Shown here: positions 1 to 64,000 of the stretch, piece after piece | How positions within the stretch are numbered: the first letter of the stretch is position 1 | Layout: the number at the start of each line of letters is the position of its first letter | NCBI RefSeq assembly: GCF_000526395.1 | Contig: NZ_JAFZ01000001.1 | Location: 372,001 to 436,000 of the forward strand | DNA: 64,000 nt | Source of the DNA: Aminobacterium mobile DSM 12262 | Lineage (GTDB): Bacteria > Synergistota > Synergistia > Synergistales > Aminobacteriaceae | Direction of reading: 5' to 3' | Notes under the pieces: model-generated | What the model was told of the DNA's origin: nothing | Databases searched by the model: none | Seen by the model: only the letters and a program-made list of their open reading frames with translations | Made by a program: the position numbers and the translations under genes

Positions 1-71
1 TATAAAGGCGGACAAATCTAAAAAGAAATTGCATTTTACATGTTATTTCAATTTATTAATAGGGTGAAGGT

Positions 72-1535
72 TTGATTTCAATGAAGTATTTTTTGCCTCG
101 CTTAATTGAAAATCTAAAAAACAAATTTAAATCAGAATCAGCAGTCAAAAGCGTTTCCCTCTTAGCTGGAGGTACAGCTATTGGTCAGGCTATTTATGTT
201 TTTGTAACCCCTATTTTATCTAGGCTCTATTCTCCTTCAGATTTTGGGGTTTTAGCCATATATGCAGCCTTACTAAGCATTTTGGGGGCTTTTACAAGCT
301 TATCATATCATTTAGCTATACCTCTGCCTGAGGAAGATGCTTCAGCTACAAACCTACTTGTTTTAAGCTGTTTGGCACATGCAGGAGTAGTTTGCTTTCT
401 ATCTCTTGTTATCTATTTTAAGGGGGACTTTTTTTTAGCTAAATGTGGTTGGGAGGCAATAAAACCGTACCAATGGCTCCTTCCTTTAGGGGTTTTTTTT
501 ACCGGTCTATATACGATATTAACCTACTTTGCACTTCGATTTAAAGCCTATCAAACCATTGCGCAAACAAAGGTAACCCAAAAATTGTTTGGTGCGGGAA
601 CAAGTGTTTTAATGGGGGTAACAGGTTTTACACCCTCTGGTTTGTTATGGGGGCAGATTATAGGTATGACAGGCGGAATTACTTCTCTTGTTCGTATAAC
701 GAAAAAAAACTTTTCCCTAAGCGTAGTCAATAAAAAAATGTTAGCAATCGTTGCTAAAAAATATTACAATTTCCCTCTTTATCAAACGTGGGGAACCCTC
801 CTTAACGTGCTAAGTATACAAATAATGCCACTTTTGCTCGCCTCTTTTTTCTCCTCAGATGTAACTGGATGGTTTGCTATGAGCATGAGAGTTCTTCAGC
901 TGCCCGCCAGTTTTTTAGGTCAGTCTATAGGACAGGTTTATTTTCAGAAAGCAAGCGTTGCACAAAGGGAAAAACGGTTATCAGATGTAACGGTTCGTAC
1001 TCTTAAGGCTTTGGTTACTTTAGGGACATTCCCTATTTTATCTTTAGGTTTTATAGCCCCGGATCTTTTTCCTTTAATCTTAGGGGACAGTTGGAAGATA
1101 GCTGGTTACTATACTCTTTTCCTTGCTCCTTACCTATGGATGCAGTTTTTATCATCTCCTATCTCTGCTACTTTTTTGATAGTGAATAAACAAAAGTATT
1201 TAACTCTTTTTCAAGGATTCATGTTACTTATGGGTGTGGCATCTCTCTATATAGGCTATTTAGTCCAAGGTACTTATGCCCCTATTATTATTTATGGAAT
1301 AGGGAAATTTATAGTCTACTTCTTGTACCTCGTTATTATTATGAAATTGGTGGGCAAAGGCATAAGCGAATATTTAGGAGGAATAATAAAGGAGTTTTGT
1401 ATTGCTATGTTACTTATTATTCCAATAATAGTTACTCAATCTTATCGAGCACCAGCGTTTTTTAATATAGGTGCATGGATTTTTTCTAGCTTAATTTACG
1501 TGTTTTGGATTCTCAAAAGAAAGCTCTTGGTGTGA
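72..1535 (+). CDS. Wzx-type polysaccharide flippase
   Basis: A 487-residue, highly hydrophobic protein with about 12 to 14 predicted membrane spans. The N-terminal pattern (SLLAGGTAIGQAI, then LSRLYSPSDFG) is typical of the MOP superfamily Wzx/RfbX flippases, which move undecaprenyl-linked repeat units across the inner membrane. The listed start is a TTG. An ATG three codons later (position 81) lies 10 bases from a GAAGG motif and may be the true start. It is the only plus-strand gene of the glycan locus, and its stop codon abuts that of the convergent polymerase gene. Family assignment is firm; the glycan it carries is not known. Confidence 0.85.
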   Translation: MISMKYFLPRLIENLKNKFKSESAVKSVSLLAGGTAIGQAIYVFVTPILSRLYSPSDFGVLAIYAALLSILGAFTSLSYHLAIPLPEEDASATNLLVLSCLAHAGVVCFLSLVIYFKGDFFLAKCGWEAIKPYQWLLPLGVFFTGLYTILTYFALRFKAYQTIAQTKVTQKLFGAGTSVLMGVTGFTPSGLLWGQIIGMTGGITSLVRITKKNFSLSVVNKKMLAIVAKKYYNFPLYQTWGTLLNVLSIQIMPLLLASFFSSDVTGWFAMSMRVLQLPASFLGQSIGQVYFQKASVAQREKRLSDVTVRTLKALVTLGTFPILSLGFIAPDLFPLILGDSWKIAGYYTLFLAPYLWMQFLSSPISATFLIVNKQKYLTLFQGFMLLMGVASLYIGYLVQGTYAPIIIYGIGKFIVYFLYLVIIMKLVGKGISEYLGGIIKEFCIAMLLIIPIIVTQSYRAPAFFNIGAWIFSSLIYVFWILKRKLLV

Positions 1536-2843
1536 TTAAAAAATTTGATTATCAAATATCTTTTCTTTGGCTCGATTCAGATTTGCAGTTTTCGCTAACC
1601 AAAGCAAGAAAACTGCAAGGGCTAATCCGTGAGTAAGAAGTCCCGTTGTTAGATCTGAGCTCATGAAAACAGTAATAATAGGAACAGCAATGAGAGAACT
1701 TCCTACCCATAGGGGAAGTTTATTGTACGTCGTGTCATCTGTGAACTTCAAAACAAGACCAAGTAAGAATGCATAAAAAACTATCCCCCAATAGCCCATG
1801 TGGGCATATCCTGTACCAAGAAAACCAGTATTTGCCCATGCTTGAGGATTTTGCCCTATAAATGTACTTACGAGTAGAGGTGGTGCTATATCGTATGGAT
1901 AGTTTATAAATTTTTTTAAGAAACTATTAGAAAAATATACCATGGGATTGTTTTGAAAAAAAGCAAAGTACTTGAAGTTTAAGAAAGCAGGAACGAAAAG
2001 TAGCCTTCTTACATAGAGGCTTAAAGGCCAAATATTGTTAAAAAAAGAGTATATAGTAAGAGAAAACCAACTTCCTAACAAGTAAAGGGTTGGTAGAAGA
2101 AGGGATAGTCGTTTTTTTTGACTGATATATTTTATCAACACGATCACAAGAGGAAAAAATAATACTGACTTGTGGGCAGAAACAGCGAAGAAGAAAACTT
2201 GTAATATGAGAGAAATAGCTATTAGTAACTTTTTATTTTTATACAAAGACCATGTAAAAATAAACATATTGAAAACTTTGAAAACCCAATTATTGAGATA
2301 GGCGTACAAACCTTGAGCGACTACATGAGCAGATGCCCTGCGAAATTCGTATACTTTTGATAATTTTAAATTGAAGAAACGGAGACCGCCTAGCGATATA
2401 ATATGCAATGTTACGAGGAAGATAAAAAATATAGAGATACCAAACGCAATTTTATAGCCCTTGTATAATGTTTTAGGACTAACTGATGGAAAAAGAAAAT
2501 TTACACAAATTAAAATGATGAAAAAAGAAAGGATACATACTGCCATATATTCGTGGGTGGCAAACGAGAAAGCATAAATTGTGAGCATAGGAATAAGAGG
2601 GCATAATGCTAATATGTGTAAAAAAAGATCAGAGGTTTTTTTAACTTTCACGGGAACACTTATAGAAAGTAAAAATACATAAATAAATGAAATAACGTAA
2701 GCACTAAAGGATTTGGATAAAACAAATCCCATATATCCCCATAGTGGAACTATATATGAGCAGTACATAAAATCTAATGATACTTTTATAAGAAAATATA
2801 GAAGTATCATTAGGAGGCGATCTTTTTTTATAGTAAATTTCAT
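1536..2843 (-). CDS. Wzy-like O-antigen/repeat-unit polymerase (putative)
   Basis: A strongly hydrophobic protein of about 435 residues with at least ten predicted membrane segments and a larger extracytoplasmic loop around the middle to C-terminal third, the usual layout of Wzy polymerases, which are poorly conserved in sequence. An upstream in-frame ATG at 2903 would add 20 residues, but the ATG at 2843 has an AGAGGGA ribosome-binding site about 9 bases away and the upstream one has none, so the shorter form is preferred. It is convergent with the flippase and AT-rich relative to the rest of the window, as is common for wzx/wzy genes. The call rests on topology and context, not on a diagnostic motif. 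Confidence 0.65.
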   Translation of the reverse strand: MKFTIKKDRLLMILLYFLIKVSLDFMYCSYIVPLWGYMGFVLSKSFSAYVISFIYVFLLSISVPVKVKKTSDLFLHILALCPLIPMLTIYAFSFATHEYMAVCILSFFIILICVNFLFPSVSPKTLYKGYKIAFGISIFFIFLVTLHIISLGGLRFFNLKLSKVYEFRRASAHVVAQGLYAYLNNWVFKVFNMFIFTWSLYKNKKLLIAISLILQVFFFAVSAHKSVLFFPLVIVLIKYISQKKRLSLLLPTLYLLGSWFSLTIYSFFNNIWPLSLYVRRLLFVPAFLNFKYFAFFQNNPMVYFSNSFLKKFINYPYDIAPPLLVSTFIGQNPQAWANTGFLGTGYAHMGYWGIVFYAFLLGLVLKFTDDTTYNKLPLWVGSSLIAVPIITVFMSSDLTTGLLTHGLALAVFLLWLAKTANLNRAKEKIFDNQIF

Positions 2844-2880
2844 TTTATACTTTCCCTCTTTAACGTTCCCAGTTCTTTCT

Positions 2881-3110
2881 TTATTGTTTTTTATTTTCCT
2901 CATACGCCACCGCTATATTTCCCACTGTTTTAATAGGGATTGCCTTGCCATCAAATACATTAATGATAGTAATATTGGAATTAATTATGTAAATGATTTG
3001 CCAGCCTGCTGTGTTTCTGTGGTGTCGTTTGTTATTCCATTACCGATAGCAAGAGCCCTTATCATATATGCAGGAAACACTATATATTCTGTACCATTTG
3101 CCTAAATTAT
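2881..3110 (-). pseudogene. Degraded remnant, C-terminus resembling a Gfo/Idh/MocA dehydrogenase
   Basis: This gap contains no intact gene. On the minus strand, one frame ending at the TAA at 2881-2883 reads INVFDGKAIPI and then AVAYEENKKQ. This resembles the end of the intact Gfo/Idh protein encoded at 4857-5855 (DVFDGKVEP, then EIIEAAYENR). At the DNA level short blocks are shared in the same order (CTCATACGCC, TTGCCATCAAA, GATAGTAAT). A second minus-strand frame, from about 3105 to 3000, also reads as protein-like (NGTEYIVFPAYMIRALAIG) before a stop. I infer a decayed gene. The remaining bases up to 3281 show nothing recognisable. Confidence 0.35.
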
Positions 3111-3281
3111 CACGATTAAGTAAACATAATCGAATAAGTCATAACGGAGCATGTATCTTATCTGCCAGCAACAGAAATTTTTTTACGAGCGATGTAGTGA
3201 CTCGTCAAAAGCTCTATTTCACTTCACTTTATGTCTATCTCAAATAAGGTACACATAAAAATTTTATTAAAAGCAATAAAA

Positions 3282-4688
3282 TTAGTCGTTTTTCCTAAAC
3301 CCAGGCACTAATGTACTCAAAGTTACTACGGGTTGATCATAGTTGGCAGAAACGCTTTTTAAGCTTCGTATAGGCATTACCGTATTGAGAGCAACGTTTT
3401 TATTTCCGTTATCGCTATATATATCGATACGTATAGCAGATGCGAGTATGGGATTGCTGAAAGAAAGAAAAATATCTTTTTGGATGTTCTTTTCTGTGCT
3501 CCATATTTTTACCCATTTGTCATTTTGAAAAAGTGAAACCGATAGAGACAGGGGAGCAGCTTTTTGAAAATGTGCACCTATAAATACCCCTTCAAGAGCT
3601 TCCTCGGATGCCATATGAACCTCGTAGTATGTGGGGAATTTATTATGAGACCAATAACGGTTGCCAAACCACCCGGCTGCTTCATCCGGTCCATGTGTAT
3701 TGGGATTAGTAGAACCTTTAGCGTTTCTTATATCCTTTACCTCTTCGTATTTTTTAAATAAAATTGCTGCATGTAAAAATTCAGGCTTCTTTGTAATCTC
3801 AAATAATTTTTCGAGCTGCCAAACATGTAGAGCATTATAGCCATTTCTGGGAGCAATGATTGGCTGATCCCCATCTTTAACTTTGAGAGAGTAAAAAGAA
3901 GAAAACCCTGCATCGAAATCGTGTAGATGGTTACGAACAGTAGCTATTCCACGAGTTACAACATCGTATACTTTTTTATCAGAAGTTAGATTCGCAATGT
4001 CAATTAAGCCGAGTAGACCCGTTATATGCCCATTTAAAATGCAAAATTCTTTGCAATCAGGACTCGCTACTTCTTGTATCCATAAACCCATTTCACCGCT
4101 AGTGACCACGCCACCAGAGGACATAGGATGAAAATAAACTTCTATTGCCTTTTTAGCAACATTTTCAAAATCCTGGTTACCAGTGATTTCATAGGCTCTA
4201 AGAAGAACGCCAGCAATCAGAGATTGTCCAATCCCCGAAATCCAACCAGGTTTGGCTCCAAAATATGTATTTTCAAAAGGATATATCCAATAGGCCATCC
4301 CTTTTCGCTCTTCTTTGTACGAAGAAAGCAGAAATTTTGCTTGCAGAAGAAAATCATTTTTTAGATTATCATCTGTACAATTAGTCTTGTACCAGTCGTT
4401 ATATAGTGCATGCGCATACCTAGCTATAAAAAAGGGGTTGTGCCACTTTCCCAGCGAATTGTAGGCTTTCCCATAATCAAATACCAGTATTCTGTTTTTG
4501 TCTAAAGAGCGTCTTCCGGAGTTTGCATATTCTGTTGCTGAAGATGTTATACCGTATTTAAATGGCGCTAAATTGGCACTTTCAGAACGCCCCGCACAAA
4601 ATAAAGAAATGATAGTTATCATGATTAGACTTATTAATTTAAAGGTAAATGTGGGAAAGTTAATGTTGTTTATCGTTTTTTTTAACAT
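3282..4688 (-). CDS. Secreted D-glucuronyl C5-epimerase-like protein
   Basis: About 468 residues, with an N-terminal hydrophobic signal segment (FKLISLIMITIISLF, then AGRSESA) that predicts export. The C-terminal two thirds resemble the D-glucuronyl C5-epimerase C-terminal domain, an alpha/alpha-barrel fold: AYWIYPFENTYFG, GWISGIGQSLIAG, NGHITGLLGLIDIA and FYSLK. Members epimerise D-glucuronate to L-iduronate in polysaccharides, so a uronic acid of the local glycan is a reasonable substrate, but this is inference. A TTG two codons upstream (4694) is an alternative start; an AGGGGTGA motif precedes both. It is the last gene at this end of the minus-strand run, after a 168-base gap. Confidence 0.7.
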   Translation of the reverse strand: MLKKTINNINFPTFTFKLISLIMITIISLFCAGRSESANLAPFKYGITSSATEYANSGRRSLDKNRILVFDYGKAYNSLGKWHNPFFIARYAHALYNDWYKTNCTDDNLKNDFLLQAKFLLSSYKEERKGMAYWIYPFENTYFGAKPGWISGIGQSLIAGVLLRAYEITGNQDFENVAKKAIEVYFHPMSSGGVVTSGEMGLWIQEVASPDCKEFCILNGHITGLLGLIDIANLTSDKKVYDVVTRGIATVRNHLHDFDAGFSSFYSLKVKDGDQPIIAPRNGYNALHVWQLEKLFEITKKPEFLHAAILFKKYEEVKDIRNAKGSTNPNTHGPDEAAGWFGNRYWSHNKFPTYYEVHMASEEALEGVFIGAHFQKAAPLSLSVSLFQNDKWVKIWSTEKNIQKDIFLSFSNPILASAIRIDIYSDNGNKNVALNTVMPIRSLKSVSANYDQPVVTLSTLVPGFRKND

Positions 4689-4856
4689 GCTCAAAGGTCA
4701 CCCCTGTGATTATGTTTTATGTAAAGTTTTATAATTTTTTGGCACCTCTTTTTGTTGCTTTACTGGGGTAATTTTCATAAACACACTTGTGACGCGTATA
4801 TATCTTAAATTTTTCTGTTAAGCTCTAAAGCTATTTTTTGTCAAGAACTCCTTTTA

Positions 4857-5855
4857 TTATCGATTCTCATACGCCGCTTCAATAATCTCCACAGTCTTTC
4901 GTGCCTCTCGTCCGGTCACTAATGGTTCTACTTTGCCATCAAAAACATCAACAACGTGGCGATAGTAATCGAGATGTCCGAAGCCGTAAACACTTTTAGG
5001 GTTCGTGTCAGCTTCGCAAATGGCTTTGTCCATTGGGCTGTTATCGGCAAACTGCCATGTTTCTACCTTATTCATGGCGACACCGCCAATGCGTACCGTT
5101 CCCTTTTCGCCCAGTATAGTAAGGCTCCCTTCGAGGTTTTTGGGGTAGGTGAGGGTAGTAACGTTAATAGAGCCGAGAGCGCCGCTTCTGAATTTAAGGT
5201 TAACTACAATAGTATCTTCTGCTTCAATACGTCGTGCAAGTGTAGAGCTGAAGGCACTAACGTCTTCTACAGCTCCTCCCATCCACTGAACCATATCTAC
5301 ATAATGAGCGGCTTGATTTGAAAGGCATCCACCATCGAATTCCCATGTCCCTCGCCATTTAGCTTGGTCATAGTATTCTTGGGGGCGGGTCCAAAATACA
5401 TTAGATGAGATCATGTAAAGCTGACCAAACCGACCAGCTTCAAGGGCTTTTCGTAGAAGCTGAATGGTTTTATTGAATCGATTTTGTTTTATGACAAGAT
5501 AGAGTACCTGTGCAGCGTCACAAGCGTCTATTGCGGCATCTACTGATTCAAGAGATGTTCCAGCTGGTTTTTCACTGATGGAATGTTTACCAGCCTGAGC
5601 TGCCATTATAACGTGGTCTGGGTGAAGCCCAGATGGAGTGCAGATGGAAACCGCATCAAATTTACCATCATTAAGCATGTGTGAATAGTTATAATAGGGT
5701 GTACACCCTATCTGGGAAGCTACAGAATCAGCCTTTTCTTGAACAATATCACAGCAAGCGACGAACTCCGCTTTCCCTTCTTCTTTTAATGTCGATAAAG
5801 CCTCTATGTGGTTTTTACTGATTCGGCCACAGCCGAGCAAGGCAAACTTATACAT
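4857..5855 (-). CDS. Gfo/Idh/MocA nucleotide-sugar dehydrogenase (WbpB/WlbA-like)
   Basis: 332 residues. The Rossmann motif GCGRIS is at residues 8-13, the EKPAGT motif of the family at 95-100, and the conserved GGCLSNQAAHYVD stretch with the active-site histidine near 184. WbpB/WlbA enzymes oxidise C3 of UDP-N-acetylglucosaminuronic acid, the step after the 6-dehydrogenase encoded immediately upstream (5872-7191, 16-base gap). The neighbourhood (6-dehydrogenase, hexapeptide acyltransferase, 2-epimerase) supports a UDP-diacetamido-uronic acid pathway. The substrate assignment is from context; the family is certain. Confidence 0.8.
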   Translation of the reverse strand: MYKFALLGCGRISKNHIEALSTLKEEGKAEFVACCDIVQEKADSVASQIGCTPYYNYSHMLNDGKFDAVSICTPSGLHPDHVIMAAQAGKHSISEKPAGTSLESVDAAIDACDAAQVLYLVIKQNRFNKTIQLLRKALEAGRFGQLYMISSNVFWTRPQEYYDQAKWRGTWEFDGGCLSNQAAHYVDMVQWMGGAVEDVSAFSSTLARRIEAEDTIVVNLKFRSGALGSINVTTLTYPKNLEGSLTILGEKGTVRIGGVAMNKVETWQFADNSPMDKAICEADTNPKSVYGFGHLDYYRHVVDVFDGKVEPLVTGREARKTVEIIEAAYENR

Positions 5856-5871
5856 GACGGATAACTCCTTT

Positions 5872-7191
5872 TTATAGAATATGTAACGTATTCAAGGTTT
5901 CTGGTTTTATGTTAAGAATCTGACTCAAAATATTCTTGGTATCGAATATCAATTGAGCGTTTTCAGCAATAAGCCGATAGTCAACATTTTCTTTATGAGC
6001 GGTTGTAATGATTACAGCATCCGCTTTTTGTACAACGTCCTTTGTAAGTGGTGTAGAAAGTATCTTTTTACCCTTCCACGCCACAGAAGGGCAACAAGGG
6101 TCGAAATATGTAACAATGGCTCCCTTTTGTTCAAGAAGCTTCCATATTTTTAAGGCTGGAGACTCTCGCAGATCATCAATATCTCCCTTGTAGGCCACGC
6201 CGCAAAGAAGAATGGAACTCTTTTTAAGGGGTTTTGCTTGTTCGTTAAGAAGATTCATAAGCCGCTCAACTACATGTTCTGGCATGGAGTCGTTAATTTC
6301 TCCGGCTAATTCAATAAGCCTAGTATGGTAATCATAGGCTCTGGCTTTATACGTGAGGTAGAAAGGATCTATGGGAATACAATGTCCGCCAACACCGGGG
6401 CCAGGGTAGAAAGGCACAAAACCAAAGGGTTTTGTGGCAGCTGCATTAATAACTTCCCACACATTAATACCCATCCTGTTGCAGACAAGGGCCATTTCGT
6501 TGGCGAGAGCACAGTTAACGATACGGAAAGTATTTTCAAGAATTTTCGTCATTTCTGCTTCTTTAGGGGAAGAAACGGCACAGACAGGGGCATTAAGCAC
6601 AGCTTCGTACAAAGCTTTTGCATGCTCTGTACATAAGGGAGTACATCCGCCAACAACTTTAGGAGTGTTTTTAGTTTTATAAATATGATTCCCAGGGTCT
6701 ACGCGTTCTGGAGAAAAAGCGAGGTAGAAATCTTTGCCAACTTTTAACCCTTTCTCTTCAAAAAGAGGCAAGAGGACTTCTTCTGTAGTACCTGGATAGG
6801 TAGTAGATTCCAAAACAATGAGCATTTCTTTATGTATATGGTCTGCTACAGATTGTGCAGAACTTACCACATATGAAAGGTCTGGTTGCTTGAACACATC
6901 TAAAGGAGTAGGAACGCAAATAGCGATAACGTCACATGTACCAATTTCTGCAAAGTCACTAGTAGCTTTCAGGTGACCTGAAGCGACTAACTCTTTAAGT
7001 TCTTGGGGGATAATGTCACCTATGTAGTTCTCTCCTTTGTTTACTTTCTCGACCTTCTCTGATTGAATATCGAAACCAGTGACGTGAAAACCGGCTTTTG
7101 CTTTTTCTACGGCTAATGGAAGGCCAACATAACCAAGGCCAATAACACCAACGGATGCTGTTTTTGATTGAATTTTTTGCAGTAACGTCAT
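5872..7191 (-). CDS. wbpA: UDP-N-acetyl-D-glucosamine 6-dehydrogenase (WbpA-type)
   Basis: 439 residues of the UDP-glucose/GDP-mannose dehydrogenase superfamily. The NAD-binding motif GLGYVGLPLA is near residues 18-27, the VPTPL and STTYPGTTEE motifs follow, and the catalytic cysteine lies in PGPGVGGHCIPIDP (about Cys271). The last motif and overall length match WbpA-type enzymes that oxidise UDP-GlcNAc to UDP-GlcNAcA. A UDP-ManNAc dehydrogenase (WecC-like) is the main alternative, but the adjacent WbpB-like gene favours WbpA. The start has a GGAGTG site 5 bases upstream. Confidence 0.82.
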   Translation of the reverse strand: MTLLQKIQSKTASVGVIGLGYVGLPLAVEKAKAGFHVTGFDIQSEKVEKVNKGENYIGDIIPQELKELVASGHLKATSDFAEIGTCDVIAICVPTPLDVFKQPDLSYVVSSAQSVADHIHKEMLIVLESTTYPGTTEEVLLPLFEEKGLKVGKDFYLAFSPERVDPGNHIYKTKNTPKVVGGCTPLCTEHAKALYEAVLNAPVCAVSSPKEAEMTKILENTFRIVNCALANEMALVCNRMGINVWEVINAAATKPFGFVPFYPGPGVGGHCIPIDPFYLTYKARAYDYHTRLIELAGEINDSMPEHVVERLMNLLNEQAKPLKKSSILLCGVAYKGDIDDLRESPALKIWKLLEQKGAIVTYFDPCCPSVAWKGKKILSTPLTKDVVQKADAVIITTAHKENVDYRLIAENAQLIFDTKNILSQILNIKPETLNTLHIL

Positions 7192-7223
7192 TTTAACACT
7201 CCTGTATACAAGACAAAGTTTGT

Positions 7224-7997
7224 CTATTTATCAAAAAAGATTTGGTTTTCTATAAGTTGTTCTTCTGGAACGTTTCGTAAGTAGCGAGCAGGCGTTCCGG
7301 CAACGATAACTCGAGGCGGAACGTTTTTAGTAACAATGGCTCCAGCTGCTATTAAAGCATCTTCTCCTATTTCTACGCCGGGTAACAGTGTAGCATTAGC
7401 TCCTATTCTTGCCCCACGGCGAAGTATAGGACCTCCAAAATGCTTTTTTCGTACTTCTGTTCGTCCAAGAAAATTATCATTTGTAAAGGTTACTTCTGGG
7501 GCAACGAAACAATAATCTTCTATAGTTGACATAGCGGTTATATATGCTTCTGTTTCTATCTTGCATTTTCGGCCAATAGTTACTTTGTTTTCGACAGTTA
7601 CACCTCGACCGATAATAGTCAGTTCCCCTATTTCTACGTCTTCTCGAATAGAAGCCATATCGCCAATAAAAACTTGATCGCGAAGAAGAGCTCCTCTATA
7701 AATAATACACCCAGCTCCAACAGTAACGGCTTGACCTAAAATGAGGGGGGGTAATTCTCGCTCTTCACCTGTTGTAGCAGAAAGAGAAGCTTTTGCCGGT
7801 TTTTTGCCTAAAACGACGTTATCCATTATCTTACAGAAGCTCCCAATACGAACACCTGAATGGATAATGACATTGTGCCCAATTTCGACATCGTTACCTA
7901 TAATTACATCTGATTCTATAATCACATTGTAGCCCAATTTTATATTTGCCCCTATTTGAACTTGAGGGGATATAAGTTTTGCTTTTCCATCATTCAT
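7224..7997 (-). CDS. Left-handed beta-helix acyltransferase (hexapeptide repeat)
   Basis: 257 residues made almost entirely of isoleucine-rich hexapeptide repeats (IGANIKLGYNVIIES, VEIGHNVIIHSG and similar) ending with the DALIAAGAIVTKNVPP and AGTPARYLR motifs of the acetyltransferase fold. Enzymes of this type N-acetylate aminosugar nucleotides. Given the adjacent WbpA and WbpB genes, a WbpD-like role (acetylation of a 3-amino sugar) is the best guess. It is longer than classical WbpD (about 190 residues), so another acyl acceptor remains possible. It is 4 bases from the upstream glycosyltransferase gene, which implies co-translation. Confidence 0.7.
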   Translation of the reverse strand: MNDGKAKLISPQVQIGANIKLGYNVIIESDVIIGNDVEIGHNVIIHSGVRIGSFCKIMDNVVLGKKPAKASLSATTGEERELPPLILGQAVTVGAGCIIYRGALLRDQVFIGDMASIREDVEIGELTIIGRGVTVENKVTIGRKCKIETEAYITAMSTIEDYCFVAPEVTFTNDNFLGRTEVRKKHFGGPILRRGARIGANATLLPGVEIGEDALIAAGAIVTKNVPPRVIVAGTPARYLRNVPEEQLIENQIFFDK

Positions 7998-8000
7998 GTT

Positions 8001-9122
8001 TTACGCTCCTTCTTCGAGCAGTTTCTTGTAAAAAGTTAAAAGTTTTTTCTTTTCCCTCTCCCAATTATAAGTGTTCTGAACAGCTTTTAAACCATCTTGC
8101 CCCATTTTTTCTGCCTCGTTTGGGTGTTCTAAAATCCATTTCATTGCCTCGGCAATTTCTTTGGGGCATAGGGGATTTACAAGTAACCCACATTGAGCGT
8201 CTTCAATGATCTGACGCCATAAAGGAAAGTCTGAAGCTATTACAGGAATTCCTGCTGACATGTATTCAAATAATTTGTTGGGTTGAGATGAAATATGGTT
8301 AGGAGCAGGGAGAAATAAAACAAGCCCGGCTTTTGTTTCCCCTAGTATTTGTGCAACTTTTTCCCTATCGACAAAACCTTCATATTGAACTTTTTCCCAC
8401 CCTTTATACGATTTAACTTCCTCATATAGATTTTCAGGGCTAAATTCCCCTCCAAGGATGAGCGTTATTTGAGGATCCTCTATATATTTCAATGCTTTTA
8501 TCATTTCGTTGATGCCACGAATGGCAGTTATTCCGCCAATATAAGCAAAAGAAGGGGAACGATTTGCATAATTTTTAGCTTCTATTAAGGCCAATTCCCC
8601 AAGTATGGGAAAGTTCTGAACTAATATAGTTTTATGAGGAGGAAAACGTTTTTGTATTAATGGAGTTACTGTTATGATCCCATCGAAAAATTTAGCTCCA
8701 ATCCATTCTACAAGTTCAGCTATAGATGCAATAATCTTGCGACTCCAACTTGGCAACCATTCTTTAGTTAGTATTTGACGTGGAAGATCTTCATGCACGT
8801 CATATATGACCTTTTTCCCCATAAACTTAAGTACAAGTCCCATAAAAACAAGTTCTGGATCATGAAAATGATAAAGGGAAGCTTTTAGTTTGAGAGCTTC
8901 TTTTAGGGCGTGCCATTGACCACGTATCAAACGGAGAAAACGGCTGTATTCTTTAGGGATAAATTTTATATTCACAGGAACGTCTGTTAAAGACATTGGA
9001 GTTTCTGGAGCTATTAAAAATACTTCATAGCCTGCTTTGCTCAATGAGTGGCATTCTTTTATAAAAATTCGAGTGTCATTTGCAGGATGTACAGTTGTAA
9101 TGTGGCATATTCTTTTTCCCAT
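8001..9122 (-). CDS. Glycosyltransferase, GT4-like
   Basis: 373 residues with the GT-B fold of group 1 glycosyltransferases. The N-terminal domain includes HDPELVFMG and a conserved DVHEDLPRQ segment. The C-terminal nucleotide-binding domain contains PNKLFEYMSAGIPVIASD, the EX7E-type motif region, followed by GLLVNP. It probably transfers one sugar during assembly of the lipid-linked repeat unit at the cytoplasmic face of the inner membrane. Donor and acceptor cannot be told from sequence. It lies between the acyltransferase and the 2-epimerase genes, with 11 bases to the latter. Confidence 0.8.
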   Translation of the reverse strand: MGKRICHITTVHPANDTRIFIKECHSLSKAGYEVFLIAPETPMSLTDVPVNIKFIPKEYSRFLRLIRGQWHALKEALKLKASLYHFHDPELVFMGLVLKFMGKKVIYDVHEDLPRQILTKEWLPSWSRKIIASIAELVEWIGAKFFDGIITVTPLIQKRFPPHKTILVQNFPILGELALIEAKNYANRSPSFAYIGGITAIRGINEMIKALKYIEDPQITLILGGEFSPENLYEEVKSYKGWEKVQYEGFVDREKVAQILGETKAGLVLFLPAPNHISSQPNKLFEYMSAGIPVIASDFPLWRQIIEDAQCGLLVNPLCPKEIAEAMKWILEHPNEAEKMGQDGLKAVQNTYNWEREKKKLLTFYKKLLEEGA

Positions 9123-9133
9123 TAATTACGACC

Positions 9134-10225
9134 TCAGTTTTTCAAAGTTGAAGTTATAGCTTTCACTATTAATTTTGAGGCTTCTCCCTTACCATAAAGG
9201 TTGTCTGGGTATGCAGCAGACTTATTCCCTAACGTCTGAGGCAAGACCTCTTTTGCCATATTTGCTGGTACAAGCTGATTCCAACCAGATTCTATAATCT
9301 CTCTCCAACCTGTATCGGGCATAATTACGGCTGCTTGTTTTTTTGCAAAATACGCTTCTTTTTGAAGTCCGCCACTATCAGTTACGACATTTGCACATCC
9401 TTCGAGTAGGCCCATGAGTTCCAAATAGCCAATAGGTTCAATAATGTTCATAAAGTCAAGATATTTGGTAAGGTTAAATTCTTCTATGCGTTTTTGTGTT
9501 CTGGGGTGCATAGGAAATACAATCGTTAGCCCCATTGCTTTAGAGTAAGAATGTAGCCCTTCAAGAATAGAAACGAGATTTTCTTTATTATCTACGTTGA
9601 AATCTCGATGGAGAGTTACAAGTGTATATTTACCTTCATGAAGATGAAGACGTTGCAATATTTTATCTTTTAGAAAGTATGGTTTCATTCGAAGAAAAAG
9701 GTCATACATTATGTCCCCAGAAATAAAAACACCGTCTATGATGTTTTCTTTTTGAAGGTTTTGTCGAGAAAGTTCAGAGCAACAAAAAAGAAGAGATGAT
9801 AAATGGTCTGTCACAACACGATTAATTTCTTCCGGCATGTCTTTAGGGCTCTGACGGATTCCAGCTTCAATATGAGCTACAGGAATTTTAAGTTTAGCAG
9901 CGGCTAAAGCTCCAGCTACAGTGGTGTTTGTGTCCCCATATACAATAACTATGTCTGGTTTTTCTCGAAGAAGAATGTCTTCAAACTTTTCAAGTACCAA
10001 TGCAGTTTGTTTCCCATGACGAGAGGATCCAACCTCTAAGAAATACTGAGGAGTTGGAATATGCAGTTCTTCGAAAAAAAGATCCGACATATTGGCATCA
10101 TAATGTTGGCCTGAATGAACCAGTATATGGTTCCAAGCATTTGTTTTATGAACTTCAGATGCAATAACTGCTTCTTTTACGAACTGGGGGCGTGCCCCAA
10201 CGAGGGAAACGATTTTATTTTTCAC
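9134..10225 (-). CDS. Non-hydrolysing UDP-GlcNAc 2-epimerase family protein
   Basis: 363 residues, the normal family length. Landmarks: GARPQFVKEA at the start, SGQHYD, YGDTNTTVAGALAAAK, HIEAGIRQ, MPEEINRVVTDH and SGGLQKEAYF. These enzymes interconvert UDP-GlcNAc and UDP-ManNAc (WecB) or, in loci with WbpA and WbpB, UDP-GlcNAc3NAcA and its mannuronic epimer (WbpI). Context favours the WbpI-type reaction here, but the motifs do not separate the two. Confidence 0.82.
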   Translation of the reverse strand: MKNKIVSLVGARPQFVKEAVIASEVHKTNAWNHILVHSGQHYDANMSDLFFEELHIPTPQYFLEVGSSRHGKQTALVLEKFEDILLREKPDIVIVYGDTNTTVAGALAAAKLKIPVAHIEAGIRQSPKDMPEEINRVVTDHLSSLLFCCSELSRQNLQKENIIDGVFISGDIMYDLFLRMKPYFLKDKILQRLHLHEGKYTLVTLHRDFNVDNKENLVSILEGLHSYSKAMGLTIVFPMHPRTQKRIEEFNLTKYLDFMNIIEPIGYLELMGLLEGCANVVTDSGGLQKEAYFAKKQAAVIMPDTGWREIIESGWNQLVPANMAKEVLPQTLGNKSAAYPDNLYGKGEASKLIVKAITSTLKN

Positions 10226-10278
10226 GATGTTGTTCTCCTGAATAGCAAAAATTTTTACCTTTAATTTAGATGTTAATA

Positions 10279-11529
10279 TTATACGAGTTTTTTAAGTTGG
10301 GTATTGAGCTTTTCTGCTAACTTTTCCCAATCATAATATTCCTGTGCGTACTTCAGGCCCTTTTCGCTCATTCTATTTCTTTCTTCAGTGCTTAAGTCCT
10401 GAAATTTCAAAAGAGCTTCTGGCAGGTTTTGAGCTGATGGAATAGCAAATCCAGCACCAGATTCTAAAACTGGATTTCGCGCATATTGTCCAATAGAAAG
10501 AATAGGTTTACCAGAAGCATGGTAATCTGCTAATTTATTTGGACTGATGCCATATTGAAAAATTGTAGTTGACGATGAGGATAAATTAAACAACAGCAAA
10601 TCTGCTTGGTTAAAAACAGTTCCTATCTGTGATTTGGGTACGGGATGGTGTATAAAACAAGGTAAGTTGTTATCTTTAATGTAACGAGATAGAGATTCTT
10701 TTAAAGGTCCATCCCCCCAGAAATGAAATTCAAACTTTTTAAGTTTTTCTTTATTTGCTTGAATGGTCTCTAGAATTTCACTTATCCCATTGGCCTGTCC
10801 TAATGCCCCTGTATAAACAATGCGAAACAAATGGTCAGATCCTTCTTTTCTTTCGGAGGAGATGATAATGTCCCTAGAATCGTTGGTCGAATTAACATCA
10901 ATATTAGTCCCATTTGTTATCCATAAAAACTTTTCTTCTGGGAGCTTCCACCGCTCTATATAATATTTTTTCATAAGGGGTGCCGTTGTAATAATTAAGG
11001 AAGCTTTTCTTGATAAAATTCTGTCAATTTTGTCAAAGTAGAATACCAACGGATTCCATTTTTTAATTCTACCAAGTTCTATTAAGGTCAAAGGCCATAA
11101 ATCTCTGACCTCGTAAACAAATGGTACGTTATACATTTGCGATAATTTATAGCCCGCATAGGCTGCCCATGGATGAACAGTCGATCCTATAATAATATCC
11201 GGCTTGCCATATTTAGATTCGTTGGGTGAGAGAACCTTTATTGTTTTAAGATAAAAAGAGTACATGTTTCTTACCCGCCCTAAAGATGCGTTTCCGCTAT
11301 ACTGAGGCAAACTGATAGATAAGAATGGCACCCCATCATAAGTACGGAAAATAGAATTGCCGCTGAATTGTTCTTCTGGAAGAACAATATTTCCTAAGTG
11401 ATCGAAAGTTCCATTAACAATCATGATATCATTTTGTAAAGAACAAAGCCTTTTTGCTAAATTAAAATGTCTCGTCCCTCCTGCAAATATAGGGGGGCGG
11501 GCGTGTTGGTTTATCCACCAAAGCTTCAT
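10279..11529 (-). CDS. Glycosyltransferase, WbuB-like GT4
   Basis: 416 residues. The N-terminal QHARPPIFAGGTRHFNLAKRL stretch and VYEVRDLWPLTL are typical of WbuB-type glycosyltransferases that act on amino-sugar acceptors. The C-terminal donor domain has RIVYTGALGQANGI and the SPNKLADYHASGKPILSIG motif. Because it lies directly after the bacillosamine genes, it may add the second sugar to undecaprenyl-diphospho-bacillosamine. That order is inference from gene position only. Confidence 0.8.
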   Translation of the reverse strand: MKLWWINQHARPPIFAGGTRHFNLAKRLCSLQNDIMIVNGTFDHLGNIVLPEEQFSGNSIFRTYDGVPFLSISLPQYSGNASLGRVRNMYSFYLKTIKVLSPNESKYGKPDIIIGSTVHPWAAYAGYKLSQMYNVPFVYEVRDLWPLTLIELGRIKKWNPLVFYFDKIDRILSRKASLIITTAPLMKKYYIERWKLPEEKFLWITNGTNIDVNSTNDSRDIIISSERKEGSDHLFRIVYTGALGQANGISEILETIQANKEKLKKFEFHFWGDGPLKESLSRYIKDNNLPCFIHHPVPKSQIGTVFNQADLLLFNLSSSSTTIFQYGISPNKLADYHASGKPILSIGQYARNPVLESGAGFAIPSAQNLPEALLKFQDLSTEERNRMSEKGLKYAQEYYDWEKLAEKLNTQLKKLV

Positions 11530-11536
11530 CTATATC

Positions 11537-12148
11537 TCACCTTTTTATTCTTTTTGCCGGATTCCCTACGTAAATATCGTTGCCTTTCAACGAGGCAATA
11601 ACGTTACTTCCAGCACCTACTGTAGCCCATTCATTTATTGTTATATTGGGAATGACAGTTGTTCCCACTCCGAGGAGGGAGCCTCTTTTAACTTGTATAT
11701 TACCAGCTAAATGGCATCCTGGAGCGATATGTACGAAATCCCCAATATTGCAATCATGATCTATCGATGCACTTGTGTTAACGATAACATGTTTCCCTAT
11801 TGTGACATCTGGTTGTATTATCGTTCCTGCAAAAACGACACTTCCTTCTCCTATGGAGACAGAAGAATGAACCATAGAAAATGGATGTATGGCTGTAACC
11901 CATTTAATATGTGGTAAACGAGAGGCTATTTTTTGACGAACTTTATTGTCCCCAATGGCAATAATAGCAGCAGTGCTTTTTTCTTCTAAAAGATGTATAC
12001 CTCCAATGACCGGTATGTCCCAAATAGAAGTATTCCATAAAGCGGCATTGTCATCATAAATAGCATTTATAAGATATCCACAAGTTTGTAAAGTACTAAT
12101 AACGACTTTTGCATGTCCACCAGCCCCAATAACACTTACTTTATTCAT
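11537..12148 (-). CDS. pglD: PglD-type sugar O/N-acetyltransferase
   Basis: 203 residues with the two-domain PglD layout. The N-terminal Rossmann-like domain begins [13 protein letters not shown], and the C-terminal left-handed beta-helix contains [21 protein letters not shown], whose histidine corresponds to the catalytic base. It ends [10 protein letters not shown]. PglD acetylates the 4-amino group of UDP-4-amino-4,6-dideoxy-GlcNAc to give UDP-N,N'-diacetylbacillosamine. Its start overlaps the end of pglC by 8 bases, and pglE and pglF lie upstream, which completes the pathway. Confidence 0.85.
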
Positions 12149-12815
12149 AATAATCTTCCCGTTGCTTTTCTAGTGCTGAGATATTTCCAGTAAAACGAGG
12201 CATTGTGACTTCACCTTGTGCAGAAATCCCTTCACGCCTTAGTACTGCTAGAATCGTTTTTATAATTATTTTTAGATCTAGCATAAAACTCCAGTTTTCT
12301 ACGTACCACGTATCTAATGCAAACTTTTCTTCCCACGTTAAAGCGTTTCTGCCATTTACTTGGGCCCAACCAGTTATTCCTGGAAGTACATGAAGGCGTT
12401 TCCGTTGTTGCTCGTTGTAAAGGGTAACATATTCAATTAAAAGTGGGCGAGGGCCTACAACGCTCATCTCTCCTTTTAAAACATTGAGGAGTTCTGGCAG
12501 TTCATCTAAACTTGTGGATCTAAGAATTCTTCCAAATTTTGTAAGCCTCTCACTATCCGCAAGCAACTCTCCATTAGCATCTTTTTCATTCGTCATTGTT
12601 CTAAACTTATACATAGTAAAGATTTTTTCGTTGAGGCCAGGCCTTTGTTGTTTAAAAATGACAGGGCTACCAAGCTTTATTTTGACTAGCGCTGCAATTA
12701 TTAAAAAAATGGGACTTAATACTACTATAGCTAGTAGTGCTAATGTAAAATCCAAAGGTCTTTTAAAAAAACGTCGATATATTCCGTGTCTATACGTTTT
12801 CATACCCTTTACCAT
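12141..12815 (-). CDS. pglC: Initiating phosphoglycosyl transferase (PglC/WcaJ C-terminal type)
   Basis: 224 residues, the small monotopic phosphoglycosyl transferase form. One N-terminal re-entrant hydrophobic segment ([19 protein letters not shown]), [16 protein letters not shown], then the catalytic Asp-Glu dyad in [25 protein letters not shown] and [14 protein letters not shown]. It transfers the phospho-sugar to undecaprenyl phosphate and so starts repeat-unit synthesis. A second ATG four codons in (12803) is possible. The start overlaps the end of pglE, suggesting translational coupling. Confidence 0.88.
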
Positions 12816-13918
12816 AGCTTTTTAATAACATTAACAACTCTATGTAAGTCGTCATCTGTCATCTTTGTATCAGAAGGAAGACAAACACCGTTTTCGAACA
12901 GTTTTTCTGAGACATCTGCCCCAATATAATCATAATCTGCAAAGAAGGGCTGCATGTGCATTGGTTTCCAAATGGGTCTTGATTCTATATTATTCTTTTC
13001 AAGAGCTTCGATAATATCAAGAGGTTTTACGTTTCCACTTAAAGTCAGGCACGATAGCCAATAATTCGGTTCGTTCCAAGTGTTTATTGGCATAAAGTGA
13101 ATGCCGTCTAATTGGCCTAGGTGTTTTTTATAAAATTCAAAGATATATTTTTTCTTGGCAATCCGTTGATCAAGCACCTTTAGTTGCCCCCTGCCAATAC
13201 CAGCAACAATATTACTCATGCGATAGTTATATCCCAGTTCGCTGTGCTGATAGTGTCTTGCCTTGTCTCTGGCTTGCGTTGCCCAAAAGCGTACTTTTTT
13301 GGTTTTTTCTTCATTATTAGAAACAAGCATCCCACCACCTGAGGTAGTAATAATTTTGTTTCCATTAAAACTAAACACCCCATATTCGCCAAAAGTACCA
13401 GTATGCTTGCCTCTATAGCGAGTTCCCAAAGACTCTGCAGCATCTTCAATAACTGTGGCGTTATGCTTGTTGCAAATGCTCATAATATTATCCATGTCTG
13501 TTGATAGTCCATAAAGATGCACAATTAAAACAGCTTTTACCATAGGATATTTCTTAAAAGCCTTCTCTAACGCATCGGGGTCCATGTTCCACGTTTCATA
13601 ATTACTATCTATAAAAACTGGCGTTGCGTTCTGGTAAATAATGGGATTAGCTGTTGCCGCAAAAGTGAGGCTCTGGCAGAACACAATATCTCCCTTATCT
13701 ACCCCCGCCGCTTTAAGCGCCATATGTATAGCACCTGTTCCAGAAGACAATGCTACGGCATATTTTGCGCCAACCCGATTTGCCAATTCACTTTCGAAAC
13801 CATCTACATTTTTGCCAAGAGGGGCAATCCAATTCGTGTCAAAGGCTTCTTGTATATATTGCATTTCATATCCTTCTTTGCTCATATGTGGAGATGAAAG
13901 CCAAATTTTATTCCCCAT
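12809..13918 (-). CDS. pglE: PglE-type DegT/DnrJ/EryC1 aminotransferase
   Basis: About 369 residues. The motif [15 protein letters not shown] at the start, EDAAESLG (PLP-ring aspartate) and [17 protein letters not shown] (Schiff-base lysine) are typical of PglE-like sugar aminotransferases. An in-frame ATG at 13951 adds 11 residues, but the ATG at 13918 has AAAGGA upstream and gives the family's usual N-terminus. It converts UDP-4-keto-6-deoxy-GlcNAc to the 4-amino sugar. It is the only aminotransferase in this locus, which matters for the uronic acid branch (see findings). Confidence 0.87.
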
Positions 13919-13957
13919 GGGGAGATCATCCTTTCCATATCTCAATTCCATGCATCT

Positions 13958-15793
13958 TTATTTTCCAAACTTACATCGAGGCACTATTTCTTGCAAGGCT
14001 GCTTTAATTTCCTTTCCATTTCCTTTGTTTGCTATTTCAAATAAAAAATTAATAGTGTTTTCCAAATCTTTCGGTAAATCATTGCTTTTTGCCTCAAATA
14101 TCTTTTTATGGTGGGTTGCTGTTGTTCCTTCTTCTGCCGTAAGAAGTTCTTCGTAAAGCTTTTCACCGGGGCGGATGCCTGTATAGACAATTTCAATATC
14201 TTCGTCAGGCTCAAAGCCCGAAAGGCGAATAAGGTCTTTTGCCAGGTCCACTATTTTCACAGGTTCACCCATGTCAAGAACGAAAACCTGTCCGTTTTTG
14301 TCCATGCCCCCTGCTTGGAGCACAAGCTGCGCCGCTTCTGGAATTGTCATGAAGTATCGTGTCATGTCAGGGTGAGTAACAGTTACAGGGCCGCCTCTGC
14401 GAATTTGTTCTCTAAAGGTGGGGACCACACTGCCTCGGGAGCCAAGTACGTTTCCAAAACGTACAGAGATAAAATGTTGCCCCTCTTTAGCTTCTTGGGC
14501 GGCTTTCCGTACAACCATTTCTGCTACACGTTTAGAAGCTCCCATAATGGATGTAGGGTTTACCGCTTTGTCTGTCGATATGTTGACAAAATAACGTGTA
14601 TTCACACATAAGGCGCTTTTTACTAAATTCTGTGTTCCCCCCACATTGTTGAGAATAGCTTCGTCAGGGTTCGTTTCCATCATAGGTACATGTTTATGAG
14701 CTGCGGCGTGAAAAACTACGTTTGGCCTGTACTGTTCAAAAATATGTTCAATTTTAGACTTGTTCCGTACGTCGGCTACTATGGTAATAGAAGAGATGTC
14801 AGGATACTGTTCTTGTATCTCTTGCTCTATGTGAAACAGGCTATTTTCACCACGGCCAAGGAGAATAAGAAGTTTGGGAGAAAAGTGGCATACTTGCCGG
14901 CAAATTTCAGAGCCAATAGATCCTCCTGCCCCTGTTATAAGTACCACTTTACCTGTGAGGTAGCCGGCAATAGAGTCGATGTCGAGCTTCACCGGTTCCC
15001 GTCGAAGAAGATCTTCCACTTCGACAGGGCGAAGCAGTGATATAGAAACTTTCCCGCTCAGAACTTCGTAAATACCTGGAATGATGCGGTATTGAACGTT
15101 TACTTTTTTCGCAAGCTCTATAATGCGGCGGACTGTAGCACCTTCCGCTGATGGTATGGCTATAACAAGCTCCTCAATGCCGTGATGACGAACCACATGA
15201 GGAAGGTCTTTAATGGCTCCAAATACGTCGAGGCCTAAAAAACGAGTATCTCGTTTCATAGGGTCGTCGTCAAGAAAACCTACAGGAACAAGGCCTGATT
15301 CAGGGTGGCGGAACATTTCTCGAACAATCATTGTTCCAGCTTCCCCAGCACCAATGACAAGGGTTCTTCTTTTATTAACCCCAACTTTTTTGCCTACAGC
15401 TCTTTCGAACATTGTTCGACAGGCGAAACGGCTAGCTCCCATAAAAACAGCGTAAGCGAGGGCGTCAATAAGGGGAATGCTGCGAGGAATATTGTAAGCG
15501 CCGCCTACTAAGAAAGAAATAGAAGAAGCAACGAGAGCGAAGGTAATAGTAGCTTTAATAAGAACCATGGCATCGCGAGTACCAACAGTACGCCATGATT
15601 GACGGTGAAGTTTAAAATAAAAGTTAATGGCTATTTTGATAAAGACGCTTAAATAGGTGTAGGTAAAAGCCCGTGGCGCATATTTCCCGAGGGGCAAACC
15701 TATACGGAGAGCGAAAGCGCTATAGGCGGCAAGGGCACCAAGAATAATATCAATACAAAGTTTTATAAGAAGCATACGTTTACTTTTAGACAT
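13958..15793 (-). CDS. pglF: Membrane-bound UDP-GlcNAc 4,6-dehydratase (PglF/FlaA1-like)
   Basis: 611 residues. Four N-terminal membrane segments occupy roughly residues 1-120. Next comes a Rossmann domain (VIGAGEAGTMIVREM) and then the SDR catalytic domain: ITGAGGSIGSEICRQ, NISTDKAVNPTS and IMGASKR, in which the Thr-Asp-Lys and Met-X3-Lys pattern replaces the usual Tyr-X3-Lys. It makes UDP-4-keto-6-deoxy-GlcNAc, the first step of bacillosamine synthesis. The locus order pglF-pglE-pglC-pglD matches the pathway. Confidence 0.88.
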   Translation of the reverse strand: MSKSKRMLLIKLCIDIILGALAAYSAFALRIGLPLGKYAPRAFTYTYLSVFIKIAINFYFKLHRQSWRTVGTRDAMVLIKATITFALVASSISFLVGGAYNIPRSIPLIDALAYAVFMGASRFACRTMFERAVGKKVGVNKRRTLVIGAGEAGTMIVREMFRHPESGLVPVGFLDDDPMKRDTRFLGLDVFGAIKDLPHVVRHHGIEELVIAIPSAEGATVRRIIELAKKVNVQYRIIPGIYEVLSGKVSISLLRPVEVEDLLRREPVKLDIDSIAGYLTGKVVLITGAGGSIGSEICRQVCHFSPKLLILLGRGENSLFHIEQEIQEQYPDISSITIVADVRNKSKIEHIFEQYRPNVVFHAAAHKHVPMMETNPDEAILNNVGGTQNLVKSALCVNTRYFVNISTDKAVNPTSIMGASKRVAEMVVRKAAQEAKEGQHFISVRFGNVLGSRGSVVPTFREQIRRGGPVTVTHPDMTRYFMTIPEAAQLVLQAGGMDKNGQVFVLDMGEPVKIVDLAKDLIRLSGFEPDEDIEIVYTGIRPGEKLYEELLTAEEGTTATHHKKIFEAKSNDLPKDLENTINFLFEIANKGNGKEIKAALQEIVPRCKFGK

Positions 15794-15799
15794 AATAAT

Positions 15800-16825
15800 C
15801 TAATCTCTCAATCGTGCAAACCACTGTGTTGTGCGTTCAAGTCCTTCTCGCACGGTTACAATAGGCGTGTAGCCAAGCTCCCGTTCAGAGAGGGTAAGAG
15901 AAGCGTAAGAATGACGAATATCTCCTGGGCGGAGGGAAAAATAGTTCGGCTCAGCTGTTGCGTGGATATGTGCTTTTTTAGAAACTATTTCATTAATAAT
16001 GGCATAAAGCTCGTTAAGAGAGAGTCGATGTCCACCTGCAACATTAAAAGATAATCCAAAAGCATTTTTATTCTCCGTTGTGGCAGCGAGTAAATTAGCT
16101 TGAACGACATTATCAATATAGCAGAAGTCACGAGTATTTTCTCCATCTCCATAGATACGAGCAGGTTGTTGAGTGAGGCGGGCTGTTATCCACGCAGGAA
16201 TAACTGCGGCATAAGCACCATGGGGATCTTGGCGCGGACCGAAGACGTTAAAGTAGCGTAGCCCTACTGTGGGAACGTTATAAAGGGTTGTGTAAAGAGT
16301 TGCATACTCTTCGTTCTGAAGTTTAGTGAGGCCGTAGGGAGAGAGGGGAGCAGGAGCCATTGTTTCGATTTTAGGAAGGCCCGGCTCGTCGCCATATATG
16401 GCACTTGACGAAGCATACACGACCCTTGTTTTGTTCTGTCGGGCGCCCTCTAATATATTTAGAAAGCCTGTAACGTTCACATCATGGGTTGTAAGAGGCT
16501 GTTCTATTGAGGCTGGCACAGAAGCAAGGGCGGCTTGATGAAGAATTACGTCTGCTTCTTTACAGAGATGGAAACAGAGCTCGCGATCTCGAATGTCCCC
16601 GGAAGAGAAAGTGAAGTTTTCTCTTTGTTGAGGAGTGATCGCAGATTTTATTTCCTCTATATTCTCTTGTTTCCCCGTGGAGAAGTTATCGAGCCCTACA
16701 ACCCGTTGATTACAGAGAAGCAGGGTTTGGGCCACATGAGAGCCTATAAAACCAGCAACGCCGGTGATAAGCCAGGTGCGGCGTTTTTTTTGTATCAGGT
16801 CGAGGCAATTTTTATATACGCTCAT
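15800..16825 (-). CDS. wbpP: UDP-N-acetylglucosamine 4-epimerase (WbpP-type)
   Basis: 341 residues of the extended SDR family. ITGVAGFIGSHVAQTLL is the NAD motif, YASSSAIYG and SPYGLTKLQNEEY carry the catalytic Ser and Tyr-X3-Lys, then LRYFNVFGPRQDP and FSLRPGDIRHS. The N-terminal extension and these motifs match WbpP/TviC enzymes that prefer N-acetylated substrates (UDP-GlcNAc to UDP-GalNAc) over GalE. It is 6 bases upstream of pglF in the same operon. Confidence 0.85.
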   Translation of the reverse strand: MSVYKNCLDLIQKKRRTWLITGVAGFIGSHVAQTLLLCNQRVVGLDNFSTGKQENIEEIKSAITPQQRENFTFSSGDIRDRELCFHLCKEADVILHQAALASVPASIEQPLTTHDVNVTGFLNILEGARQNKTRVVYASSSAIYGDEPGLPKIETMAPAPLSPYGLTKLQNEEYATLYTTLYNVPTVGLRYFNVFGPRQDPHGAYAAVIPAWITARLTQQPARIYGDGENTRDFCYIDNVVQANLLAATTENKNAFGLSFNVAGGHRLSLNELYAIINEIVSKKAHIHATAEPNYFSLRPGDIRHSYASLTLSERELGYTPIVTVREGLERTTQWFARLRD

Positions 16826-16934
16826 GAAATACGGTTCCTTTCAAATGTTTATGATGCCAGGTCTTGAAAGATGCAGTTACTAATTTTAAGACCTACTATT
16901 ATTTATTTAAAAAGAGCAAACAATATATAAATTT

Positions 16935-17939
16935 TTACCTTTTAAATGTTAATGATTTCCGTATGGCAGCTATCTTGTTGGCTCTTTCCGGATCTTTTTT
17001 CGCGTTATATATAAACTCCCGAATGAAAGCAATGAATACCCCCACAAAAAGGCCTAGCATTGCAGCGAGGGTTACTATGAGAGATCGCCTCGGTTTTATG
17101 GGCGAAGAAGGTACCATGGCCTCTCCGAGGGCCATTATAGATACAGGACGCTTCAGTTCAGAAAGAGCAACTTTACGTTGTTGAAGCACGTGATACTGGT
17201 CTTCAAGAAGGGTAATTTCTCTAAGATGCCGAAGATATTCAAGGCCACCATCTGGAAGCTCAAAAAAAGCAGCGGCATTTTGGGAACTTTCAGGTGTAGA
17301 AAGAGAATAGAACGGCGCGACTTCTTTTTTAGGTGACACTTTTTTAACGTATTGTGCTAAATCCTCTTCTTTTTCGGAAAGGCGCTTTTGCACGTCATTT
17401 ATATCAAGAGTAATAGCATTCTCAAGGCGAGAAACCTCGGAGTTTCTGTCTTCTATAAGAGTGTCAAGGTCTGATTGGGCTGCGTTTACAGCGTAATTCA
17501 CGGCTAAAGCGGCAAGATCGGGTGCGTTGGCTGTAGCTGTAAGAGTAATGAGTTGAGTTTTATTATCAAAAGATGCCTGAAGAGCCACAGATGATATGTC
17601 TTCTTTTTGGGGTAAACTGGCTTTTGTCTTGTTTATTACATCGCCTGTTAAAAAAAGTTTGGTAATAAGCTCTGGTGTGAAAGTAGAGACAGTACGTGTA
17701 TATTCTGTCCCCTTCCCAATGGTTGTTTGCTCTGCTCGTGATAGAAAGATAGTTGTTGACGATTGGTATACGGGCTCCTTTGCAAAACTCGCAATAAGAG
17801 CTCCACAAACAAAAAGAACAGTGATACCAATGATAAGGCCTTTATTTTTTACGAGTACAAGCAAAAGGTCGAGAAGATCTATCTCGTCGTCTTCAATGTA
17901 AGGTCGAGGGTGTTGGGAATTGTTATGTTGTTCCTCCAT
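16935..17939 (-). CDS. Wzz-like chain-length determinant
   Basis: About 334 residues with the Wzz/polysaccharide co-polymerase layout: a membrane segment near residues 28-50 (GLIIGITVLFVCGALIAS), a long periplasmic helical region with coiled-coil character around residues 150-220, a proline-rich segment with PIKPRRS and a second membrane helix (LIVTLAAMLGLFVGVFIAF). It controls glycan chain length in the inner membrane. The open frame extends to a TTG at 17969, but the ATG at 17939 has a GAAAGGGG site and is preferred. No tyrosine-kinase domain is attached. It is the first gene of the glycan operon. Confidence 0.82.
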   Translation of the reverse strand: MEEQHNNSQHPRPYIEDDEIDLLDLLLVLVKNKGLIIGITVLFVCGALIASFAKEPVYQSSTTIFLSRAEQTTIGKGTEYTRTVSTFTPELITKLFLTGDVINKTKASLPQKEDISSVALQASFDNKTQLITLTATANAPDLAALAVNYAVNAAQSDLDTLIEDRNSEVSRLENAITLDINDVQKRLSEKEEDLAQYVKKVSPKKEVAPFYSLSTPESSQNAAAFFELPDGGLEYLRHLREITLLEDQYHVLQQRKVALSELKRPVSIMALGEAMVPSSPIKPRRSLIVTLAAMLGLFVGVFIAFIREFIYNAKKDPERANKIAAIRKSLTFKR

Positions 17940-18164
17940 TATTAAATGGTCCCCTTTCTTTTTTGCCAATTATTATTGATTTAATGAGGATGATGTGTGG
18001 TAGACGTTTCTTTAGTTAACGTTAGCTATTATAGCTGTTTCTATTAATATATTATATATTACATGAAAGGCAAAGGAGAGAGTTTTTATATACAGGTGTT
18101 TGGTATAGAAAAAATTCTTTCTAAATAGGAGGTAACAGTTTATAAAGGTGTGGCAGTAATGTTA
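17940..18164 (-). promoter_or_regulatory. Upstream region of the glycan operon
   Basis: AT-rich region between the Wzz-like gene and the terminator of the next operon. On the minus strand a perfect TATAAT lies at 18033-18028, 88 bases before the start codon, but no good -35 box is visible at the normal distance. It may be an extended or activator-dependent promoter. No gene is seen in it. Confidence 0.3.
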
Positions 18165-18212
18165 CAAAAAAGACAGGAAAGGAGTGGATTTTCCTGCGGC
18201 CCTTTCCCGTCT
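18165..18212 (-). terminator. Rho-independent terminator of the opine operon
   Basis: On the minus strand, arms at 18212-18200 and 18182-18171 pair over about 12 bp with one mismatch and are followed by six T residues (plus-strand A run at 18165-18170). It lies 36 bases past the stop of the ornithine cyclodeaminase-like gene. Confidence 0.75.
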
Positions 18213-18247
18213 TCTCCGTGTTTTTACTTTGCCAATGGAAGCTTTTT

Positions 18248-19291
18248 TTAAATCCAATATGGTTCTTCCCATAAAGTTAATTTTTGGCCTTTGCCAGATT
18301 GTATAGCTCGATCGTAAATTTCTTTCGCTACAATAAGATCTTCAATTCCCATGCCAATAGGGTTATAAAAAATAATTTCATCATCTTTTTCTCGTGCTGC
18401 TTTGGTGCCGTTGATTATTTCTCCAATGTTGCCATGGAATCTTTCTTTTGAAAGCTCTCCGGCTAATACCATTTTTGCTACAGTTTGAATGCCTCTGTGA
18501 ATAACGGCATCCCAGTCGTCTGTAACAATTTTATGGGCTTTTCTCACCACATCGAATTCATATTCGTAATTTCCTACGTTTGAGATAAATGTTCCCGGCT
18601 CAATCCATTCTGCCTTTACAATAGGTTTTACTGTTGTAGTTGCGCTTACTATTATGTCAGCTCCTTTTAAGGCTTCAGATGCGGATTGGTACCCTCTAAT
18701 TTCAGCATCTGGAGCCTCTTCTTTTGCTTTTTCTATAAAGGCGTTAACCCTTTCCGTGGAAATATCGAACACGTGAATCCTTTGAATGCTCGGAATGGCG
18801 GTTTTTACAGCAATCATTTGAGTGTGGTTTTGAGTCCCCGCTCCGATTAAACATAGTGTTTTTGAATTTTTGCGGGCAAGGTATGCAGCGGCAACACCTG
18901 TAGCAGCTCCTGTGCGCATGGCGCTAATAATGGTGCCGTCCATAACGGCAAGGGGGAATCCTGTTTCAACATCGTTGAGGATCGTAAGAGCAGAAGCTCG
19001 TGGCATGTTGCGGAGAAGGGGGTTCATGGGTTTGCTGGCTATCCATTTTATACCGGCTATGTTCACGTCTCCTCCGATGTAGCCTGGCATGGCGTTAATA
19101 CGCCCTGTCTTTGCTTCTGAATCTGCATCACCCCAACGAAGAGCCACTTTGTCGGGTACGATTGTTTCTCCCTTGTCTTGGAGGGAGAAGAGCTTTTCTA
19201 TCTTATGCATTATCATAGCCATATTTGTAGCGCCGCAGTCGATAACATCTTGTTGTGTTAAATATAAAAACTCGACACGCTGTTGAACCAT
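18248..19291 (-). CDS. Ornithine cyclodeaminase/mu-crystallin family protein
   Basis: 347 residues. The family substrate and NAD regions are visible: INAMPGYIGG, GIKWIASKPMN, AMRTGAATGVAAAYLARK, the nucleotide motif LIGAGTQNHTQ, and GTFISNVGNYEYEFD. Members include ornithine cyclodeaminase (ornithine to proline plus ammonia), alanine dehydrogenase and other imine reductases, so the exact reaction is open. It is the last gene of an operon with an opine dehydrogenase and a TAXI-TRAP transporter, which makes breakdown of an imported N-substituted amino acid attractive. The AGGAGGG site lies 7 bases before the ATG. Confidence 0.82.
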   Translation of the reverse strand: MVQQRVEFLYLTQQDVIDCGATNMAMIMHKIEKLFSLQDKGETIVPDKVALRWGDADSEAKTGRINAMPGYIGGDVNIAGIKWIASKPMNPLLRNMPRASALTILNDVETGFPLAVMDGTIISAMRTGAATGVAAAYLARKNSKTLCLIGAGTQNHTQMIAVKTAIPSIQRIHVFDISTERVNAFIEKAKEEAPDAEIRGYQSASEALKGADIIVSATTTVKPIVKAEWIEPGTFISNVGNYEYEFDVVRKAHKIVTDDWDAVIHRGIQTVAKMVLAGELSKERFHGNIGEIINGTKAAREKDDEIIFYNPIGMGIEDLIVAKEIYDRAIQSGKGQKLTLWEEPYWI

Positions 19292-19309
19292 TGTTTTTCC
19301 CTCCTGAAT

Positions 19310-20413
19310 TTATTTTTTAAAGGGGGTGCCGTCGGTAACAAATTTTTTTAAATCGCCAAGACAAACTCCCTCAAGCTGAAGGCGTGAGAGGGTTCTTCCT
19401 TTCTCGCGATAATCTGTTTGATGAACTAAGTTGGCCAAATCAATCATGAGGTTCATTGTGGGGGTAGGGACACCTGCAATGCGGCCAAATTCTGCCAGTG
19501 GCACCAAACTCATGGGGACATCTTCAGAAATATACCTGGCAAAGGGATCTTTAGGTGCTTCAATGCCTCGGTAGCTTTCTTGTTTTTGCACGGCTTCATA
19601 AATAGACGTTCCACTCATATGGGGAATTTCGTATACGTCTTCCAGCCATTCAATGCATGTCATAGTTTTTACGCCCAGAGTATCTGCTATGGCGACTCGT
19701 TCCGCGTCTATTCTCTCCAAGACGTTGCTGACGCAAGGTGTAATGCCGTCCATGTAGTATTCGAAAAGCTCTTTCCCTTCTATTCGAGCGATATTCAGCA
19801 GAGCAGGGGTTGGGTGGAAAATGGCGCCAATGTTGAGGAAGCTTGTTTCAAGTACATTCTCAGCGGCAATGAACTGGGGGAAGTAAGGTTTCAGTTCCTC
19901 AAGTATCTCTGGTGTTTTATAAGCAGGCAGGGCGGCAAGTGCCATCTCTTTTTTTACTTTGTAAATGGTTGCTTCCGCCAAACCTGTTTTGCGGCAGGCA
20001 TAGATGAGAGATTGAGTTTCTGCCACAACAAAATTAGCGTTGGGATAAGTGCTTTTGACAGTCATGTAAAATTCTATGGCTCCAGCTGTACGTCCGGGGT
20101 TTAATATTATTTTTTGTCCAGATGTTAAATAAGGGGCCATCTTTTGGGCAAGTTCTCTGTGTGCAAAGGCTGGAGTTACTATTAAAATAACATTGCATCC
20201 ATCGATGGCTTCTTCAATGTGGGTTGTTATGGTTTTAAATTCAGCAAAGCCAGTGGATGAAACACCTTTTAACATAACCCCGCCAGCTTTTTTAACATCT
20301 TCTATAGCGGCTGGAAATTTGTCAAAGATATTGACGTGGCACCCTTTTAAAGACAGGAAAGCACCCATGCTTAATCCACCATTTCCAGCACCAAGTACAG
20401 CGACCTTATTCAA
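19310..20413 (-). CDS. NAD/NADP octopine/nopaline dehydrogenase family protein
   Basis: 367 residues. The N-terminal Rossmann motif AVLGAGNGGLSMGAFL is followed by ILNPGRTAGAIEF, an ETQSLIYACR segment, and the helical C-terminal domain with NIGAIFHPTPALLN, the region holding the conserved catalytic histidine of the opine dehydrogenase family. Such enzymes reversibly join an amino acid and a 2-oxo acid, or oxidise such opines. The TTG start has GAGGTG 8 bases upstream and overlaps the 3' end of the TRAP permease gene. The substrate is unknown; context suggests a breakdown role. Confidence 0.82.
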   Translation of the reverse strand: MNKVAVLGAGNGGLSMGAFLSLKGCHVNIFDKFPAAIEDVKKAGGVMLKGVSSTGFAEFKTITTHIEEAIDGCNVILIVTPAFAHRELAQKMAPYLTSGQKIILNPGRTAGAIEFYMTVKSTYPNANFVVAETQSLIYACRKTGLAEATIYKVKKEMALAALPAYKTPEILEELKPYFPQFIAAENVLETSFLNIGAIFHPTPALLNIARIEGKELFEYYMDGITPCVSNVLERIDAERVAIADTLGVKTMTCIEWLEDVYEIPHMSGTSIYEAVQKQESYRGIEAPKDPFARYISEDVPMSLVPLAEFGRIAGVPTPTMNLMIDLANLVHQTDYREKGRTLSRLQLEGVCLGDLKKFVTDGTPFKK

Positions 20414-22367
20414 GAAAATTCACCTCGTCTTTAGATGCAAGTTTTTTCTTTTTTGTAATTAATTGATATAAAAGAATAGTTGATAACAGAACCAGGCCGA
20501 AAAGATCCCCAATCAAGCCGGGATCTATGAGGAGTATTGCTGCTACTCCAGATACAAGTCGTAAGGGAAGAGAAAGAGACCCTATAAGGTAGCCTTCCAG
20601 GCAAGCGGAAAGAGCTACAACACCTATTGTGGCAGTAACAGTAGCGACGGTAGCTGCTCCAATTGTTGTATCGAGTAATAATATTCTGGGAGACAGGGCG
20701 AAGATGAAGGGCAAAATAAAGGCTGAAGAAGAAAGTTTCAGGCCTTGCAGAGCTGTTTTTACAGAGTCAGCTTTTGCAATAGCTGCTGCGAGGTAGGAAC
20801 TCAGAGCTACAGGAGGCGTAACAGATGCCATGCATCCGAAGTAGAAGATGAAAAGGTGAGCGGCCACTATTGGAACGTTCATTTTTACGAGGGCAGGGGC
20901 TACCATGGATCCTAAAATAATGTAAAGTGCTGTAGTAGGCATGCCCATTCCCATAATAATAGATGCCACCATTGTCAGGATAAGGGCCGGGTAAAGTTGC
21001 CCTCGTGACAATACGATAATGAAATCGGCGAATTTGAGGCCTAAGCCTGTTAAAGTGACGGTTCCTACAATAAGGCCTGCTACGGCGCAAGCTGCAATAA
21101 CACTGAGAGATCCTCGTGCTCCTAGGTCAAGAGCTCGCAGGAAAGATGTAAGAGTGAGTCGTGTGGATTTTCTGAAAGAGCTGGTTATGATAACGATCAG
21201 CACCGCTGTGACAGATGCTTTTATAGGCGAATATCCGGCTAAGAGCATATAGACGATGCTGAGGGGAGCTAACAAGAGAAAGGCTCCATCTTTAAAGACT
21301 TTTGAGAAAACGGGAAGTTCGCTTTTGTTCATCCCATGAAGCCCGAGTTTTGCAGCTTCCATGTCCACCATAATAAAAACGGCAACATAGTATAAAATAG
21401 CGGGAATAGCGGCATGGACGATAAGCTGACCGTAAGGAACTCCTGTCATTTCGGCCATAATAAAAGCAGCAGCCCCCATAATGGGAGGCATAATTTGTCC
21501 GCCTGTAGAGGCTGAGGCCTCAACTCCTCCAGCGAACTCAGGCGTGTATCCTACGCTTTTCATAAGGGGTATGGTGAATGTTCCTGTTCCAGCTACATTT
21601 GCAAAGGAACTGCCAGAAATAGTTCCCATAAGGCCGCTTGCGACTACTGCTGCTTTAGCTGGCCCTCCGCGAAAACGTCCTGTAATTGAAAATGCCAGGT
21701 CTATAAAGGCCTGAGCTCCGCCTGTTTCTGTAAGGAAAGAGCCGAGAAGGATGAAGATGAATACAAACGTTGCTGTAACGTATATGGCGACGCCGTAAAT
21801 TCCTTCGCTTGTTAAGAACATGTGTTCTATAACCCGGCTTACCTCATACTGACGGTGTCCTAATGTGCCAGGTATAAGATGCCCCAAAAAAGCGTAGAGG
21901 AGGAAGGCTACAGCTACTATAACGAGGGGCCATCCCATGGTTCGGCGGGTAGCTTCTAAGACAAGCACGATCATAATGGCTCCTATAACAATATCTCTTG
22001 TAAACGGGTCTCCCATGCGGAATACGATGTTCATATAGTCTAAGCAAAGGTAGGCACCTACAGCTATACTGAAAATGATAGCGGCAATGTCCCAAAGCGG
22101 GACTTTATTTTTTTGCTTGTCTGTTGCAGGGAAAATTAAAAAAGTTAGTGCCAGTGCGAAGGCTAGATGTATAGCTCTATGTTGGAACTGGGGCAGCATG
22201 TGAACCCCTGAAGAATACATGTGATATAAAGACATGCATATAGCTAAGATGCTGCAAAGTTTAGCCGCGATGCCTGTGAGGTTTCTCTTTTTTTCAAATT
22301 TTTCGTTCAGAGCTTTTAACTTTTCTTCAGGAGTAAGATCTTCCTGTGTTTTTTTCTTGAAAAACAT
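20406..22367 (-). CDS. TRAP transporter permease, fused 4TM/12TM type
   Basis: About 653 residues with many membrane segments, matching the fused small-plus-large TRAP permease that partners TAXI binding proteins. The N-terminal part holds the DctQ-like helices, and the DctM-like part contains AVVASGLMGTISGSSFANVAGTGTF-type sequence, EASASTGGQIMPP and MGMGMPTTALYI. It imports solute with cations. The frame opens at a GTG (22376), but the ATG at 22367 sits 6 bases after GAGGTG and is preferred. The DUF1850 protein and TAXI protein upstream are its usual partners. Confidence 0.88.
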   Translation of the reverse strand: MFFKKKTQEDLTPEEKLKALNEKFEKKRNLTGIAAKLCSILAICMSLYHMYSSGVHMLPQFQHRAIHLAFALALTFLIFPATDKQKNKVPLWDIAAIIFSIAVGAYLCLDYMNIVFRMGDPFTRDIVIGAIMIVLVLEATRRTMGWPLVIVAVAFLLYAFLGHLIPGTLGHRQYEVSRVIEHMFLTSEGIYGVAIYVTATFVFIFILLGSFLTETGGAQAFIDLAFSITGRFRGGPAKAAVVASGLMGTISGSSFANVAGTGTFTIPLMKSVGYTPEFAGGVEASASTGGQIMPPIMGAAAFIMAEMTGVPYGQLIVHAAIPAILYYVAVFIMVDMEAAKLGLHGMNKSELPVFSKVFKDGAFLLLAPLSIVYMLLAGYSPIKASVTAVLIVIITSSFRKSTRLTLTSFLRALDLGARGSLSVIAACAVAGLIVGTVTLTGLGLKFADFIIVLSRGQLYPALILTMVASIIMGMGMPTTALYIILGSMVAPALVKMNVPIVAAHLFIFYFGCMASVTPPVALSSYLAAAIAKADSVKTALQGLKLSSSAFILPFIFALSPRILLLDTTIGAATVATVTATIGVVALSACLEGYLIGSLSLPLRLVSGVAAILLIDPGLIGDLFGLVLLSTILLYQLITKKKKLASKDEVNFLE

Positions 22368-22875
22368 CGGATTCACCTCGTCTCAGATACTGAAGATACG
22401 TTATTTTTTCAACGGATATATCCATGCGTTCCATGTCGTTAAAGTACTTATATAAAGGTATTTCCCTTTGTCCGCTATCTAGGAACAGGCGAGGTTCAGC
22501 TATATAGCTTATTCTGAAAGGAAGAAAATCTAAGGGGATGTCGAGACCTGAGAGAACTAAAAAGTTATCCTTGAAGTAAATAGTCGCGGCACACGTAGAA
22601 GGGACCCCCCATCCCAAATCTTGTAACTTTGTTGCTACCACATGGATACGGCCATCTTTGTGCACTTGGTAATACTCGTAAACAGGTGTTAAATGGACTG
22701 AGTGCCGAATACTCGTGGCAAAAGAGTATCCTGCAGGTATTTTATGCGTGTATAGAACTTGACCTGTCTCGTAGTTTCTTATGTCCAAAAGGAAAACAGG
22801 ACAAAAGAAAAGAAAATAGGTTAAGAGTGCTGTGTTTGAAAAAAAGAGGCTCACAAAGATGATTCTTTTCCTCAT
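22327..22875 (-). CDS. DUF1850 domain protein of TAXI-TRAP operons
   Basis: 182 residues with one N-terminal hydrophobic segment (residues 4-33). The core SIRHSVHLTPVYEYYQV followed by W-G-V-P-S and an L-P-F-R-I region fits DUF1850, a small family nearly always next to fused TRAP permeases and TAXI proteins. Its function is not known. The 3' end overlaps the permease start by about 40 bases, so the two are probably co-translated. Confidence 0.75.
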   Translation of the reverse strand: MRKRIIFVSLFFSNTALLTYFLFFCPVFLLDIRNYETGQVLYTHKIPAGYSFATSIRHSVHLTPVYEYYQVHKDGRIHVVATKLQDLGWGVPSTCAATIYFKDNFLVLSGLDIPLDFLPFRISYIAEPRLFLDSGQREIPLYKYFNDMERMDISVEKITYLQYLRRGESDVFQEKNTGRSYS

Positions 22876-22895
22876 GTTTTCACCGCCTATTGAGG

Positions 22896-22921
22896 AGAGG
22901 GGTGCCTTTACGCACCCCTCT
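22896..22921 (-). other. Intercistronic hairpin after the TAXI gene
   Basis: Perfect 10-bp inverted repeat (AGAGGGGTGC with GCACCCCTCT) around a 6-base loop, between the TAXI gene and the DUF1850 gene. There is no T run on the minus strand, so it more probably protects or partly ends the binding-protein mRNA than acts as a full terminator. Confidence 0.7.
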
Positions 22922-22937
22922 CTTGAGTTATTTTTGA

Positions 22938-23915
22938 TTACTCAATAACCCAACCAGTTATGTCTACTCCTTTTTCTGTGTAATATTTTGCGGCGCCGGA
23001 ATGAAGGGGAATAGACATGGCGCTGAGGGCGGTTTCAAACCGGATCATTTTCCCTTGGGCGTGAGAGTCGGCAACAACATCTAGGTGATCAAAGAAGGCC
23101 TTGGTAATTTGATATACGGCCTCTTCGCTAATATCTTTGCGGACAATAAGAAGGGCGGGGCTGGCTACAGCCATAGTGTCGATATCGACACCACGATATG
23201 TTCCTCCTGGAATAGTGATCATCGTGAGATATGAGCGATCTTTTAAAAAGTTTTGCATAATATCTGAATCAAGGGTAAGCAGGCTGATATCAAGGGTTGT
23301 AGAGGCATCTACTACTGCTGAAGTAGGAATTCCTGAACCAATAATGGCACAGTCGATGAGGCGGTCTTTTAATGCGGTAATAGCCTCGCCAAAGTTTAAA
23401 AACTGAGGATTAAATTTGTCGTAGCTTAGGCCGTGAGCTTCAAGAACCATTTTTGCTGTCCGTTCCGTTCCGCTTCCAGGGGCTCCTACCGCGACTTTTT
23501 TACCGGCTAAGTCATTAATGCTTTTTAGATTCGAATCTTTTAAAACAACGAACTGGAATATTTCTGGATAGAGGCATGCAATTCCGCGAATGTTATCAAC
23601 AGGTTCTTTTTCGAAGGGAGCTTGTCCACTGTAGGCGCCGTAACTTGTATTGGAAGCCCCCATTATCATTTCGACTTTCCCTTCACGAATCATTTTCAGG
23701 TTTGCTACTGAAGCACCTGTTGACTCGGCTGTAACCTCTATGTCTGGCACATATTTAGTAATAATTGAAGCAATAGCTGATCCGATAGGGTAATATGTTC
23801 CTGCTGTTCCTCCTGTCGCAAGAGAGTACCGTTCTACTGCCATAACTGAAGATGACATTCCAAGAACAAAAAACAACGTGAGAAAAACAACAAAAGCCTT
23901 TACGTGCGTTCTCAT
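22938..23915 (-). CDS. TAXI-family TRAP substrate-binding protein
   Basis: 325 residues with a signal peptide (hydrophobic residues 7-24, cleavage near SSVMA-VE). YSLATGGTAGTYYPIGSAIASII is the hallmark N-terminal stretch of TAXI proteins, and VAVGAPGSGTERTAKMVLEAHGL follows. It captures the solute in the periplasm for the fused permease. TAXI ligands are commonly glutamate or other carboxylates, but the neighbouring opine dehydrogenase gene hints at an opine. The SD is AAGGGGGA. It is the first gene of the minus-strand operon. Confidence 0.9.
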   Translation of the reverse strand: MRTHVKAFVVFLTLFFVLGMSSSVMAVERYSLATGGTAGTYYPIGSAIASIITKYVPDIEVTAESTGASVANLKMIREGKVEMIMGASNTSYGAYSGQAPFEKEPVDNIRGIACLYPEIFQFVVLKDSNLKSINDLAGKKVAVGAPGSGTERTAKMVLEAHGLSYDKFNPQFLNFGEAITALKDRLIDCAIIGSGIPTSAVVDASTTLDISLLTLDSDIMQNFLKDRSYLTMITIPGGTYRGVDIDTMAVASPALLIVRKDISEEAVYQITKAFFDHLDVVADSHAQGKMIRFETALSAMSIPLHSGAAKYYTEKGVDITGWVIE

Positions 23916-24223
23916 GCTTGTTCCCCCTTAGAGTATGATATTGTTACTTTAAAACTGCACATACATTTCGATAAATATAATCAACCCGCCGACATATAAT
24001 GCGATGTTGCTACTTTCAACTTCCAAAGAAGTCAATATATTTTTAAACCTAATCGTCTTGATATGCTGATTTATCAATCTTTTGATATTTATATACGTCA
24101 AAATAATTGAAATTGATATTTTGAAATTCACATGATACAAACTATAATTTTAGAAAGGCAGAAAGTCAACCCAATATACTGTTTATTTATTCAAGTATGC
24201 ATTATCCAATAAGGAGGAATATT
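23916..24223. promoter_or_regulatory. Divergent control region (TAXI operon / rpiR-type gene)
   Basis: A 308-base AT-rich region between two divergent operons. It holds short direct repeats: TTGAAATT at 24107-24114 and again at 24121-24128 (14-base step), and TTGATATTT at 24082-24090 and 24113-24121. Their position between a regulator gene and its likely target fits operator sites, but no binding consensus was matched. Confidence 0.4.
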
Positions 24224-25123
24224 ATGCATAATAGAAAGCAAAAAGTTTCTGTTGTGGGAGAAAACATAAAAAAGGATTTATTTGAATATATGCAGGAGGC
24301 GAGCCAAAGTTTTCCTTCTCAGCAAAAAGCTGTTTGTGACTACATTCTTGCCCATTATCAACAAACAGCTTTTATGAAGGCGGAGGATGTTGCTCTCGCT
24401 ACAAAAACGAGTACTGCCACTGTCCTTCGTACGGCGGGAAGTTTGGGGTTTAAGAGCTATACAGCCTTAAAGGAGGCGCTTCAGCAGGTTCTTTTCGCTT
24501 CAACGACACCGCCGCCTCTCGACAGACTTCGGGAAAATATAGCAGGGGATTCGGAACTAAATGTGCTCGAACAAGTTATAAAAGACAACATTCAGAGTTT
24601 GCAGGGATTATATAGCCAGCATCTGGCGGAGAGTTTTCCTCAAGCAATTCGGATTATGCAGAAAGCGTCAAGAATATATATTTTAGGGTTACGTTCAACC
24701 CGTGGCCTTGCCGTATATCTTCATGCCCTTCTTCACCAGTTGTTTAGAAATGTGTATCTTGCCGATGCCTCGGGATCTGATAATTTATTTGATGAATTAT
24801 ATGACATGACTCAAGATGACGTTTTTATCGCCTTAATGGCTGGGAGTCCTCACTATACAAAGCGGACTATTAATGCCGTGAAATATGCTCATGAGCGTTC
24901 TATTCCTGTTATATTGATCACAAATAGCCTTTCGAATGTGGCCGTTCCTTTGGCATCTGCCGCTCTCTTAGCCCCGCAGAATACAAGTCATTATTCTACG
25001 GTAACTCTCGTAACGATTATTGATGCCCTTGTTTTTCAACTTGGTCGTGTCAAGGCAGAGGACGCCCGTCCAAAGCTGGAAAACCTAGGTGACCTGTTGT
25101 TAAGAAATGATATTTCAGTTTAG
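24224..25123 (+). CDS. RpiR-family transcriptional regulator
   Basis: About 299 residues. The N-terminal helix-turn-helix of the RpiR family (FPSQQKAVCDYILAHY, then TSTATVLRTAGSLGFKSYTALKEAL) covers roughly residues 25-95. A SIS domain follows (SRIYILGLRSTRGLAVYL, then DVFIALMAGSPHYT and VILITNSLSNVAVPLA) that would sense a phosphorylated or acidic ligand. The start used has AAGGAGG 6 bases upstream; an earlier in-frame ATG at 24197 has no such site. It is divergent from the opine/TAXI operon, its probable target. Confidence 0.87.
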   Translation: MHNRKQKVSVVGENIKKDLFEYMQEASQSFPSQQKAVCDYILAHYQQTAFMKAEDVALATKTSTATVLRTAGSLGFKSYTALKEALQQVLFASTTPPPLDRLRENIAGDSELNVLEQVIKDNIQSLQGLYSQHLAESFPQAIRIMQKASRIYILGLRSTRGLAVYLHALLHQLFRNVYLADASGSDNLFDELYDMTQDDVFIALMAGSPHYTKRTINAVKYAHERSIPVILITNSLSNVAVPLASAALLAPQNTSHYSTVTLVTIIDALVFQLGRVKAEDARPKLENLGDLLLRNDISV

Positions 25124-25135
25124 GGAAAGCGGAAT

Positions 25136-25645
25136 TTAAAAATCACAGGCAGAAAGAGCTTGTATTTTGTTGAAAACTTCTTCTATTTCTTCGCGTGAAT
25201 ATTTTTCTGGTTTCCACATTTCAACTCCTCGTATGGTGTTTTCTAGAGTACAAGGAGTTTTGTTTTTCATCACATATAACACAGTTCCTATTAACTCAAC
25301 ATTAGGAAAACTGTGATCACCTTCTAAAAGACGTTCACGAAAGATATCTAATTGTTTTTTTATAGACTGAATATCTTTTAAAGAATCAAAGTCATCATCC
25401 CTAAATCTCTCCCCTTTACGATAAGAGGAGTTTTGTATATCTATTTCATCAAACATTTCAAGGGTATCAGCGTCTTCCATGATAGCAGAAGAAAAAGGTC
25501 CATATTTATATCCTGCAAAGCAATATCCCGTATCTATATCTTGAGTGTTTAGGAAATAGATAGCTTTTTGCACAAGTATCTTTTGTGCTTCCATTCCGTT
25601 TTCGTTAAAATAATGAATAACAAATTTCAAAAGAAGTTTCCCCAT
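25136..25645 (-). CDS. YwgA/Panacea-like protein of unknown function
   Basis: 169 residues. The segment KILVQKAIYFLNTQ, then YKYGPFSSAIMEDADTLEMF, resembles the core of YwgA and of the Panacea (SocA/DUF4065) antitoxin-associated family, where a KLQKLVY-type helix is followed by a YGP(Y/F)S motif. This is a motif-level resemblance only. It is 45 bases downstream of an HD-domain hydrolase gene. The same type of neighbour pair (ywfO-ywgA) is known in Bacillus. Its AAGGAGGG site is 7 bases from the ATG. A regulatory or antitoxin-like role is a guess. Confidence 0.55.
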   Translation of the reverse strand: MGKLLLKFVIHYFNENGMEAQKILVQKAIYFLNTQDIDTGYCFAGYKYGPFSSAIMEDADTLEMFDEIDIQNSSYRKGERFRDDDFDSLKDIQSIKKQLDIFRERLLEGDHSFPNVELIGTVLYVMKNKTPCTLENTIRGVEMWKPEKYSREEIEEVFNKIQALSACDF

Positions 25646-25690
25646 CTATCGTCCCTCCTTAATTCCTTAAGTTGAGGTCTCTTCATAGCT

Positions 25691-27049
25691 CTATTGTCTG
25701 AGAAGCGTTTTTATATCTTGTTCTTTACTGGAATTTGAATAAATACGCCACAAGAGCGGCGTTGTTTCGGAAAAAGCTTTAAAAATAGGCGAATACTCAG
25801 CCAGAGGAAGAACAAGATTTTCTCCTGACCTGGATATGACGTGAAAATCTTCCTCATCCTTTTCATCTGTATTTTGGTTTGAGGAAAGTTTATGAATTTT
25901 GAGGTTCTTCTGTTTCACAAAATAATCGTTGTTGAGCTTAAAACCTTCCTTGCGAAGTTTTTCAAGGGACACCCAATATTCCTTTTGCTTTTCTTTATCT
26001 GAGGAGAGTCCTTCTTTAACCATCTTAAGGTGGTTATTACGTTTCAGACAAGAAACCCAAAAGTTACTTGCATCATTATTTAGCTCGCACAGGATGGAAT
26101 AGTCATCGAAAGTAACGAACCAATCCATATCCAGAAAGTCTATTTCTTCTGAATAGCTTTTATTAATGGTAACATGATTTTTAAAGTTCGCAAAAGATCC
26201 TTTATTGTTCTCTTTTTTATATGCAATATATTGTTCCAGAGCAATATCATACCCCATCCTCGTTCTGTGGAAAGGTACCTGTAAATTATAGTGATACCGA
26301 GCAAGAATAAACTCTTCTAATATAGGTATATTGTCAATTACAATGTTAAATGCCAGGGAAGGCATTGTTGTACGTATTTTTATTGACGAAAGATATCGAT
26401 TATAGTCGTAAACTCCATACTTTACGCCGCAATAATAAGAGTCCCTTCGTAAATAATCGGCTCTATCGGCGTCAAAATGCCCAGAGATAATGCTCTTTAA
26501 TATATTGTCTTTTGAATTGGGGATTTCTTGGGGATCTGCTTTGATTAAGTTGGCAACTCGAGAGGGGGTTACGTTGTTTTCTTTAATAATTTCTGATATC
26601 CTGACATGTTTTTTGATAATATACCTTCCAATGTTTTCATGTCGAGCTTTATCGAGTAATACTTCTTCGCTGGCGTGAGAAAATGGTAGATGACCAATGT
26701 CGTGAAGTAACGCAGCAAAACGAAGAGTTTTTAGAGCACATAATAACGTTTCAGAATTATCCCACTCTAATTTTTTTAGTTCATCCCTGTTGTTTTTAGC
26801 CATATCATTGTACAGACAAGTGAAAATATCAGTAGCCGCTTGAACAACCCCAATGGAGTGTTGGAAGCGAGAATGTTCTGCTCCCGGGTATACATATTTT
26901 GTAAGTGCTAGTTGATGTATGCGTCGTAGTCGCTGAAAAATAGGAGTGTCTATAATCTTTGTCTCATCTTCAGATAACTCTATATAACCATACAAGGGGT
27001 CTCGAAAACGATGCTTAAGTTCTAGTGCCCGTAATGCTTCATAAATCAC
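25691..27049 (-). CDS. HD-domain (deoxy)nucleotide phosphohydrolase, YwfO/dGTPase-like
   Basis: 452 residues. The HD-superfamily metal ligands are present: His in AEHSRFQHSIGV (about residue 59), His-Asp in LLHDIGHLPFSHASEE (about 117-118), and Asp in GHFDADRADYLRRDSYYCGV. This layout, with the RIHQLALTKYVYPGAEHSRF start, is shared by YwfO-, dGTPase- and SAMHD1-like proteins that cleave dNTPs. The C-terminal third is charged and not recognised. It starts at a GTG with AAGGAGG 8 bases upstream. Substrate and function (housekeeping, toxin-like or defence) are open. Confidence 0.78.
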   Translation of the reverse strand: MIYEALRALELKHRFRDPLYGYIELSEDETKIIDTPIFQRLRRIHQLALTKYVYPGAEHSRFQHSIGVVQAATDIFTCLYNDMAKNNRDELKKLEWDNSETLLCALKTLRFAALLHDIGHLPFSHASEEVLLDKARHENIGRYIIKKHVRISEIIKENNVTPSRVANLIKADPQEIPNSKDNILKSIISGHFDADRADYLRRDSYYCGVKYGVYDYNRYLSSIKIRTTMPSLAFNIVIDNIPILEEFILARYHYNLQVPFHRTRMGYDIALEQYIAYKKENNKGSFANFKNHVTINKSYSEEIDFLDMDWFVTFDDYSILCELNNDASNFWVSCLKRNNHLKMVKEGLSSDKEKQKEYWVSLEKLRKEGFKLNNDYFVKQKNLKIHKLSSNQNTDEKDEEDFHVISRSGENLVLPLAEYSPIFKAFSETTPLLWRIYSNSSKEQDIKTLLRQ

Positions 27050-27133
27050 TGTGTCTGCCTCCTTGCTTCGCTCTTTACATGTATATGCGCAAAATACACT
27101 TCAAGTATACTATTAAATTAAAACTGATGTTAT

Positions 27134-27161
27134 TTGAATAGCGCAATAATGGCCCTATAAT
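27134..27161 (+). promoter_or_regulatory. Candidate sigma-70 promoter, plus strand
   Basis: TTGAAT at 27134-27139 and a perfect TATAAT at 27156-27161, spaced 16 bases. It points toward phoA but lies 277 bases upstream of it. It could give a long-leader phoA transcript or a separate small RNA from the gap. About 270 bases of the gap show no gene. Confidence 0.4.
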
Positions 27162-27338
27162 GCTGTATTTTTTATTGAGCAACAGTAGGATGAAATAAAA
27201 CATTGAAAAGGTCATCAGTTTTCGGTAAAAGTAAAGTCTCCCAAACTAAATACTCTCCGTGGCTACGAGGAGAAACGAGGGTGCATAAAATGACTCAGAG
27301 GAAGCGAAGCTGAGTGGTGTGTTCTTTGTAACAGCCCC

Positions 27339-27403
27339 TTCACAGTACTTTTATGTATTATTTACAAAGATGTAACCATACGTAAACCCCTTTTCTGTAA
27401 GGT
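27339..27403 (+). promoter_or_regulatory. Pho box and -10 upstream of alkaline phosphatase
   Basis: Hexamers recur at exact 11-base steps: TTCACA (27339), TTTATG (27350), TTTACA (27361), GTAACC (27372) and TAAACC (27383). This is the PhoP/PhoB box layout of hexamer-N5-hexamer. Nine bases after the last one is TAAGGT (27398-27403), the same geometry as the pstS box and -10 in this window. The local PhoB/PhoR pair is the expected regulator. Confidence 0.6.
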
Positions 27404-27437
27404 ATTAAGCAAAGAATATCTACATTGAGGGGGTATT

Positions 27438-28913
27438 ATGTTGCGTAAGTTTTTTTCTCGTAAACTGGCAGTTGTTGCTTTAACGTTACTTTTAGGGCTA
27501 ATCGGGGGAGTTAATAGTGCAAGTGCACAAGCTCCGCGCTATGTTTTTTATTTTATTGGTGATGGAATGGGCGCAGCACAGCGTCAGGCGGCAGAATATT
27601 ATTTGAGGGCTGAAACTGGAGTAAAAGATATAAAACTTAGAATGAATCAGTTCCCAGTGGCAGGTATCAACACGACTTATTCCGCAGATTCCTTGGTAAC
27701 AGATTCTGCTGCGGCCGGAACAGCATTAGCGGCAGGGTATAAGACGAATAATGGCATTATTGCTCAACTTCCAGATGGCACGAATGTAAAAAGTTTGGTG
27801 GAGGCAGCGGGGGAGAATGGGATGGGAACAGGTCTTATAACAACAACGCGAATAACTCATGCGACTCCTGCTGTTTTTGCTTCCCATAACTCAAATCGTG
27901 ATGCTGAAAATGAAATAGCCCTTGACTATCTTGATAGCGGAGTGGATTTTTTTGCTGGCGGAGGATATCGCCATTTTGTTCCCCAGAACTGGGAAGGCGG
28001 GAAATCAAAGAGGAAAGATGATCTTAACATTGCGGAAAAGTTTAAAGGCCAAGGGTATCATGTTTTCCTGACAGAAAAAGATACTCAAAAATTTAGAAAC
28101 TATAAGCCAAGTGGGCAGGAAAAAGTCTTTGCGGCCTTCACGTACAGCCACCTTCCCTATGAGCTTGATAGAGAGGATAATCACACTCCAAGTTTGGCAG
28201 AACTGACGGCGAAAGGGATTGAAGTGTTAGAAAAATATAAAGAAGGTTTCTTTTTAATGGTAGAGGGCGGCAGAATAGACCATGCCTGTCACGCCCATGA
28301 TCCAGCGGGGTCTATCCACGATACGTTAGCATTTGATAAGGCAATAGACGAAGCGTACTCTTTTTACCGGAAATATCCCGATGAAACGTTGATAGTTGTT
28401 GTAGCAGACCATGAAACAGGCGGTTTTGGGCTTGGGTTTGGTGATAATTATTTTTTGAAAATGGATCAGCTTTTTAAGGCAAAGGTCACCACGGCGGATG
28501 TATTAAATGAGGGTGTGGGGAAATATGATAAAAATAGGAAGAAGTTCTTTAATTTTATTGCCACCAACCTTGGTTTAGATAACTTATCCCTTGATGAGAA
28601 AATAAAAATTGAACAGGCAATGGATCTCATAGACGGCTCTCAGAAAGATGCAATTGCAACGTATGCGGGGTATGATCCCGTGGCTATCACAGTAACTCAC
28701 ATTATGTCTGAGCGGGCAAATATGTTCTGGACCACCTATGCCCACTCTGGGACAACAGTGCCTCTTTCAGCCATTGGAGTTGGCACCGAAGCTCTTGGCG
28801 GATTTAAAGATAATACAGAAGTAGCAAAAACCTTATTCTCCATTTTGGAATTCAAACCTACTAAAGTGGCATCTACCCATCTGATCAGTTTGCCTAAAGT
28901 TATTAATTATTAA
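27438..28913 (+). CDS. phoA: Alkaline phosphatase
   Basis: 491 residues with a signal peptide (residues 1-31, ending near ASAQA). The nucleophile serine is in LVTDSAAAGTALAAG. Metal ligands are visible in FIGDGMG, MVEGGRIDHACHAHD, VADHETGG and the late histidine of YAHSGTTVP. It releases phosphate from organic phosphoesters in the periplasm. The Pho-box-like upstream array and the pst-pho operon elsewhere in the window point to induction by phosphate shortage. Its SD is GAGGGGG, about 6 bases from the ATG. Confidence 0.92.
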   Translation: MLRKFFSRKLAVVALTLLLGLIGGVNSASAQAPRYVFYFIGDGMGAAQRQAAEYYLRAETGVKDIKLRMNQFPVAGINTTYSADSLVTDSAAAGTALAAGYKTNNGIIAQLPDGTNVKSLVEAAGENGMGTGLITTTRITHATPAVFASHNSNRDAENEIALDYLDSGVDFFAGGGYRHFVPQNWEGGKSKRKDDLNIAEKFKGQGYHVFLTEKDTQKFRNYKPSGQEKVFAAFTYSHLPYELDREDNHTPSLAELTAKGIEVLEKYKEGFFLMVEGGRIDHACHAHDPAGSIHDTLAFDKAIDEAYSFYRKYPDETLIVVVADHETGGFGLGFGDNYFLKMDQLFKAKVTTADVLNEGVGKYDKNRKKFFNFIATNLGLDNLSLDEKIKIEQAMDLIDGSQKDAIATYAGYDPVAITVTHIMSERANMFWTTYAHSGTTVPLSAIGVGTEALGGFKDNTEVAKTLFSILEFKPTKVASTHLISLPKVINY

Positions 28914-28926
28914 AATATAGAGCTTT

Positions 28927-28963
28927 GAAGATATAGCCGGGGCTTGTTCCTGGCTATATCTTC
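28927..28963 (+). terminator. Hairpin after phoA
   Basis: Perfect 12-bp stem (GAAGATATAGCC with GGCTATATCTTC) 13 bases past the phoA stop. The following bases (ATTAATA) are only weakly T-rich, so termination may be partial, with read-through to the YibE/F gene. Confidence 0.6.
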
Positions 28964-28991
28964 ATTAATACTAGAATGGAGTGTATAAATA

Positions 28992-30146
28992 GTGAAGAAA
29001 ATAAAAGCTTCATTACTTTGGGGCGTTTTGTTTCTCGTTCTTATGGGATTTTGGATATATGAAAACAACAGAAATAGTAACTTTGTTCGGGCGGTGGTTT
29101 TAAGTACAGATAACAGCGATGTGATGCGGTCTGGAATAGCAAGGATAGGGAGCCAGGAATTGCTTTTGAAGGTTGTTGATGGAAAGTTTAAGGGACAAGA
29201 GGTTGTTGGGTACAACAGCTTGCTGGGAAACTTGGATATAGATGCCTTTTACACGCCGGGAGATACAGTAGTTGCTGCATTAAGGGAAGACCATGGGAAA
29301 GTTATTGACGCAAAAGCTGTTGATCTCTACAGGCAAAGCTGGGAATTTATTCTTTTTGGTTTTTTTGTTTTTTTGCTCATTATTTATGCTGGGAATACAG
29401 GGCTAAGGGCAATCTTTTCTTTTATAGCTAGTTTATGGGTTATATGGAAAAATCTTATTCCGGGGCTTTTGGCTGGAGAAAATCCGTTGCTTTTGTCGAG
29501 TGGTATTTTGTTTGTGCTGTCGGCCATTGTTATTTTTTCTGTTGCAGGGTTTACGCGAAAGGGTTTGTCTGCTTTCTTGGGAACAGTGGCAGGATTATTT
29601 GTCACTATTGGAATTACAGCTTTTTTTGGCGATAAACTTGGGTTGCTCGGAACAACTCTCCCTTATTCTTCCACACTTTTATTTAGCGGAAATATTGGAC
29701 TGAATATGAAACAGATCTTCTTTGCTGCTATTGTAATAGGCGCTTCTGGAGCAGCTATGGATATAGGTATGGATATTGCTTCTGCCATGGCGGAAGTAAA
29801 GAGCAAGAAACCTGAAATAATGTGTCGAGAACTCATTCAGTCAGGATTTAATGTGGGGCGTGCTGTTATCGGAACTATGACAACTACTTTATTACTGGCC
29901 TATTCTGGTGGATATCTAACGCTGCTTATGTTGTTTGCAAGTCAAAGTACAGATTTTGTACGAATTGTAAATTATAGAATGGTTGCGGCAGAAATATTGA
30001 GAACTGTGGCAGGAAGTATTGGCTTGGTTTTGATTGCTCCTATTACTGCTGTAATTGCCGGATGGATTTATTCTTACAATTTAGAGCCTCTTAAAGGTAG
30101 GGGCAAGTATTTTCTGGAGAAAATACAAGGTATCATTAGAATTTAA
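28992..30146 (+). CDS. YibE/F family membrane protein
   Basis: 384 residues. An N-terminal hydrophobic anchor is followed by a periplasmic beta-rich domain (residues about 25-115) and then a polytopic region with seven or so membrane segments containing DIGMDIASAM and SGGYLTLLML, typical of YibE/F proteins. The molecular function of this family is unknown; a transport role has been proposed from topology. It starts at a GTG with GGAGTG 8 bases upstream. It follows phoA after a 78-base gap with a hairpin. Confidence 0.8.
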   Translation: MKKIKASLLWGVLFLVLMGFWIYENNRNSNFVRAVVLSTDNSDVMRSGIARIGSQELLLKVVDGKFKGQEVVGYNSLLGNLDIDAFYTPGDTVVAALREDHGKVIDAKAVDLYRQSWEFILFGFFVFLLIIYAGNTGLRAIFSFIASLWVIWKNLIPGLLAGENPLLLSSGILFVLSAIVIFSVAGFTRKGLSAFLGTVAGLFVTIGITAFFGDKLGLLGTTLPYSSTLLFSGNIGLNMKQIFFAAIVIGASGAAMDIGMDIASAMAEVKSKKPEIMCRELIQSGFNVGRAVIGTMTTTLLLAYSGGYLTLLMLFASQSTDFVRIVNYRMVAAEILRTVAGSIGLVLIAPITAVIAGWIYSYNLEPLKGRGKYFLEKIQGIIRI

Positions 30147-30239
30147 GTAGTTTCCCTTTATGATGTACTAACCAGCGGCGTAGCCCTGCTATTGCACAAT
30201 TTGAGACCTGGCACCATAATGAAATAGAGGTGATGCTCT

Positions 30240-31847
30240 ATGAATTTCGACCCCTATTGTTATCAATATCCTTCCCGTAGAAATGTTGTCTATGGCTCTA
30301 AGGGAATGGTGGCTACGTCTCATCCTTTAGCGGCTCAGGCAGGCCTTGAGATTTTAAAGCAAGGCGGCAACGCCGTTGATGCAGCTATAGCTACTGCAGC
30401 GGCTTTGACTGTAGTAGAACCTACTAGTAATGGCCTTGGCAGCGATAATTTTGCCATTATTTGGAAAGATGGGAAGCTTCATGGTATCAATGGAAGCGGT
30501 CGATCCCCTCAATCTTTTGATTTGGAAGCTTTTCGAGAGAAACATTGGCAGACTGTTCCAGACTTCGGGTGGGCTTCAGCTACAGTTCCTGCCGCTTCTA
30601 AAACATGGGCCGTTCTTGCGAAGTCTATGGGAAATTTGCCTTTAACTGCGTCTATGGCACCCGCTATTTCGTATGCTCAGGATGGTCATGCAGTGGCAGT
30701 GACTACTGCTTTTAATTGGAATAAGGCTTTTGAAAAGTATCGCAAAATTTTAAGTGGAAAAGAGTTTGCCTCGTGGTTTAAGACGTTTTCTCCTGCTGGT
30801 CGAGCGCCAAGGCCTGGGGAACGATGGATTTGCCCTGATCAGGCCTACACGTTAAAAATGATTGCTCAGACTGATGCAGAGGCTTTTTATAGGGGGGAAA
30901 TTGCGGAGAAAATTGTAGCCTTTGCTCAGCAGACAGGTGGTTTTTATACGGCAGAGGATTTGGCTGCGGTGGAGCCGGAGTGGGTTGATCCTATTTCTGT
31001 GAACTATAGAGGTTATGATGTATGGGAAATTCCCCCAAATGGACAGGGCATTATCGTATTAATGGCTTTAAATATTCTAAAGGGTTTTGATTTTACTCAC
31101 CGTGATGATCCCGAAACATATCATAAGCAGATTGAAGCTATAAAATTAGCATTTGCCGACGGGTTCCGATATGTGGCAGACCAACGCTATAGCCGTGTTC
31201 CTGTCTCTGAAATGATTTCAGAAGAATATGGAGCCTCACGTCGAGAGTTGGTAACAGATAAAGCTCGTATGCCAGAAGCTGGGCGACCCGAGGCATGTGG
31301 TACGGTCTACCTTTGTACGGCTGACGATGATGGAAATATGGTCTCCTTTATTCAAAGCAACTATGCTGGTTTCGGTTCAGGTATTGTTATTCCCGGAACA
31401 GGCATTGCCTTAAATAACCGTGCGAGGGGATTTTCTTTAGACCCTCACCATCCTAATGTGCTGGCCCCGGGGAAACGTCCATACCACACGATTATCCCTG
31501 GATTTTTAACAAAAGATGGGAAACCTGTAGGTCCTTTTGGCGTGATGGGTGCATTTATGCAGCCACAAGGCCATGTGCAGGTTCTTATGAACACTATAGA
31601 TTTTAGTATGAACCCCCAAGAAGCCCTTGATGCTCCAAGGTGGCAGTGGATAGAGGATCTGGTAGTGGAGGTAGAGCCAGGCTTCCCTTCATGGGCAGCA
31701 CAAAAGCTTCAACGGATGGGACATCATGTGCGTTGCGCTTTAGACTCGAATAGCTTCGGGAGAGGTCAGATGATCTTGCGAACGGAATGCGGCACTCTTG
31801 TTGGAGCTACAGAACCCCGCACTGATGGATGTGTTGCTGCGTGGTAG
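30240..31847 (+). CDS. Gamma-glutamyltransferase family protein (YwrD-like)
   Basis: 535 residues. The GGT signature blocks are present: ILKQGGNAVDAAIATAAAL, EPTSNGLGSDNFAIIW, and the autoprocessing site CGTVYLCTADDDGNMVSFIQS, with the threonine after CG as the predicted nucleophile. PYHTIIPGF and the final TDGCVAAW also fit. There is no signal peptide, unlike secreted GGT, so it is probably cytoplasmic and resembles the YwrD/cephalosporin acylase-like branch. The natural substrate (gamma-glutamyl compound or other amide) is unknown. It appears to be transcribed alone. Confidence 0.85.
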   Translation: MNFDPYCYQYPSRRNVVYGSKGMVATSHPLAAQAGLEILKQGGNAVDAAIATAAALTVVEPTSNGLGSDNFAIIWKDGKLHGINGSGRSPQSFDLEAFREKHWQTVPDFGWASATVPAASKTWAVLAKSMGNLPLTASMAPAISYAQDGHAVAVTTAFNWNKAFEKYRKILSGKEFASWFKTFSPAGRAPRPGERWICPDQAYTLKMIAQTDAEAFYRGEIAEKIVAFAQQTGGFYTAEDLAAVEPEWVDPISVNYRGYDVWEIPPNGQGIIVLMALNILKGFDFTHRDDPETYHKQIEAIKLAFADGFRYVADQRYSRVPVSEMISEEYGASRRELVTDKARMPEAGRPEACGTVYLCTADDDGNMVSFIQSNYAGFGSGIVIPGTGIALNNRARGFSLDPHHPNVLAPGKRPYHTIIPGFLTKDGKPVGPFGVMGAFMQPQGHVQVLMNTIDFSMNPQEALDAPRWQWIEDLVVEVEPGFPSWAAQKLQRMGHHVRCALDSNSFGRGQMILRTECGTLVGATEPRTDGCVAAW

Positions 31848-31970
31848 CTGCGCCAGGTTTTGATTTATGAAATACTTGATATGTCCTCTAATGGCGCCCC
31901 ATATAAATATTTGCAAAATTCAGTATAATTAAGAGCGGTTAGAAAAAAACTCTAGCTTTGGAGGGATATT

Positions 31971-33092
31971 ATGACACGTTTTTGGATCGTGATTTCTTTT
32001 TACCTAGCGATTTACGGTGTCATGACGTGGTATGTCCTGTCTTTTACGGCTAGAATTTTTTCTCTGAGAGGGTGGGGAGTTTTAGTTCTCTCTCTTTGGG
32101 GTGCTTTTATGGTGGCTTGCCCTCTTATACTACGTCTTGGCGAAAAGATTGGCGGGAGCATTTTGCGTCATGCCCTGGCGTGGGTAGGGTATGTATGGAT
32201 GGGTTTTATATTCCTTTCTTTTTGCGGTTTGTTAGGGCTTATTTTGCTTCGTTTTATTTTGTGGTTTGCTCGGTATCCTCTGAGTGATTGGGGAATCCGA
32301 TGGATTGGAATAGGGATAATTTTTCTATCCATTGGAACTTGTTGGTGGGCCTATAGAGAGGCTCTCGATATTCATCCTCGCCATATTGTAATAGAGAGCG
32401 ATAAACTACCGCCAGAGTGGCCTGTCCTCAAGATTGTTCACATCTCTGATATTCATTTAGGCTTACTTGTTCGGGAGAAACGATTATCGAAGATAATAGA
32501 TCTTGCGATAGGTGAAGATCCTCACGTAGTGGTTTCTACAGGAGATATTGTAGATGGGCAGATGAACGGAAGAGTGGGGGATATAGAGATTTTCCATCGC
32601 CTGTCTCCTCCGTTGGGGAAGTTCGGAGTTATTGGCAATCACGAGGTCTATGCGGGATTAAAACAGTCTGTGGCTTTTACGGAAGAGGCAGGTTTTCGCC
32701 TTCTTCGAAATGAATGGGTGGACGTTGGACCTGTTATATTGGCGGGAGTGAATGACCCTGCTGTATCTATGGTTGAAGAAGTGCATGCGACGGAATATAA
32801 ATTATTGGCAGAAATACCCCGTGACAAGTTTTGTGTGCTTTTGAAACATCAACCTCTTGTGCGTGAAGAGACCTTGGGCTTTTACGACCTACAGCTTTCT
32901 GGTCACGTGCATGGGGGGCAGATTTGGCCTTTCAATTTTATTACAACATTGATTTATCCTATGACATCTGGTCTTCATGAACTCCCGAGGGGCAATATGC
33001 TAGTGGTGACAACTGGGGCTGGAACATGGGGGCCTCCCATGCGTCTTTTTGCCACCCCTGAAATTACCGTTATTCATATACAAAAAAAGTAG
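31971..33092 (+). CDS. Membrane-anchored metallophosphoesterase (YkuE/YaeI-like)
   Basis: 373 residues. Three to four membrane segments fill residues 1-120. The calcineurin-like phosphoesterase domain follows with all dinuclear-metal motifs: HISDIHLG, STGDIVDG, GNHEVYAG, LLKHQP and SGHVHGGQ. Relatives act on lipid-linked or cyclic phosphodiesters at the membrane. The exact substrate is not predictable. A GGAGG site lies 6 bases upstream of the ATG. It is followed by a hairpin. Confidence 0.83.
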   Translation: MTRFWIVISFYLAIYGVMTWYVLSFTARIFSLRGWGVLVLSLWGAFMVACPLILRLGEKIGGSILRHALAWVGYVWMGFIFLSFCGLLGLILLRFILWFARYPLSDWGIRWIGIGIIFLSIGTCWWAYREALDIHPRHIVIESDKLPPEWPVLKIVHISDIHLGLLVREKRLSKIIDLAIGEDPHVVVSTGDIVDGQMNGRVGDIEIFHRLSPPLGKFGVIGNHEVYAGLKQSVAFTEEAGFRLLRNEWVDVGPVILAGVNDPAVSMVEEVHATEYKLLAEIPRDKFCVLLKHQPLVREETLGFYDLQLSGHVHGGQIWPFNFITTLIYPMTSGLHELPRGNMLVVTTGAGTWGPPMRLFATPEITVIHIQKK

Positions 33093-33115
33093 AGGCCCCT
33101 GGGGGAGAGGCCTCT
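33091..33115. terminator. Hairpin after the metallophosphoesterase gene
   Basis: AGAGGCC and GGCCTCT arms around an 11-base loop, overlapping the last base pairs of the stop codon region. There is no T run on the plus strand, so it is a weak terminator candidate. Confidence 0.45.
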
Positions 33116-33337
33116 GCAGAAAAGGGAGATTATTTGACTCATAGGGCACACACAACAGGAGGATTGGTACTTGATACCGTTGCGATGCTGTGTGACTATA
33201 TATTAGTAGAAACGTGCCAATGAGACCCCGTCACTTTTACGGGAATATAAATAGGGGAAATTACGTATTTATTGAGTGAAGGGTATAATTTATGACATAA
33301 GGAGTATGTTTTTACCTCAAAGTAAGGACGTGACATA

Positions 33338-34054
33338 ATGAACTCTTCAGTGAAAGTGCCTTCCAAAATTCTTGGTGTCCTTGGTGGAATGGGGCCGGCT
33401 GCTACAGCGGAATTTTTGCGGCTTTTAGCCATAAAGGCTCCGGCGAGAAGTGATCAGGAACATCCGAAGCTCTATGTTCTGTCGAATCCGCAGATTCCAG
33501 ACCGCAGTAGTGCTATTTTAGGCAGGGGAGAAGACCCTACGCCCTTTTTGAAAGAGGGGTTGCTCTCGTTGGTTCAATGGGGTGCACAAGTTCTGGCTGT
33601 CCCTTGCAACACCGCTCATTTTTTTATCGACACATTTCGAAAAGAATTGCCAGTGCCTTTGATTCATATTGTAGAGGCTACAGTGGGCCTAGCTGCTGAA
33701 CGGAGCTCTGAAGGAGCATGGTTGCTGGCCACCAGCGGCACTAAACAGAGCGGTATGTACGAGCGTTATGCAGAAAAAGTAGGGTATCCTTTCTTTTTCC
33801 CTACTGACGAAGATCAGGAAAAGGTTCAGGAAAGCATTGTTTTAGTAAAAGCAAATCGCCTCCGTGAGGGAGGGATATTGCTGCAAGGGGTTGTAGAGAG
33901 GCTATGGAAGGAGAGACATGTTCCTATTGTAGCTGCATGTACGGAGTTGCCCCTGGCCTATGACGCTTCTGATCTACCTGAAGAGGGAATGATTTCAAGC
34001 CTCGGAGCTTTAACAGAGGCTTGTTTGCGAGAGCTTTATAGCGAGAATAAATAG
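33338..34054 (+). CDS. Aspartate/glutamate racemase family protein
   Basis: 238 residues. Landmarks are GVLGGMGPAATAEF near the N-terminus and the two catalytic cysteines in LAVPCNTAHFF (first half) and VAACTELPLAY (second half). The pattern fits the RacX/aspartate racemase group rather than MurI. D-amino acids may be formed for the cell wall or used in amino-acid breakdown. It is flanked by terminator-like hairpins and seems monocistronic. Confidence 0.85.
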   Translation: MNSSVKVPSKILGVLGGMGPAATAEFLRLLAIKAPARSDQEHPKLYVLSNPQIPDRSSAILGRGEDPTPFLKEGLLSLVQWGAQVLAVPCNTAHFFIDTFRKELPVPLIHIVEATVGLAAERSSEGAWLLATSGTKQSGMYERYAEKVGYPFFFPTDEDQEKVQESIVLVKANRLREGGILLQGVVERLWKERHVPIVAACTELPLAYDASDLPEEGMISSLGALTEACLRELYSENK

Positions 34055-34082
34055 ATAGTCGATTTCGATAAAAAATGAAAAA

Positions 34083-34114
34083 GAAGCCCCTGACACAGGC
34101 GTGTTGGGGGCTTC
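34083..34114. terminator. Bidirectional terminator between racemase and amidase genes
   Basis: An 8-bp outer stem (GAAGCCCC with GGGGCTTC) and an inner ACAC/GTGT stem. On the minus strand it is followed by a T-rich tail (TTTTTCATTTTTT), so it should end the Liv-amidase operon. On the plus strand it follows the racemase stop by 28 bases. Confidence 0.7.
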
Positions 34115-34206
34115 CCTTGCAGAAATTTCTTTCCCAATCATAAACAATGGTAATGATAGGAGCCTAGTCTTTGTTGTGTTTTCCTAACCCCTTGCTTTCT
34201 CTCTCT

Positions 34207-35076
34207 TTATTTAGGGATCCGGACTTTAACTGTTTTGAGAGGATTTACAACTTGGCTGATGTGCAGATCGCAGGCAATGCTTGCAAACATATACGCCCGT
34301 TCCCACGTCATTCCTCTCTTTTCGCAAATGAGGGTCACAGCTTCGTCTAGCGCTATGCGAGTGGCCTCTTCCAAAGCTTGGGCGCTGGCCAGAACAAAGT
34401 AGGCATCTTTATTTTCTAATAGGGGGGTGATGAGCCTCCTGCCTTTTTCCAGTTCTACAGTGAGGGTCACTTCTCCTCTAATTTCTACTCCCGTTCCACA
34501 GACTTCTCCATCCCCCATAATGGCATGGAGGTCGCCGAGAGCAAGTTTTCCTCCGGGGACATATATTGGAAGCCGTAAAGTAGCCCCCTCAGTCATCTGA
34601 ATAGTGTCTAGATTCCCGCCATGGGTGCCAGGGATACCACAGGCTATTTCTCCTTCTGCGGGAGCTACTCCAATAACGCCTATCATGGGGCGAAGAGGTA
34701 GTTCCAGACCGCAGAAGTGCCCTTTCCCCTTTTGAATAGAGACGATTTCTGTATGGCTTTCTGTAACTTTATCTCCCAGAGGCCCCCATCCGGGGAAGAG
34801 TTCCACTACTCCTTGCGTGTCCAGTTCTATCTTTTCTATTCGGATTACAAGCACATCTCCAGGTTCTGCCCCCTCTACCCATATTGGGCCGGTAGCTGGA
34901 TTGACAATGGAGTAGTCAAAGTCAGAGGAAAGACGGTGTTCCGGCAGTGTAATCTTATGGCTGAAACAGTCTTCTGTTTCAAATACAATTCGGTCGCCAG
35001 GCTGAACGCGCTTTACGGCTTCATGAGAGTTCGACATAGCATAGATGACCTGATCTCTTTTAATATGATGTTCCAT
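34207..35076 (-). CDS. Acetamidase/formamidase family amidase
   Basis: 289 residues. Family features: an N-terminal PGDRIVFETEDCF block, NPATGPIWVEGAEPGDVLVI, GVIGVAPAEGEI, GTHGGNLDT and DLHAIMGDGEVCGTGVE. These zinc-dependent amidases hydrolyse short amides to a carboxylate and ammonia. It is the last gene of a five-gene Liv-type ABC transporter operon, 5 bases after livM, which mirrors the fmd amide uptake and hydrolysis clusters described in methylotrophs. Uptake and hydrolysis of a small amide is therefore the best guess. Confidence 0.83.
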   Translation of the reverse strand: MEHHIKRDQVIYAMSNSHEAVKRVQPGDRIVFETEDCFSHKITLPEHRLSSDFDYSIVNPATGPIWVEGAEPGDVLVIRIEKIELDTQGVVELFPGWGPLGDKVTESHTEIVSIQKGKGHFCGLELPLRPMIGVIGVAPAEGEIACGIPGTHGGNLDTIQMTEGATLRLPIYVPGGKLALGDLHAIMGDGEVCGTGVEIRGEVTLTVELEKGRRLITPLLENKDAYFVLASAQALEEATRIALDEAVTLICEKRGMTWERAYMFASIACDLHISQVVNPLKTVKVRIPK

Positions 35077-35081
35077 ATCTT

Positions 35082-36098
35082 TTATTGCCCTCCTTTTTTA
35101 GGGGGATTGAGTATGCTCCATACTTCTCGACCGTTCATAAGGCCTCGAGGCTTGAAGATCATAATGATCACTAAAAGCACTGCCATTAAAACGTTTACGA
35201 GGCCAAAAACAGGCGGAATAGAGAGCCCCATACATGTAAAACCTTCTTGGAGCGGAGCTAATAGCTCTGTTCCAATAGTAAGAATAGCTGTCCCGATAAG
35301 AGGGCCTGAGATGGTTCCAATGCCCCCTATAGCGAGCATGGCCACTAACTGGAAAACATAGACAAGACTAAAAGCCTTGGGGTTCATGGTGAGGACAAGA
35401 TGTACCCATAAAGCGGCACCAATGCCCGTAATGAAACTTCCAATGGCGAAAGACATTATTTTATATCGTACTACGGGAACGCCCATGACGCTCGCGAGTT
35501 CCTGATCCTTTGATATGGCAATTAATCCACGACCGAAACGAGAGTTGACGAGGCGATGGGTGGCGTAAATAACCACAAGAAGGATACCATAGGCCCACCA
35601 TATGTTGGTGAAGGCAGGAATATTTCGAAGCCCCATGTCTCCGTGAGTAATCCCGCGCAGATTTTCTGCCAAGTTCCCCATAACTATATTAATTCCCATA
35701 GAAGCGAGAATAAAATACTGTCCTTCGAGACGGAAAGCGGGGAGTAATAATATAACGCTGGCTATAACCGCCAAAATTCCTGCGATGAGAAGGGCCAGGG
35801 GAAAGGCTACCTGAATTTGTTCCAGCCAAAGAGGAAGGTGAAGCACTGCCTTTTTATAGGCTGGAGGCAGAGTCAGGATAGCTGTGGCATAGCCGGCTAC
35901 CATCATGGTTCCGCCGAATCCGAGAGAGAATATGTTTGTATAGCCATTAGTGATGTTGACCCCTAGAGCAACGATACAGGTAACGGCCAGTAAAATAACC
36001 AGTCGAAGGTAGTATCCCCTCAGAAATGTGTTGGCGAGGAGGAGAAGGATGCCGAGAAGGATCAACGAACCGAGGATAGTTGTAGTTTTCTTATTCAT
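35082..36098 (-). CDS. livM: Branched-chain amino acid/amide ABC permease, LivM type
   Basis: 338 residues with about nine to ten membrane segments. It carries the LivM-type block VNITNGYTNIFSLGFGGTMMVAGY and the EAA-like loop with INIVMGNLAENLRGITHGDMGL and GRGLIAISKDQELASVMGV. It forms the inner-membrane channel with LivH. It is 11 bases downstream of livH. Ligand class (branched-chain amino acids, amides or urea) is decided by the binding protein and the amidase gene, not by this subunit. Confidence 0.87.
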   Translation of the reverse strand: MNKKTTTILGSLILLGILLLLANTFLRGYYLRLVILLAVTCIVALGVNITNGYTNIFSLGFGGTMMVAGYATAILTLPPAYKKAVLHLPLWLEQIQVAFPLALLIAGILAVIASVILLLPAFRLEGQYFILASMGINIVMGNLAENLRGITHGDMGLRNIPAFTNIWWAYGILLVVIYATHRLVNSRFGRGLIAISKDQELASVMGVPVVRYKIMSFAIGSFITGIGAALWVHLVLTMNPKAFSLVYVFQLVAMLAIGGIGTISGPLIGTAILTIGTELLAPLQEGFTCMGLSIPPVFGLVNVLMAVLLVIIMIFKPRGLMNGREVWSILNPPKKGGQ

Positions 36099-36109
36099 AT
36101 CTTCGCCCC

Positions 36110-37012
36110 CTACTCTATCTTAATGTTAGGTCTAAAGAGACCAGATGGTTTGATGAAGAGAATCAAAAAGAGAAGTGCCCACACAAAGAGTGGACGTATC
36201 GCTGACCATGCAGGAGGAAGAAAGGCAACGAAAAGCACCTCTCCGAGGCCTATAATGTATCCTGCTATAGCGGCTCCAGGTATGTTGCCGATGCCCCCCA
36301 GAACTGCGGCTATAAAACCGTTGAGGCCGATAATATACCCCATGCTCGGATTCACAATTCCAAAACTGATCCCATAGGATACTGCCGATATGCCCGCAAG
36401 CCCTGATCCGATAGTGAAAGCCAAAAGCACCAATGTCGCGCTATTGACGCCTACAAGCATTGCTGCGTTGGGGTCATAGGCGATAGCTCTCATGGCTGTC
36501 CCGACCTTTGTATATTTTATAAAGAGAGTGACAGAGATCAGGAGTATGCCGGTTATAGCGAGGATCCAGAGGTCTTTTACATTGAGGAACAATCCGCTTT
36601 TCGTGACGATAATACCCTCAAGAAATTCTGGAGTAGGGAAGGCTCTCCGTCCATCGCCGAAGATCATAACGAAGATATTTCGAAGTCCGAGAGATGCTCC
36701 GAAAGAGGCAATGAAGACGGTAAGGACCTCAGGGCTTTTTTTCAAACAGGGGTCGTAAACCAGCTTTTCGATGAGGAGTCCGGCTAGTACGGCTCCCCCT
36801 ATGGCTCCTATGAGCCCTGTCCAGAAGGAGGCGGCAGCATTCATAATCAAAAGATAGGAGCAGAAAGCTCCGATCATGAATATCTCTCCATGGGCAAAGT
36901 TTATAAGCCCCAAAATTCCGTATATCATAGTGTAGCCAATGGCTAGGAGGGCTAAAATACTGCCATAGGAAAGGCCGTTAATAAGCTGCTGAAAAAAGTA
37001 GAGCACACCCAT
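36110..37012 (-). CDS. livH: Branched-chain amino acid/amide ABC permease, LivH type
   Basis: 300 residues, eight or so membrane segments. LINGLSYGSILALLAIGYTM and YGILGLINFAHGEIFMIGAF form the typical LivH N-terminus, and TKVGTAMRAIAYDPNAAMLVGV is the ATPase-contacting loop. It pairs with LivM. Four bases separate it from livF, in line with one transcript. Confidence 0.88.
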   Translation of the reverse strand: MGVLYFFQQLINGLSYGSILALLAIGYTMIYGILGLINFAHGEIFMIGAFCSYLLIMNAAASFWTGLIGAIGGAVLAGLLIEKLVYDPCLKKSPEVLTVFIASFGASLGLRNIFVMIFGDGRRAFPTPEFLEGIIVTKSGLFLNVKDLWILAITGILLISVTLFIKYTKVGTAMRAIAYDPNAAMLVGVNSATLVLLAFTIGSGLAGISAVSYGISFGIVNPSMGYIIGLNGFIAAVLGGIGNIPGAAIAGYIIGLGEVLFVAFLPPAWSAIRPLFVWALLFLILFIKPSGLFRPNIKIE

Positions 37013-37016
37013 AATG

Positions 37017-37724
37017 TTATCTCACCCCCAGATAGGTTTCTTCTACGTAGGAATCTTTTGCAAGGCTGGCGCTATCGCCAGATAAGTGTATTTGCCCGCT
37101 TTCCATAACATAGGCCCGGGAGGATATTTCGAGGGCGAGTCGTACATTTTGCTCCACAAGCAGGATTGATGATCCCTGCTGGCTGATTTCCTCTATTTTT
37201 TCGTAGATCTGATCCACTACAACTGGTGCAAGGCCGAGGGATGGCTCGTCGAGAAGAAGCAGTTGGGGGCTGGTCATAACCGCTCTTCCTATAGCCAGCA
37301 TTTGTTGTTCCCCTCCGCTGAGAGATTCTGCCAGCTGATCTCGCCGGTCCCAGAGTTTGGGAAACAGTTGGTAGACCCATTCCAGCTGTTCTTGATACAA
37401 TGCCTTTTCTTTGAGAAGGTACCCTCCCATTTTTAGATTTTCATAGACAGAGAGGTTCCCGAAAATATTACGGCCTTCAGGGGAACATCCGATGCCGAGA
37501 GGTACTATCTTATAGGGAGGTAAGGATGTGATGTCTTTGCCTTTGTAGAGAATAGTACCTTTTGTTACGGAAAGTTCACCGGTAATACATCGAATGGTCG
37601 TAGTTTTTCCTGCCCCGTTGGGTCCTACAAGGGCTACAACCTCTCCTTCTTTTACCTCCAGGTTAATGTCGTGAAGGACTTCGGCCTTTCCATAGCCTGC
37701 AATAATGTGATTGAGCTTTAACAT
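37017..37724 (-). CDS. livF: ABC transporter ATPase, LivF type
   Basis: About 235 residues. Walker A is GPNGAGKTT, the signature is ESLSGGEQQMLAIGRA, and Walker B is LLLLDEPSLGLAP. The short C-terminus is typical of LivF. The frame is open further upstream to 37769, but the ATG at 37724 has GGGGGA 6 bases before it and gives the standard N-terminus MLKLNHIIAGYG. This start overlaps the livG stop by 7 bases, which indicates coupling. Confidence 0.88.
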   Translation of the reverse strand: MLKLNHIIAGYGKAEVLHDINLEVKEGEVVALVGPNGAGKTTTIRCITGELSVTKGTILYKGKDITSLPPYKIVPLGIGCSPEGRNIFGNLSVYENLKMGGYLLKEKALYQEQLEWVYQLFPKLWDRRDQLAESLSGGEQQMLAIGRAVMTSPQLLLLDEPSLGLAPVVVDQIYEKIEEISQQGSSILLVEQNVRLALEISSRAYVMESGQIHLSGDSASLAKDSYVEETYLGVR

Positions 37725-38524
37725 GCTGCTTCCCCCTTCTTTTCGGCACAGACAGCCTGCTTTTTCCAAGCTTTTTGCCCGAGATAGGCAGTGATAACCT
37801 TCTCGTTGTTTTGAACTTCAGAGGGGGTTCCTTGAGCAATGAGAGCACCTTGGTTCATTACAATGATCCGCTCACTAATTCCCATAACCACTTTCATGTT
37901 GTGTTCTACAATAATAATGCCCATTGGGGATTCCGAATGAATCATGCGGATAATGCGAATTATTTCGTCGGCCTCAGCAGGGTTAAGACCGGCAGCTGGC
38001 TCGTCAAGAAGAAGCACTTTGGGTTCGAAGAGGAGAGCTCGGGCCAATTCTGCCTTCTTTTGAATACCGTAAGGCAGGTCGTCTATGACAGTGGCGGCAT
38101 ATTGGTCCATATTCAACAGCCCAAGGACGTGATGTATTTTCTCTTCTATTCGCTTTTCCTCTTTTTTATATTTTGAAGTGAAGAAAAAAGCGTCTTTGAA
38201 GCTATAGCGCAAAGAGAGATGAAAGGCGATTTTCATATTCTCCAGAAGGGATAGTCCCTTCATGAGCCGAAGGTTTTGAAAAGTGCGCACGATGCCTTTG
38301 GCCGTAATGCGGTGAGGTGGATTGTTGGTTATATTTTCTCCATCGAGTTCTACTGTCCCCGATGTAACTTTCAGGACTCCGGTAAGAAGGTTGAATACTG
38401 TGGTTTTACCGGCTCCGTTGGGACCGATGAGGCCTAAAAGCTCCCCCTGCTCAAGTTGGAAGCTTAGACTGTCCACAGCTCGAAGTCCGCCAAAGCTTTT
38501 TGTCAAATTTTGAATGTTCAGCAT
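37718..38524 (-). CDS. livG: ABC transporter ATPase, LivG type
   Basis: 268 residues. Walker A GPNGAGKTT, signature-like DLPYGIQKKAELARAL, Walker B VLLLDEPAAGLNPAE, and the C-terminal extension NEKVITAYLG are diagnostic of LivG. It supplies one of the two ATPase subunits. It follows the binding-protein gene after a 65-base spacer with a strong hairpin. Confidence 0.88.
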   Translation of the reverse strand: MLNIQNLTKSFGGLRAVDSLSFQLEQGELLGLIGPNGAGKTTVFNLLTGVLKVTSGTVELDGENITNNPPHRITAKGIVRTFQNLRLMKGLSLLENMKIAFHLSLRYSFKDAFFFTSKYKKEEKRIEEKIHHVLGLLNMDQYAATVIDDLPYGIQKKAELARALLFEPKVLLLDEPAAGLNPAEADEIIRIIRMIHSESPMGIIIVEHNMKVVMGISERIIVMNQGALIAQGTPSEVQNNEKVITAYLGQKAWKKQAVCAEKKGEAAC

Positions 38525-38552
38525 ACCATCAGCTCCAGACGTATTATGAATA

Positions 38553-38579
38553 GGCAGAGGCTGTGTTCCAGCCTCTGCC
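38553..38579 (-). other. Intercistronic hairpin after the Liv binding-protein gene
   Basis: Perfect 11-bp stem (GGCAGAGGCTG with CAGCCTCTGCC) and 5-base loop between the binding-protein gene and livG, without a T run. It probably stabilises the upstream mRNA. Confidence 0.7.
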
Positions 38580-38589
38580 AGAGATGTTT

Positions 38590-39813
38590 TTATAGATCTT
38601 CCGGGTAGATTATGTCTTTATAGACTCTCTGTCCGCCCTTGAACTCTTTAAAGACGACTGGTTTCAGAGGAACTCTCGGATACTTCACCATTTGGGGATC
38701 TGGATACGAAATAGGCATGGTGGTTTTTACGAACTTGTGGCTTTGAATTGTATCTCTCAAAGCTACTCTCTGTTCTTCAAGAGACATGGAATCCCATTTT
38801 TCTTTCCCGATGGTTTCAATGGATTCCAGCATAATATTGACGGCGTCGAAACCGAGGCACTCAAAAGCGCCGGGCTCGTTGTTGTATTCCGCTCTGTAAG
38901 CCTCCACAAATTTCTTGGCATTTTCCGTAAGAGGATATTCTGCTGCAAAGTGGGTAGAGACAATGGCACCCTCTATAGAGGGTCCACCTACCTCTACAAC
39001 GCTCTGGTCGTCAGCACCGTCGGTAAGAACTATAGGAAGCTTGATGCCGAGTTTTTCTGCCTGTTTTGCGATAATAGGCCCATCTTGTGGGAATGGGGGC
39101 GTAATAACGATGCCTTCAATCTTTTCTTTCTCTATGACTGTTTTTAGGCGAGTGAGCTGGGCCGTAAAGTTTACGTCGCCAGTTTGATAGATTTCCTGAT
39201 GTGCAATCGCCGCGTCATCTTTGGTGTAGGCTTTGAAAGCATCCATAAAGAAATTTGAGAGGTCGGTACTATAAGCGCTGGCATTGTCCCAAATAACAGC
39301 TACTTTTTTCCATCCCAGGGTATGGGCGCAATATTTAGCTACAGCTTGCCCCTGATAGTTATCTCCAAAGGGAGTCATGAAGATAAAATCTCCAATGCTG
39401 GGAATAGTTGGCGTTGTAGCCGTACCGTCAAGGAACACGGTTTTTCCTTCTTGGAAAATGGGGCCGGCAGCAGATACAAGAGAGTCATCGGTCAGTCCAC
39501 ATGCAGCTATTACTTTGCTCTCTTCCACCAAACGGATAGCGGCATTTGAAATAACCGTGGTGTCGCTCTGTCCGTCAATGTTTTTGAGCTCTAGTTTATG
39601 ACCGATAACACCTCCTTGCTCGTTAGCAAGTTTTACAGCAAGCTGAGTTCCGCGAAGGCCGGCTTGCCCCAAGGGAGCTGCAATCCCTACCTGGCTCCAT
39701 ATAGAGCCAATGACAATAGGACCTTCCTCTGCACTGGCTATAGTTGCCGATGCGACAAAAAACGTGAGAACAAAGAATAGCGACAAAATCTTGCGAATGT
39801 TTCTTCCCTTCAT
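38590..39813 (-). CDS. Liv-type periplasmic amino acid/amide-binding protein
   Basis: 407 residues with a signal peptide (hydrophobic residues 9-26, cleavage near ASA-EE). The mature part begins IVIGSIWSQVGIAAPLGQAGLRG and has the Leu/Ile/Val-binding protein fold (peripla_BP_6): ELKNIDGQSD, AVIWDNASAYS and ECLGFDAVNIM. It delivers the ligand to LivHMGF. With the operon's terminal amidase, an amide or urea-like ligand competes with branched-chain amino acids as the natural substrate. First gene of the operon. Confidence 0.87.
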   Translation of the reverse strand: MKGRNIRKILSLFFVLTFFVASATIASAEEGPIVIGSIWSQVGIAAPLGQAGLRGTQLAVKLANEQGGVIGHKLELKNIDGQSDTTVISNAAIRLVEESKVIAACGLTDDSLVSAAGPIFQEGKTVFLDGTATTPTIPSIGDFIFMTPFGDNYQGQAVAKYCAHTLGWKKVAVIWDNASAYSTDLSNFFMDAFKAYTKDDAAIAHQEIYQTGDVNFTAQLTRLKTVIEKEKIEGIVITPPFPQDGPIIAKQAEKLGIKLPIVLTDGADDQSVVEVGGPSIEGAIVSTHFAAEYPLTENAKKFVEAYRAEYNNEPGAFECLGFDAVNIMLESIETIGKEKWDSMSLEEQRVALRDTIQSHKFVKTTMPISYPDPQMVKYPRVPLKPVVFKEFKGGQRVYKDIIYPEDL

Positions 39814-40476
39814 ACTGAATGCACCTCCATGAGAGTATGTGTGTATAGCTTATGACATAGCTTTTGCTGACGTCGCCCAGCAAAACTTTTTATTGGTAAA
39901 CAGAAAAATAATTTAGAGTGCTTACATACGAGAAACTTTTGTTATGAAACAACACAGTAAAACTCGTAATTTATTAGAAAGACTCTTTAACGTTATAAAG
40001 TAAAAACAGGAACTATCGGGTTGATGTTGACAGAGAGACACACGTGCTTGTTGTGTACGTGCATGTGGTAGTGTGAGTAGTAGTTGTTGAAAGAGAGAGC
40101 TGGATAAATGAAGTTGTTGCTAATTTGAAAGAGGAAAAACAATCTTGGGAAACCAGTAGAGGGTGAACACAAAAATTCCACAGCTTCTTCTGTAGCGATT
40201 TCTGCTGCGAAAACACGCTTAACATGCTGGGAAAGGCTATATCCGCTGCTTGTAAAAGACAGAACCAGCGCTGCATTGAAAAAACCTCGCTTTCAAAATG
40301 AAGTTATATTGAGAATAAGAGTCAAAAACATAAAAAATAAATTCCCAACTTTTAAATATACATACAGTATAAATAAGGAAGACGTTTTGTCAAATTTAAA
40401 CACTTTCGTTTGCGAAGCATATGCTTTACTAGCCTCGGGATATTGTAGTTCTTATGGTAGAATGGAAAAACATTTT
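39814..40476. other. Long non-coding gap with a possible gene remnant
   Basis: About 660 bases without an intact gene, upstream of the Liv operon and of the folT riboswitch. On the minus strand an open frame runs from a stop at 40293-40295 down to about 39993. Its first part is protein-like (NAALVLSFTSSGYSLSQHVK, then AAEIATEEAVEF). It has no start codon with a ribosome-binding site and degenerates into low-complexity Thr/His codons. It is probably a decayed gene end. I recognise no family. The bases near 40030-40080 are GT-rich. Confidence 0.35.
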
Positions 40477-40626
40477 GGCAGAGTAGGCGACTTTGCGTTA
40501 AGTGCTTAGGGATGGGACGTTGCCCTGAGACGAAAAGCTTTCACCAGCTTGCGGTAGGCCGCCGCGTTCGCTGCCACATCGATACGTTACTCCTTTGATG
40601 TGGCAGACCTGCCCATAAAGGAGGCG
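40477..40626 (+). promoter_or_regulatory. Tetrahydrofolate riboswitch controlling folT
   Basis: The aptamer spans about 40477-40575: P1 GGCAG (40477) with CTGCC (40571-40575), then AGAGTAG, GCGTTAAGTG, GGGATGGGACGTTGCC, GACGAAAAGC and GCGGTAGGCCGCCGC, which match the THF-I riboswitch consensus in order. The expression platform is visible. CTGCCACATC (40571-40580) can instead pair perfectly with GATGTGGCAG (40597-40606). In that form CTCCTTT (40590-40596) lies in the loop. Otherwise CTCCTTT can pair with AAAGGAG (40617-40623), which contains the folT ribosome-binding site. Translation should be shut off when the aptamer is bound. Confidence 0.88.
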
Positions 40627-40633
40627 TTCGTTT

Positions 40634-41185
40634 TTGAAAAAACAGCAAGGCAATTTGTTTAAGTATCGCTCTTCAACTCAGGAAATTGTCTATATCTCTC
40701 TCCTCGTAGCTTTGAATATTGTGCTAACCCGTATTGCGAGTATTCGAGTTCCCATGGCTGGTGTGGAAATGGTACGAATTGGTTTTGGCGCGTTGCCTGT
40801 GGTTTTTGCTGGGGTTTATATGGGACCCCGTGCAGGAGGGGTTGTAGGGGCGCTAGGGGACGCTATTGGATTCTGGATCAATCCTATGGGGCCGTATATG
40901 CCCCATTTCACTCTTACAGCAGCACTTACAGGGATTATCCCCCCCTTGGTCTTGAAGTGTTTTCATACCAAGGGAGACTACGCCTTCTGGCAGCTTCTTG
41001 TGGGGCTGGCAGTGGGGCAGACCATCACGGCGGTGTTGCTGGTTCCCTATTTTATGCAGTCTCTTTATGGAGTGCCAATGATAGTTACTATGATCCCTCG
41101 TATCCAGACTCAGGTAATTCAGATCCCCCTTTATGCTTTTTTGGTGAAGAGTATAGCGAGAAGAATGTCTATTGCCTTTGGATAA
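40634..41185 (+). CDS. folT: Folate ECF transporter S component
   Basis: 183 residues with five to six membrane segments. Motifs EIVYISLLVALNIVLTRI, RIGFGALPVVFAGVYMGP, GGVVGALGDAIGFWINPMGP and FTLTAALTGIIP match FolT, which binds folates and couples to a shared ECF energising module not encoded here. The tetrahydrofolate riboswitch directly upstream confirms the vitamin. It starts at TTG (40634), 9 bases after GGAGG at 40620-40624. A strong terminator follows, so it is monocistronic. Confidence 0.9.
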   Translation: MKKQQGNLFKYRSSTQEIVYISLLVALNIVLTRIASIRVPMAGVEMVRIGFGALPVVFAGVYMGPRAGGVVGALGDAIGFWINPMGPYMPHFTLTAALTGIIPPLVLKCFHTKGDYAFWQLLVGLAVGQTITAVLLVPYFMQSLYGVPMIVTMIPRIQTQVIQIPLYAFLVKSIARRMSIAFG

Positions 41186-41236
41186 AAAACGAAGGCTTAA
41201 GACAAGGAGCCAGTTAAAAACGTCCATTTGATCGTG

Positions 41237-41269
41237 AAAAGAGCCGTTTTAAAAAACGGCTCTTTTTTT
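41237..41269 (+). terminator. Rho-independent terminator of folT
   Basis: A 12-bp stem (AAAAGAGCCGTT with AACGGCTCTTTT) followed by a run of seven T residues, about 50 bases past the folT stop. Confidence 0.92.
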
Positions 41270-41306
41270 GTGGGAAAGTGGATGCATTATACGAACCCAA
41301 ATATAT

Positions 41307-41336
41307 TTAATGTTTAAAAGAAAGATGATATACAAT
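41307..41336 (+). promoter_or_regulatory. Candidate promoter of the chemoreceptor gene
   Basis: TTAATG (41307-41312) and TACAAT (41331-41336) with an 18-base spacer, 42 bases before the start codon. The -35 is weak. No sigma-28 pattern was found. Confidence 0.3.
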
Positions 41337-41377
41337 AGTTGTAAAATTTAAACCTTTTGGGGGGAGGGGAAATAATA

Positions 41378-43393
41378 TTGACCATTCGAAAAAAACTGTT
41401 AGGCGTCAGTATTTGTGTCCTTATTCTCTTTTCCATGGCGCTGTTTGTCGTGAACAGAAGAAGTGAGCGTTTTTTTGTTCGTTACCTTGAAGCATCTGGT
41501 ATGGAGATCATCGCGGCTGATGCTCAAATTGTGGGATCTTTTTTTGAGAAATACGAGAATTTTATGGATGCGGCAGCCTCTGCTGCAGAGCAATCTTATC
41601 GCCTTGATTCTATTTTAAAGCCTGCTTTGGAAGAGATGACGAAGAAAATGGCAAAGGATGGAGTTATGGCGGTGTATTTGGGGACGGAAGATGACGGGCG
41701 TTTTATTGTAGGTGGCGATTGGGTTCCGCCAGATGGGTGGGATCCTCGCGAAAGGCCGTGGTACAAGCAGGCATTGGAAGAAAAAAATACTATTTTTACC
41801 CGCCCATACATTGATTCTATCACTGGCAATGTAGTGACTACAGCGGCAACTCCAGTCTATGAGGGACCTAAATTAATCGGGGTCGTTGGATGTGATGTCG
41901 ACATTTCTACTTTAAGTGATTTTGTTGCTGGCTTGAAAATTGCGGGGGAGGGGTCGGGTTTTCTCTTAACCCCTGAAGGATTGGTGATGGCAAGTTTTCA
42001 TAAAGAAGATGTTATGAAGGCCAATATGGCGACTCATCTTCAATTTCCCCAATCTCTTCGAGATATAGCCAATCGCATGATTAACGGGAGCTCTGGAATG
42101 GATAAGTTTATACAGGATGGAGTGGAGCAGTACGCATTTTTTGCCCCCACCCGCCATGGTTTTTCATTGGGCATTACCTTCCCCACATCGACGATAAAAA
42201 CTCAAGTCGGAGCTATTACTCGTCAGCTACTTTATATTGCTGGCGGTATTTTTTTGCTTCTTTTGCTTGTTTTAAGGTGGATTTCTGTGGGGATCAACCG
42301 TTCTGTAGATATGTTGACATCTGATGTAAAGAAATTAGGTCAGAAAAACCTGGCTATTCGGTGCCTTACAAAAGGGAATGATGAGATGAGCATGATCGCC
42401 ATGGAGCTAAACAAGATGGTGGACTCGTTGGGGAATGCTATGACTATAGGTCGCCGCCAGGCTCGACAAACTTTAGATAGTTCACAGACTCTTGGTGCCC
42501 TTTCCGAGGAGACATCTGCTTCCATGGAAGAAGTGAAAGCTTCTGTAGATGAGGCAGAGCAAGCCATTCACTCTATCCTTCAGGCGGCTACTTCCGTTTC
42601 AAAAGTGGTTCACTCTTCGGAAGAGACAGCTCAAGATGTGGCAAAAGAAACCCAACAAATAGCGTCGTTGACAGAACAGGCGGCATCTCTTACTGAAAAA
42701 GTGAGAGGGTTAAGTTCTTCTGTTGTGCAAAATATAGATAATGCAGTGCATCAGGCAAGGGTGAATGGTGAAGCTTCACGTCAGTTATTAGATTCTATTG
42801 GCAAAGTAAAAATTTTTGTGGAAACTATCACTAAAATTGCTGATCAGACAAACCTTTTAGCGTTGAATGCTGCTATAGAAGCGGCTAGAGCAGGGGAGGC
42901 CGGTCGTGGGTTCGCTGTTGTGGCTGAAGAGGTCCGAAAACTCGCAGAAGAATCTGCAGAGGCGGCTCAGCAAGTTCGCTCCATTACCGATGTAATAGTG
43001 GCTGATACTGGCAGGACAAATGATGCTGCAGAAGCGATGGTGGGCATTCTTCAAGAGGCATCTCAGCGTATAGAGGGAACCCAGACAGCTGTAGGGGAGA
43101 CAAGCGCTATGCTGCCTCAGATTAACGAAGCAGTGCAGAATATAGTGACATTGTCTCACGGCCAGGCAACAGAGGCCCAAAATCTAAGGCAGAGTACTGA
43201 CGAATCTACCCGGCGTATCCAGGAACTGCTGGAAACTGTCCATCAGATCAGTCAAGCCTTTGAAGATACAGCTCGGGCAGGGGAACAATTGGCTGTAGAA
43301 GCTCAGAAGTTGTCTTCTCAGGCAGAAGAGACTCAGAACATTATGGAAGAATTTAAATTGGAAGATCAGAAGGGGCTTATGGTTCAAGCGTAG
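41378..43393 (+). CDS. Methyl-accepting chemotaxis protein, dCache amino-acid sensor
   Basis: About 671 residues. Membrane helices lie at residues 5-25 and about 283-305. Between them is a periplasmic dCache domain, then HAMP (about 305-360) and a signalling domain with the conserved hairpin tip [20 protein letters not shown]. Numbered from the TTG start, the dCache holds Arg126, Trp128, Tyr144, Asp146 and Asp173, the positions of the published dCache_1AA amino-acid motif, but Trp121 in place of Tyr121. The frame is open upstream to 41357, but that TTG lies before the GGGGAGGGG site, so the TTG at 41378 is preferred. It should report amino acids to CheA. Confidence 0.88.
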
Positions 43394-43543
43394 GTATTGT
43401 TTAAAATGCCCGCGCAGTCTCTGCAATGAAGTCTCGGTATGCGTATGCCCCAAGCGCAGGTTCCGTTTAAGATATCCTGCGTGGTTGCCGCAACGAGGGC
43501 TCTACATACGTATGGTTCGAGCGCACGTGCTGTTTAGAAATGT
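43378..43543. repeat. Diverged tandem repeat, about 66/67-bp period
   Basis: Two and a half units start at 43378, 43444 and 43511. Shared blocks in order are TATG, CAAGCG (CGAGCG in unit 3), AGGT, GTTTAA and then, in units 1 and 2, GCAAYGARG and CTC. Many differences are transitions. Unit 1 begins inside the last codons and stop of the chemoreceptor gene, and unit 3 runs up to the terminator stem. No function is known. Confidence 0.65.
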
Positions 43544-43587
43544 CTCTGAGCCTTGTCTCCTCTAATAGACAAGGCTCAGAGATTTTT
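43544..43587 (+). terminator. Rho-independent terminator of the chemoreceptor gene
   Basis: Perfect 15-bp stem (CTCTGAGCCTTGTCT with AGACAAGGCTCAGAG), 8-base loop, then ATTTTT. It lies just past the tandem repeat and faces the end of the convergent phoR. Confidence 0.92.
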
Positions 43588-43593
43588 ATATGC

Positions 43594-45345
43594 TTAATTT
43601 TTTTGAGTGGGGAGCTTTATTTCAAATAGTGTTTTTTCTCCATTCGCCGTGACGAGAGCTATATTTCCTCCATGGGCTGTAAGAATTCTTTTGGCAATAG
43701 CTAATCCAAGACCATACCCACCAGAGCCCCATTGTCCTCTAGCTCTGTGAGAGTCGCCACGGCGAAATCGTTCGAAGATGAAAGCGGCAGTTTCCTGGGA
43801 AATTCCAATGCCGTTATCTTCTATCTGAAGAATCCACCATCCTTCTTGATGGGAAAGAGAGACAGAGATCTCCCCTCCTTTTTCTGTCCCGAATTTCTCT
43901 CGAACATATTTTATAGCGTTATCAAGAATGTTTCGGATGGCTCGAGAGAGATCCTGTGCTCGCCCCATTATCAACGCCCTTTCGGGGAGATCTGTTTGTA
44001 TGGAGATATATTCGGCTAATGGATGATTTCGGCCTTCTTCTGTGAGAGATTGAAGGAGGCGAGAAAGGTCCAATTCTTCCTCCTTTTCTGAGGGGGGCTC
44101 GCTTTCCAGCCGAGAGAGGAGGAGCAGATCGTCCACAAGGCTGGTCATGCGCTCCTGTTGATGAATAATGGAATCGAGATAGCGTCCTATTTCTTCGTTT
44201 TGTTCGTACTCTTCCTGTAAAAATTCAGCGGTAGCACGAATAGTGGTAAGGGGGGTCTGAAGCTCATGTCCCGCATCGGCAATAAAATCTCGTCGAGCCT
44301 GCTCAAGTCGAATTTCCTCTGTAAGGTCGGCAATAACCAGGAGCGGACCACTGCCAGTTTGACGAGCATAAATGCTTAAATGGCGGCCTTCTTGTTCGGG
44401 CATTTCTGCTTTAATTGTCTGTTCTTTTCCTTCTTTTGCCTCTTGGAGCAGGGGGTACAGTTCCGCCAACGTGAGAAAACGTTCTATAGGTTGGCCTGGA
44501 GTCATAGTGGTTCTGATCCCCAGCAATGTTTGGGCTATAGTGTTGGAATAGCGAAGCCGATTGTCATTATCGAGGAGAATGACTCCTACAGGCAAGGCTG
44601 CGATAATACGAGAAAGAGTGTCTCTCTCTTTCCCAAGGTCTTCCAGAGCGTTTTTTAGACGAGACGACATTGTTTGCAGAGATTCGGAAAGACGTTGAAG
44701 TTCCGGATCTGCCATGAGAGGAAAACGGACATCTTTGTCCTCTGAAATAGTATGTGCTGTTGCAATAATACGTTCCAGAGGAGTGAAAAAACGTCGGACG
44801 ATCCAGAAACCAACCATAATAATCAGAAAGGCAATGATGATAATATACGAGAGAAATTGCAGTTTGGCCTGAAAAATTGTTTCTTTGAGGGTTGTAAGAG
44901 GATAGGCCATGCGTATGAAGTATGTTTTGTCGTTGAAGAAAAATTTTCGTGCCAGATAGACCATATAGGCCTTGAGAGAATGGCTGTAACGAGTGGTGCT
45001 GCCTAGCCCCTCTTTAGTTGCCTGACGTATTTCCGGTCTTCCTTTATGGTTATCAAGGGTTTCCGCATCTGTTGCGCTATCGAGGATTACCCGCCCATCC
45101 TGGTTGATAATAGAGATGCGGCTTCCGAAAATATCCGACCACTGTTGAAGGTTTCGTTGAAAGGCGGAGTATCCGTTATCTTCTATTACTTGTGTTATGG
45201 CGGCGGTATGTCTCGACAGCCTGTCTATGGCATCAGAAATAAGCCGCTCTTTCATAATGCTCGAAACGAGAAACCAGCTTATTATGAAAGCCAAAACGGT
45301 GACGAGGGTAAGCACCGCGGTTACTTTTCCCTTGAGGGTATTCAT
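43594..45345 (-). CDS. phoR: Phosphate regulon sensor histidine kinase
   Basis: 583 residues. Two membrane helices (residues about 8-28 and 165-188) flank an extracytoplasmic sensor domain. Then come a HAMP-like linker, a PAS domain (about 245-340), the dimerisation helix with the phosphorylated histidine in DFIADAGHELQTPLTTIR, and the ATPase domain: NILDNAIKY (N box), QIEDNGIGI (G1), FERFRRG (F) and GYGLGLAIAKRI (G2). Glycine precedes the histidine where serine is usual. It overlaps phoB by 4 bases and ends the pst-pho operon. Confidence 0.88.
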   Translation of the reverse strand: MNTLKGKVTAVLTLVTVLAFIISWFLVSSIMKERLISDAIDRLSRHTAAITQVIEDNGYSAFQRNLQQWSDIFGSRISIINQDGRVILDSATDAETLDNHKGRPEIRQATKEGLGSTTRYSHSLKAYMVYLARKFFFNDKTYFIRMAYPLTTLKETIFQAKLQFLSYIIIIAFLIIMVGFWIVRRFFTPLERIIATAHTISEDKDVRFPLMADPELQRLSESLQTMSSRLKNALEDLGKERDTLSRIIAALPVGVILLDNDNRLRYSNTIAQTLLGIRTTMTPGQPIERFLTLAELYPLLQEAKEGKEQTIKAEMPEQEGRHLSIYARQTGSGPLLVIADLTEEIRLEQARRDFIADAGHELQTPLTTIRATAEFLQEEYEQNEEIGRYLDSIIHQQERMTSLVDDLLLLSRLESEPPSEKEEELDLSRLLQSLTEEGRNHPLAEYISIQTDLPERALIMGRAQDLSRAIRNILDNAIKYVREKFGTEKGGEISVSLSHQEGWWILQIEDNGIGISQETAAFIFERFRRGDSHRARGQWGSGGYGLGLAIAKRILTAHGGNIALVTANGEKTLFEIKLPTQKN

Positions 45346-46043
45346 GATTGTTTCTCCCAGGTGAGGCGATAGCCGCGACTTCGAAGGGTCTGTATAGTGA
45401 GGGCGGGTTCTCTTCCGTCCTCGATTTTTTTACGAAGTCGTGAAATATGGACGTCTACAGTTCGCGTATCTCCTCCATAGAGGTTCCAAATCCGGCCGAG
45501 CATTTCGTCTCTGGAGACAGTGCGTCCAAAACGCCGGGCCAAGAGTTCGAGGATACGAAATTCTGTGGGGCTGAGGTCGAGAAGTGACTGCCGCAAGATT
45601 GCTGTCTGACTTTCGAAATCAAGAATCAAATCTCCTTCCTCCACTCTTTGTCGGCTCTCATCTGCTATTTGGACACGGCGCAAAATGGCCCCCACTCGAG
45701 CTGTTAATTCAGCAAGGGAAAAAGGCTTTTTAATATAATCATCTGCCCCGAGGTCTAGACCTTCCACTACGTCTGTTTCCTCTCGACGGGCGGTGAGCAT
45801 AATAATGGGGATAGAGGCCGTTTCTTTGTTGCTTTTCAGACGACGACAGACTTCCCACCCATCCATTCGAGGAAGCATGAGGTCAAGGATAATAAGATCT
45901 GGCTTGGCTGTAAAAGCCATATCAAGAGCCGTATCTCCGTCTGCGGCATTAAGGGTGTCATATCCACGGCGTTTTAAGGCTTGAGAAACTATTTCTTGAA
46001 TTCCTTTCTCATCATCTACTACAAGAATACGCTGTCCATTCAC
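45342..46043 (-). CDS. phoB: Phosphate regulon response regulator
   Basis: 233 residues. The receiver domain has the acidic pair in VVDDEKG, the phospho-acceptor Asp in LIILDLMLPRMDGWE (about residue 53) and the Lys in YIKKPFSLAEL. The C-terminal winged helix of the OmpR/PhoB type contains LSPTEFRILELLARRFGR and TVDVHISRLRKKIED. It should bind the Pho boxes found here upstream of pstS and phoA. Two bases separate it from phoU. Confidence 0.9.
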   Translation of the reverse strand: MNGQRILVVDDEKGIQEIVSQALKRRGYDTLNAADGDTALDMAFTAKPDLIILDLMLPRMDGWEVCRRLKSNKETASIPIIMLTARREETDVVEGLDLGADDYIKKPFSLAELTARVGAILRRVQIADESRQRVEEGDLILDFESQTAILRQSLLDLSPTEFRILELLARRFGRTVSRDEMLGRIWNLYGGDTRTVDVHISRLRKKIEDGREPALTIQTLRSRGYRLTWEKQS

Positions 46044-46045
46044 CC

Positions 46046-46735
46046 TTATCGCTCCTTTGGCCTGCGGTATGTGGAGGCTTTAACGGTCTTCCCGGTAATA
46101 ATGTAAATGACCCGTTCTGCTATATTCGTAATGTGATCTCCTGCTCGCTCCAGAGTTCTCGCCACGTTGAGAAGTAGCGTTGCCTGCTCTATACGTTGGG
46201 GGCGTTCCATCATGAGCAGAAGTAATTCGCGCATAATCTGTTTTTCAAGGTCGTCAATAAGGTCGTCTAAAGGGAAAACGCGAATAGCCGTAGCTTCGTT
46301 TTTAGATTCCAAGGCTTCTAAGGTCTTTTCCAACATTTCAGAGAGAATGTCTACCATTCGGGGGATATCGATGAGAGGCTTCATAAGCTCTTTATCGGCT
46401 ACTTCAATGGCGGCTTTTGCGATGTTGGTGGCATAATCTCCTACTCTTTCCAGGTCTACCGCCATGTGCATAATGGAAGAAACAGCACGTAAATCTTCTC
46501 CGAGTGGCTGAAAACGAGCAGTGAATTGCATGCAAGCCATATCAAGTTCTGCTGCGAGATCATCTATTGCGTCATCTCGGTTAATAATTTCGCGAGCCAC
46601 GGCTGCGTTCTGATTCTTTAGAGCCCAAACAGATCTGGTGAGAGATTCTTCAGACATTTTCCCCAGTCGAGTGAGCATTCGTATAAGTTCTGTAAGATCC
46701 GTTTCGAGTTGTCTTCTTGTATTGATTTGATCCAT
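46046..46735 (-). CDS. phoU: Phosphate transport regulator PhoU
   Basis: 229 residues built of two PhoU three-helix repeats, each with the metal-binding E-X3-D-type pattern (DLERVGDYATNIAKA in repeat 1, TLERAGDHITNIAERV in repeat 2). It links the Pst transporter to PhoR and keeps the regulon off when phosphate is plentiful. It lies between pstB and phoB in the operon. Confidence 0.92.
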   Translation of the reverse strand: MDQINTRRQLETDLTELIRMLTRLGKMSEESLTRSVWALKNQNAAVAREIINRDDAIDDLAAELDMACMQFTARFQPLGEDLRAVSSIMHMAVDLERVGDYATNIAKAAIEVADKELMKPLIDIPRMVDILSEMLEKTLEALESKNEATAIRVFPLDDLIDDLEKQIMRELLLLMMERPQRIEQATLLLNVARTLERAGDHITNIAERVIYIITGKTVKASTYRRPKER

Positions 46736-46773
46736 AGACTTGTCACTTCCTTCCAGAAAAGATCAGATTCCTT

Positions 46774-47553
46774 TTAGCCGAATCGACCAGTGATGTAGTC
46801 TTCTGTGCGTTTATCCTCTGGCGATGTGAAGAGTTTGGGGGTCTTCCCGTATTCTACAAGATCCCCTGTAAGAAAAAATGCAGTGTAATCCGATATTCGA
46901 GCGGCTTGCTGCATATTATGCGTCACAATAATGACAGTGTATCTTTCTTTGAGGGTTCGTACAAGTTCCTCGATACGGGCTGTGGCCATGGGATCGAGAG
47001 CGCTTGTGGGTTCGTCCATGAGGAGAACGTCAGGTTCTGTGGCAATGGCCCGGGCAATGCAGAGACGCTGTTGTTGGCCTCCAGAAAGGCCGAGTCCAGA
47101 TGTTTTTAATTTGTCTTTTACCTCAGCCCAGAGAGCGGCTCCGCGAAGACTTTGTTCTACTATTTCGTCAAGATGATCTCTGTTTTTTACTCCATGGATG
47201 CGAGGACCGTAAGCCACATTATCGTAAATAGACATGGGGAAAGGGTTAGGTTTCTGAAACACCATTCCTACCCGGCGTCGAAGAGCTATGACGTCAGTGT
47301 CGCCTGAGTATATATTGGTATTATCCAGATAGATTTGTCCCTCAATTCTAGCTTCGGCTATAAAATCGTTCATTCGATTGAGGCAGCGAAGGAAGCTGCT
47401 TTTCCCGCATCCAGAGGGGCCGATAAGGGCTGTAACGGTCTTCCCATATATTTCCATATTGATATTTTTTAAAACTTTATAGTCACCGTAGTAAAGGTTT
47501 AAATCTGAAACAATAAGTTGAGGTCTATTCATGGATACCGACTCCTTGTCCAT
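46774..47553 (-). CDS. pstB: Phosphate ABC transporter ATPase
   Basis: 259 residues. Walker [21 protein letters not shown] is the PstB signature, with [34 protein letters not shown] and [14 protein letters not shown] second ATG at 47532 has AAGGAG 9 bases upstream and is an alternative start. It drives phosphate import by PstCA. It is 3 bases from pstA. Confidence 0.93.
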
Positions 47554-47556
47554 AAA

Positions 47557-48408
47557 CTATTGCCCCCTTTGTCTGAGGCGGGCTCGCATCATGACTCCCA
47601 CAGCACTCATTCCGAGAACAAGGGCTAAGAGGACAAGCACTGTTCCGTACTGGATGGGGCGAGTGAGTGTAATATCTGTCCCTTCTGTAGCGAGAACCAT
47701 AATGTGATAAGGCAGAGCCATGACTTCATCGAAAAGACTTTGGGCCACGTTAGGCGTGAAATAGGCGGCTCCGGTAAAAATAATGGGAGCTGTTTCTCCG
47801 GCGACCCGCCCAATACTGAGTATGGCCCCTGTAATAATTGTGGACGAAGCAGCTGGGAAAACAACCTTTCTGATGGTTTGCCACTTAGTGGCCCCGAGAG
47901 CGTATGAAGCTTCTCGGAAGTCTTTGGGTACTGCCTGAAAGGCTTGTTCTGACGCAGTAACAATAAGAGGCAAGGCCAAGCATCCAAGAGTGAGGCCTGC
48001 TGAGAGCAATGATGAGCCGAAACCTAGAAGAATAACGAAGAGAGAGAGGCCGAAGAGGCCAAAAACAACAGATGGAACTCCAGCGAGGGAACGGATAGCC
48101 AGACGGATCAGAAATGTAAATTTATTTTTCTTCGAGTATTCCGATAGATAAAGGCCTGTTGCGATTCCTACCGGCAGAGCAAAAAGCATAGAGACAACCA
48201 CTAACTGTAACGTGCCTATAAGGGGGGTACTGATGCCTCCTCGAGTCATATTTTCCCTTGGGGGTTCCGTTATAAACTCCCAGGAGAGGGCCTGAACTCC
48301 ATTTACAAAAATAAAAGCAATGATGGAGAGAAGTAAAATTACCATAGTCGTAATGGAACTCCAGAGAAGAAGAGTCATGAATGTGTTGAAGAGTTTTCGA
48401 CGATTCAT
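47557..48408 (-). CDS. pstA: Phosphate ABC permease PstA
   Basis: 283 residues with six membrane helices. The conserved PstA blocks are FITEPPRENMTRGGI, PVGIATGLYLSEY, GVPSVVFGLFG and the EAA loop DFREASYALGATKWQTIRKVVFP. It overlaps pstC by 4 bases. Confidence 0.92.
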   Translation of the reverse strand: MNRRKLFNTFMTLLLWSSITTMVILLLSIIAFIFVNGVQALSWEFITEPPRENMTRGGISTPLIGTLQLVVVSMLFALPVGIATGLYLSEYSKKNKFTFLIRLAIRSLAGVPSVVFGLFGLSLFVILLGFGSSLLSAGLTLGCLALPLIVTASEQAFQAVPKDFREASYALGATKWQTIRKVVFPAASSTIITGAILSIGRVAGETAPIIFTGAAYFTPNVAQSLFDEVMALPYHIMVLATEGTDITLTRPIQYGTVLVLLALVLGMSAVGVMMRARLRQRGQ

Positions 48409-49316
48409 GAAGCCTGCACCTTCCTCTTATTCTCTATCCAGCTCGAGAGAATATTAATGGCCAGCGTGATACACAATAAAATAAGGCCGGCAAAAAAAAG
48501 AGCATGGTAGTGCGGTGAACCCACAGGAGTTTCTCCCATTTCTGTGGCTATTGTGGATGTGAGGGGCCTTACGGGGTCAAAAAGTGATAGGGGGACAAGA
48601 GCTGCTCCTCCAGCGGCCATGAGAACTACCATGGTTTCACCCATGCCTCTCATAATGCCTAAAAGACATGCTGATAGAATGCCGGGAAGGGCTGCGGGAA
48701 AAACCACTTTGCTGATAGTTTCCCAACGGGTGGCTCCTAATGCGAAAGAAGCATCTCGAAGTTCTTTTGGAACTGCGGAAAGGGCTTCTTCCGCAAGTGA
48801 CCCTACAATAGGGATAATGAGGATCCCCAATAAGAGAGAGGCATTGAAAAGGTTAAGACCGGAAAGGATATTGAACCGTTCCTGAAGCCACGGAGCTATA
48901 ACCACCATACCCAGAAAGCCCAAAATAATGGATGGAAGGAAACCAAGAAGCTCAAGGATGGGTTTTAGAAAAGAACGGGCTCTCTGCGAGGCTATTTCTG
49001 AAATAAAAATGGCGATAAAAAGACTTATAGGGAGAGCCAACACGGATGAAAGAATAGTAACGGTGATAGTCCCTACAATGAGAGATAGCATACCTAAGGC
49101 TGGGGGAGTTTCTGTGGGATACCAGTCTGTTCCCGTAAGAATTCCTTTGAGTGAGACTGATTTTAATACAGGAAGTCCTTCCTTGATCAGGAAGAACAGA
49201 ATAAATAGCATAATAAAAATGCCTATAGAGGAGACGACGGCTATAACCATAAAAGGTATATTTTCTTTTTTCATGTACATCACATATCCTCTTTTTCTAT
49301 AAGTAGTAGTGTCCAT
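48405..49316 (-). CDS. pstC: Phosphate ABC permease PstC
   Basis: 303 residues with six membrane helices. Blocks GFLPSIILGFLGMVV and the EAA loop ELRDASFALGATRWETISKVVFPAA identify PstC. An ATG 12 codons in (49280) has AGAGGA upstream and may be the actual start. It follows pstS after a 199-base spacer containing a strong hairpin. Confidence 0.9.
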   Translation of the reverse strand: MDTTTYRKRGYVMYMKKENIPFMVIAVVSSIGIFIMLFILFFLIKEGLPVLKSVSLKGILTGTDWYPTETPPALGMLSLIVGTITVTILSSVLALPISLFIAIFISEIASQRARSFLKPILELLGFLPSIILGFLGMVVIAPWLQERFNILSGLNLFNASLLLGILIIPIVGSLAEEALSAVPKELRDASFALGATRWETISKVVFPAALPGILSACLLGIMRGMGETMVVLMAAGGAALVPLSLFDPVRPLTSTIATEMGETPVGSPHYHALFFAGLILLCITLAINILSSWIENKRKVQAS

Positions 49317-49408
49317 GTTTCCTTTCCTAACACATGTTTCTCGTTTTCTCTCTTAATCATTAATCAGTAGAACAAATACGCTCCTTCCTCCCTATACTTT
49401 TGCGAGCA

Positions 49409-49440
49409 GGAATTCGCCCATGGGAGGATGGGCGAATTCC
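49409..49440 (-). other. Intercistronic hairpin between pstS and pstC
   Basis: Perfect 13-bp stem (GGAATTCGCCCAT with ATGGGCGAATTCC), 6-base loop, no T run on the minus strand. Expected to protect pstS mRNA so that more PstS than permease is made. Confidence 0.8.
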
Positions 49441-49515
49441 TTGAAGGGGGGCTTCTAGGTTCTGGTAGCCCGGTTCCTAGGAGGTTGTTTCGCTATTGCT
49501 GATTTTGCGCTTTAT

Positions 49516-50328
49516 TTAGTATCGAAGGGGGACAAATCCCGATTCGGCGACGATTTTCTGCCCCTCGCTGCTGAGTACGAAGTTGATGAAGTTGAGTGAG
49601 GCTCCTTCTGGCCAGCCGCGAGTGAACATGTAGAGGTACCTTGAGATGGGGTAGGTTCCGTCAAGAGCGTTTTCTATTGTCCCGGCTATTTCGTTAACGC
49701 GTATACTCTTTACCGAGTTGTTGAGATATCCAAGGCCGATATATCCAATGGCGTTTGGGTTTTTAGCTACAGTCTGCACCATTGCTCCGTTTGAAGCGAC
49801 GACAAGGGCTCTTTTGTCCACTCTCTCCTTGTGAAGCACTTTCTCTTCCCATGTTTCGTAGGTTCCGGAACTCGTGTCCCGGCTTACGACGGCAATAGGC
49901 TTATCTGGTCCGCCGAGTTCCTTCCAGTTCTTGATGTCTCCCGTATATATTTTTTTCAGCTGTTCAATAGTAAAGTTTTCTAGCGGGTTTGAGGGGTGAA
50001 CGATAGGTATGAGCGCATCCATAGCTATGGCGAAAGGTACAGGATAGGCTCCTTTTTCTACAGCGGCCTTTACTTCTTCATTTTTAATGAATCTGGAGGA
50101 GTTTGCTACGTCAGTAGTGCCATCAATAATGGCTTTGATGCCGTTTCCACTCCCTCCACCTGAGACCGTTATGCTTACGTCAGGATGACTTGACATGTAT
50201 TTCTCCGCTGCGGATTGGGCGATGGGAAGAACAGTGGTAGAACCTTTGAGCACTAGCTCTGTTGCGAAAGCGACACCGCTCATGAAAAACGCGGTTAAAA
50301 GTCCTATGACGACACCTGCTTTTTTCAT
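49516..50328 (-). CDS. pstS: Phosphate-binding protein PstS
   Basis: 270 residues with a signal peptide (residues 1-22, cleavage near AFA-TE). LVLKGSTTVLPIAQSAAEKY, the phosphate loop VSGGGSGNGIKA and SRDTSSGTYETWEEKVL are the PstS ligand-binding motifs. It captures phosphate in the periplasm and is the first gene of pstSCAB-phoU-phoB-phoR. AGGAGG lies 10 bases before the ATG. A Pho box and -10 lie upstream. Confidence 0.93.
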   Translation of the reverse strand: MKKAGVVIGLLTAFFMSGVAFATELVLKGSTTVLPIAQSAAEKYMSSHPDVSITVSGGGSGNGIKAIIDGTTDVANSSRFIKNEEVKAAVEKGAYPVPFAIAMDALIPIVHPSNPLENFTIEQLKKIYTGDIKNWKELGGPDKPIAVVSRDTSSGTYETWEEKVLHKERVDKRALVVASNGAMVQTVAKNPNAIGYIGLGYLNNSVKSIRVNEIAGTIENALDGTYPISRYLYMFTRGWPEGASLNFINFVLSSEGQKIVAESGFVPLRY

Positions 50329-50379
50329 TTTCAGAAGACCTCCTTATGTTCTCGTCAAGATTTTGTTTTGACAGTTCAT

Positions 50380-50433
50380 AGTATAGAGGCCTGATGTAAC
50401 AGAGGTATTTCATCATTGTAACAAGAATGTAAA
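50380..50433 (-). promoter_or_regulatory. Pho box promoter of the pst-pho operon
   Basis: Read on the minus strand: TTTACA (50433-50428), GTTACA (50422-50417), GAAATA (50411-50406) and GTTACA (50400-50395), all at 11-base steps, then 9 bases and the -10 TATACT (50385-50380). This matches the PhoP/PhoB direct-repeat layout overlapping the -35 region. It gives a 5' leader of about 45 bases before pstS. Confidence 0.8.
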
Positions 50434-50506
50434 AGTGAAACGTCATATAAATTTCTCGAGTAGACGCGATAAAACTTATCAAGAGCCAGCTTGAGCCCCG
50501 ATACAG

Positions 50507-50632
50507 ATGGCTAGGATAAAGAACGCTAGCTTTGAACAGGGGCGCTCGGCAAAAGATTATGTAGGGGCGCTTGGGTGGAGTATGGCAAGAGGATACATTA
50601 AAGAGCAAGAAGAGAAGATGAAGGGGAAATAA
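50507..50632 (+). CDS. Possible small protein of 41 residues
   Basis: An ATG frame of 41 codons in the gap between pstS and uxaA. The product begins MARIKNASFEQGRSAKD and ends RGYIKEQEEKMKGK. It is charged, lacks a signal peptide and reads like a small helical protein, but no convincing ribosome-binding site precedes it and no family is recognised. It could also be chance or a gene remnant. The rest of the gap (50633-50790) holds only the promoter region of uxaA. Confidence 0.3.
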   Translation: MARIKNASFEQGRSAKDYVGALGWSMARGYIKEQEEKMKGK

Positions 50633-50761
50633 ACCCATATATTACGTTTATACTTTCACTTTCCTTTAAAAGCAAGAGGATACACTTCATCTTATTGCTT
50701 TTTAGGGAAGAACATGGCTTAATATAAAGAAGTAATTGCGGTTCGTATTACGGTTAGGTTA

Positions 50762-50774
50762 TCCGGAATGCGGA
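50762..50774. promoter_or_regulatory. Possible operator upstream of uxaA
   Basis: Inverted repeat TCCG-N5-CGGA ending 16 bases before the uxaA start codon. Position and symmetry would suit an IclR-type operator, and an IclR gene lies in the operon, but the repeat is short. Confidence 0.25.
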
Positions 50775-50790
50775 ATAGGAGGATGTCTGC

Positions 50791-52269
50791 ATGGGAAATA
50801 TCCGTGGATTAAAATTAGGATGCAATGATTCTGTTGCAGTTCTAACGGAGGATGGAGCAAAGGGGGATACCCTACGCCTTTTGGATGGTTTTCAAATAGA
50901 GTTGAAAGAAAATATTCCTGCAGGTCATAAGGTAGCTTTAACACAAATAGAATCGGGCGAGACAGTATTTAAATATGGCTGTTCTATAGGGCGAGCCATA
51001 CAAAGGATTTATAAAGGTGGATGGATTCATACGCATAACCTTACCTCCGCCCTGGAAGTTGAATGGACGCCTCAATGGAAATATTGCTCCCCGTCATTGA
51101 AGACGAAAATTCCCCAACGATCCTTTATGGGGTATCGGCGAGGGAAATATGGAGTGGGCATACGAAATGAGCTATGGGTTATTCCCACTGTCAGCTGTAT
51201 CAATGATTTGCTTCGAACCCTTATTCCTCGCTATAGTCCGGCTCCATGGATAGAAAACGTAAGAGTATTAGCACATCCCTATGGTTGCTCCCAGTTAGGC
51301 GACGATTTTGAATATACGCTTCGAGCCCTCTCCAGCTTGGCTTTTAATCCAAATGCCGCTGGTGTTTTATTTGTAGGCATGGGGTGTGAGAATCTCCAGA
51401 TTTCCTACCTTAAAGAGCGTATGTCACATCACCCAAATGTGGCATATACCGTACTTCAAGATGAAGCTGATGACGAAAGGGCCCTTTTCCCCAGGCTTGA
51501 TTTCCTCGCTGAAAACTCTGTTCGTACGCGAACAGAATGCCCTCTTTCCGATCTCGTAGTAGGGGTGAAATGCGGGGGAAGCGATGCTTTTTCGAGCCTT
51601 ACGGCGAACCCACTTGTAGGTCTTTTCACTGATTATCTCTCTTTCTGGGGGGGAACAACTTTAGCTACAGAAATTCCCGAAATGTTTGGGGCCGAAGAAG
51701 CAATTACATCTCGTATCGAGGAAGAATCAGTGTTTAACAGTTTTGTAGAGATGATCCATTGGTTTAAAAATTATTTTACTTCTTACAACCAACCTGTATA
51801 CGAAAATCCTTCTCCAGGAAATAAAGTTGGTGGCATTACGACCCTCGAAGAAAAATCTTTGGGGGCTGTGGAAAAAACAGGGTCAGGACCTGTCACTGAT
51901 GTTTTATGGTATGGCGAGAGAGCGACACGCCCAGGAGTTGCTATTGTTTTTAGCCCTGGGAACGATCCTGTTTCCGTAACATCTCTCGCCATAAGTGGTG
52001 CTGTTTTAACCCTTTTTACAACAGGTCGTGGAACTCCTTACAGTTCTGTGATTCCTTCCATAAAAATAGCGACAAATACCGCTCTCTACGAAAAAAAACA
52101 CCGTTGGATTGATTTTAATGCAGGAAATCTCCTCGAAGGCGAAGGTTGGGATAATGCGCTTTCTCGCCTTGTTACCATGGTGATTGACGTTGCCAATGGC
52201 CGATCTACTTGTAATGAACGTCTCAAAGTTGGGGAGATTGGTTTATTTAAAAACGGAGTCATTCTTTAA
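50791..52269 (+). CDS. UxaA-family sugar-acid dehydratase
   Basis: 492 residues, the length of full UxaA/altronate dehydratase. The N-terminal SAF-like domain (residues 1-85) contains IPAGHKVALTQI, the middle has FMGYRRGKYGVGIRNELWVIPTVSCIN and HPYGCSQLGDD, and the C-terminal part has GVKCGGSDAFS and TGRGTP. Cysteines in these motifs would hold the metal centre. It removes water from an aldonate such as altronate to give 2-keto-3-deoxygluconate, which the kinase and aldolase downstream can use. AGGAGG lies upstream of the ATG. Exact substrate uncertain. Confidence 0.85.
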   Translation: MGNIRGLKLGCNDSVAVLTEDGAKGDTLRLLDGFQIELKENIPAGHKVALTQIESGETVFKYGCSIGRAIQRIYKGGWIHTHNLTSALEVEWTPQWKYCSPSLKTKIPQRSFMGYRRGKYGVGIRNELWVIPTVSCINDLLRTLIPRYSPAPWIENVRVLAHPYGCSQLGDDFEYTLRALSSLAFNPNAAGVLFVGMGCENLQISYLKERMSHHPNVAYTVLQDEADDERALFPRLDFLAENSVRTRTECPLSDLVVGVKCGGSDAFSSLTANPLVGLFTDYLSFWGGTTLATEIPEMFGAEEAITSRIEEESVFNSFVEMIHWFKNYFTSYNQPVYENPSPGNKVGGITTLEEKSLGAVEKTGSGPVTDVLWYGERATRPGVAIVFSPGNDPVSVTSLAISGAVLTLFTTGRGTPYSSVIPSIKIATNTALYEKKHRWIDFNAGNLLEGEGWDNALSRLVTMVIDVANGRSTCNERLKVGEIGLFKNGVIL

Positions 52270-52385
52270 AAGAATACTCGAGAAGAAGGGGGATGGGGGA
52301 GGGGGAGAAAACGGCAATAGGTGTACTCGGTGACGTATGGGTTACGTTGGTGCATATTTAATACCGTTTAAGGAGGCTGTTTGGA

Positions 52386-53387
52386 GTGAATACGAAGCGT
52401 TTTATGCGTATAGCTATGCTGGCAACAATTTTAACGGTGGCTTTTTCAGGTTTTGCATTGGCGGCAACGACTCTCAAAATTGCCAACTACTTTCCTGTAG
52501 ATCATCCAGCCAACCAAGTTCTTAATGATGTGTTTAAAGCGCAGATAGAAAGCAAGAGCAACGGGTCTCTTAAAGTCCAGATTTTCCCTAATAGCCAGCT
52601 CGGTGCAGAGCAGGAGTTTGTAGAGGGAGTTCAGTTGGGAACCATTGAGATGGCTCTGACAGGCAATCTTTGGGAGAATACGGTGGATCTTTTTAAATTA
52701 CTTCAGCTCCCGTATATGTTTAACAGCTATGAGCATGCTGATGCTGTTTTTAATGGCCCTATAGGGGAGAAGATTTACGAAAGTCTTAAACCTCTGGGAG
52801 TTAAAATTCTCGGCGCTTTCCCGAGAGGATTCAGAGTTGTTTCTAATAATAAAAAACCTATCAATTCCATTGAAGATTGTAAGGGTATTAAAATGCGGGT
52901 ATGGCAGGGTGAAGTTATTATTAAACTAATGCAGGGCTTTGGGTTCAGCACAGTTGTTATGCCCATGAGCGAGGTCTTTACGGCTTTGCAGCAGGGAGTT
53001 GTACATGGACAGGATAACCCCTTGATGACCTCTTATTTCTCTGGCTGGTATGATGTGCAAAAGTATGTTGCTATGACCAACCATATTTTCGGTTTCCAGT
53101 ATTTTGTTGTTAACCAAAAGGTTTGGGACAAACTTTCCGTAGAGGAACAGTCTATCGTTATGGATGCTACCAAAGCTTCCATTGCAGAAATTACCCGTCT
53201 AACGAAAGAACAGGAGAAAGATGTTCTTCAGAAGACTATCGACAAGGGTCTTGAAGTTACATACCCCGATTTGAAACCTTTTGTCGAAAGCGCCCAGCCT
53301 ATTATTGCTAATTACATAAAAAGCTGTCCCGAGGCAGAACCTTTTGTTAATGAGATTCGAGAGATCGGGAAGAAATTCGAGAAATAG
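52386..53387 (+). CDS. TRAP substrate-binding protein, DctP type
   Basis: 333 residues with a signal peptide (residues 1-26, cleavage near ALA-AT). The DctP fold is shown by HPANQVLNDVFKAQIESKSNG, GAFPRGFRVVSNNKKPI, MRVWQGEV and QGVVHGQDNPL; the Arg in the KMRVW stretch binds the ligand carboxylate. In this operon the ligand is probably a hexonate or hexuronate. It starts at GTG with AAGGAGG 9 bases upstream. Confidence 0.9.
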   Translation: MNTKRFMRIAMLATILTVAFSGFALAATTLKIANYFPVDHPANQVLNDVFKAQIESKSNGSLKVQIFPNSQLGAEQEFVEGVQLGTIEMALTGNLWENTVDLFKLLQLPYMFNSYEHADAVFNGPIGEKIYESLKPLGVKILGAFPRGFRVVSNNKKPINSIEDCKGIKMRVWQGEVIIKLMQGFGFSTVVMPMSEVFTALQQGVVHGQDNPLMTSYFSGWYDVQKYVAMTNHIFGFQYFVVNQKVWDKLSVEEQSIVMDATKASIAEITRLTKEQEKDVLQKTIDKGLEVTYPDLKPFVESAQPIIANYIKSCPEAEPFVNEIREIGKKFEK

Positions 53388-53404
53388 AATACATCTGTTT
53401 TTTA

Positions 53405-53436
53405 GCAGGGGGAGGCCTAAAGGGGCCTTCCCTTGC
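53405..53436 (+). other. Intercistronic hairpin after dctP
   Basis: A 13-bp stem with two G-T pairs (GCAGGGGGAGGCC with GGCCTTCCCTTGC), 6-base loop, between the DctP and DctQ genes. Same layout as the other binding-protein genes in the window. Confidence 0.7.
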
Positions 53437-53496
53437 CATGAAATAAAGATCAAAGCCCGTGGTTTGAATTATTAGGTGAGAGGAGCTTGTTCTCAT

Positions 53497-53985
53497 ATGA
53501 AAAAAATGGCCATGGCTCTGTACGAGCTCATGTACCGTATTGCTGATGGACTTGCGATTACGATGCTAGTTGTTATGGTGTTATCTGTATTTACGAACGT
53601 AATTTTCAGGTTCTTTTATATGGCTTTCCCGTGGGTGGATGAAGTCAGTCGTTTGGCTTTTGTGTGGATGTCTTTTATGGCGATAGCTTCGGGGTTGAGA
53701 ATTGGTCTTCATCCAGCCTTCGATGCTTTATCGGAGCGATGTCAAGGCGTTAACGGAAAAATTTTACAGACGGCTATAGATGTCCTTATCGTTGTTTTTT
53801 TGCTTTTCCTTCTTAAGGGAGGCATTGATTATGTCTCTAAAGTCTATGTGCAAAAAACGTCAATACTGGTTATTTCTGTAGCGTGGCAATATGCAGCAGT
53901 ACCGGTAGCCACTATTATGATGCTGTTAGAGATGGCCCGTCAGCTTGTTTGTATATGGGCGCCTGAAGAATTGGAGGAAGCCTAA
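53497..53985 (+). CDS. TRAP transporter small permease, DctQ type
   Basis: About 162 residues with four membrane helices. FPWVDEVSRLAFVWMSFMAIASG is the conserved DctQ motif. The frame is open back to a GTG at 53476, but the ATG at 53497 follows AGAGGAG by 11 bases. It scaffolds the DctM subunit. DctM starts one base after its stop. Confidence 0.87.
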   Translation: MKKMAMALYELMYRIADGLAITMLVVMVLSVFTNVIFRFFYMAFPWVDEVSRLAFVWMSFMAIASGLRIGLHPAFDALSERCQGVNGKILQTAIDVLIVVFLLFLLKGGIDYVSKVYVQKTSILVISVAWQYAAVPVATIMMLLEMARQLVCIWAPEELEEA

Positions 53986-53986
53986 G

Positions 53987-55261
53987 ATGGGAGTGCTATT
54001 GGCTTTTCTTGGATCGTTGATGGGATTTACCATTGTTGGTGTTCCCATTGGTTTCGGTATTGGTTTAGCCGCGTTAATTCTGATGCTTGTTACTGGAACT
54101 TTGGAGCCTATGGTTTTGGCTCGTCGGATGATAACTGGAGTCGATGTTTATACTCTTTTAGCAATCCCTTTCTTTATGTTGGCTGGGGAGATTATGAACA
54201 AAGCAGGTTTGGTTCACGATATCCTTATGTTCGCTAACGCCCTTGTTGGCCGCGTTCGTGGCGGATTGGCCTATGTTAATGTTATAGCGAGTATGCTCTT
54301 CGCAGGTATTAGCGGTTCCGCAGTTGCTGATGCGGCAGCCTTAGGGTCTCTTGAAATGCCTATGATGGAAAATGGAGGATACGACAAGAACTTCTCCGCA
54401 GCTATTACAGCAGCATCATCAGTGATCGGCCCCATTATTCCTCCAAGTGTTCCCATGATTATCTTAGGGTCTATCGCGCAGATTTCCATCGCTAAGCTTT
54501 TCCTTGGCGGGGCTATTCCTGGAATACTGATTGGTATAGCTCTTTTGTTTGTATCGTACGTGATATCGAAGAAACGGAACTACCCACTCAGCGAAAAAGT
54601 TGGATTCAAGGAGTTTTTAGGAGTTTTTAAAAAGACTATTTGGGCATTGATTCTTCCCGTTATTATTCTTGGCGGCATCCTTGGGGGGATTTTTACTGCT
54701 ACAGAGGCTGGCGCTGTGGCTGTAATTTATGCTGTGATTGTGTCTTATTTTCAGTATGACGTTAAGTGGTCGGCATATCCTGAAATTTTAAAGAGTGCTG
54801 CTTTGAATACTGGCGTTGTTATGCTGGTTTGTGCTTCTGCTATGGCTTTGACATGGTTTTTGGCTGTAGCTCAGGTTCCACAGCTCCTTACGAATGTTAT
54901 TATGAATATAACTGAGAATAAAATGACTTTTTTGCTGATTCTCAATATCCTCCTCTTTTTGGTGGGGATGGTTATTGACCTCACTCCGGCCCTGTTTTTA
55001 CTTGTTCCTATTCTCTTACCCGTATGCCGGTCATATGGGATTGATGATATCCATTTTGGGATCATCATGGTAACAAACTTGTGCGTAGGGCTTATTACTC
55101 CTCCTGTAGGAACTGTTTTATATGTTACGAACTCTATTTCAAAAATTTCTTTAGGCGATCTCGTAAAATCTCTGTGGCCAATGTACATCGCTCTTTTTAT
55201 AGTGGTGTTGTTGGTAACGTACGTCCCACAGCTAGTTTTATGGTTGCCTTCTTTTATGTAG
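53987..55261 (+). CDS. TRAP transporter large permease, DctM type
   Basis: About 424 residues, 11 to 12 membrane helices. IPFFMLAGEIMNKAGL, AGISGSAVADAAALGSLEMP and IIPPSVPMIILGSIAQISI are the DctM signature regions. The ATG at 53987 has GGAGG 9 bases upstream; the open frame before it overlaps dctQ and is not used. It is the transport channel for the sugar acid. Confidence 0.9.
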   Translation: MGVLLAFLGSLMGFTIVGVPIGFGIGLAALILMLVTGTLEPMVLARRMITGVDVYTLLAIPFFMLAGEIMNKAGLVHDILMFANALVGRVRGGLAYVNVIASMLFAGISGSAVADAAALGSLEMPMMENGGYDKNFSAAITAASSVIGPIIPPSVPMIILGSIAQISIAKLFLGGAIPGILIGIALLFVSYVISKKRNYPLSEKVGFKEFLGVFKKTIWALILPVIILGGILGGIFTATEAGAVAVIYAVIVSYFQYDVKWSAYPEILKSAALNTGVVMLVCASAMALTWFLAVAQVPQLLTNVIMNITENKMTFLLILNILLFLVGMVIDLTPALFLLVPILLPVCRSYGIDDIHFGIIMVTNLCVGLITPPVGTVLYVTNSISKISLGDLVKSLWPMYIALFIVVLLVTYVPQLVLWLPSFM

Positions 55262-55287
55262 TGGGAAGGTAAGAGAGGTGACGGTGT

Positions 55288-56073
55288 ATGGCACAGAAAG
55301 ATAAAGTGCTTGTATTGCAAAAGGCAATTTCAATTTTAGAAGACCTTTCGGACCGTAGTGAGCCTGCAGGTCTTACTGAAATTGCGAAAGCAACAGGGCT
55401 ATCAAAAACAACAGCATATCGAATTCTTTCTACTCTGCAGGATAGCAATGTCCTTTTAAAAAACTCTCGTGGGCGTTATCAAATAGGTCCGGCTGTGGTG
55501 AAGTGGTCAGCTGCCTATAATCGTCGGTCTGGGTTGCTTGAGATGTCGAGAAATATTTTGGAAGGGATGCGAGACTATTCTGGAGAGACCATACACCTTT
55601 TTGTCTTTGAAAATGGCCGAGCCTACTATCTTGAAAAGCTTGAAAGCCCGAGCCCGTTAGTGATGCGTTCGCAGGTAGGAGTAGAGTTGCCTCTCTATAG
55701 TACTGCTGGTGGAAAGGCGATTCTCTTTGCCCTCCCCTCTAATCAACTCGATGACTATTTAGCAAAAAATGTTTTAGAGAGACGTACTCCGAATACGATA
55801 ACAGATCCAGACAGACTTAAAGAGCTTTTGAAGCAATATAAATCGCTGGGATATAGCGAGGAGATACAAGAAAACGAGGAGGGCATTCGTTGTGTAGCAG
55901 CTCCGGTTGTAGATGGGAATGGATATCCTATTGGAGCTGTAAGTGTATCGGCACCTGCCTATCGATTCGATGATAAGAAAGCATCGGTAGTGGGACGAAA
56001 GCTGGCACAGGAAACGGCGAAGATTTCTTTGCGTATTAGTCGACGACATATGGAAGGAAACAAGGAGGCGTAG
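55288..56073 (+). CDS. IclR-family transcriptional regulator
   Basis: 261 residues. The N-terminal winged helix (EPAGLTEIAKATGLSKTTAYR, residues about 25-45) is followed by the IclR effector domain with YSTAGGKAILFALP, GYSEEIQENEEGIRCVAAPV and IGAVSVSAPA. It lies inside the operon between the transporter and catabolic genes and probably controls it in response to the sugar acid or its keto-deoxy product, as KdgR and DgoR relatives do. Confidence 0.88.
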   Translation: MAQKDKVLVLQKAISILEDLSDRSEPAGLTEIAKATGLSKTTAYRILSTLQDSNVLLKNSRGRYQIGPAVVKWSAAYNRRSGLLEMSRNILEGMRDYSGETIHLFVFENGRAYYLEKLESPSPLVMRSQVGVELPLYSTAGGKAILFALPSNQLDDYLAKNVLERRTPNTITDPDRLKELLKQYKSLGYSEEIQENEEGIRCVAAPVVDGNGYPIGAVSVSAPAYRFDDKKASVVGRKLAQETAKISLRISRRHMEGNKEA

Positions 56074-56076
56074 CAA

Positions 56077-56739
56077 GTGGAGTATCTTCGAAAATATGAA
56101 GTCCTTTCTGCGGTTCAGGAACAGGGGATCGTAGGCATTATTCGTACAGAAAGTGTGGAAAAGGGAATAGAGATGGCAGATGCCATGTTTCATGGCGGCC
56201 TTAAGGCTATAGAAGTTTCTATGACGTTTCCAGGAGCTCTTAACATTATGCGTACAGCTGTAGAACGGCACAGAGAAAATGACTGTTTTATTGGAGCTGG
56301 TACTGTGGTGGATGAAGCCACGGCTCGAATGTGTGTTGTAAATGGTGCCGAGTTTATAGTTTCCCAAAGTTTACATCAAGAGGTGGTTCAAACCTGTAAT
56401 CGGTATGGCCTTCCAGCAATACCGGGCATTGGAACAGTTACAGAGCTCATGCGGGCTCTAGAGCTTGGTGTAGATGTAGTGAAAGCATTCCCAGGAAGTG
56501 TATTGGGGCCAAAATTTATCAAGGCAGTTCATGGCCCTGTTCCCTATGCTCATATCATGCCCGTAGGGGGAGTGTCTCTTGATAATTTGGAAGAATGGTT
56601 TAAAGCTGGAGCTTTTGCTGTTGGGCTTGGTAGCGCTTTAACAAAACCAGCGGGATCAGACGGAAGCTACGAAGCTGTTTGCGAGGCTACAGAAAAAGTT
56701 TTGAAAGAGATTGCCCGGATTCGAGGTTCTATGAAATAA
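56077..56739 (+). CDS. 2-keto-3-deoxy-6-phospho-gluconate/galactonate aldolase
   Basis: 220 residues of the KDPG/KHG aldolase family: [23 protein letters not shown] (Glu that activates water), FIGAGTVVD and the Schiff-base lysine in [11 protein letters not shown]. It cleaves the phosphorylated keto-deoxy acid into pyruvate and glyceraldehyde 3-phosphate. Starts at GTG with AAGGAGG upstream, 3 bases after the IclR stop. With DgoD downstream, 2-dehydro-3-deoxy-6-phosphogalactonate is a likely substrate. Confidence 0.88.
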
Positions 56740-56756
56740 GAAAGGAATGGTTTGTT

Positions 56757-57785
56757 ATGGCGAAGTTTATTACATTTGGTGAAATTATGCTGCGGCTCAC
56801 CCCGCCAGATCACGAAAAAATTTTACAGACGCCTCGCTTTGTTGCCACCTTTGGTGGTGCGGAGGCTAATGTAGCTGTGGCTCTTTCAAATTACGGAGAG
56901 GATGCGGCTTTTGTTACAGCTGTCCCAAAGAATCCTCTTGGAGATGGAGTGATGCATGAACTTCGCAGCTTCGGAGTGGACACTCGTTTTATACGTAGAA
57001 GCGGGGAAAGACTTGGGCTTTATTTTACGGAGACGGGGTCGTGTATGAGACCTTCAAAGGTTATTTATGATCGTTCTCATTCTGCCATTGCAGAGGTGAA
57101 ACCTGGAGATTTTGATTGGGATGAGATTCTTGAAGAAGCTGCATGGTTTCACGTAACAGGCATTACTCCTGCTATTGCTGAGGGAACAGCAGCAGTAACT
57201 CTTGAAGCGCTGAAAAAATGCAAGGAGAAGGGAATTACTGTTTCTTGCGACTTGAACTATCGAAAAAAACTTTGGAAGTGGGGCAAGAAACCCCTTGAAG
57301 TTATGCCCGAACTTATGAAATATGTAGACGTGGTTATTGCCAATGAAGAGGATTGCCAGAAATGCCTGGGGATAGAGGCAGATATTGATGTAACTTCTGG
57401 CTCTCTTGATGTAGCTAAATATAGAGCGTTGAGCCAGAAAATGCTCACCCTCTTCCCTGGAGTGAAATATTTAGCGGTGAGTCTTCGTGAAAGCATAAGC
57501 GCTGATTGGAATAATTGGTCGGCTCTTTTAGCTGAGCGCGGGGAAGTGTATGTAAGCCGCAAATATGAGATTCGCCACATTGTAGATCGTATTGGAGGAG
57601 GAGACTCTTTTGGTTCCGGCCTTATCTATGGCTTGAACCACTTTGATACGCCTCAGGAAGCTCTGGAGTTTGCTGTAGCGGCATCAGCATTAAAGCATAC
57701 GATCTATGGCGATTTCAATCGCGTTTCTGTTGATGATGTTATGACTCTCGCCGGCGGAGATGCTAGCGGCCGTGTTCAGCGTTAG
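56757..57785 (+). CDS. 2-keto-3-deoxy sugar-acid kinase (PfkB family)
   Basis: About 342 residues. N-terminal [14 protein letters not shown], the [15 protein letters not shown] motif, and the C-terminal PfkB signature [17 protein letters not shown] with the catalytic Asp in GGGDSF are visible. It phosphorylates 2-keto-3-deoxygluconate or -galactonate before the aldolase. The open frame begins within the aldolase gene, but ATG 56757 with AAAGGAATGG gives the usual N-terminus. Confidence 0.87.
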
Positions 57786-57806
57786 AGACTGTAAAGGAAT
57801 CTCATT

Positions 57807-58958
57807 ATGAGCCATATAGCGAAGTTCGAGCTCTTTAAAGTTCCTCCGCGTTGGCTTTTTCTTAAGATAACGACAGATGATGGCGTGACAGGCTGGGGCG
57901 AACCAGTAGTGGAAGGTCGAGCTTCTACTGTAGCTGCCGCCGTTCGTGAAATGGAAGAGTATCTTATTGGTCGCGATCCTACAGAGATAGAAGATATTTG
58001 GCAAGTTCTTTATCGTGGCGGATTCTATCGGGGCGGTCCTATTCTTATGAGCGCTATTTCTGGTATTGAGCAAGCGCTGTGGGATATTACCGGGAAAATA
58101 TATGGTCTTCCCGTTCATAAGATGCTTGGTGGGGCTGTTCGTCAAAAGGTACGAGTTTATTCTTGGATAGGAGGAGATCGTCCTTCAGATGTGGCAGCTC
58201 AAGCCCGAGAACGATATCAGGCTGGGATGACGGCTATAAAAATGAACGCCACAGAAGAGATGGGATGGATCGATAGTTATAAAAAGGTGGAAGAGGTTTT
58301 AGCCAGAGTTCAGGCCATACGAGATGTCCTTGGCTATAAAATTGATATAGCCCTTGATTTTCACGGCCGTGTCCATAAAGCCATGGCCAGGGTGCTTATG
58401 AAAGAACTGGAGCCCTATCATCTCATGTTTGTGGAAGAACCAGTGCTTATCGAGAACCGTGAAGCATTGGTAGAGCTCCGCCGCCATGCTTCTATGCCTA
58501 TAGCTACGGGGGAACGTAATTTCGGTCGGTGGGATTTCAAAACGCTGCTTGCCGATGGCGCCGTAGATATTATTCAACCCGATGTAAGCCATGCTGGCGG
58601 AATTCTGGAAGTAAAGAAAATCGCCGCTATGGCAGAGGCTTATGATGTAGCAGTAGCCCCTCATTGCCCTTTAGGACCTATTGCTCTGGCAGCGTGTCTG
58701 CAAGTGGATTATTGTACTCCTAATGCTTTTATTCAGGAGCAAAGCCTCAACATTCACTATAACGTAGGAGCGGATCTTCTTGACTATCTGGAGAATCCGC
58801 AGCTTTTCGATTATAAGGATGGTTTTGTAGGGGTATTAACAGAGCCTGGATTGGGTATTTCTATTGATGAGGATGTGGTGCGACAGCGCTCAGATGAAAG
58901 GTTGTGCTGGAAGAATCCGGTATGGAGAATGGAAGATGGTTCCATTGCTGAGTGGTAA
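57807..58958 (+). CDS. dgoD: D-galactonate dehydratase
   Basis: 383 residues of the enolase superfamily with close resemblance to E. coli DgoD throughout: PPRWLFLKITTDDGVTGWGE, YRGGFYRGGPILMSAISG, YSWIGGDRPSDV, LDFHGRVHKAMA (metal Asp), FVEEPV (metal Glu), ATGERNFGRWDFK (metal Glu), and the acid-base His in VAPHCPLGPIALAACL. It ends DGSIAEW, as DgoD does. It makes 2-keto-3-deoxygalactonate for the adjacent kinase and aldolase. AAAGGA lies 8 bases before the ATG. Confidence 0.92.
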   Translation: MSHIAKFELFKVPPRWLFLKITTDDGVTGWGEPVVEGRASTVAAAVREMEEYLIGRDPTEIEDIWQVLYRGGFYRGGPILMSAISGIEQALWDITGKIYGLPVHKMLGGAVRQKVRVYSWIGGDRPSDVAAQARERYQAGMTAIKMNATEEMGWIDSYKKVEEVLARVQAIRDVLGYKIDIALDFHGRVHKAMARVLMKELEPYHLMFVEEPVLIENREALVELRRHASMPIATGERNFGRWDFKTLLADGAVDIIQPDVSHAGGILEVKKIAAMAEAYDVAVAPHCPLGPIALAACLQVDYCTPNAFIQEQSLNIHYNVGADLLDYLENPQLFDYKDGFVGVLTEPGLGISIDEDVVRQRSDERLCWKNPVWRMEDGSIAEW

Positions 58959-59123
58959 TGTGAGCATCAGTGGCACTCTCCTCTCGATTCCCTCGCTCTT
59001 CTTGTCAAAAAGGACGGGTGTTGAGTAGCAAGCCAGGTTATGTGTAAATTCAGCCTCATACTTTCGAGTTCTTAAGTTAAGTAGCTACGAGGATCAAACG
59101 TGAATGCTTTTGCTAGAGATACG

Positions 59124-59160
59124 AAAAGGGGGTTGCCTTTTAAAGGCAACCCCCTTTTTT
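59124..59160. terminator. Bidirectional terminator between dgoD and metQ
   Basis: A near-perfect palindrome, AAAAGGGGGTTGCC paired with GGCAACCCCCTTTT, flanked by A and T runs on the two sides. It can end the plus-strand sugar-acid operon and the minus-strand metNIQ operon. Confidence 0.92.
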
Positions 59161-59185
59161 AGTCTGCCACTCTGTGAAAAAGTTT

Positions 59186-59980
59186 TTAGAAGGCAGGAAC
59201 GACTCCACCGTTATATTTAGAGAGTATGAAGTCTTTGACTTTATCTGACTTTAAATGCTTTAAAAGTATTTGAAATTTGGGGTTATCTTTATCTTTTTCC
59301 CGAACGGCAATAATATTGGCGTAAGGGGATTCTGATCCTTCAAGAAGTATTGCGTCTTCCGTTGGTTTAAATCCAGCTTCTATGGCATAGTTCCCATTGA
59401 TAACAGCACCGTCCACATCTGGAAGAATTCGAGGTAATTGGGCTGCTTCGATAGGTTTGAATTTAAGTTTCCTGGGGTTTTCCACTACATCTCGTTCTGT
59501 AGCCTCTAGTCCTGCTTTGTCAGAGAGGGTGATAAGACCGTTGGCTTGAAGAAGAAGAAGGGCACGACCACCGTTAACACTGTCGCTTGGAATAGCTATA
59601 AGGGCCCCTTCTTTCAGTTCATCAACAGTCTTTATTTTTTGAGAGTAGAGACCGAGGGGTTCTACGTGGATACCGCCTAAAGAGGCCAATTTAGTGCCGT
59701 GACTTCCATTGAAATTTTCGAGGTAGGGGAAATGCTGGAAAAAATTGGCATCAATCTCTCCGTCATCTAGAGAGAGGTTCGGTTTTACGTAATCAGTAAA
59801 TTCAATGATTTCGAGAGTAACATTTTCTTGTGCCAGATCGTCTTTAATGACCTGCAATATTTCTGCATGGGGTACTGGAGAAGCTCCGATTTTAATAATT
59901 TCTTGAGCCAAGCTTGCAGAAGGTACTAAGGATATACAAAATAACGCAAAAATAGTAATAAAACGTGCTGATCTCTTCAT
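59186..59980 (-). CDS. metQ: D-methionine-binding protein MetQ
   Basis: About 264 residues, NlpA/MetQ family: KIGASPVPHAEILQVIKDDL, EFTDYVKPNLSLDDGEIDANFFQHFPY split by conserved spacing, and INGNYAIEAGF. An N-terminal signal (residues 7-26, ending SASLAQE) lacks a lipobox, so it appears to be a soluble periplasmic form rather than a lipoprotein. ATG 59980 is 7 bases after GGAGG; the TTG at 59986 is too close to it. Last gene of metNIQ. Confidence 0.9.
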   Translation of the reverse strand: MKRSARFITIFALFCISLVPSASLAQEIIKIGASPVPHAEILQVIKDDLAQENVTLEIIEFTDYVKPNLSLDDGEIDANFFQHFPYLENFNGSHGTKLASLGGIHVEPLGLYSQKIKTVDELKEGALIAIPSDSVNGGRALLLLQANGLITLSDKAGLEATERDVVENPRKLKFKPIEAAQLPRILPDVDGAVINGNYAIEAGFKPTEDAILLEGSESPYANIIAVREKDKDNPKFQILLKHLKSDKVKDFILSKYNGGVVPAF

Positions 59981-60038
59981 TTTCAAACCTCCATTTTAAG
60001 AATAGTTACTTCTGGTACTTCTTATGCTTTTTTATCCC

Positions 60039-60701
60039 CTAGCGGTTCCTTGATAGATATAGAGCGGTTCTATTCCCCGCAGCTTGAACTATCTGCACAA
60101 ATAATATGATGACAACTACTGCGGCTATAAGTACGTCTGTTTGAAAGCGGTGGAAGCCGTAACGAATAGCTAGATCTCCCAAACCGCCACCTCCGATGGC
60201 TCCTGCCATGGCTGAATAGCCAACAATGTTAATAATGGTAAGGGTCTCTCCCAACACAAGACCGGGCAGGGCTTCAGGTATCATGACCTTGAACACAATG
60301 TCTTTGGGGCTTGTCCCCATGGCTACAGCAGCTTCAATAAGTCCTTTGTCCACCTCCTTTAAAGAGCTTTCTACCACTCGTCCTACGAAGGGAGCGGCTC
60401 CGATAGAAAGCGGAACAATTGATGCTGTTGTTCCAATAGTTGTTCCCACAATCAATCGGGATAGAGGAAACAAAACAATCATGAGGATAATGAAGGGAAA
60501 CGATCGACATACATTTACGATCCCATTCAAAACCCCATAAAGCGGTTCATTTTCGAGAAGCCCCCCTTTTTCTGTAACTACAAGAGCTATCCCCAACGGG
60601 AATCCGAGGAGCGTAGCAAAAAAAGTAGAGAATAAAACCATATACAAGGTTTCTAACGTAGGTGTAGCAAGTAAGTTAAGGAGCGAAATCCATTTATCCA
60701 T
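60039..60701 (-). CDS. metI: Methionine ABC permease MetI
   Basis: 220 residues with five to six membrane helices. ETLYMVLFSTFFATLLGFPLG, the NVCRSFPFIILMI block and the EAA loop EAAVAMGTSPKDIVFKVMIPEALPG identify MetI. It overlaps metN by 8 bases. Confidence 0.92.
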   Translation of the reverse strand: MDKWISLLNLLATPTLETLYMVLFSTFFATLLGFPLGIALVVTEKGGLLENEPLYGVLNGIVNVCRSFPFIILMIVLFPLSRLIVGTTIGTTASIVPLSIGAAPFVGRVVESSLKEVDKGLIEAAVAMGTSPKDIVFKVMIPEALPGLVLGETLTIINIVGYSAMAGAIGGGGLGDLAIRYGFHRFQTDVLIAAVVVIILFVQIVQAAGNRTALYLSRNR

Positions 60702-61707
60702 TCCAAATCACATCCACTTCCACATTTTGTGCTCGTATGTAGGAAAGGGCAGAGTTTATCTGCTCGGGGTTGCCGGCAAGTTGAACTGTTAAATTACCAA
60801 TACGACTACTATGAAGATGGTCGATTTCGCCGGCAAGTATGTTAATTTCTGCGCCGCTTTTTTTTATAGCTTGAGAAATTACAGGTTTTTCAGCCATATG
60901 ACCGTTAAAAGAGAAGGTAACAATGGGGCACCCAGCCTCTCTTGGAAACTTCTCGTGGGAATATGTGGTGCGAGGTAAATGAGAAAGAAACTCTCGGGCT
61001 GTTGCCGATTGAGGCCGCATAAAAACGTCTTTAACAGGGCCTATTTCCACAACTTCCCCTTTTTCAAGCACTGCTACGCGATGGCATATCTGACGAATAA
61101 CTCCCATCTCATGAGTTACCAAGACAATCGTAATTCCCATTTTGCTGTTAATCTCTTCAAGGAGAGAGAGGATAGACTGAGTTGTTTTGGGATCAAGGGC
61201 GCTTGTGGCCTCATCGCAAAGAAGTACCCGAGGGTTATTGGCTAAAGCCCGTGCGATGGCAACTCGTTGTTTTTGTCCGCCACTTAACTGAGAGGGGTAG
61301 CTTTGGGCCTTGTCTGTAAGGCCTACTAGCTCGAGCATTTCATATACTCTCTTTTCCATAGATTGGCGAGACCATTTCCCTATTTCAAGGGGGAAGGCTA
61401 CATTTTGAAAAACGGTCCGAGAGGTGAGGAGGTTAAAATGCTGAAAAATCATGCCAATATGTTTGCGAAGAGCTCGTAGTTCCGATGTGGAAAGAGAGGT
61501 AATATCTGTTTCATCGATAAAAATTTTACCGCTAGATGGATCTTCCAGGCGATTAAGAGTTCGGAGAAGAGTTGATTTCCCGGCCCCGCTTAACCCTATA
61601 ATTCCAAAAATTTCTCCAGACTTGATCTCAAAACTAATATTATTTAGGGCTTTAAACTCGCCATTTTCAGAAATAAAACTTTTTCCTAAGTTCTGTATGT
61701 TGATCAT
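60694..61707 (-). CDS. metN: Methionine ABC ATPase MetN
   Basis: 337 residues. Walker A GLSGAGKSTLLRTLNRLE, GMIFQHFNLLTSRTV, signature LSGGQKQRVAIARALA and Walker B VLLCDEATSALDP. The C-terminal NIL domain (about residues 260-337) is the regulatory methionine-binding domain found in MetN. It is the first structural gene of metNIQ and lies 42 bases after a terminator hairpin that is preceded by a methionine-rich leader frame. Confidence 0.93.
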   Translation of the reverse strand: MINIQNLGKSFISENGEFKALNNISFEIKSGEIFGIIGLSGAGKSTLLRTLNRLEDPSSGKIFIDETDITSLSTSELRALRKHIGMIFQHFNLLTSRTVFQNVAFPLEIGKWSRQSMEKRVYEMLELVGLTDKAQSYPSQLSGGQKQRVAIARALANNPRVLLCDEATSALDPKTTQSILSLLEEINSKMGITIVLVTHEMGVIRQICHRVAVLEKGEVVEIGPVKDVFMRPQSATAREFLSHLPRTTYSHEKFPREAGCPIVTFSFNGHMAEKPVISQAIKKSGAEINILAGEIDHLHSSRIGNLTVQLAGNPEQINSALSYIRAQNVEVDVIWNG

Positions 61708-61748
61708 CGCTTTTCACCTGCCTTTAAAATTTTAAGAAATTTAAGCCA

Positions 61749-61785
61749 TAAAAAAGGCCGGACCTTCACAATGAAGGCCCGGCCT
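61749..61785 (-). terminator. Attenuator terminator upstream of metNIQ
   Basis: On the minus strand, arms 61785-61772 and 61768-61755 pair over 14 bp with one G-T pair (AGGCCGGGCCTTCA with TGAAGGTCCGGCCT), loop of 3, followed by six T residues. It lies between the leader peptide stop (61808) and metN (61707). An upstream segment at 61837-61820 can pair with 61796-61776 and so block it. Confidence 0.88.
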
Positions 61786-61807
61786 GATTTATGGTCAACA
61801 AACAGCG

Positions 61808-61891
61808 CTAAACTGCGCCGACCACACCAGGAGGGCCGCCGCACATGCACATCATCATGCTATTCATAGCTATTACCATGATTATATTCAT
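61808..61891 (-). CDS. Methionine-rich leader peptide of metNIQ (27 residues)
   Basis: An ATG frame of 27 codons ending in TAG, too short for usual gene finders. AAGGAGGG (61905-61898) sits 6 bases before the ATG, the strongest kind of ribosome-binding site in this window. Met codons are at residues 1, 5, 9, 12, 13, 14 and 16, so MMMCMC runs at residues 12-17, followed by GGPPGVVGAV. A terminator hairpin with a T run follows 22 bases past the stop and before metN. I infer that it is the leader of a transcription attenuator sensing charged methionine (possibly also cysteine) tRNA. No S-box or T-box was seen instead. Confidence 0.72.
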   Translation of the reverse strand: MNIIMVIAMNSMMMCMCGGPPGVVGAV

Positions 61892-62086
61892 GCTATTCCC
61901 TCCTTATTTCTTAAAGGTGTGATGCGCAAATTGTGGCATATGATATATGAAATATGGTGCTGTGTCAACCTCAAGGGTCACCGAATACCTCCAAATGACA
62001 ATGTGCCACCCCATGTTTTTCCAAGATGTGAGAATAACGATTAGATTACTCTATGAGTTAGCGCTTAAAAACAACAAGAATTTTTC
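61892..62086. promoter_or_regulatory. Upstream region of the met leader
   Basis: About 195 bases between the leader peptide and the 3' end of the aldolase-VOC gene. It must contain the metNIQ promoter, but no strong -35/-10 pair stands out. No gene is seen. Confidence 0.3.
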
Positions 62087-63046
62087 TTATTTCTCTACCA
62101 GATGGAGGGCAAATCCAGATATTTTTTTGTCCAGGTAGATTGCTTTAAGTTTGCCATCCTTCCTTTTTGCCGTTTCTGGAAGGGTATGAATGCCTTGTCG
62201 TTCAAGATATGCGATTGCACGTTCTATAAAGTTTGTGCTAATAGCTATATGCCCTTTTTCACCGAGATATGGTTCTTTCATAAATTCAAAGCTCGTTCCA
62301 GAAAAAATGGAGCTGTTGCCATTTTTTACAGGGAAGTGGAACATCTGTTCGAAAGTTGACGCTTCCTTGAGGGCTTTTTCTTCGCTGATCTCATTAATCC
62401 CTATGTGGGCAAGAGAAAAGTTCAGCATGGACAAAACAGTCTGTTGTACTAACTTTGCAATTTCAGTAAAGGCGCCAGCAGCTAGAAGGTCGCTTTTTAC
62501 CATCCAACTACCACCACAAGCGTGGACAGAGGGAAGAGACAGATAGCTATTGAAGTTTTCAGCATTGACTCCACCTGTAGGAATAAACTTTACACCTTTA
62601 TAAGGGCCGGACAGGGCCTTGATCATCGCTACCCCTCCAGATGCTTCTGCAGGGAAAAACTTAAGTATAGATACGCCTCGTTCTAAACCCATTTCTATTT
62701 GCGAGGGAGAATTGACTCCAGGCGTAATTGGAATTTCATGCTCTATGCAGTAGTCTACCACTTCAGGATTAAAGCCAGGAGAAACGATGAAGGCTGCCCC
62801 TGCACCTACCGCTTTTTTTACCTGCTCTACAGAAAGAACAGTGCCAGCTCCTACAAGGAGTTTAGGCAAGTCGCTTGAGAGCCTTCGAATTGATTCTTCT
62901 GCAGCGTCAGTTCGAAATGTAACTTCAGCTACAGGAAGTCCTCCTTGGAGTAACGCTTCTCCAAGGGGCACAGCCTTTTCCGGGCTGTCTATTTTAATAA
63001 CAGGGACAAGGCCGCATAGCCCAATATGTTCGAGCACTTTATTCAT
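62087..63046 (-). CDS. KDPG/KHG aldolase fused to a VOC-like domain
   Basis: 319 residues. Residues 1-205 are a KDPG/4-hydroxy-2-oxoglutarate aldolase: LVPVIKIDSPEKAV, VAEVTFRTDAA (Glu), LVGAGTVLS, and the Schiff-base lysine in VSILKFFPAEASGG. Residues from about 212 (FSLAHIGIN, EEKALKEASTFEQMF, GHIAISTNFIERAIAYL, then GFALHLVEK) resemble a vicinal-oxygen-chelate (glyoxalase-like) domain. The fusion is a known type in anaerobes, but the role of the second domain is not established. It probably forms an operon with the dehydrogenase gene to its right. Confidence 0.8.
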   Translation of the reverse strand: MNKVLEHIGLCGLVPVIKIDSPEKAVPLGEALLQGGLPVAEVTFRTDAAEESIRRLSSDLPKLLVGAGTVLSVEQVKKAVGAGAAFIVSPGFNPEVVDYCIEHEIPITPGVNSPSQIEMGLERGVSILKFFPAEASGGVAMIKALSGPYKGVKFIPTGGVNAENFNSYLSLPSVHACGGSWMVKSDLLAAGAFTEIAKLVQQTVLSMLNFSLAHIGINEISEEKALKEASTFEQMFHFPVKNGNSSIFSGTSFEFMKEPYLGEKGHIAISTNFIERAIAYLERQGIHTLPETAKRKDGKLKAIYLDKKISGFALHLVEK

Positions 63047-63138
63047 TGCTTACGTCACTTCTTTCTTTATCAGGTTCAATCGAGGGCATGATCCCCTTCT
63101 CAAGGGTGCGTACTCCAGAGAAGAGGATCCCCTTGTTT

Positions 63139-64000
63139 TTATCGTTGGGTAACAGGCGTAAGCTTGTACTCTTTGGCAAAATCTTCAAGCATGGCAAATG
63201 TAGCATCGTCAAGCTCTACACCTTCCTGAAGAGAGGTGCGCCGTCGTGCCGCTTCTTTTTGTCCGTGAGTATAAATTTGTTTTTCTCCAGGGAGAGGGGT
63301 GCTGTTCCGAAGAGCTCTTAGAATGTCTCCCACGTAGGTTTTGATGGGCTCGGGATCTCCGAAGAGATCAAGACGGAAAGCCGAGAAGAAGTGTCCAACA
63401 TTGGCATCGGGCTTTATGAAAATGTCTCGGGTCCAACTTCCCATAGAGAGGGGCGCACAAAGCAGTTCTACCAGAAGTCCGAGGCCATATCCCTTATGCC
63501 CGCCCATTTCTTCTGTGGAGCCACCTAAATATATCTGCCCACCTAAAGGGGTGGCTGGATCAGCGAGAAGTTTGTTTGCTTCCTTGGCGCAGGTGATAGG
63601 TCGTCCTTCTTCATCAAGAATCCATCCCTCTGGGAGGTCTTTATTTCTATGTTTATAGACTGATATCTTCCCTCGGGCTGCAGTAGTGGTAGCCATATCT
63701 AGAAGGAATGGGTCTTCTTCATCAGATGGAATTGCAACTGCGATGGGGTTTGTGCCAAGCATACGCTGCCGTCCGAGAGCAGGTACCGAGCAACGGATGG
63801 TGTTTGTAAAAGCTCCTCCTACAAAACCTTCTTTTGCGGCTTGTTCTGCCCAAAGACCGGCCATGCCGAAGTGATTGGAATTACGAACGGCTACGTAACA
63901 AGTTCCATTTTTACGAGTTTTTTCGAGACATATATCCATGGCAAATTTGGAAATATGAGAGCCTATACCGTAATGACCGTCAATAACAGCGGAAATAGGA
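63139..64000 (-). CDS. Ldh_2-family (malate/L-lactate/ureidoglycolate) dehydrogenase, partial
   Basis: The open frame continues past the right edge of the window, so the N-terminus is missing. About 287 residues are visible. Motifs VAVRNSNHFGMAGLWAEQA (with the catalytic His), LGTNPIAVAIP, LLDMATTTAARGKI and GGHKGYGLGLLVELLCAPLS identify the NAD(P)-dependent Ldh_2 family, whose members reduce or oxidise 2-hydroxy acids, ureidoglycolate or diketogulonate. The ATG inside the frame at 63939 is not the start, since conserved family sequence (IDGHYGIGSHISKFA) precedes it. Its neighbour aldolase suggests sugar-acid or hydroxy-oxo-acid metabolism. Confidence 0.83.
   Translation of the reverse strand, partial: PISAVIDGHYGIGSHISKFAMDICLEKTRKNGTCYVAVRNSNHFGMAGLWAEQAAKEGFVGGAFTNTIRCSVPALGRQRMLGTNPIAVAIPSDEEDPFLLDMATTTAARGKISVYKHRNKDLPEGWILDEEGRPITCAKEANKLLADPATPLGGQIYLGGSTEEMGGHKGYGLGLLVELLCAPLSMGSWTRDIFIKPDANVGHFFSAFRLDLFGDPEPIKTYVGDILRALRNSTPLPGEKQIYTHGQKEAARRRTSLQEGVELDDATFAMLEDFAKEYKLTPVTQR

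Follow-up and report, generated by a model that had tools for sequence, protein, structure and literature searches.

In Agrobacterium, the octopine and nopaline operons unite an importer, an opine-cleaving enzyme, a gene of the ornithine cyclodeaminase (OCD) family and their own regulator in one cluster; the importers are ABC systems, the opine oxidases are flavin enzymes and the regulators are of the LysR type. Opine dehydrogenases (ODHs) usually favour the direction of opine formation, and in oxygen-starved invertebrates they form opines reductively. Few ligands of TAXI-family TRAP solute-binding proteins are known, and the cited ones are glutamate; VcGluP is glutamate-specific, and its Gln93 contacts the glutamate amine (PMC11574862). 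Within the OCD family, SbnB has been suggested to cleave a conjugate of L-Ser and L-Glu (PMC3179956). Our literature search found no paper that links TAXI transporters to opines.

We analysed a window of 64,000 nt from the amino-acid-consuming bacterium Aminobacterium mobile DSM 12262 (assembly GCF_000526395.1, contig NZ_JAFZ01000001.1, positions 372,001 to 436,000), in which the locus at 18248-25123 carries the following features.

22938..23915, minus strand: TAXI-family TRAP solute-binding protein, first operon gene (TIGR02122, PF16868)
22893..22924, minus strand: strong hairpin with a 13-pair stem, in the gap separating the TAXI and DUF1850 genes
22327..22875, minus strand: DUF1850 protein (PF08905, 46.9 bits)
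20406..22376, minus strand: fused TRAP permease, QM (TIGR02123)
19310..20413, minus strand: opine (octopine/nopaline) dehydrogenase-family enzyme, ODH, with a TTG start (PF02317)
18248..19291, minus strand: OCD/mu-crystallin-family NAD-type dehydrogenase, SbnB-like, last cassette gene (PF02423)
24197..25123, plus strand: MurR/RpiR-family regulator (HTH_6 and SIS), divergent from the operon (PF01418, PF01380)
24141..24169, minus strand: promoter-like site TTGACT-17-TATAGT of the TAXI operon (scan match and conservation)
24072..24087, no strand: palindrome TATCAATCTTTTGATA (TATCAA-N4-TTGATA), candidate RpiR operator downstream of the operon promoter (conservation)

A sequence-only reading had taken the five operon genes as co-transcribed, with overlapping or close starts, and divergent from RpiR; profile matches and coordinates bore out the families and a head-to-tail order, and the computed spacing agreed. 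The permease gene overlaps the ODH gene by 8 nt and, given a GTG start, the DUF1850 gene by 50 nt, with gaps of 62 nt between TAXI and DUF1850 and 18 nt between ODH and OCD. The genes from TAXI to OCD are presumably co-transcribed. The TAXI protein (TIGR02122, 334 bits; PF16868, 284 bits), which has a signal peptide with a probable cleavage point, judged by eye, after ...SVMA, and the fused permease (TIGR02123, 694 bits, cut-off 321) are encoded together and make up a TAXI TRAP transporter. In a Pfam scan of the permease, DctM was the sole match and the DUF3394 'claw' was not listed; DUF3394 matches Synergistota permeases over the first ~53 positions only. The AlphaFold2 model of the DUF1850 protein (pLDDT 84.6) has a helix at residues 2-24 followed by strands. 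We take the protein for a transporter accessory subunit with one N-terminal membrane helix and a beta-rich, likely periplasmic domain; a fold search with this model returned no solved fold at E <= 0.001. The intergenic hairpin (-26.3 kcal/mol; z -5.5 versus dinucleotide shuffles) probably acts in mRNA processing or attenuation and would allow excess binding protein; in 8 of 10 cassettes, the energy of the TAXI-DUF1850 hairpin was reached by at most 6 of 200 shuffles.

The cassette order was found again in nine other Synergistota genomes, one without the OCD gene and another in which RpiR and DUF1850 were not seen; the operon of Aminobacterium colombiense is without an OCD gene. Four Clostridia MAGs also carry the five-gene cassette, with a different regulator. 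The neighbourhood survey across Synergistota that the sequence-only reading had proposed, run on 185 genomes, found TAXI orthologues (at least 61% identity; next best 44%) in 10 genomes and OCD orthologues (at least 52%) likewise in 10, and in both sets 10/10 adjoin a cassette-type ODH. Moreover, gene trees of 13 cassettes had 7-9 of 10 splits in common, whereas 1000 permutations of the labels gave 0.43 on average and never more than 4. Chance gene order was ruled out by this recurrence, by the orthologue linkage in Synergistota and Clostridia, and by the congruent trees.

A sister RpiR-ODH-OCD cassette carries a 460-510-aa symporter in place of TAXI-TRAP; a Pfam search gave no credible match for it even at E 10, and hhalign identified it as GltS-like (93-95% to E. 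coli GltS; controls <1%). At locus L064, TAXI, ODH and a GltS-like gene occur together. It could still be argued that the genes are mere neighbours, with TAXI carrying an unrelated carboxylate and the enzymes belonging to another pathway, since nearly all TAXI proteins are without a known ligand; we regard this as very unlikely in view of the 10/10 linkage in one phylum, the congruent trees, the copies in a second phylum, and the pairing of the same enzymes elsewhere with a different importer. A TRAP system beside an ODH is not unique to the TAXI type: other ODHs have DctP-type TRAP genes as neighbours, both in Synergistota and on a plasmid of Azospirillum.

The window ODH (PF02317, 163.5 bits, cut-off 30) is 41% identical to ArODH (1bg6) over 308 aligned residues and has all tested opine-dehydrogenase residues, including the His-Asp dyad (H200/D298) and W256, aligned with the active-site Trp. 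For comparison, ODH loci were scanned with two peptide patterns; the rows stem from the best 80 of 255 loci, and their counts are no census. L053-L056 and L059 duplicate genomes already sampled, and four were dropped (104 to 100 rows); L055 was retained, as the earlier copy of it (L037) yielded no row of full length. Twelve rows came from tblastn only, without neighbour calls. The dyad is present in 100/100 of these rows from the best 80 of 255 loci. R108 and G196, which align with ArODH A111/N198, form an Arg/Gly (R/G) pair that is invariant among 10 aligned cassette ODHs. In published mutants, a double swap at these positions exchanges L-Phe and L-Asp use, and Arg/Gly enzymes favour L-Asp, L-Glu and sulfonates, with pyruvate as the preferred 2-oxo acid (PMC10787698). 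The window ODH is predicted to be an NAD(H)-type enzyme specific for an acidic L-amino acid, and since R108/G196 predict an acidic moiety, the arginine-based octopine and nopaline are unlikely ligands. The pair is a trait of the whole ODH clade (88/100 rows from the best 80 of 255 loci), many members of which adjoin a B12-type protein with no transporter, and therefore does not single out the window operon.

The window ODH has D31 at ArODH D34, followed by Lys32 at ArODH position 35. Among rows from the best 80 of 255 loci, Asp occupies position 34 in 25/26 R/G ODHs with a TAXI or GltS-like gene nearby, and Asn in 28/28 ODHs beside a ~550-aa protein, which show the NR pattern; this pattern (Arg35) is tied to NADPH (PMC10787698). 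Lys at position 35 makes NADP use possible for the window enzyme. A paralogue (G000:C1:347954) has an N/N signature and DctP/serine-dehydratase/Grd-like neighbours, and therefore probably does not share the substrate of the operon ODH. Known opine metallophores contain histidine or aminobutyrate parts. The cassette might nevertheless scavenge a zincophore-like opine, recycling an opine-type metallophore, as ODH-family enzymes build such metallophores and opine zincophores have been described from bacteria (PMC7438024); this is highly improbable, considering that the permease is a TRAP system, that no nicotianamine-synthase-like gene was present among the families found at the locus, and that R/G specificity is for Asp/Glu, not for histidine or aminobutyrate.

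The nearest solved TAXI proteins were 1us4 and 8u79, then VcGluP, and glutamate is the ligand of the closest characterised ones. Aligned to glutamate-bound VcGluP, the window TAXI keeps Y41, Y42, S69, E118, G149 and G195, whereas A87 replaces Gln93, I192 replaces Tyr200 and G193 replaces Met201. Ala occupies the Gln93 position in 16/16 R/G-ODH-linked TAXIs versus 1/25 others, counted after removal of duplicate rows and of a 42-bit TAXI fragment in L040; the 16 are related to each other and do not represent 16 independent events. The second TAXI of the same organism (L134) keeps Gln, and where the neighbouring ODH is of another type, the TAXI residue is Tyr or Asp (L067, L068; L154). In L154-L157, Asp is found with or without a nearby ODH, so that loss of Gln93 alone is no marker of ODH linkage. 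For the window TAXI, the nearest relatives point to a glutamate-like ligand, and Ala at the Gln93 position to N-substitution; VcGluP Asp157 and His123 differ too, which makes even an acidic ligand uncertain.

The relationship to VcGluP also fits an electron sink, in which imported L-glutamate or L-aspartate would be joined to pyruvate by the ODH with NADH and the opine excreted, the OCD enzyme supplying or removing the amino acid. The cited ODH assays were run in the reductive, opine-forming direction (PMC10787698), and such a sink would be useful, as glutamate oxidation by A. colombiense needs a hydrogen-consuming partner (PMC3035294). We consider it unlikely: the amine-contacting Gln is lost exactly in the window TAXI clade but kept in L134, the cassette has no exporter gene, and a co-inherited importer and second dehydrogenase better match catabolism.

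The last enzyme has the OCD family fold (PF02423, 243 bits) and scores 298 bits against TIGR03944 SbnB, under the cut-off of 327; the A2 profile gave 304 bits for SbnB versus 251 for AlaDH, and in the tree it groups with SbnB, not AlaDH, although the SbnB branch is long. Cyclodeaminases carry a catalytic-Asp loop motif of the G-D-x-P-G-K-x-E-L type. The five-residue loop of AlaDH 1vll/1omo is absent from the window protein, where the stretch reads GNYEYEFD; this test relied on the 1vll/1omo alignment. An ornithine cyclodeaminase was accordingly rejected as the last enzyme and is unlikely from these sequence features; the earlier label 'ornithine cyclodeaminase-like' holds for Pfam only. The proposal of an opine-type operon thus stands in part: transporter, ODH and OCD-family genes belong to a single conserved unit, and the dyad and Trp of the ODH are present, but a cyclodeaminase step is improbable. 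No SbnA-like partner gene was found among the ORFs scanned in 18248-25123.

The cassette could instead act on a non-opine secondary amine, such as the complexone iminodisuccinate or a carboxymethyl/carboxyethyl glycation product, with ODH and OCD as broad secondary-amine dehydrogenases. The pocket residues define the acidic moiety only and leave the second part free, the SbnB substrate is a Glu conjugate from beta-substitution and no classical opine (PMC3179956), and MR/MLE-family enzymes added to the cassettes of G119, G120 and G180 hint at other substrates. This too is improbable, because the window ODH lies in a clade with a characterised Asp/Glu and pyruvate signature, pyruvate being preferred (PMC10787698).

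The RpiR protein scores above cut-off in both domains (PF01418, 39.3 bits; PF01380, 46.1 bits). An RpiR-family gene lies directly upstream in 8 of the 9 other Synergistota cassettes with that region covered, L041 being without; in L038 it is read on the same strand as the cassette (39% identity). The palindrome occurs just once in the 64 kb, with 0.02 copies expected in a mononucleotide-shuffled window, and is kept in three Aminobacterium genomes, in one with one mismatch. Its half-site, picked after three sequences had been viewed, occurs 7 times in seven other regions versus ~2.2 expected. The promoter-like site scores 10/12 in a scan that was overall at chance level (13 sites versus 14.5 in shuffles), and is credible for its conservation in the three Aminobacterium genomes, not for its score. 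From the conserved promoter and palindrome, RpiR would switch the operon through the TATCAA/TTGATA sites. A terminator scan called none behind the OCD gene. CodY was also considered as regulator; reading its consensus led nowhere.

Gene content, order, conservation, and catalytic and specificity residues are supplied by the sequence, and from them we infer ligand, direction, OCD reaction and regulation. With moderate confidence, we propose that the operon imports L-Asp or L-Glu substituted with an N-(1-carboxyalkyl) group for NAD-dependent oxidative cleavage under an RpiR switch. The substrate would be an acidic opine: a secondary amine that links a 2-oxo acid, with pyruvate the likeliest, to the nitrogen of L-aspartate, L-glutamate or a sulfonate analogue. 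After import by the TAXI protein, DUF1850 and the fused permease, the ODH would use NAD+ to oxidise the C-N bond facing the 2-oxo acid, yielding pyruvate and L-Asp or L-Glu, which Aminobacterium can ferment; the SbnB-like enzyme, as a second NAD+ dehydrogenase, may deaminate the freed L-amino acid, or it may cleave the (S) C-N bond at the opposite end or act on the other diastereomer. Consistent with this proposal are the single conserved unit (linked orthologues, congruent trees, Clostridia copies), the Arg/Gly pair and the NAD-type Asp of transporter-linked ODHs, the glutamate-binding TAXI relatives and the GltS-like symporter of the sister cassette, the grouping of OCD with SbnB as a proposed Glu-conjugate splitter, and the syntrophic oxidation of glutamate and aspartate by A. 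colombiense (PMC3035294); replacement of Gln93 by Ala in R/G-ODH-linked TAXIs argues for N-substitution. Against it count the formation-favoured ODHs, the reductive assays, the clade-wide Arg/Gly pair, the OCD-less A. colombiense operon and the long SbnB branch.

A broader reading, which we hold as doubtful, is a widespread acidic-opine module of anaerobes in which ODH and the SbnB-like enzyme cut both C-N bonds behind interchangeable glutamate-family importers, with acidic opines as an ordinary but overlooked currency in sludge and rumen; the opines would perhaps be made by NADPH-type Arg/Gly enzymes of other phyla. The importers seen are TAXI-TRAP with the Ala87 pocket, a GltS-like symporter, or TAXI with GltS-like. 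Tying a TAXI protein to an ODH whose specificity pair has been decoded narrows the candidate ligands to a short list that can be tested. Confirmation of the acidic-opine operon would provide a non-ABC route of opine uptake, explain an OCD-family subgroup easily misnamed ornithine cyclodeaminase, and hint that such opines are in circulation among anaerobic communities, remote from both plant tumours and marine animals.

Compared with the Agrobacterium operons, the locus has TAXI-TRAP, an NAD-type ODH and RpiR instead of ABC importer, flavin oxidase and LysR-type regulator. The window ODH shares family and His-Asp dyad with ArODH/CENDH (1bg6) and metagenomic acidic ODHs (mODHs), and the Arg/Gly pair with the latter; mODHs were assayed as synthetic catalysts, most with Arg35 and accepting NADPH, and the available text of that report gives no operon (PMC10787698), whereas the window ODH has Asp31-Lys32 and an importer alongside. 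VcGluP/VcGluQM (PMC11574862) likewise pairs a TAXI protein with a fused permease, and most backbone-contact positions, S75, Y45 and E125 are kept in the window TAXI; in the window, Gln93, Tyr200 and Met201 are replaced, DUF1850 is separate, and no DUF3394 claw was found in the permease. The Bordetella pertussis TAXI-GltS system joins TAXI to a glutamate-type symporter, as in L064, and is described in the accessible part of its report without an opine link (PMC12344293); the window uses a TRAP permease. Finally, SbnB (PDB 4m54, staphyloferrin B synthesis) shares with the window OCD one clade and an OCD fold without the AlaDH/P2C-reductase loop; the window protein differs from SbnB in its score under the family cut-off, its missing SbnA partner, its catabolic-looking context and an extra C-terminal LW..P.W motif.

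The cassette is real, conserved and well bounded. Downstream it is flanked by polysaccharide-biosynthesis genes, and an HD-domain protein and an alkaline phosphatase stand on the far side of RpiR, so its borders are clear. Family profiles assign its genes as follows, with ODH denoting the octopine-dehydrogenase-family enzyme and OCD the SbnB-like OCD/mu-crystallin-family enzyme.

23915-22938, minus strand: TAXI binding protein
22875-22327, minus strand: DUF1850 protein
22376-20406, minus strand: fused TRAP permease
20413-19310, minus strand: ODH
19291-18248, minus strand: OCD-family enzyme
24197-25123, plus strand: RpiR, divergent from the cassette

The gene-neighbourhood survey across Synergistota that the sequence-only reading had called for upheld the TAXI-DUF1850-permease-ODH-OCD order, which recurs in four Clostridia MAGs (loci L057, L058, L060 and L061). 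ODH matches at E ≤ 0.001 occurred in 72 of 185 Synergistota genomes, and orthologues (at least 50% identity) in 11 of the 185: G000 (the window's organism), G003, G004, G030 (apparently A. colombiense), G031, G119, G120, G173, G179, G180 and G181. TAXI orthologues (at least 61% identity) were present in 10 of these 11, the eleventh being G181, whose contig begins within the permease; the best subsequent TAXI match in any of the 185 genomes reached 44%. OCD orthologues (at least 52% identity) were likewise found in 10 of the 11, A. colombiense alone lacking an OCD beside its ODH (its top OCD elsewhere, 42% identity). Gene order was the same in all Synergistota orthologue genomes, with a second OCD and an MR/MLE enzyme inserted in G119 and G120, and neither DUF1850 nor RpiR seen in the G004 cassette. 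In the four Clostridia MAGs, RpiR is replaced by two other genes ahead of the cassette; the pair in L057, the one scanned for their identity, encodes a sigma-54 response regulator and a histidine kinase whose sensor domain is SBP_bac_3. Across 13 cassettes, the gene trees of TAXI, permease, ODH and OCD had pairwise 7-9 of 10 splits in common, a congruence partly due to the organisms' common descent; label permutation of the TAXI and OCD trees (n=1000) left on average 0.43 shared splits and never more than 4.

GTTGAC and TAAAATTATAGT at promoter spacing are kept in three Aminobacterium genomes, as is a downstream palindrome, TATCAAAAGATTGATA, which differs at one position in A. colombiense. The window contains a single copy of the palindrome against 0.02 expected (mononucleotide shuffle). 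Ten RpiR-TAXI spacers together contain 16 copies of its half-site, which was chosen after inspection of the sequences; 3.6 would be expected, and 0 of 500 dinucleotide shuffles reached that count. In 8 of 10 cassettes, no more than 6 of 200 shuffles matched the energy of a hairpin 3′ of the TAXI stop; the hairpins of L040 (38/200) and L042 (12/200) were weaker.

The nearest solved relative of the window ODH is ArODH/CENDH (1bg6; 276 bits, 126 of 308 aligned residues identical), and its His-Asp dyad is H200/D298. According to passages of PMC10787698, A111/N198 in ArODH versus Arg/Gly sets the choice between L-Phe and L-Asp, exchange of both residues flips the substrate, and Arg/Gly enzymes favour L-Asp, L-Glu and sulfonate analogues with pyruvate. 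The window ODH carries R108 and G196, both invariant across 10 aligned cassette ODHs. Among 100 ODH rows, drawn partly from the best 80 of 255 loci, 88 were Arg/Gly and 10 Asn/Asn, the latter lying near DctP/DctM genes (7), TAXI (2) or neither (1). The second ODH of the window's organism (G000:C1:347954-349021, L049) has the Asn/Asn signature and adjoins serine-dehydratase-like, DctP and glycine-reductase-like (GrdE/GrdB) genes.

Among the same 100 rows, ArODH position 34 was Asp in 25 of 26 Arg/Gly rows near a TAXI or GltS-like gene (Ser in L064), and in all 28 Arg/Gly rows adjoining a ~550-aa protein it was Asn. NADPH use has been linked to Arg35 (PMC10787698), and the motif reads N-R in the Asn group and D-K in the window ODH; from these residues we infer two branches, one NAD-type and catabolic, the other NADPH-type. 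Among the best 80 of 255 loci, the 500-650-aa gene directly behind Arg/Gly ODHs belonged to one family in 28 of 29, across many phyla (L065:2303-3949, L073:10064-11695, L118:10076-11710 and 25 more). Its N-terminal domain is of the cobalamin-binding type (D-ornithine aminomutase E was the top solved match, E 2e-7; glutamate-mutase E weak, one member scanned), and the adjoining ODHs carry the NADPH-type N-R motif. This pairing may be a separate acidic-opine pathway.

The solved TAXIs nearest the window protein are 1us4, 8u79 and then VcGluP (8s4j), which binds L-glutamate (PMC11574862), as does Bp0403 (PMC12344293). Of 13 VcGluP contact positions compared, Y45, Y46, S75, E125, G156 and G203 are kept; the other seven differ in the window protein (Q93A, Y200I, M201G, S40G, V44T, H123Y and D157T). 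Gln93, a ligand-amine contact, is found in all three compared TAXIs (8s4j, 1us4 and 9ibp). Position 93 is Ala in all 16 TAXIs sharing a cassette with an Arg/Gly ODH, which form one clade; of 25 others, 11 have Gln there and one has Ala (L143, whose neighbouring ODH is divergent), the rest having Val, Met, Asp, Tyr or Ser. The organism's second TAXI (L134) has Gln. Ala at this position would fit a ligand that resembles glutamate but carries a substituent on its nitrogen.

The window OCD scored 298 bits with SbnB (cut-off 327) and 236 with archaeal alanine dehydrogenase (AlaDH; cut-off 409), and a ten-sequence profile gave 304 for SbnB and 251 for AlaDH and pyrroline-carboxylate reductase. Five extra loop residues in the latter two (G-A-D-G-P-G in AlaDH) are absent from the window OCD and SbnB. 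A 43-row tree placed cassette OCDs with SbnB, separate from AlaDH and P2C reductase (100/99), under a long-branch warning for SbnB. Since the reaction proposed for SbnB splits an L-Ser-L-Glu conjugate (named in PMC12414870) into L-Dap and 2-oxoglutarate (PMC3179956), the last cassette gene may, by analogy, likewise cleave an N-substituted glutamate; alternatively, it may deaminate the amino acid that is set free.

A different importer stands beside the same ODH/OCD-type enzymes elsewhere. RpiR, Arg/Gly ODH and a sister-clade OCD accompany a 460-510-aa membrane protein in Oscillibacter ruminantium (L101), Lachnospiraceae MAGs (L107, L109) and Synergistota G113, G114 and G116; Lawsonibacter L083 has the membrane protein with no OCD called. 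A Pfam scan of this protein matched nothing, and hhalign aligned its profile to E. coli GltS with 93-95% probability, GGHGT motif included (XanP, TRAP permease and 20 shuffled GltS controls, under 1%). L064 holds TAXI, Arg/Gly ODH and GltS-like protein together.

Other arrangements were also observed. Four Synergistota loci (L047, L050, L051, L052) read DctQM-ODH-serine dehydratase-OCD-OCD(-DctP), the cassette's enzyme pair with another TRAP class. ODH-less RpiR-OCD-TAXI-permease clusters (L150, L151 and L159, in G180, G020 and G179) have OCDs that fall with SbnB. In Lachnospiraceae MAGs L067 and L068, an Asn/Asn ODH that has a TAXI and permease of its own adjoins an Arg/Gly ODH and MR/MLE gene. 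In G119, G120 and G180 the cassette also includes an MR/MLE enolase-superfamily enzyme (L035:11119-12249; L036:2544-3671, labelled by profile only; L040:2900-4045); it is under every NCBIfam cut-off, its top models by score being muconate cycloisomerase, then cis-3-hydroxyproline dehydratase and L-Ala-D/L-Glu epimerase. DUF3394, the 'claw' of VcGluQM, matched Synergistota permeases only across roughly its first 53 positions out of 181; a separate DUF1850 gene (window copy 22327-22875) occurs in 42 of 61 genomes. With its predicted structure of one helix and a beta-rich domain, DUF1850 may be a detached claw.

Collectively, putative opine uptake and catabolism, as first proposed, is still the best reading and can be narrowed to acidic opines, as the R108/G196 pair predicts. 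We found no paper joining TAXI transporters to opines within the open-licence part of PMC that was covered. A TRAP transporter beside an ODH is not new in databases, since a DctP-type set adjoining an ODH is already annotated on an Azospirillum plasmid; the interest of the present cassette is that the short ligand list makes the acidic-opine reading directly testable.

Follow-up and report, generated by a model that had tools for sequence, protein, structure and literature searches.

The metNIQ locus of Aminobacterium mobile DSM 12262 raises the question of whether the expression of a methionine transporter can be governed by a leader peptide that reads methionine codons. Leader-peptide attenuation is textbook knowledge for Trp, His, Thr, Phe and the branched-chain amino acids, and methionine control is normally ascribed to SAM riboswitches, T-boxes or repressors. 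The window analysed here is the whole stretch of 64,000 nucleotides (contig NZ_JAFZ01000001.1, positions 372,001 to 436,000 of the forward strand), and all coordinates refer to it. A preliminary description, made from sequence alone, had read the region ahead of metN as a methionine-rich leader peptide with a trp/his-type attenuator. The anatomy, conservation, co-variation, geometry and gene association of such Met leaders are shown below. It is very likely that the leader of the window is a ribosome-mediated transcription attenuator reading charged elongator tRNA-Met, with the stalling, the read-through and the response to methionine being inferred.

Leader upstream of metNIQ

On the minus strand, the region from 61968 to 61749 contains, in this order, a promoter, an SD, a 27-codon ORF and a terminator with six T residues, which are followed by metN, metI and metQ:

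61940..61968, minus strand: sigma-70-type promoter TTGACA-17-TATCAT, 11 of 12 consensus positions (inferred, not mapped)
61898..61905, minus strand: SD AAGGAGGG of the leader (from the sequence), with a complement, CCCTCCT, in the antiterminator arm
61808..61891, minus strand: leader peptide ORF MNIIMVIAMNSMMMCMCGGPPGVVGAV with its stop codon, 27 codons, homologues in L009-L012
61841..61858, minus strand: control codons ATG ATG ATG TGC ATG TGC (MMMCMC, residues 12-17), the proposed stall site
61812..61840, minus strand: antiterminator 5' arm, codons 18-27 (folding, conservation and co-variation)
61773..61806, minus strand: antiterminator 3' arm, overlapping the terminator 5' arm (folding and conservation)
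61755..61785, minus strand: intrinsic terminator hairpin, 14 bp, 3-nt loop, about -26 kcal/mol
61749..61754, minus strand: terminator T run, six T (from the sequence)
60694..61707, minus strand: metN, methionine ABC transporter ATP-binding protein (best NCBIfam TIGR02314, E 1.6e-117, full length yet under the curated cut-off)
60039..60701, minus strand: metI, permease (NF008049, above cut-off)
59186..59986, minus strand: metQ, substrate-binding lipoprotein of the MetQ/NlpA family (NF008285 and TIGR00363, full length, below cut-off)

Seven of the 27 leader codons encode Met (positions 1, 5, 9, 12, 13, 14 and 16), and the stop codon TAG (61810-61808) sits inside the apical loop of the antiterminator (61811-61807). 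The 157-nt leader folds with -71.4 kcal/mol (z = -6.1 against dinucleotide shuffles), which, together with its conservation in relatives, argues that it is more than a product of chance; the 400-nt region contains two terminator-like sites, where shuffles predict 0.3. When the terminator 3' arm is left out, the sequence from 61845 to 61765 folds as a single antiterminator of -35.8 kcal/mol, with codons 18/19-27 paired with 61806-61773. In the fold of the full leader, the SD is paired with CCCUCCU of the antiterminator arm, its AGGAGGG being complementary to CCCTCCT (61835-61829). All of the elements named in the preliminary description held (the SD, the 27-codon frame with seven Met and MMMCMC, the 14-bp terminator with six T residues, and metN behind it), as did the competing structure, in which GGCCC, CCTGG and the region around TGGTC pair with 61799-61776. 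It had overlooked the near-perfect promoter (61968-61940) and the complementarity of the SD to the antiterminator arm.

The leader of the window matches no Rfam riboswitch (SAM-I, RF00162, is not above gathering score) and no Rfam T-box model. It reaches no Rfam family, the best being Thr_leader, whose 20.7 bits (E 0.13) fall short of the 55-bit cut-off. In this genome the SAM-I riboswitch is found once, upstream of metK, and there is no confident O-acetylhomoserine sulfhydrylase, with which a reliance on import fits. Elsewhere in the window, a THF riboswitch (40477-40575, plus strand, 77 bits) lies directly upstream of a FolT-like folate transporter ORF (40634-41185).

Distribution and co-variation of Met leaders

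The metN orthologues of G031, G030, G184 and G178 (79%, 78%, 70% and 69% identity, respectively) bear the same leader, with the consensus S/T-MMMCM[C/Y]-GGPP[G/D]-V[V/I]-[G/D]-A. Leader peptide, antiterminator and terminator are thus kept in two genera and families besides the species of the window. The DNA at the control codons, ATGATGATGTGCATG, is invariant among all five close homologues, and the -10 region of the promoter is also kept in homologues. On folding, all five leaders yield this antiterminator (-34 to -37 kcal/mol), its loop again containing the stop codon, and their terminators range from -25 to -32 kcal/mol. Third-position changes in the leader are mirrored in the terminator arm, such that GGC CCT of the window pairs with GGGCC, and GGT CCC of G184 and G178 pairs with GGGACC. 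The next metN orthologues (57-63% identity, mostly from family f6) have a SAM-I riboswitch immediately upstream of metN instead, so that SAM-I and the Met leader substitute for each other on this gene.

The narrow pattern MMCM[CY]GG, which is the window's own motif, is found in only five Synergistota genomes, and across 84,980 species it returned two Synergistota and three other matches (L044, L046 and L047), two of the latter being clearly chance matches within long ORFs. The idea of a narrow element, which this pattern had suggested, was dropped once the sequences ahead of other metN genes had been examined. In 21 of 60 further metN homologues, a scan of the upstream regions that asked only for short ORFs revealed a short SD-preceded ORF that has an MMMC core and a terminator behind it. 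Such MMMC leaders precede metN in many f8 and f1 genera, and their C-terminal sequences differ (e.g., GSSPDLAGA, GSSCDLPDA and HKVCAVR). Shorter MMC forms are found in g10.

A search with the pattern RNYATGATGATGTGY gave 124 matches in 90 of the 188 Synergistota genomes, compared with 10 for a backward control. A terminator lies downstream of 80 of the 88 short MMMC ORFs inspected. The genes behind these 80 leaders are metN (about 32), metQ (19), O-acetylhomoserine sulfhydrylase (18; TIGR01326, above cut-off), metX (1; NF001209, above cut-off) and an unnamed family of 418-429 aa (6), while the remaining four comprise two YeiH-like transporters, one orphan and one probable false match. Hence, at least 76 of the 80 precede metN, metQ, O-acetylhomoserine sulfhydrylase, metX or the unnamed enzyme-like family. 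It should be noted that the locus counts for the 80 include loci ending at metN by construction. Six of the eight ORFs without a terminator precede nothing related, and the other two have metQ and a solute-binding protein behind them. Counted by hand, the confirmed units span about 60 genomes, 33 genera and six Synergistota families.

The pairing between leader codons and terminator arm was assessed with a swap test, in which duplex energies were calculated for the leader codons downstream of MMMC against the segment that starts at the stop codon and runs through the terminator 5' arm, with partners either cognate or swapped among leaders. A base-composition effect that comes from one side only cancels out in such a comparison. 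For 66 sequences, cognate duplexes averaged -29.8 kcal/mol and swapped duplexes -22.1 kcal/mol (0 of 20,000 permutations), and for 25 dissimilar representatives the values were -27.4 and -20.1 kcal/mol (z = -8.8; 0 of 20,000 permutations). Limiting the test to the terminator 5' arm preserved the effect (-14.0 vs. -10.9, z = -6.6, 0 of 10,000 permutations), and the 40 nt downstream of the terminator, used as a control, displayed no cognate effect (z = -0.3). In a second control, the leader codons before MMM showed a smaller cognate effect with the post-stop region (-2.1 kcal/mol, z = -3.2). This control is not fully explained, and since it also shows a cognate effect, we would like to emphasize that the main figure is somewhat too high owing to relatedness or additional pairing.

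At one position across the leaders, ten different helices made only of Watson-Crick pairs occur. Helices at this position include GGAUCCUCG/CGGGGAUCC, GGGUCC/GGACCC, GGCUCC/GGAGCC, GCAGAGCCU/GGGCUCUGC, GACCCUC/GGGGGUC and GGUCCC/GGGACC. Because these helices vary in concert at the same place, peptide and RNA pairing change together while the Met run remains constant. A per-sequence shuffle test of arm complementarity reached p<=0.05 in 44 of 80 leaders and was not significant for the window (p=0.08); this test is weak for GC-rich arms, and the swap test is the stronger evidence. RNAalifold gave no consensus on a 61-sequence MAFFT alignment, as the arms differ in length, and the cognate-swap test was used instead.

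Several further observations concern leaders that depart from the common form. A second leader type, e.g., MRMxMMRFQDAC..RCRAP (g13/g15/g17), precedes metN at L086, L091, L097, L098, L194 and L196, and at L091 its FQDA codons TTCCAAGATGCC have their complement just upstream of the terminator, which suggests an independent Met leader design. Doubled or extended Met runs (MMMCxMMMC, MMMCMM) occur at L145, L146, L147, L161, L257, L258, L259, L261 and L262, and might mean stronger Met sensing. At L166 and L211, MMMC short ORFs stand before a YeiH-like (PF03601) membrane protein; their arm pairing is weak and their membership uncertain, and the protein could conceivably be an unrecognised sulfur or methionine transporter. 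L140 (G009:C4) has a complete MMMC leader and terminator with no met gene in the fetched stretch behind, and transposon-like frames lie nearby; leader and gene may have been parted by an insertion. A glycine riboswitch aptamer (L157:1226-1335, minus strand) is located near the metN locus of G036.

Proposed mechanism and rival explanations

The third Met codon (first base) lies a median of 15 nt (quartiles 13-18) from the first paired base of the antiterminator. The footprint of a ribosome extends about 12-13 nt past the first base in its A site. Comparison of the two suggests that the arm remains free whichever of the three Met codons the ribosome is waiting at. The stop codon, which is within or beside the apical loop in relatives, precedes the terminator 5' arm by a median of 26 nt (23-28). 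Complementarity between the SD and the arm exceeds that of shuffles (p<=0.05) in about 62% of 66 leaders (mean -11.1 vs. -7.1) and is missing in G178 and G184. We lean slightly towards regarding it as a protector pairing, one that is not present in every lineage.

In the proposed mechanism, a ribosome would follow RNA polymerase along the leader during transcription. When tRNA-Met is scarce, it would stall while its A site holds codon 12, 13 or 14, with its leading edge just before codon 19, leaving the antiterminator 5' arm (codons 18/19-27) free to pair with 61806-61773; this would use up the terminator 5' arm, and metNIQ would be transcribed. When Met is plentiful, the ribosome would reach the stop codon in the apical loop and melt the hairpin, so that the terminator forms. 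In an untranslated leader, the SD could bind the arm at its CCCUCC tract, and the terminator would again be favoured. The same device is predicted to act on Met transport and biosynthesis genes across the Synergistota, in several lineages behind a SAM-I riboswitch. Of the features that define a ribosome-mediated attenuator, the leader has an SD-led ORF, cognate codons, a terminator, a co-varying antiterminator and appropriate codon placement, while a rise in read-through on Met starvation is predicted.

The trp/his-type reading of the preliminary description is therefore supported by conservation and by co-variation of the antiterminator halves, with the methionine response itself being inferred. 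A lack of conserved Met codons or competing stems would have refuted that reading; both are conserved, in four close homologues from two families and then phylum-wide. Its proposal for a ribosome at the stop codon, namely that it would cover the 5' arm, held only in part; such a ribosome would cover the upper part and melt the apical hairpin, and the lower part left uncovered is complementary to the SD. Since Met is also the initiating residue, severe Met starvation should cut leader initiation and favour termination, a conflict that is absent from other amino-acid attenuators.

Four other explanations can be weighed against this model. A Cys residue after MMM is nearly universal and unneeded by a pure Met sensor, which leaves room for dual Met/Cys sensing, and its invariance stems partly from the search pattern. 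In the strong form of this idea, the leader senses both sulfur amino acids and stalling at Cys codons matters as much as stalling at Met codons. In its favour, Cys follows MMM in nearly all leaders, even those found without requiring Cys, the window reads MMMCMC, and the metL leader of Streptomyces lividans mixes both residues (CMCRRMC; PMC8079986). However, some leaders before the unnamed enzyme read MMMR (G041 and G026), the second Cys is frequently replaced by Tyr, Ser, Thr or Gly, and the downstream genes are Met genes rather than Cys genes, making dual sensing unlikely. Much less probable still is a nascent-chain arrest peptide that responds to Met or SAM instead of stalling at hungry codons. 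Pro-Gly motifs are known to slow ribosomes, and ends with such motifs (e.g., GGPPG and GSSPG) are kept within groups. Nevertheless, the C-termini vary freely between groups (GGPPG, GSSPD, GDPSE, GAPEG, RASLEQ, NGSFLMR and HKVCAVR) and change along with the terminator arm, the Met run alone being common to all.

An initiation sensor, in which scarce initiator tRNA-fMet would lower leader translation and the Met run would be secondary, has a precedent in the tRNA-fMet sensor suggested for the streptococcal fthC uORF (PMC11109978) and is favoured by the complementarity of the SD to the antiterminator arm. We consider it very improbable, because an untranslated leader is predicted to terminate, which is the wrong polarity for an importer, and because it would not account for an MMM run that is conserved and lies a ribosome's reach away from the arm. 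Finally, a constitutive terminator or processing site behind a chance short ORF, with no methionine control, has in its favour only that no expression data speak against it; it is contradicted by conservation, gene association, co-variation and pattern enrichment, and is all but ruled out. Attenuation by ribosomes stalled at Met codons remains the preferred reading.

Related systems, tandem loci and an unnamed family

The Met leaders resemble the trp/his/thr/leu attenuators of Enterobacteria and others (Rfam Trp_leader, His_leader, Thr_leader and Leu_leader) in their translated short ORF with regulatory codons, in the antiterminator built from leader codons and overlapping an intrinsic terminator, in the stop codon placed where a terminating ribosome would disrupt the antiterminator, and in the terminator outcome that is predicted without translation. 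They differ from these in that the regulatory codon is Met, which is also the initiator, in preceding met genes of Synergistota, and in standing in some cases in tandem with SAM-I. The uORF attenuator of Corynebacterium ilvB-II (PMC10272879; PMC11109978) likewise combines a uORF rich in pathway amino acids with a terminator and an antiterminator, but uses Ile/Leu/Val codons and belongs to another phylum. SAM-I (S-box) and Met T-box elements also control methionine genes through transcription termination; the former senses SAM and the latter senses uncharged tRNA directly, and the leader of the window matches neither.

The view of the preliminary description that a Met-codon attenuator is little or not described needs one correction, as a putative metL leader peptide before metNIQ has been annotated in S. 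lividans TK24 (PMC8079986). This short Met/Cys peptide, MSTTSDRTPATEATTTPGARCMCRRMCAF, shares the position upstream of metNIQ, but it is leaderless, rests on a single-genome annotation and has no Met run; according to its authors there is no typical intrinsic terminator, and no comparative or functional evidence was given (PMC8079986). Comparison of the published peptide alone revealed no visible sequence relation to the Synergistota leaders. Naville and Gautheret refer to T-boxes at Met transporters, without naming any Met leader (PMC2965389), and Stav et al. analysed one Synergistota genome without mentioning methionine in the main text (PMC6429828). No Met-codon attenuator besides the S. 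lividans metL was found in the open full-text literature searched, subscription journals and preprints being outside its scope. The mechanism class is thus old, and methionine as the sensed amino acid, backed by comparative evidence, is new as far as we are aware, subject to prior work that we may not have seen.

At nine loci from eight genomes and four families (L142, L143, L161, L228, L229, L230, L257, L263 and L266), a SAM-I aptamer that exceeds the Rfam gathering score lies 101-163 nt upstream of the MMMC codons of a leader. In six of the seven loci whose 5' UTRs were inspected, the aptamer and the SD of the leader are separated by a clear SAM-side terminator (-17 to -25 kcal/mol), the one in L263 being degenerate. 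As the two terminators are in series, both low SAM and low charged tRNA-Met would be needed for expression, a logic inferred from anatomy. The Met element may also be limited to a band of starvation, because Met starts translation as well. A bolder reading that we regard as likely is that of a phylum-wide Met-codon attenuation regulon (transport, MetX, MetY and the unnamed family), with a two-input NOR gate with SAM-I in several lineages and a Met element responding perhaps only within such a band, the SAM/Met logic again being inferred. The series arrangement appears to be new, with the same reservation about unseen prior work.

With a Met-codon attenuator that recurs across an entire regulon, leader-peptide attenuation gains an amino acid, a phylum and a pathway, and the question arises of how a leader can sense the amino acid required to begin its own translation. 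The tandem of SAM-I and Met leader would represent a natural circuit separating SAM sufficiency from Met-tRNA charging.

The unnamed 418-429 aa family occurs in 48 of the 188 Synergistota genomes, including this one; members include L278 (G000:C2:358673-359926), L160:125-1378(-), L231:613-1872(+) and L144:1640-2926(+). Pfam and NCBIfam returned no match for it, and among PDB sequences there was no meaningful one. An AlphaFold2 model suggests a barrel-type alpha/beta fold (mean pLDDT 86), for which the Foldseek matches were weak and limited to generic TIM barrels. Several family members have a Met leader (MMMC or MMMR) upstream. Being part of the Met-leader regulon, this barrel family is a likely candidate for an enzyme of methionine metabolism, a function that is inferred.
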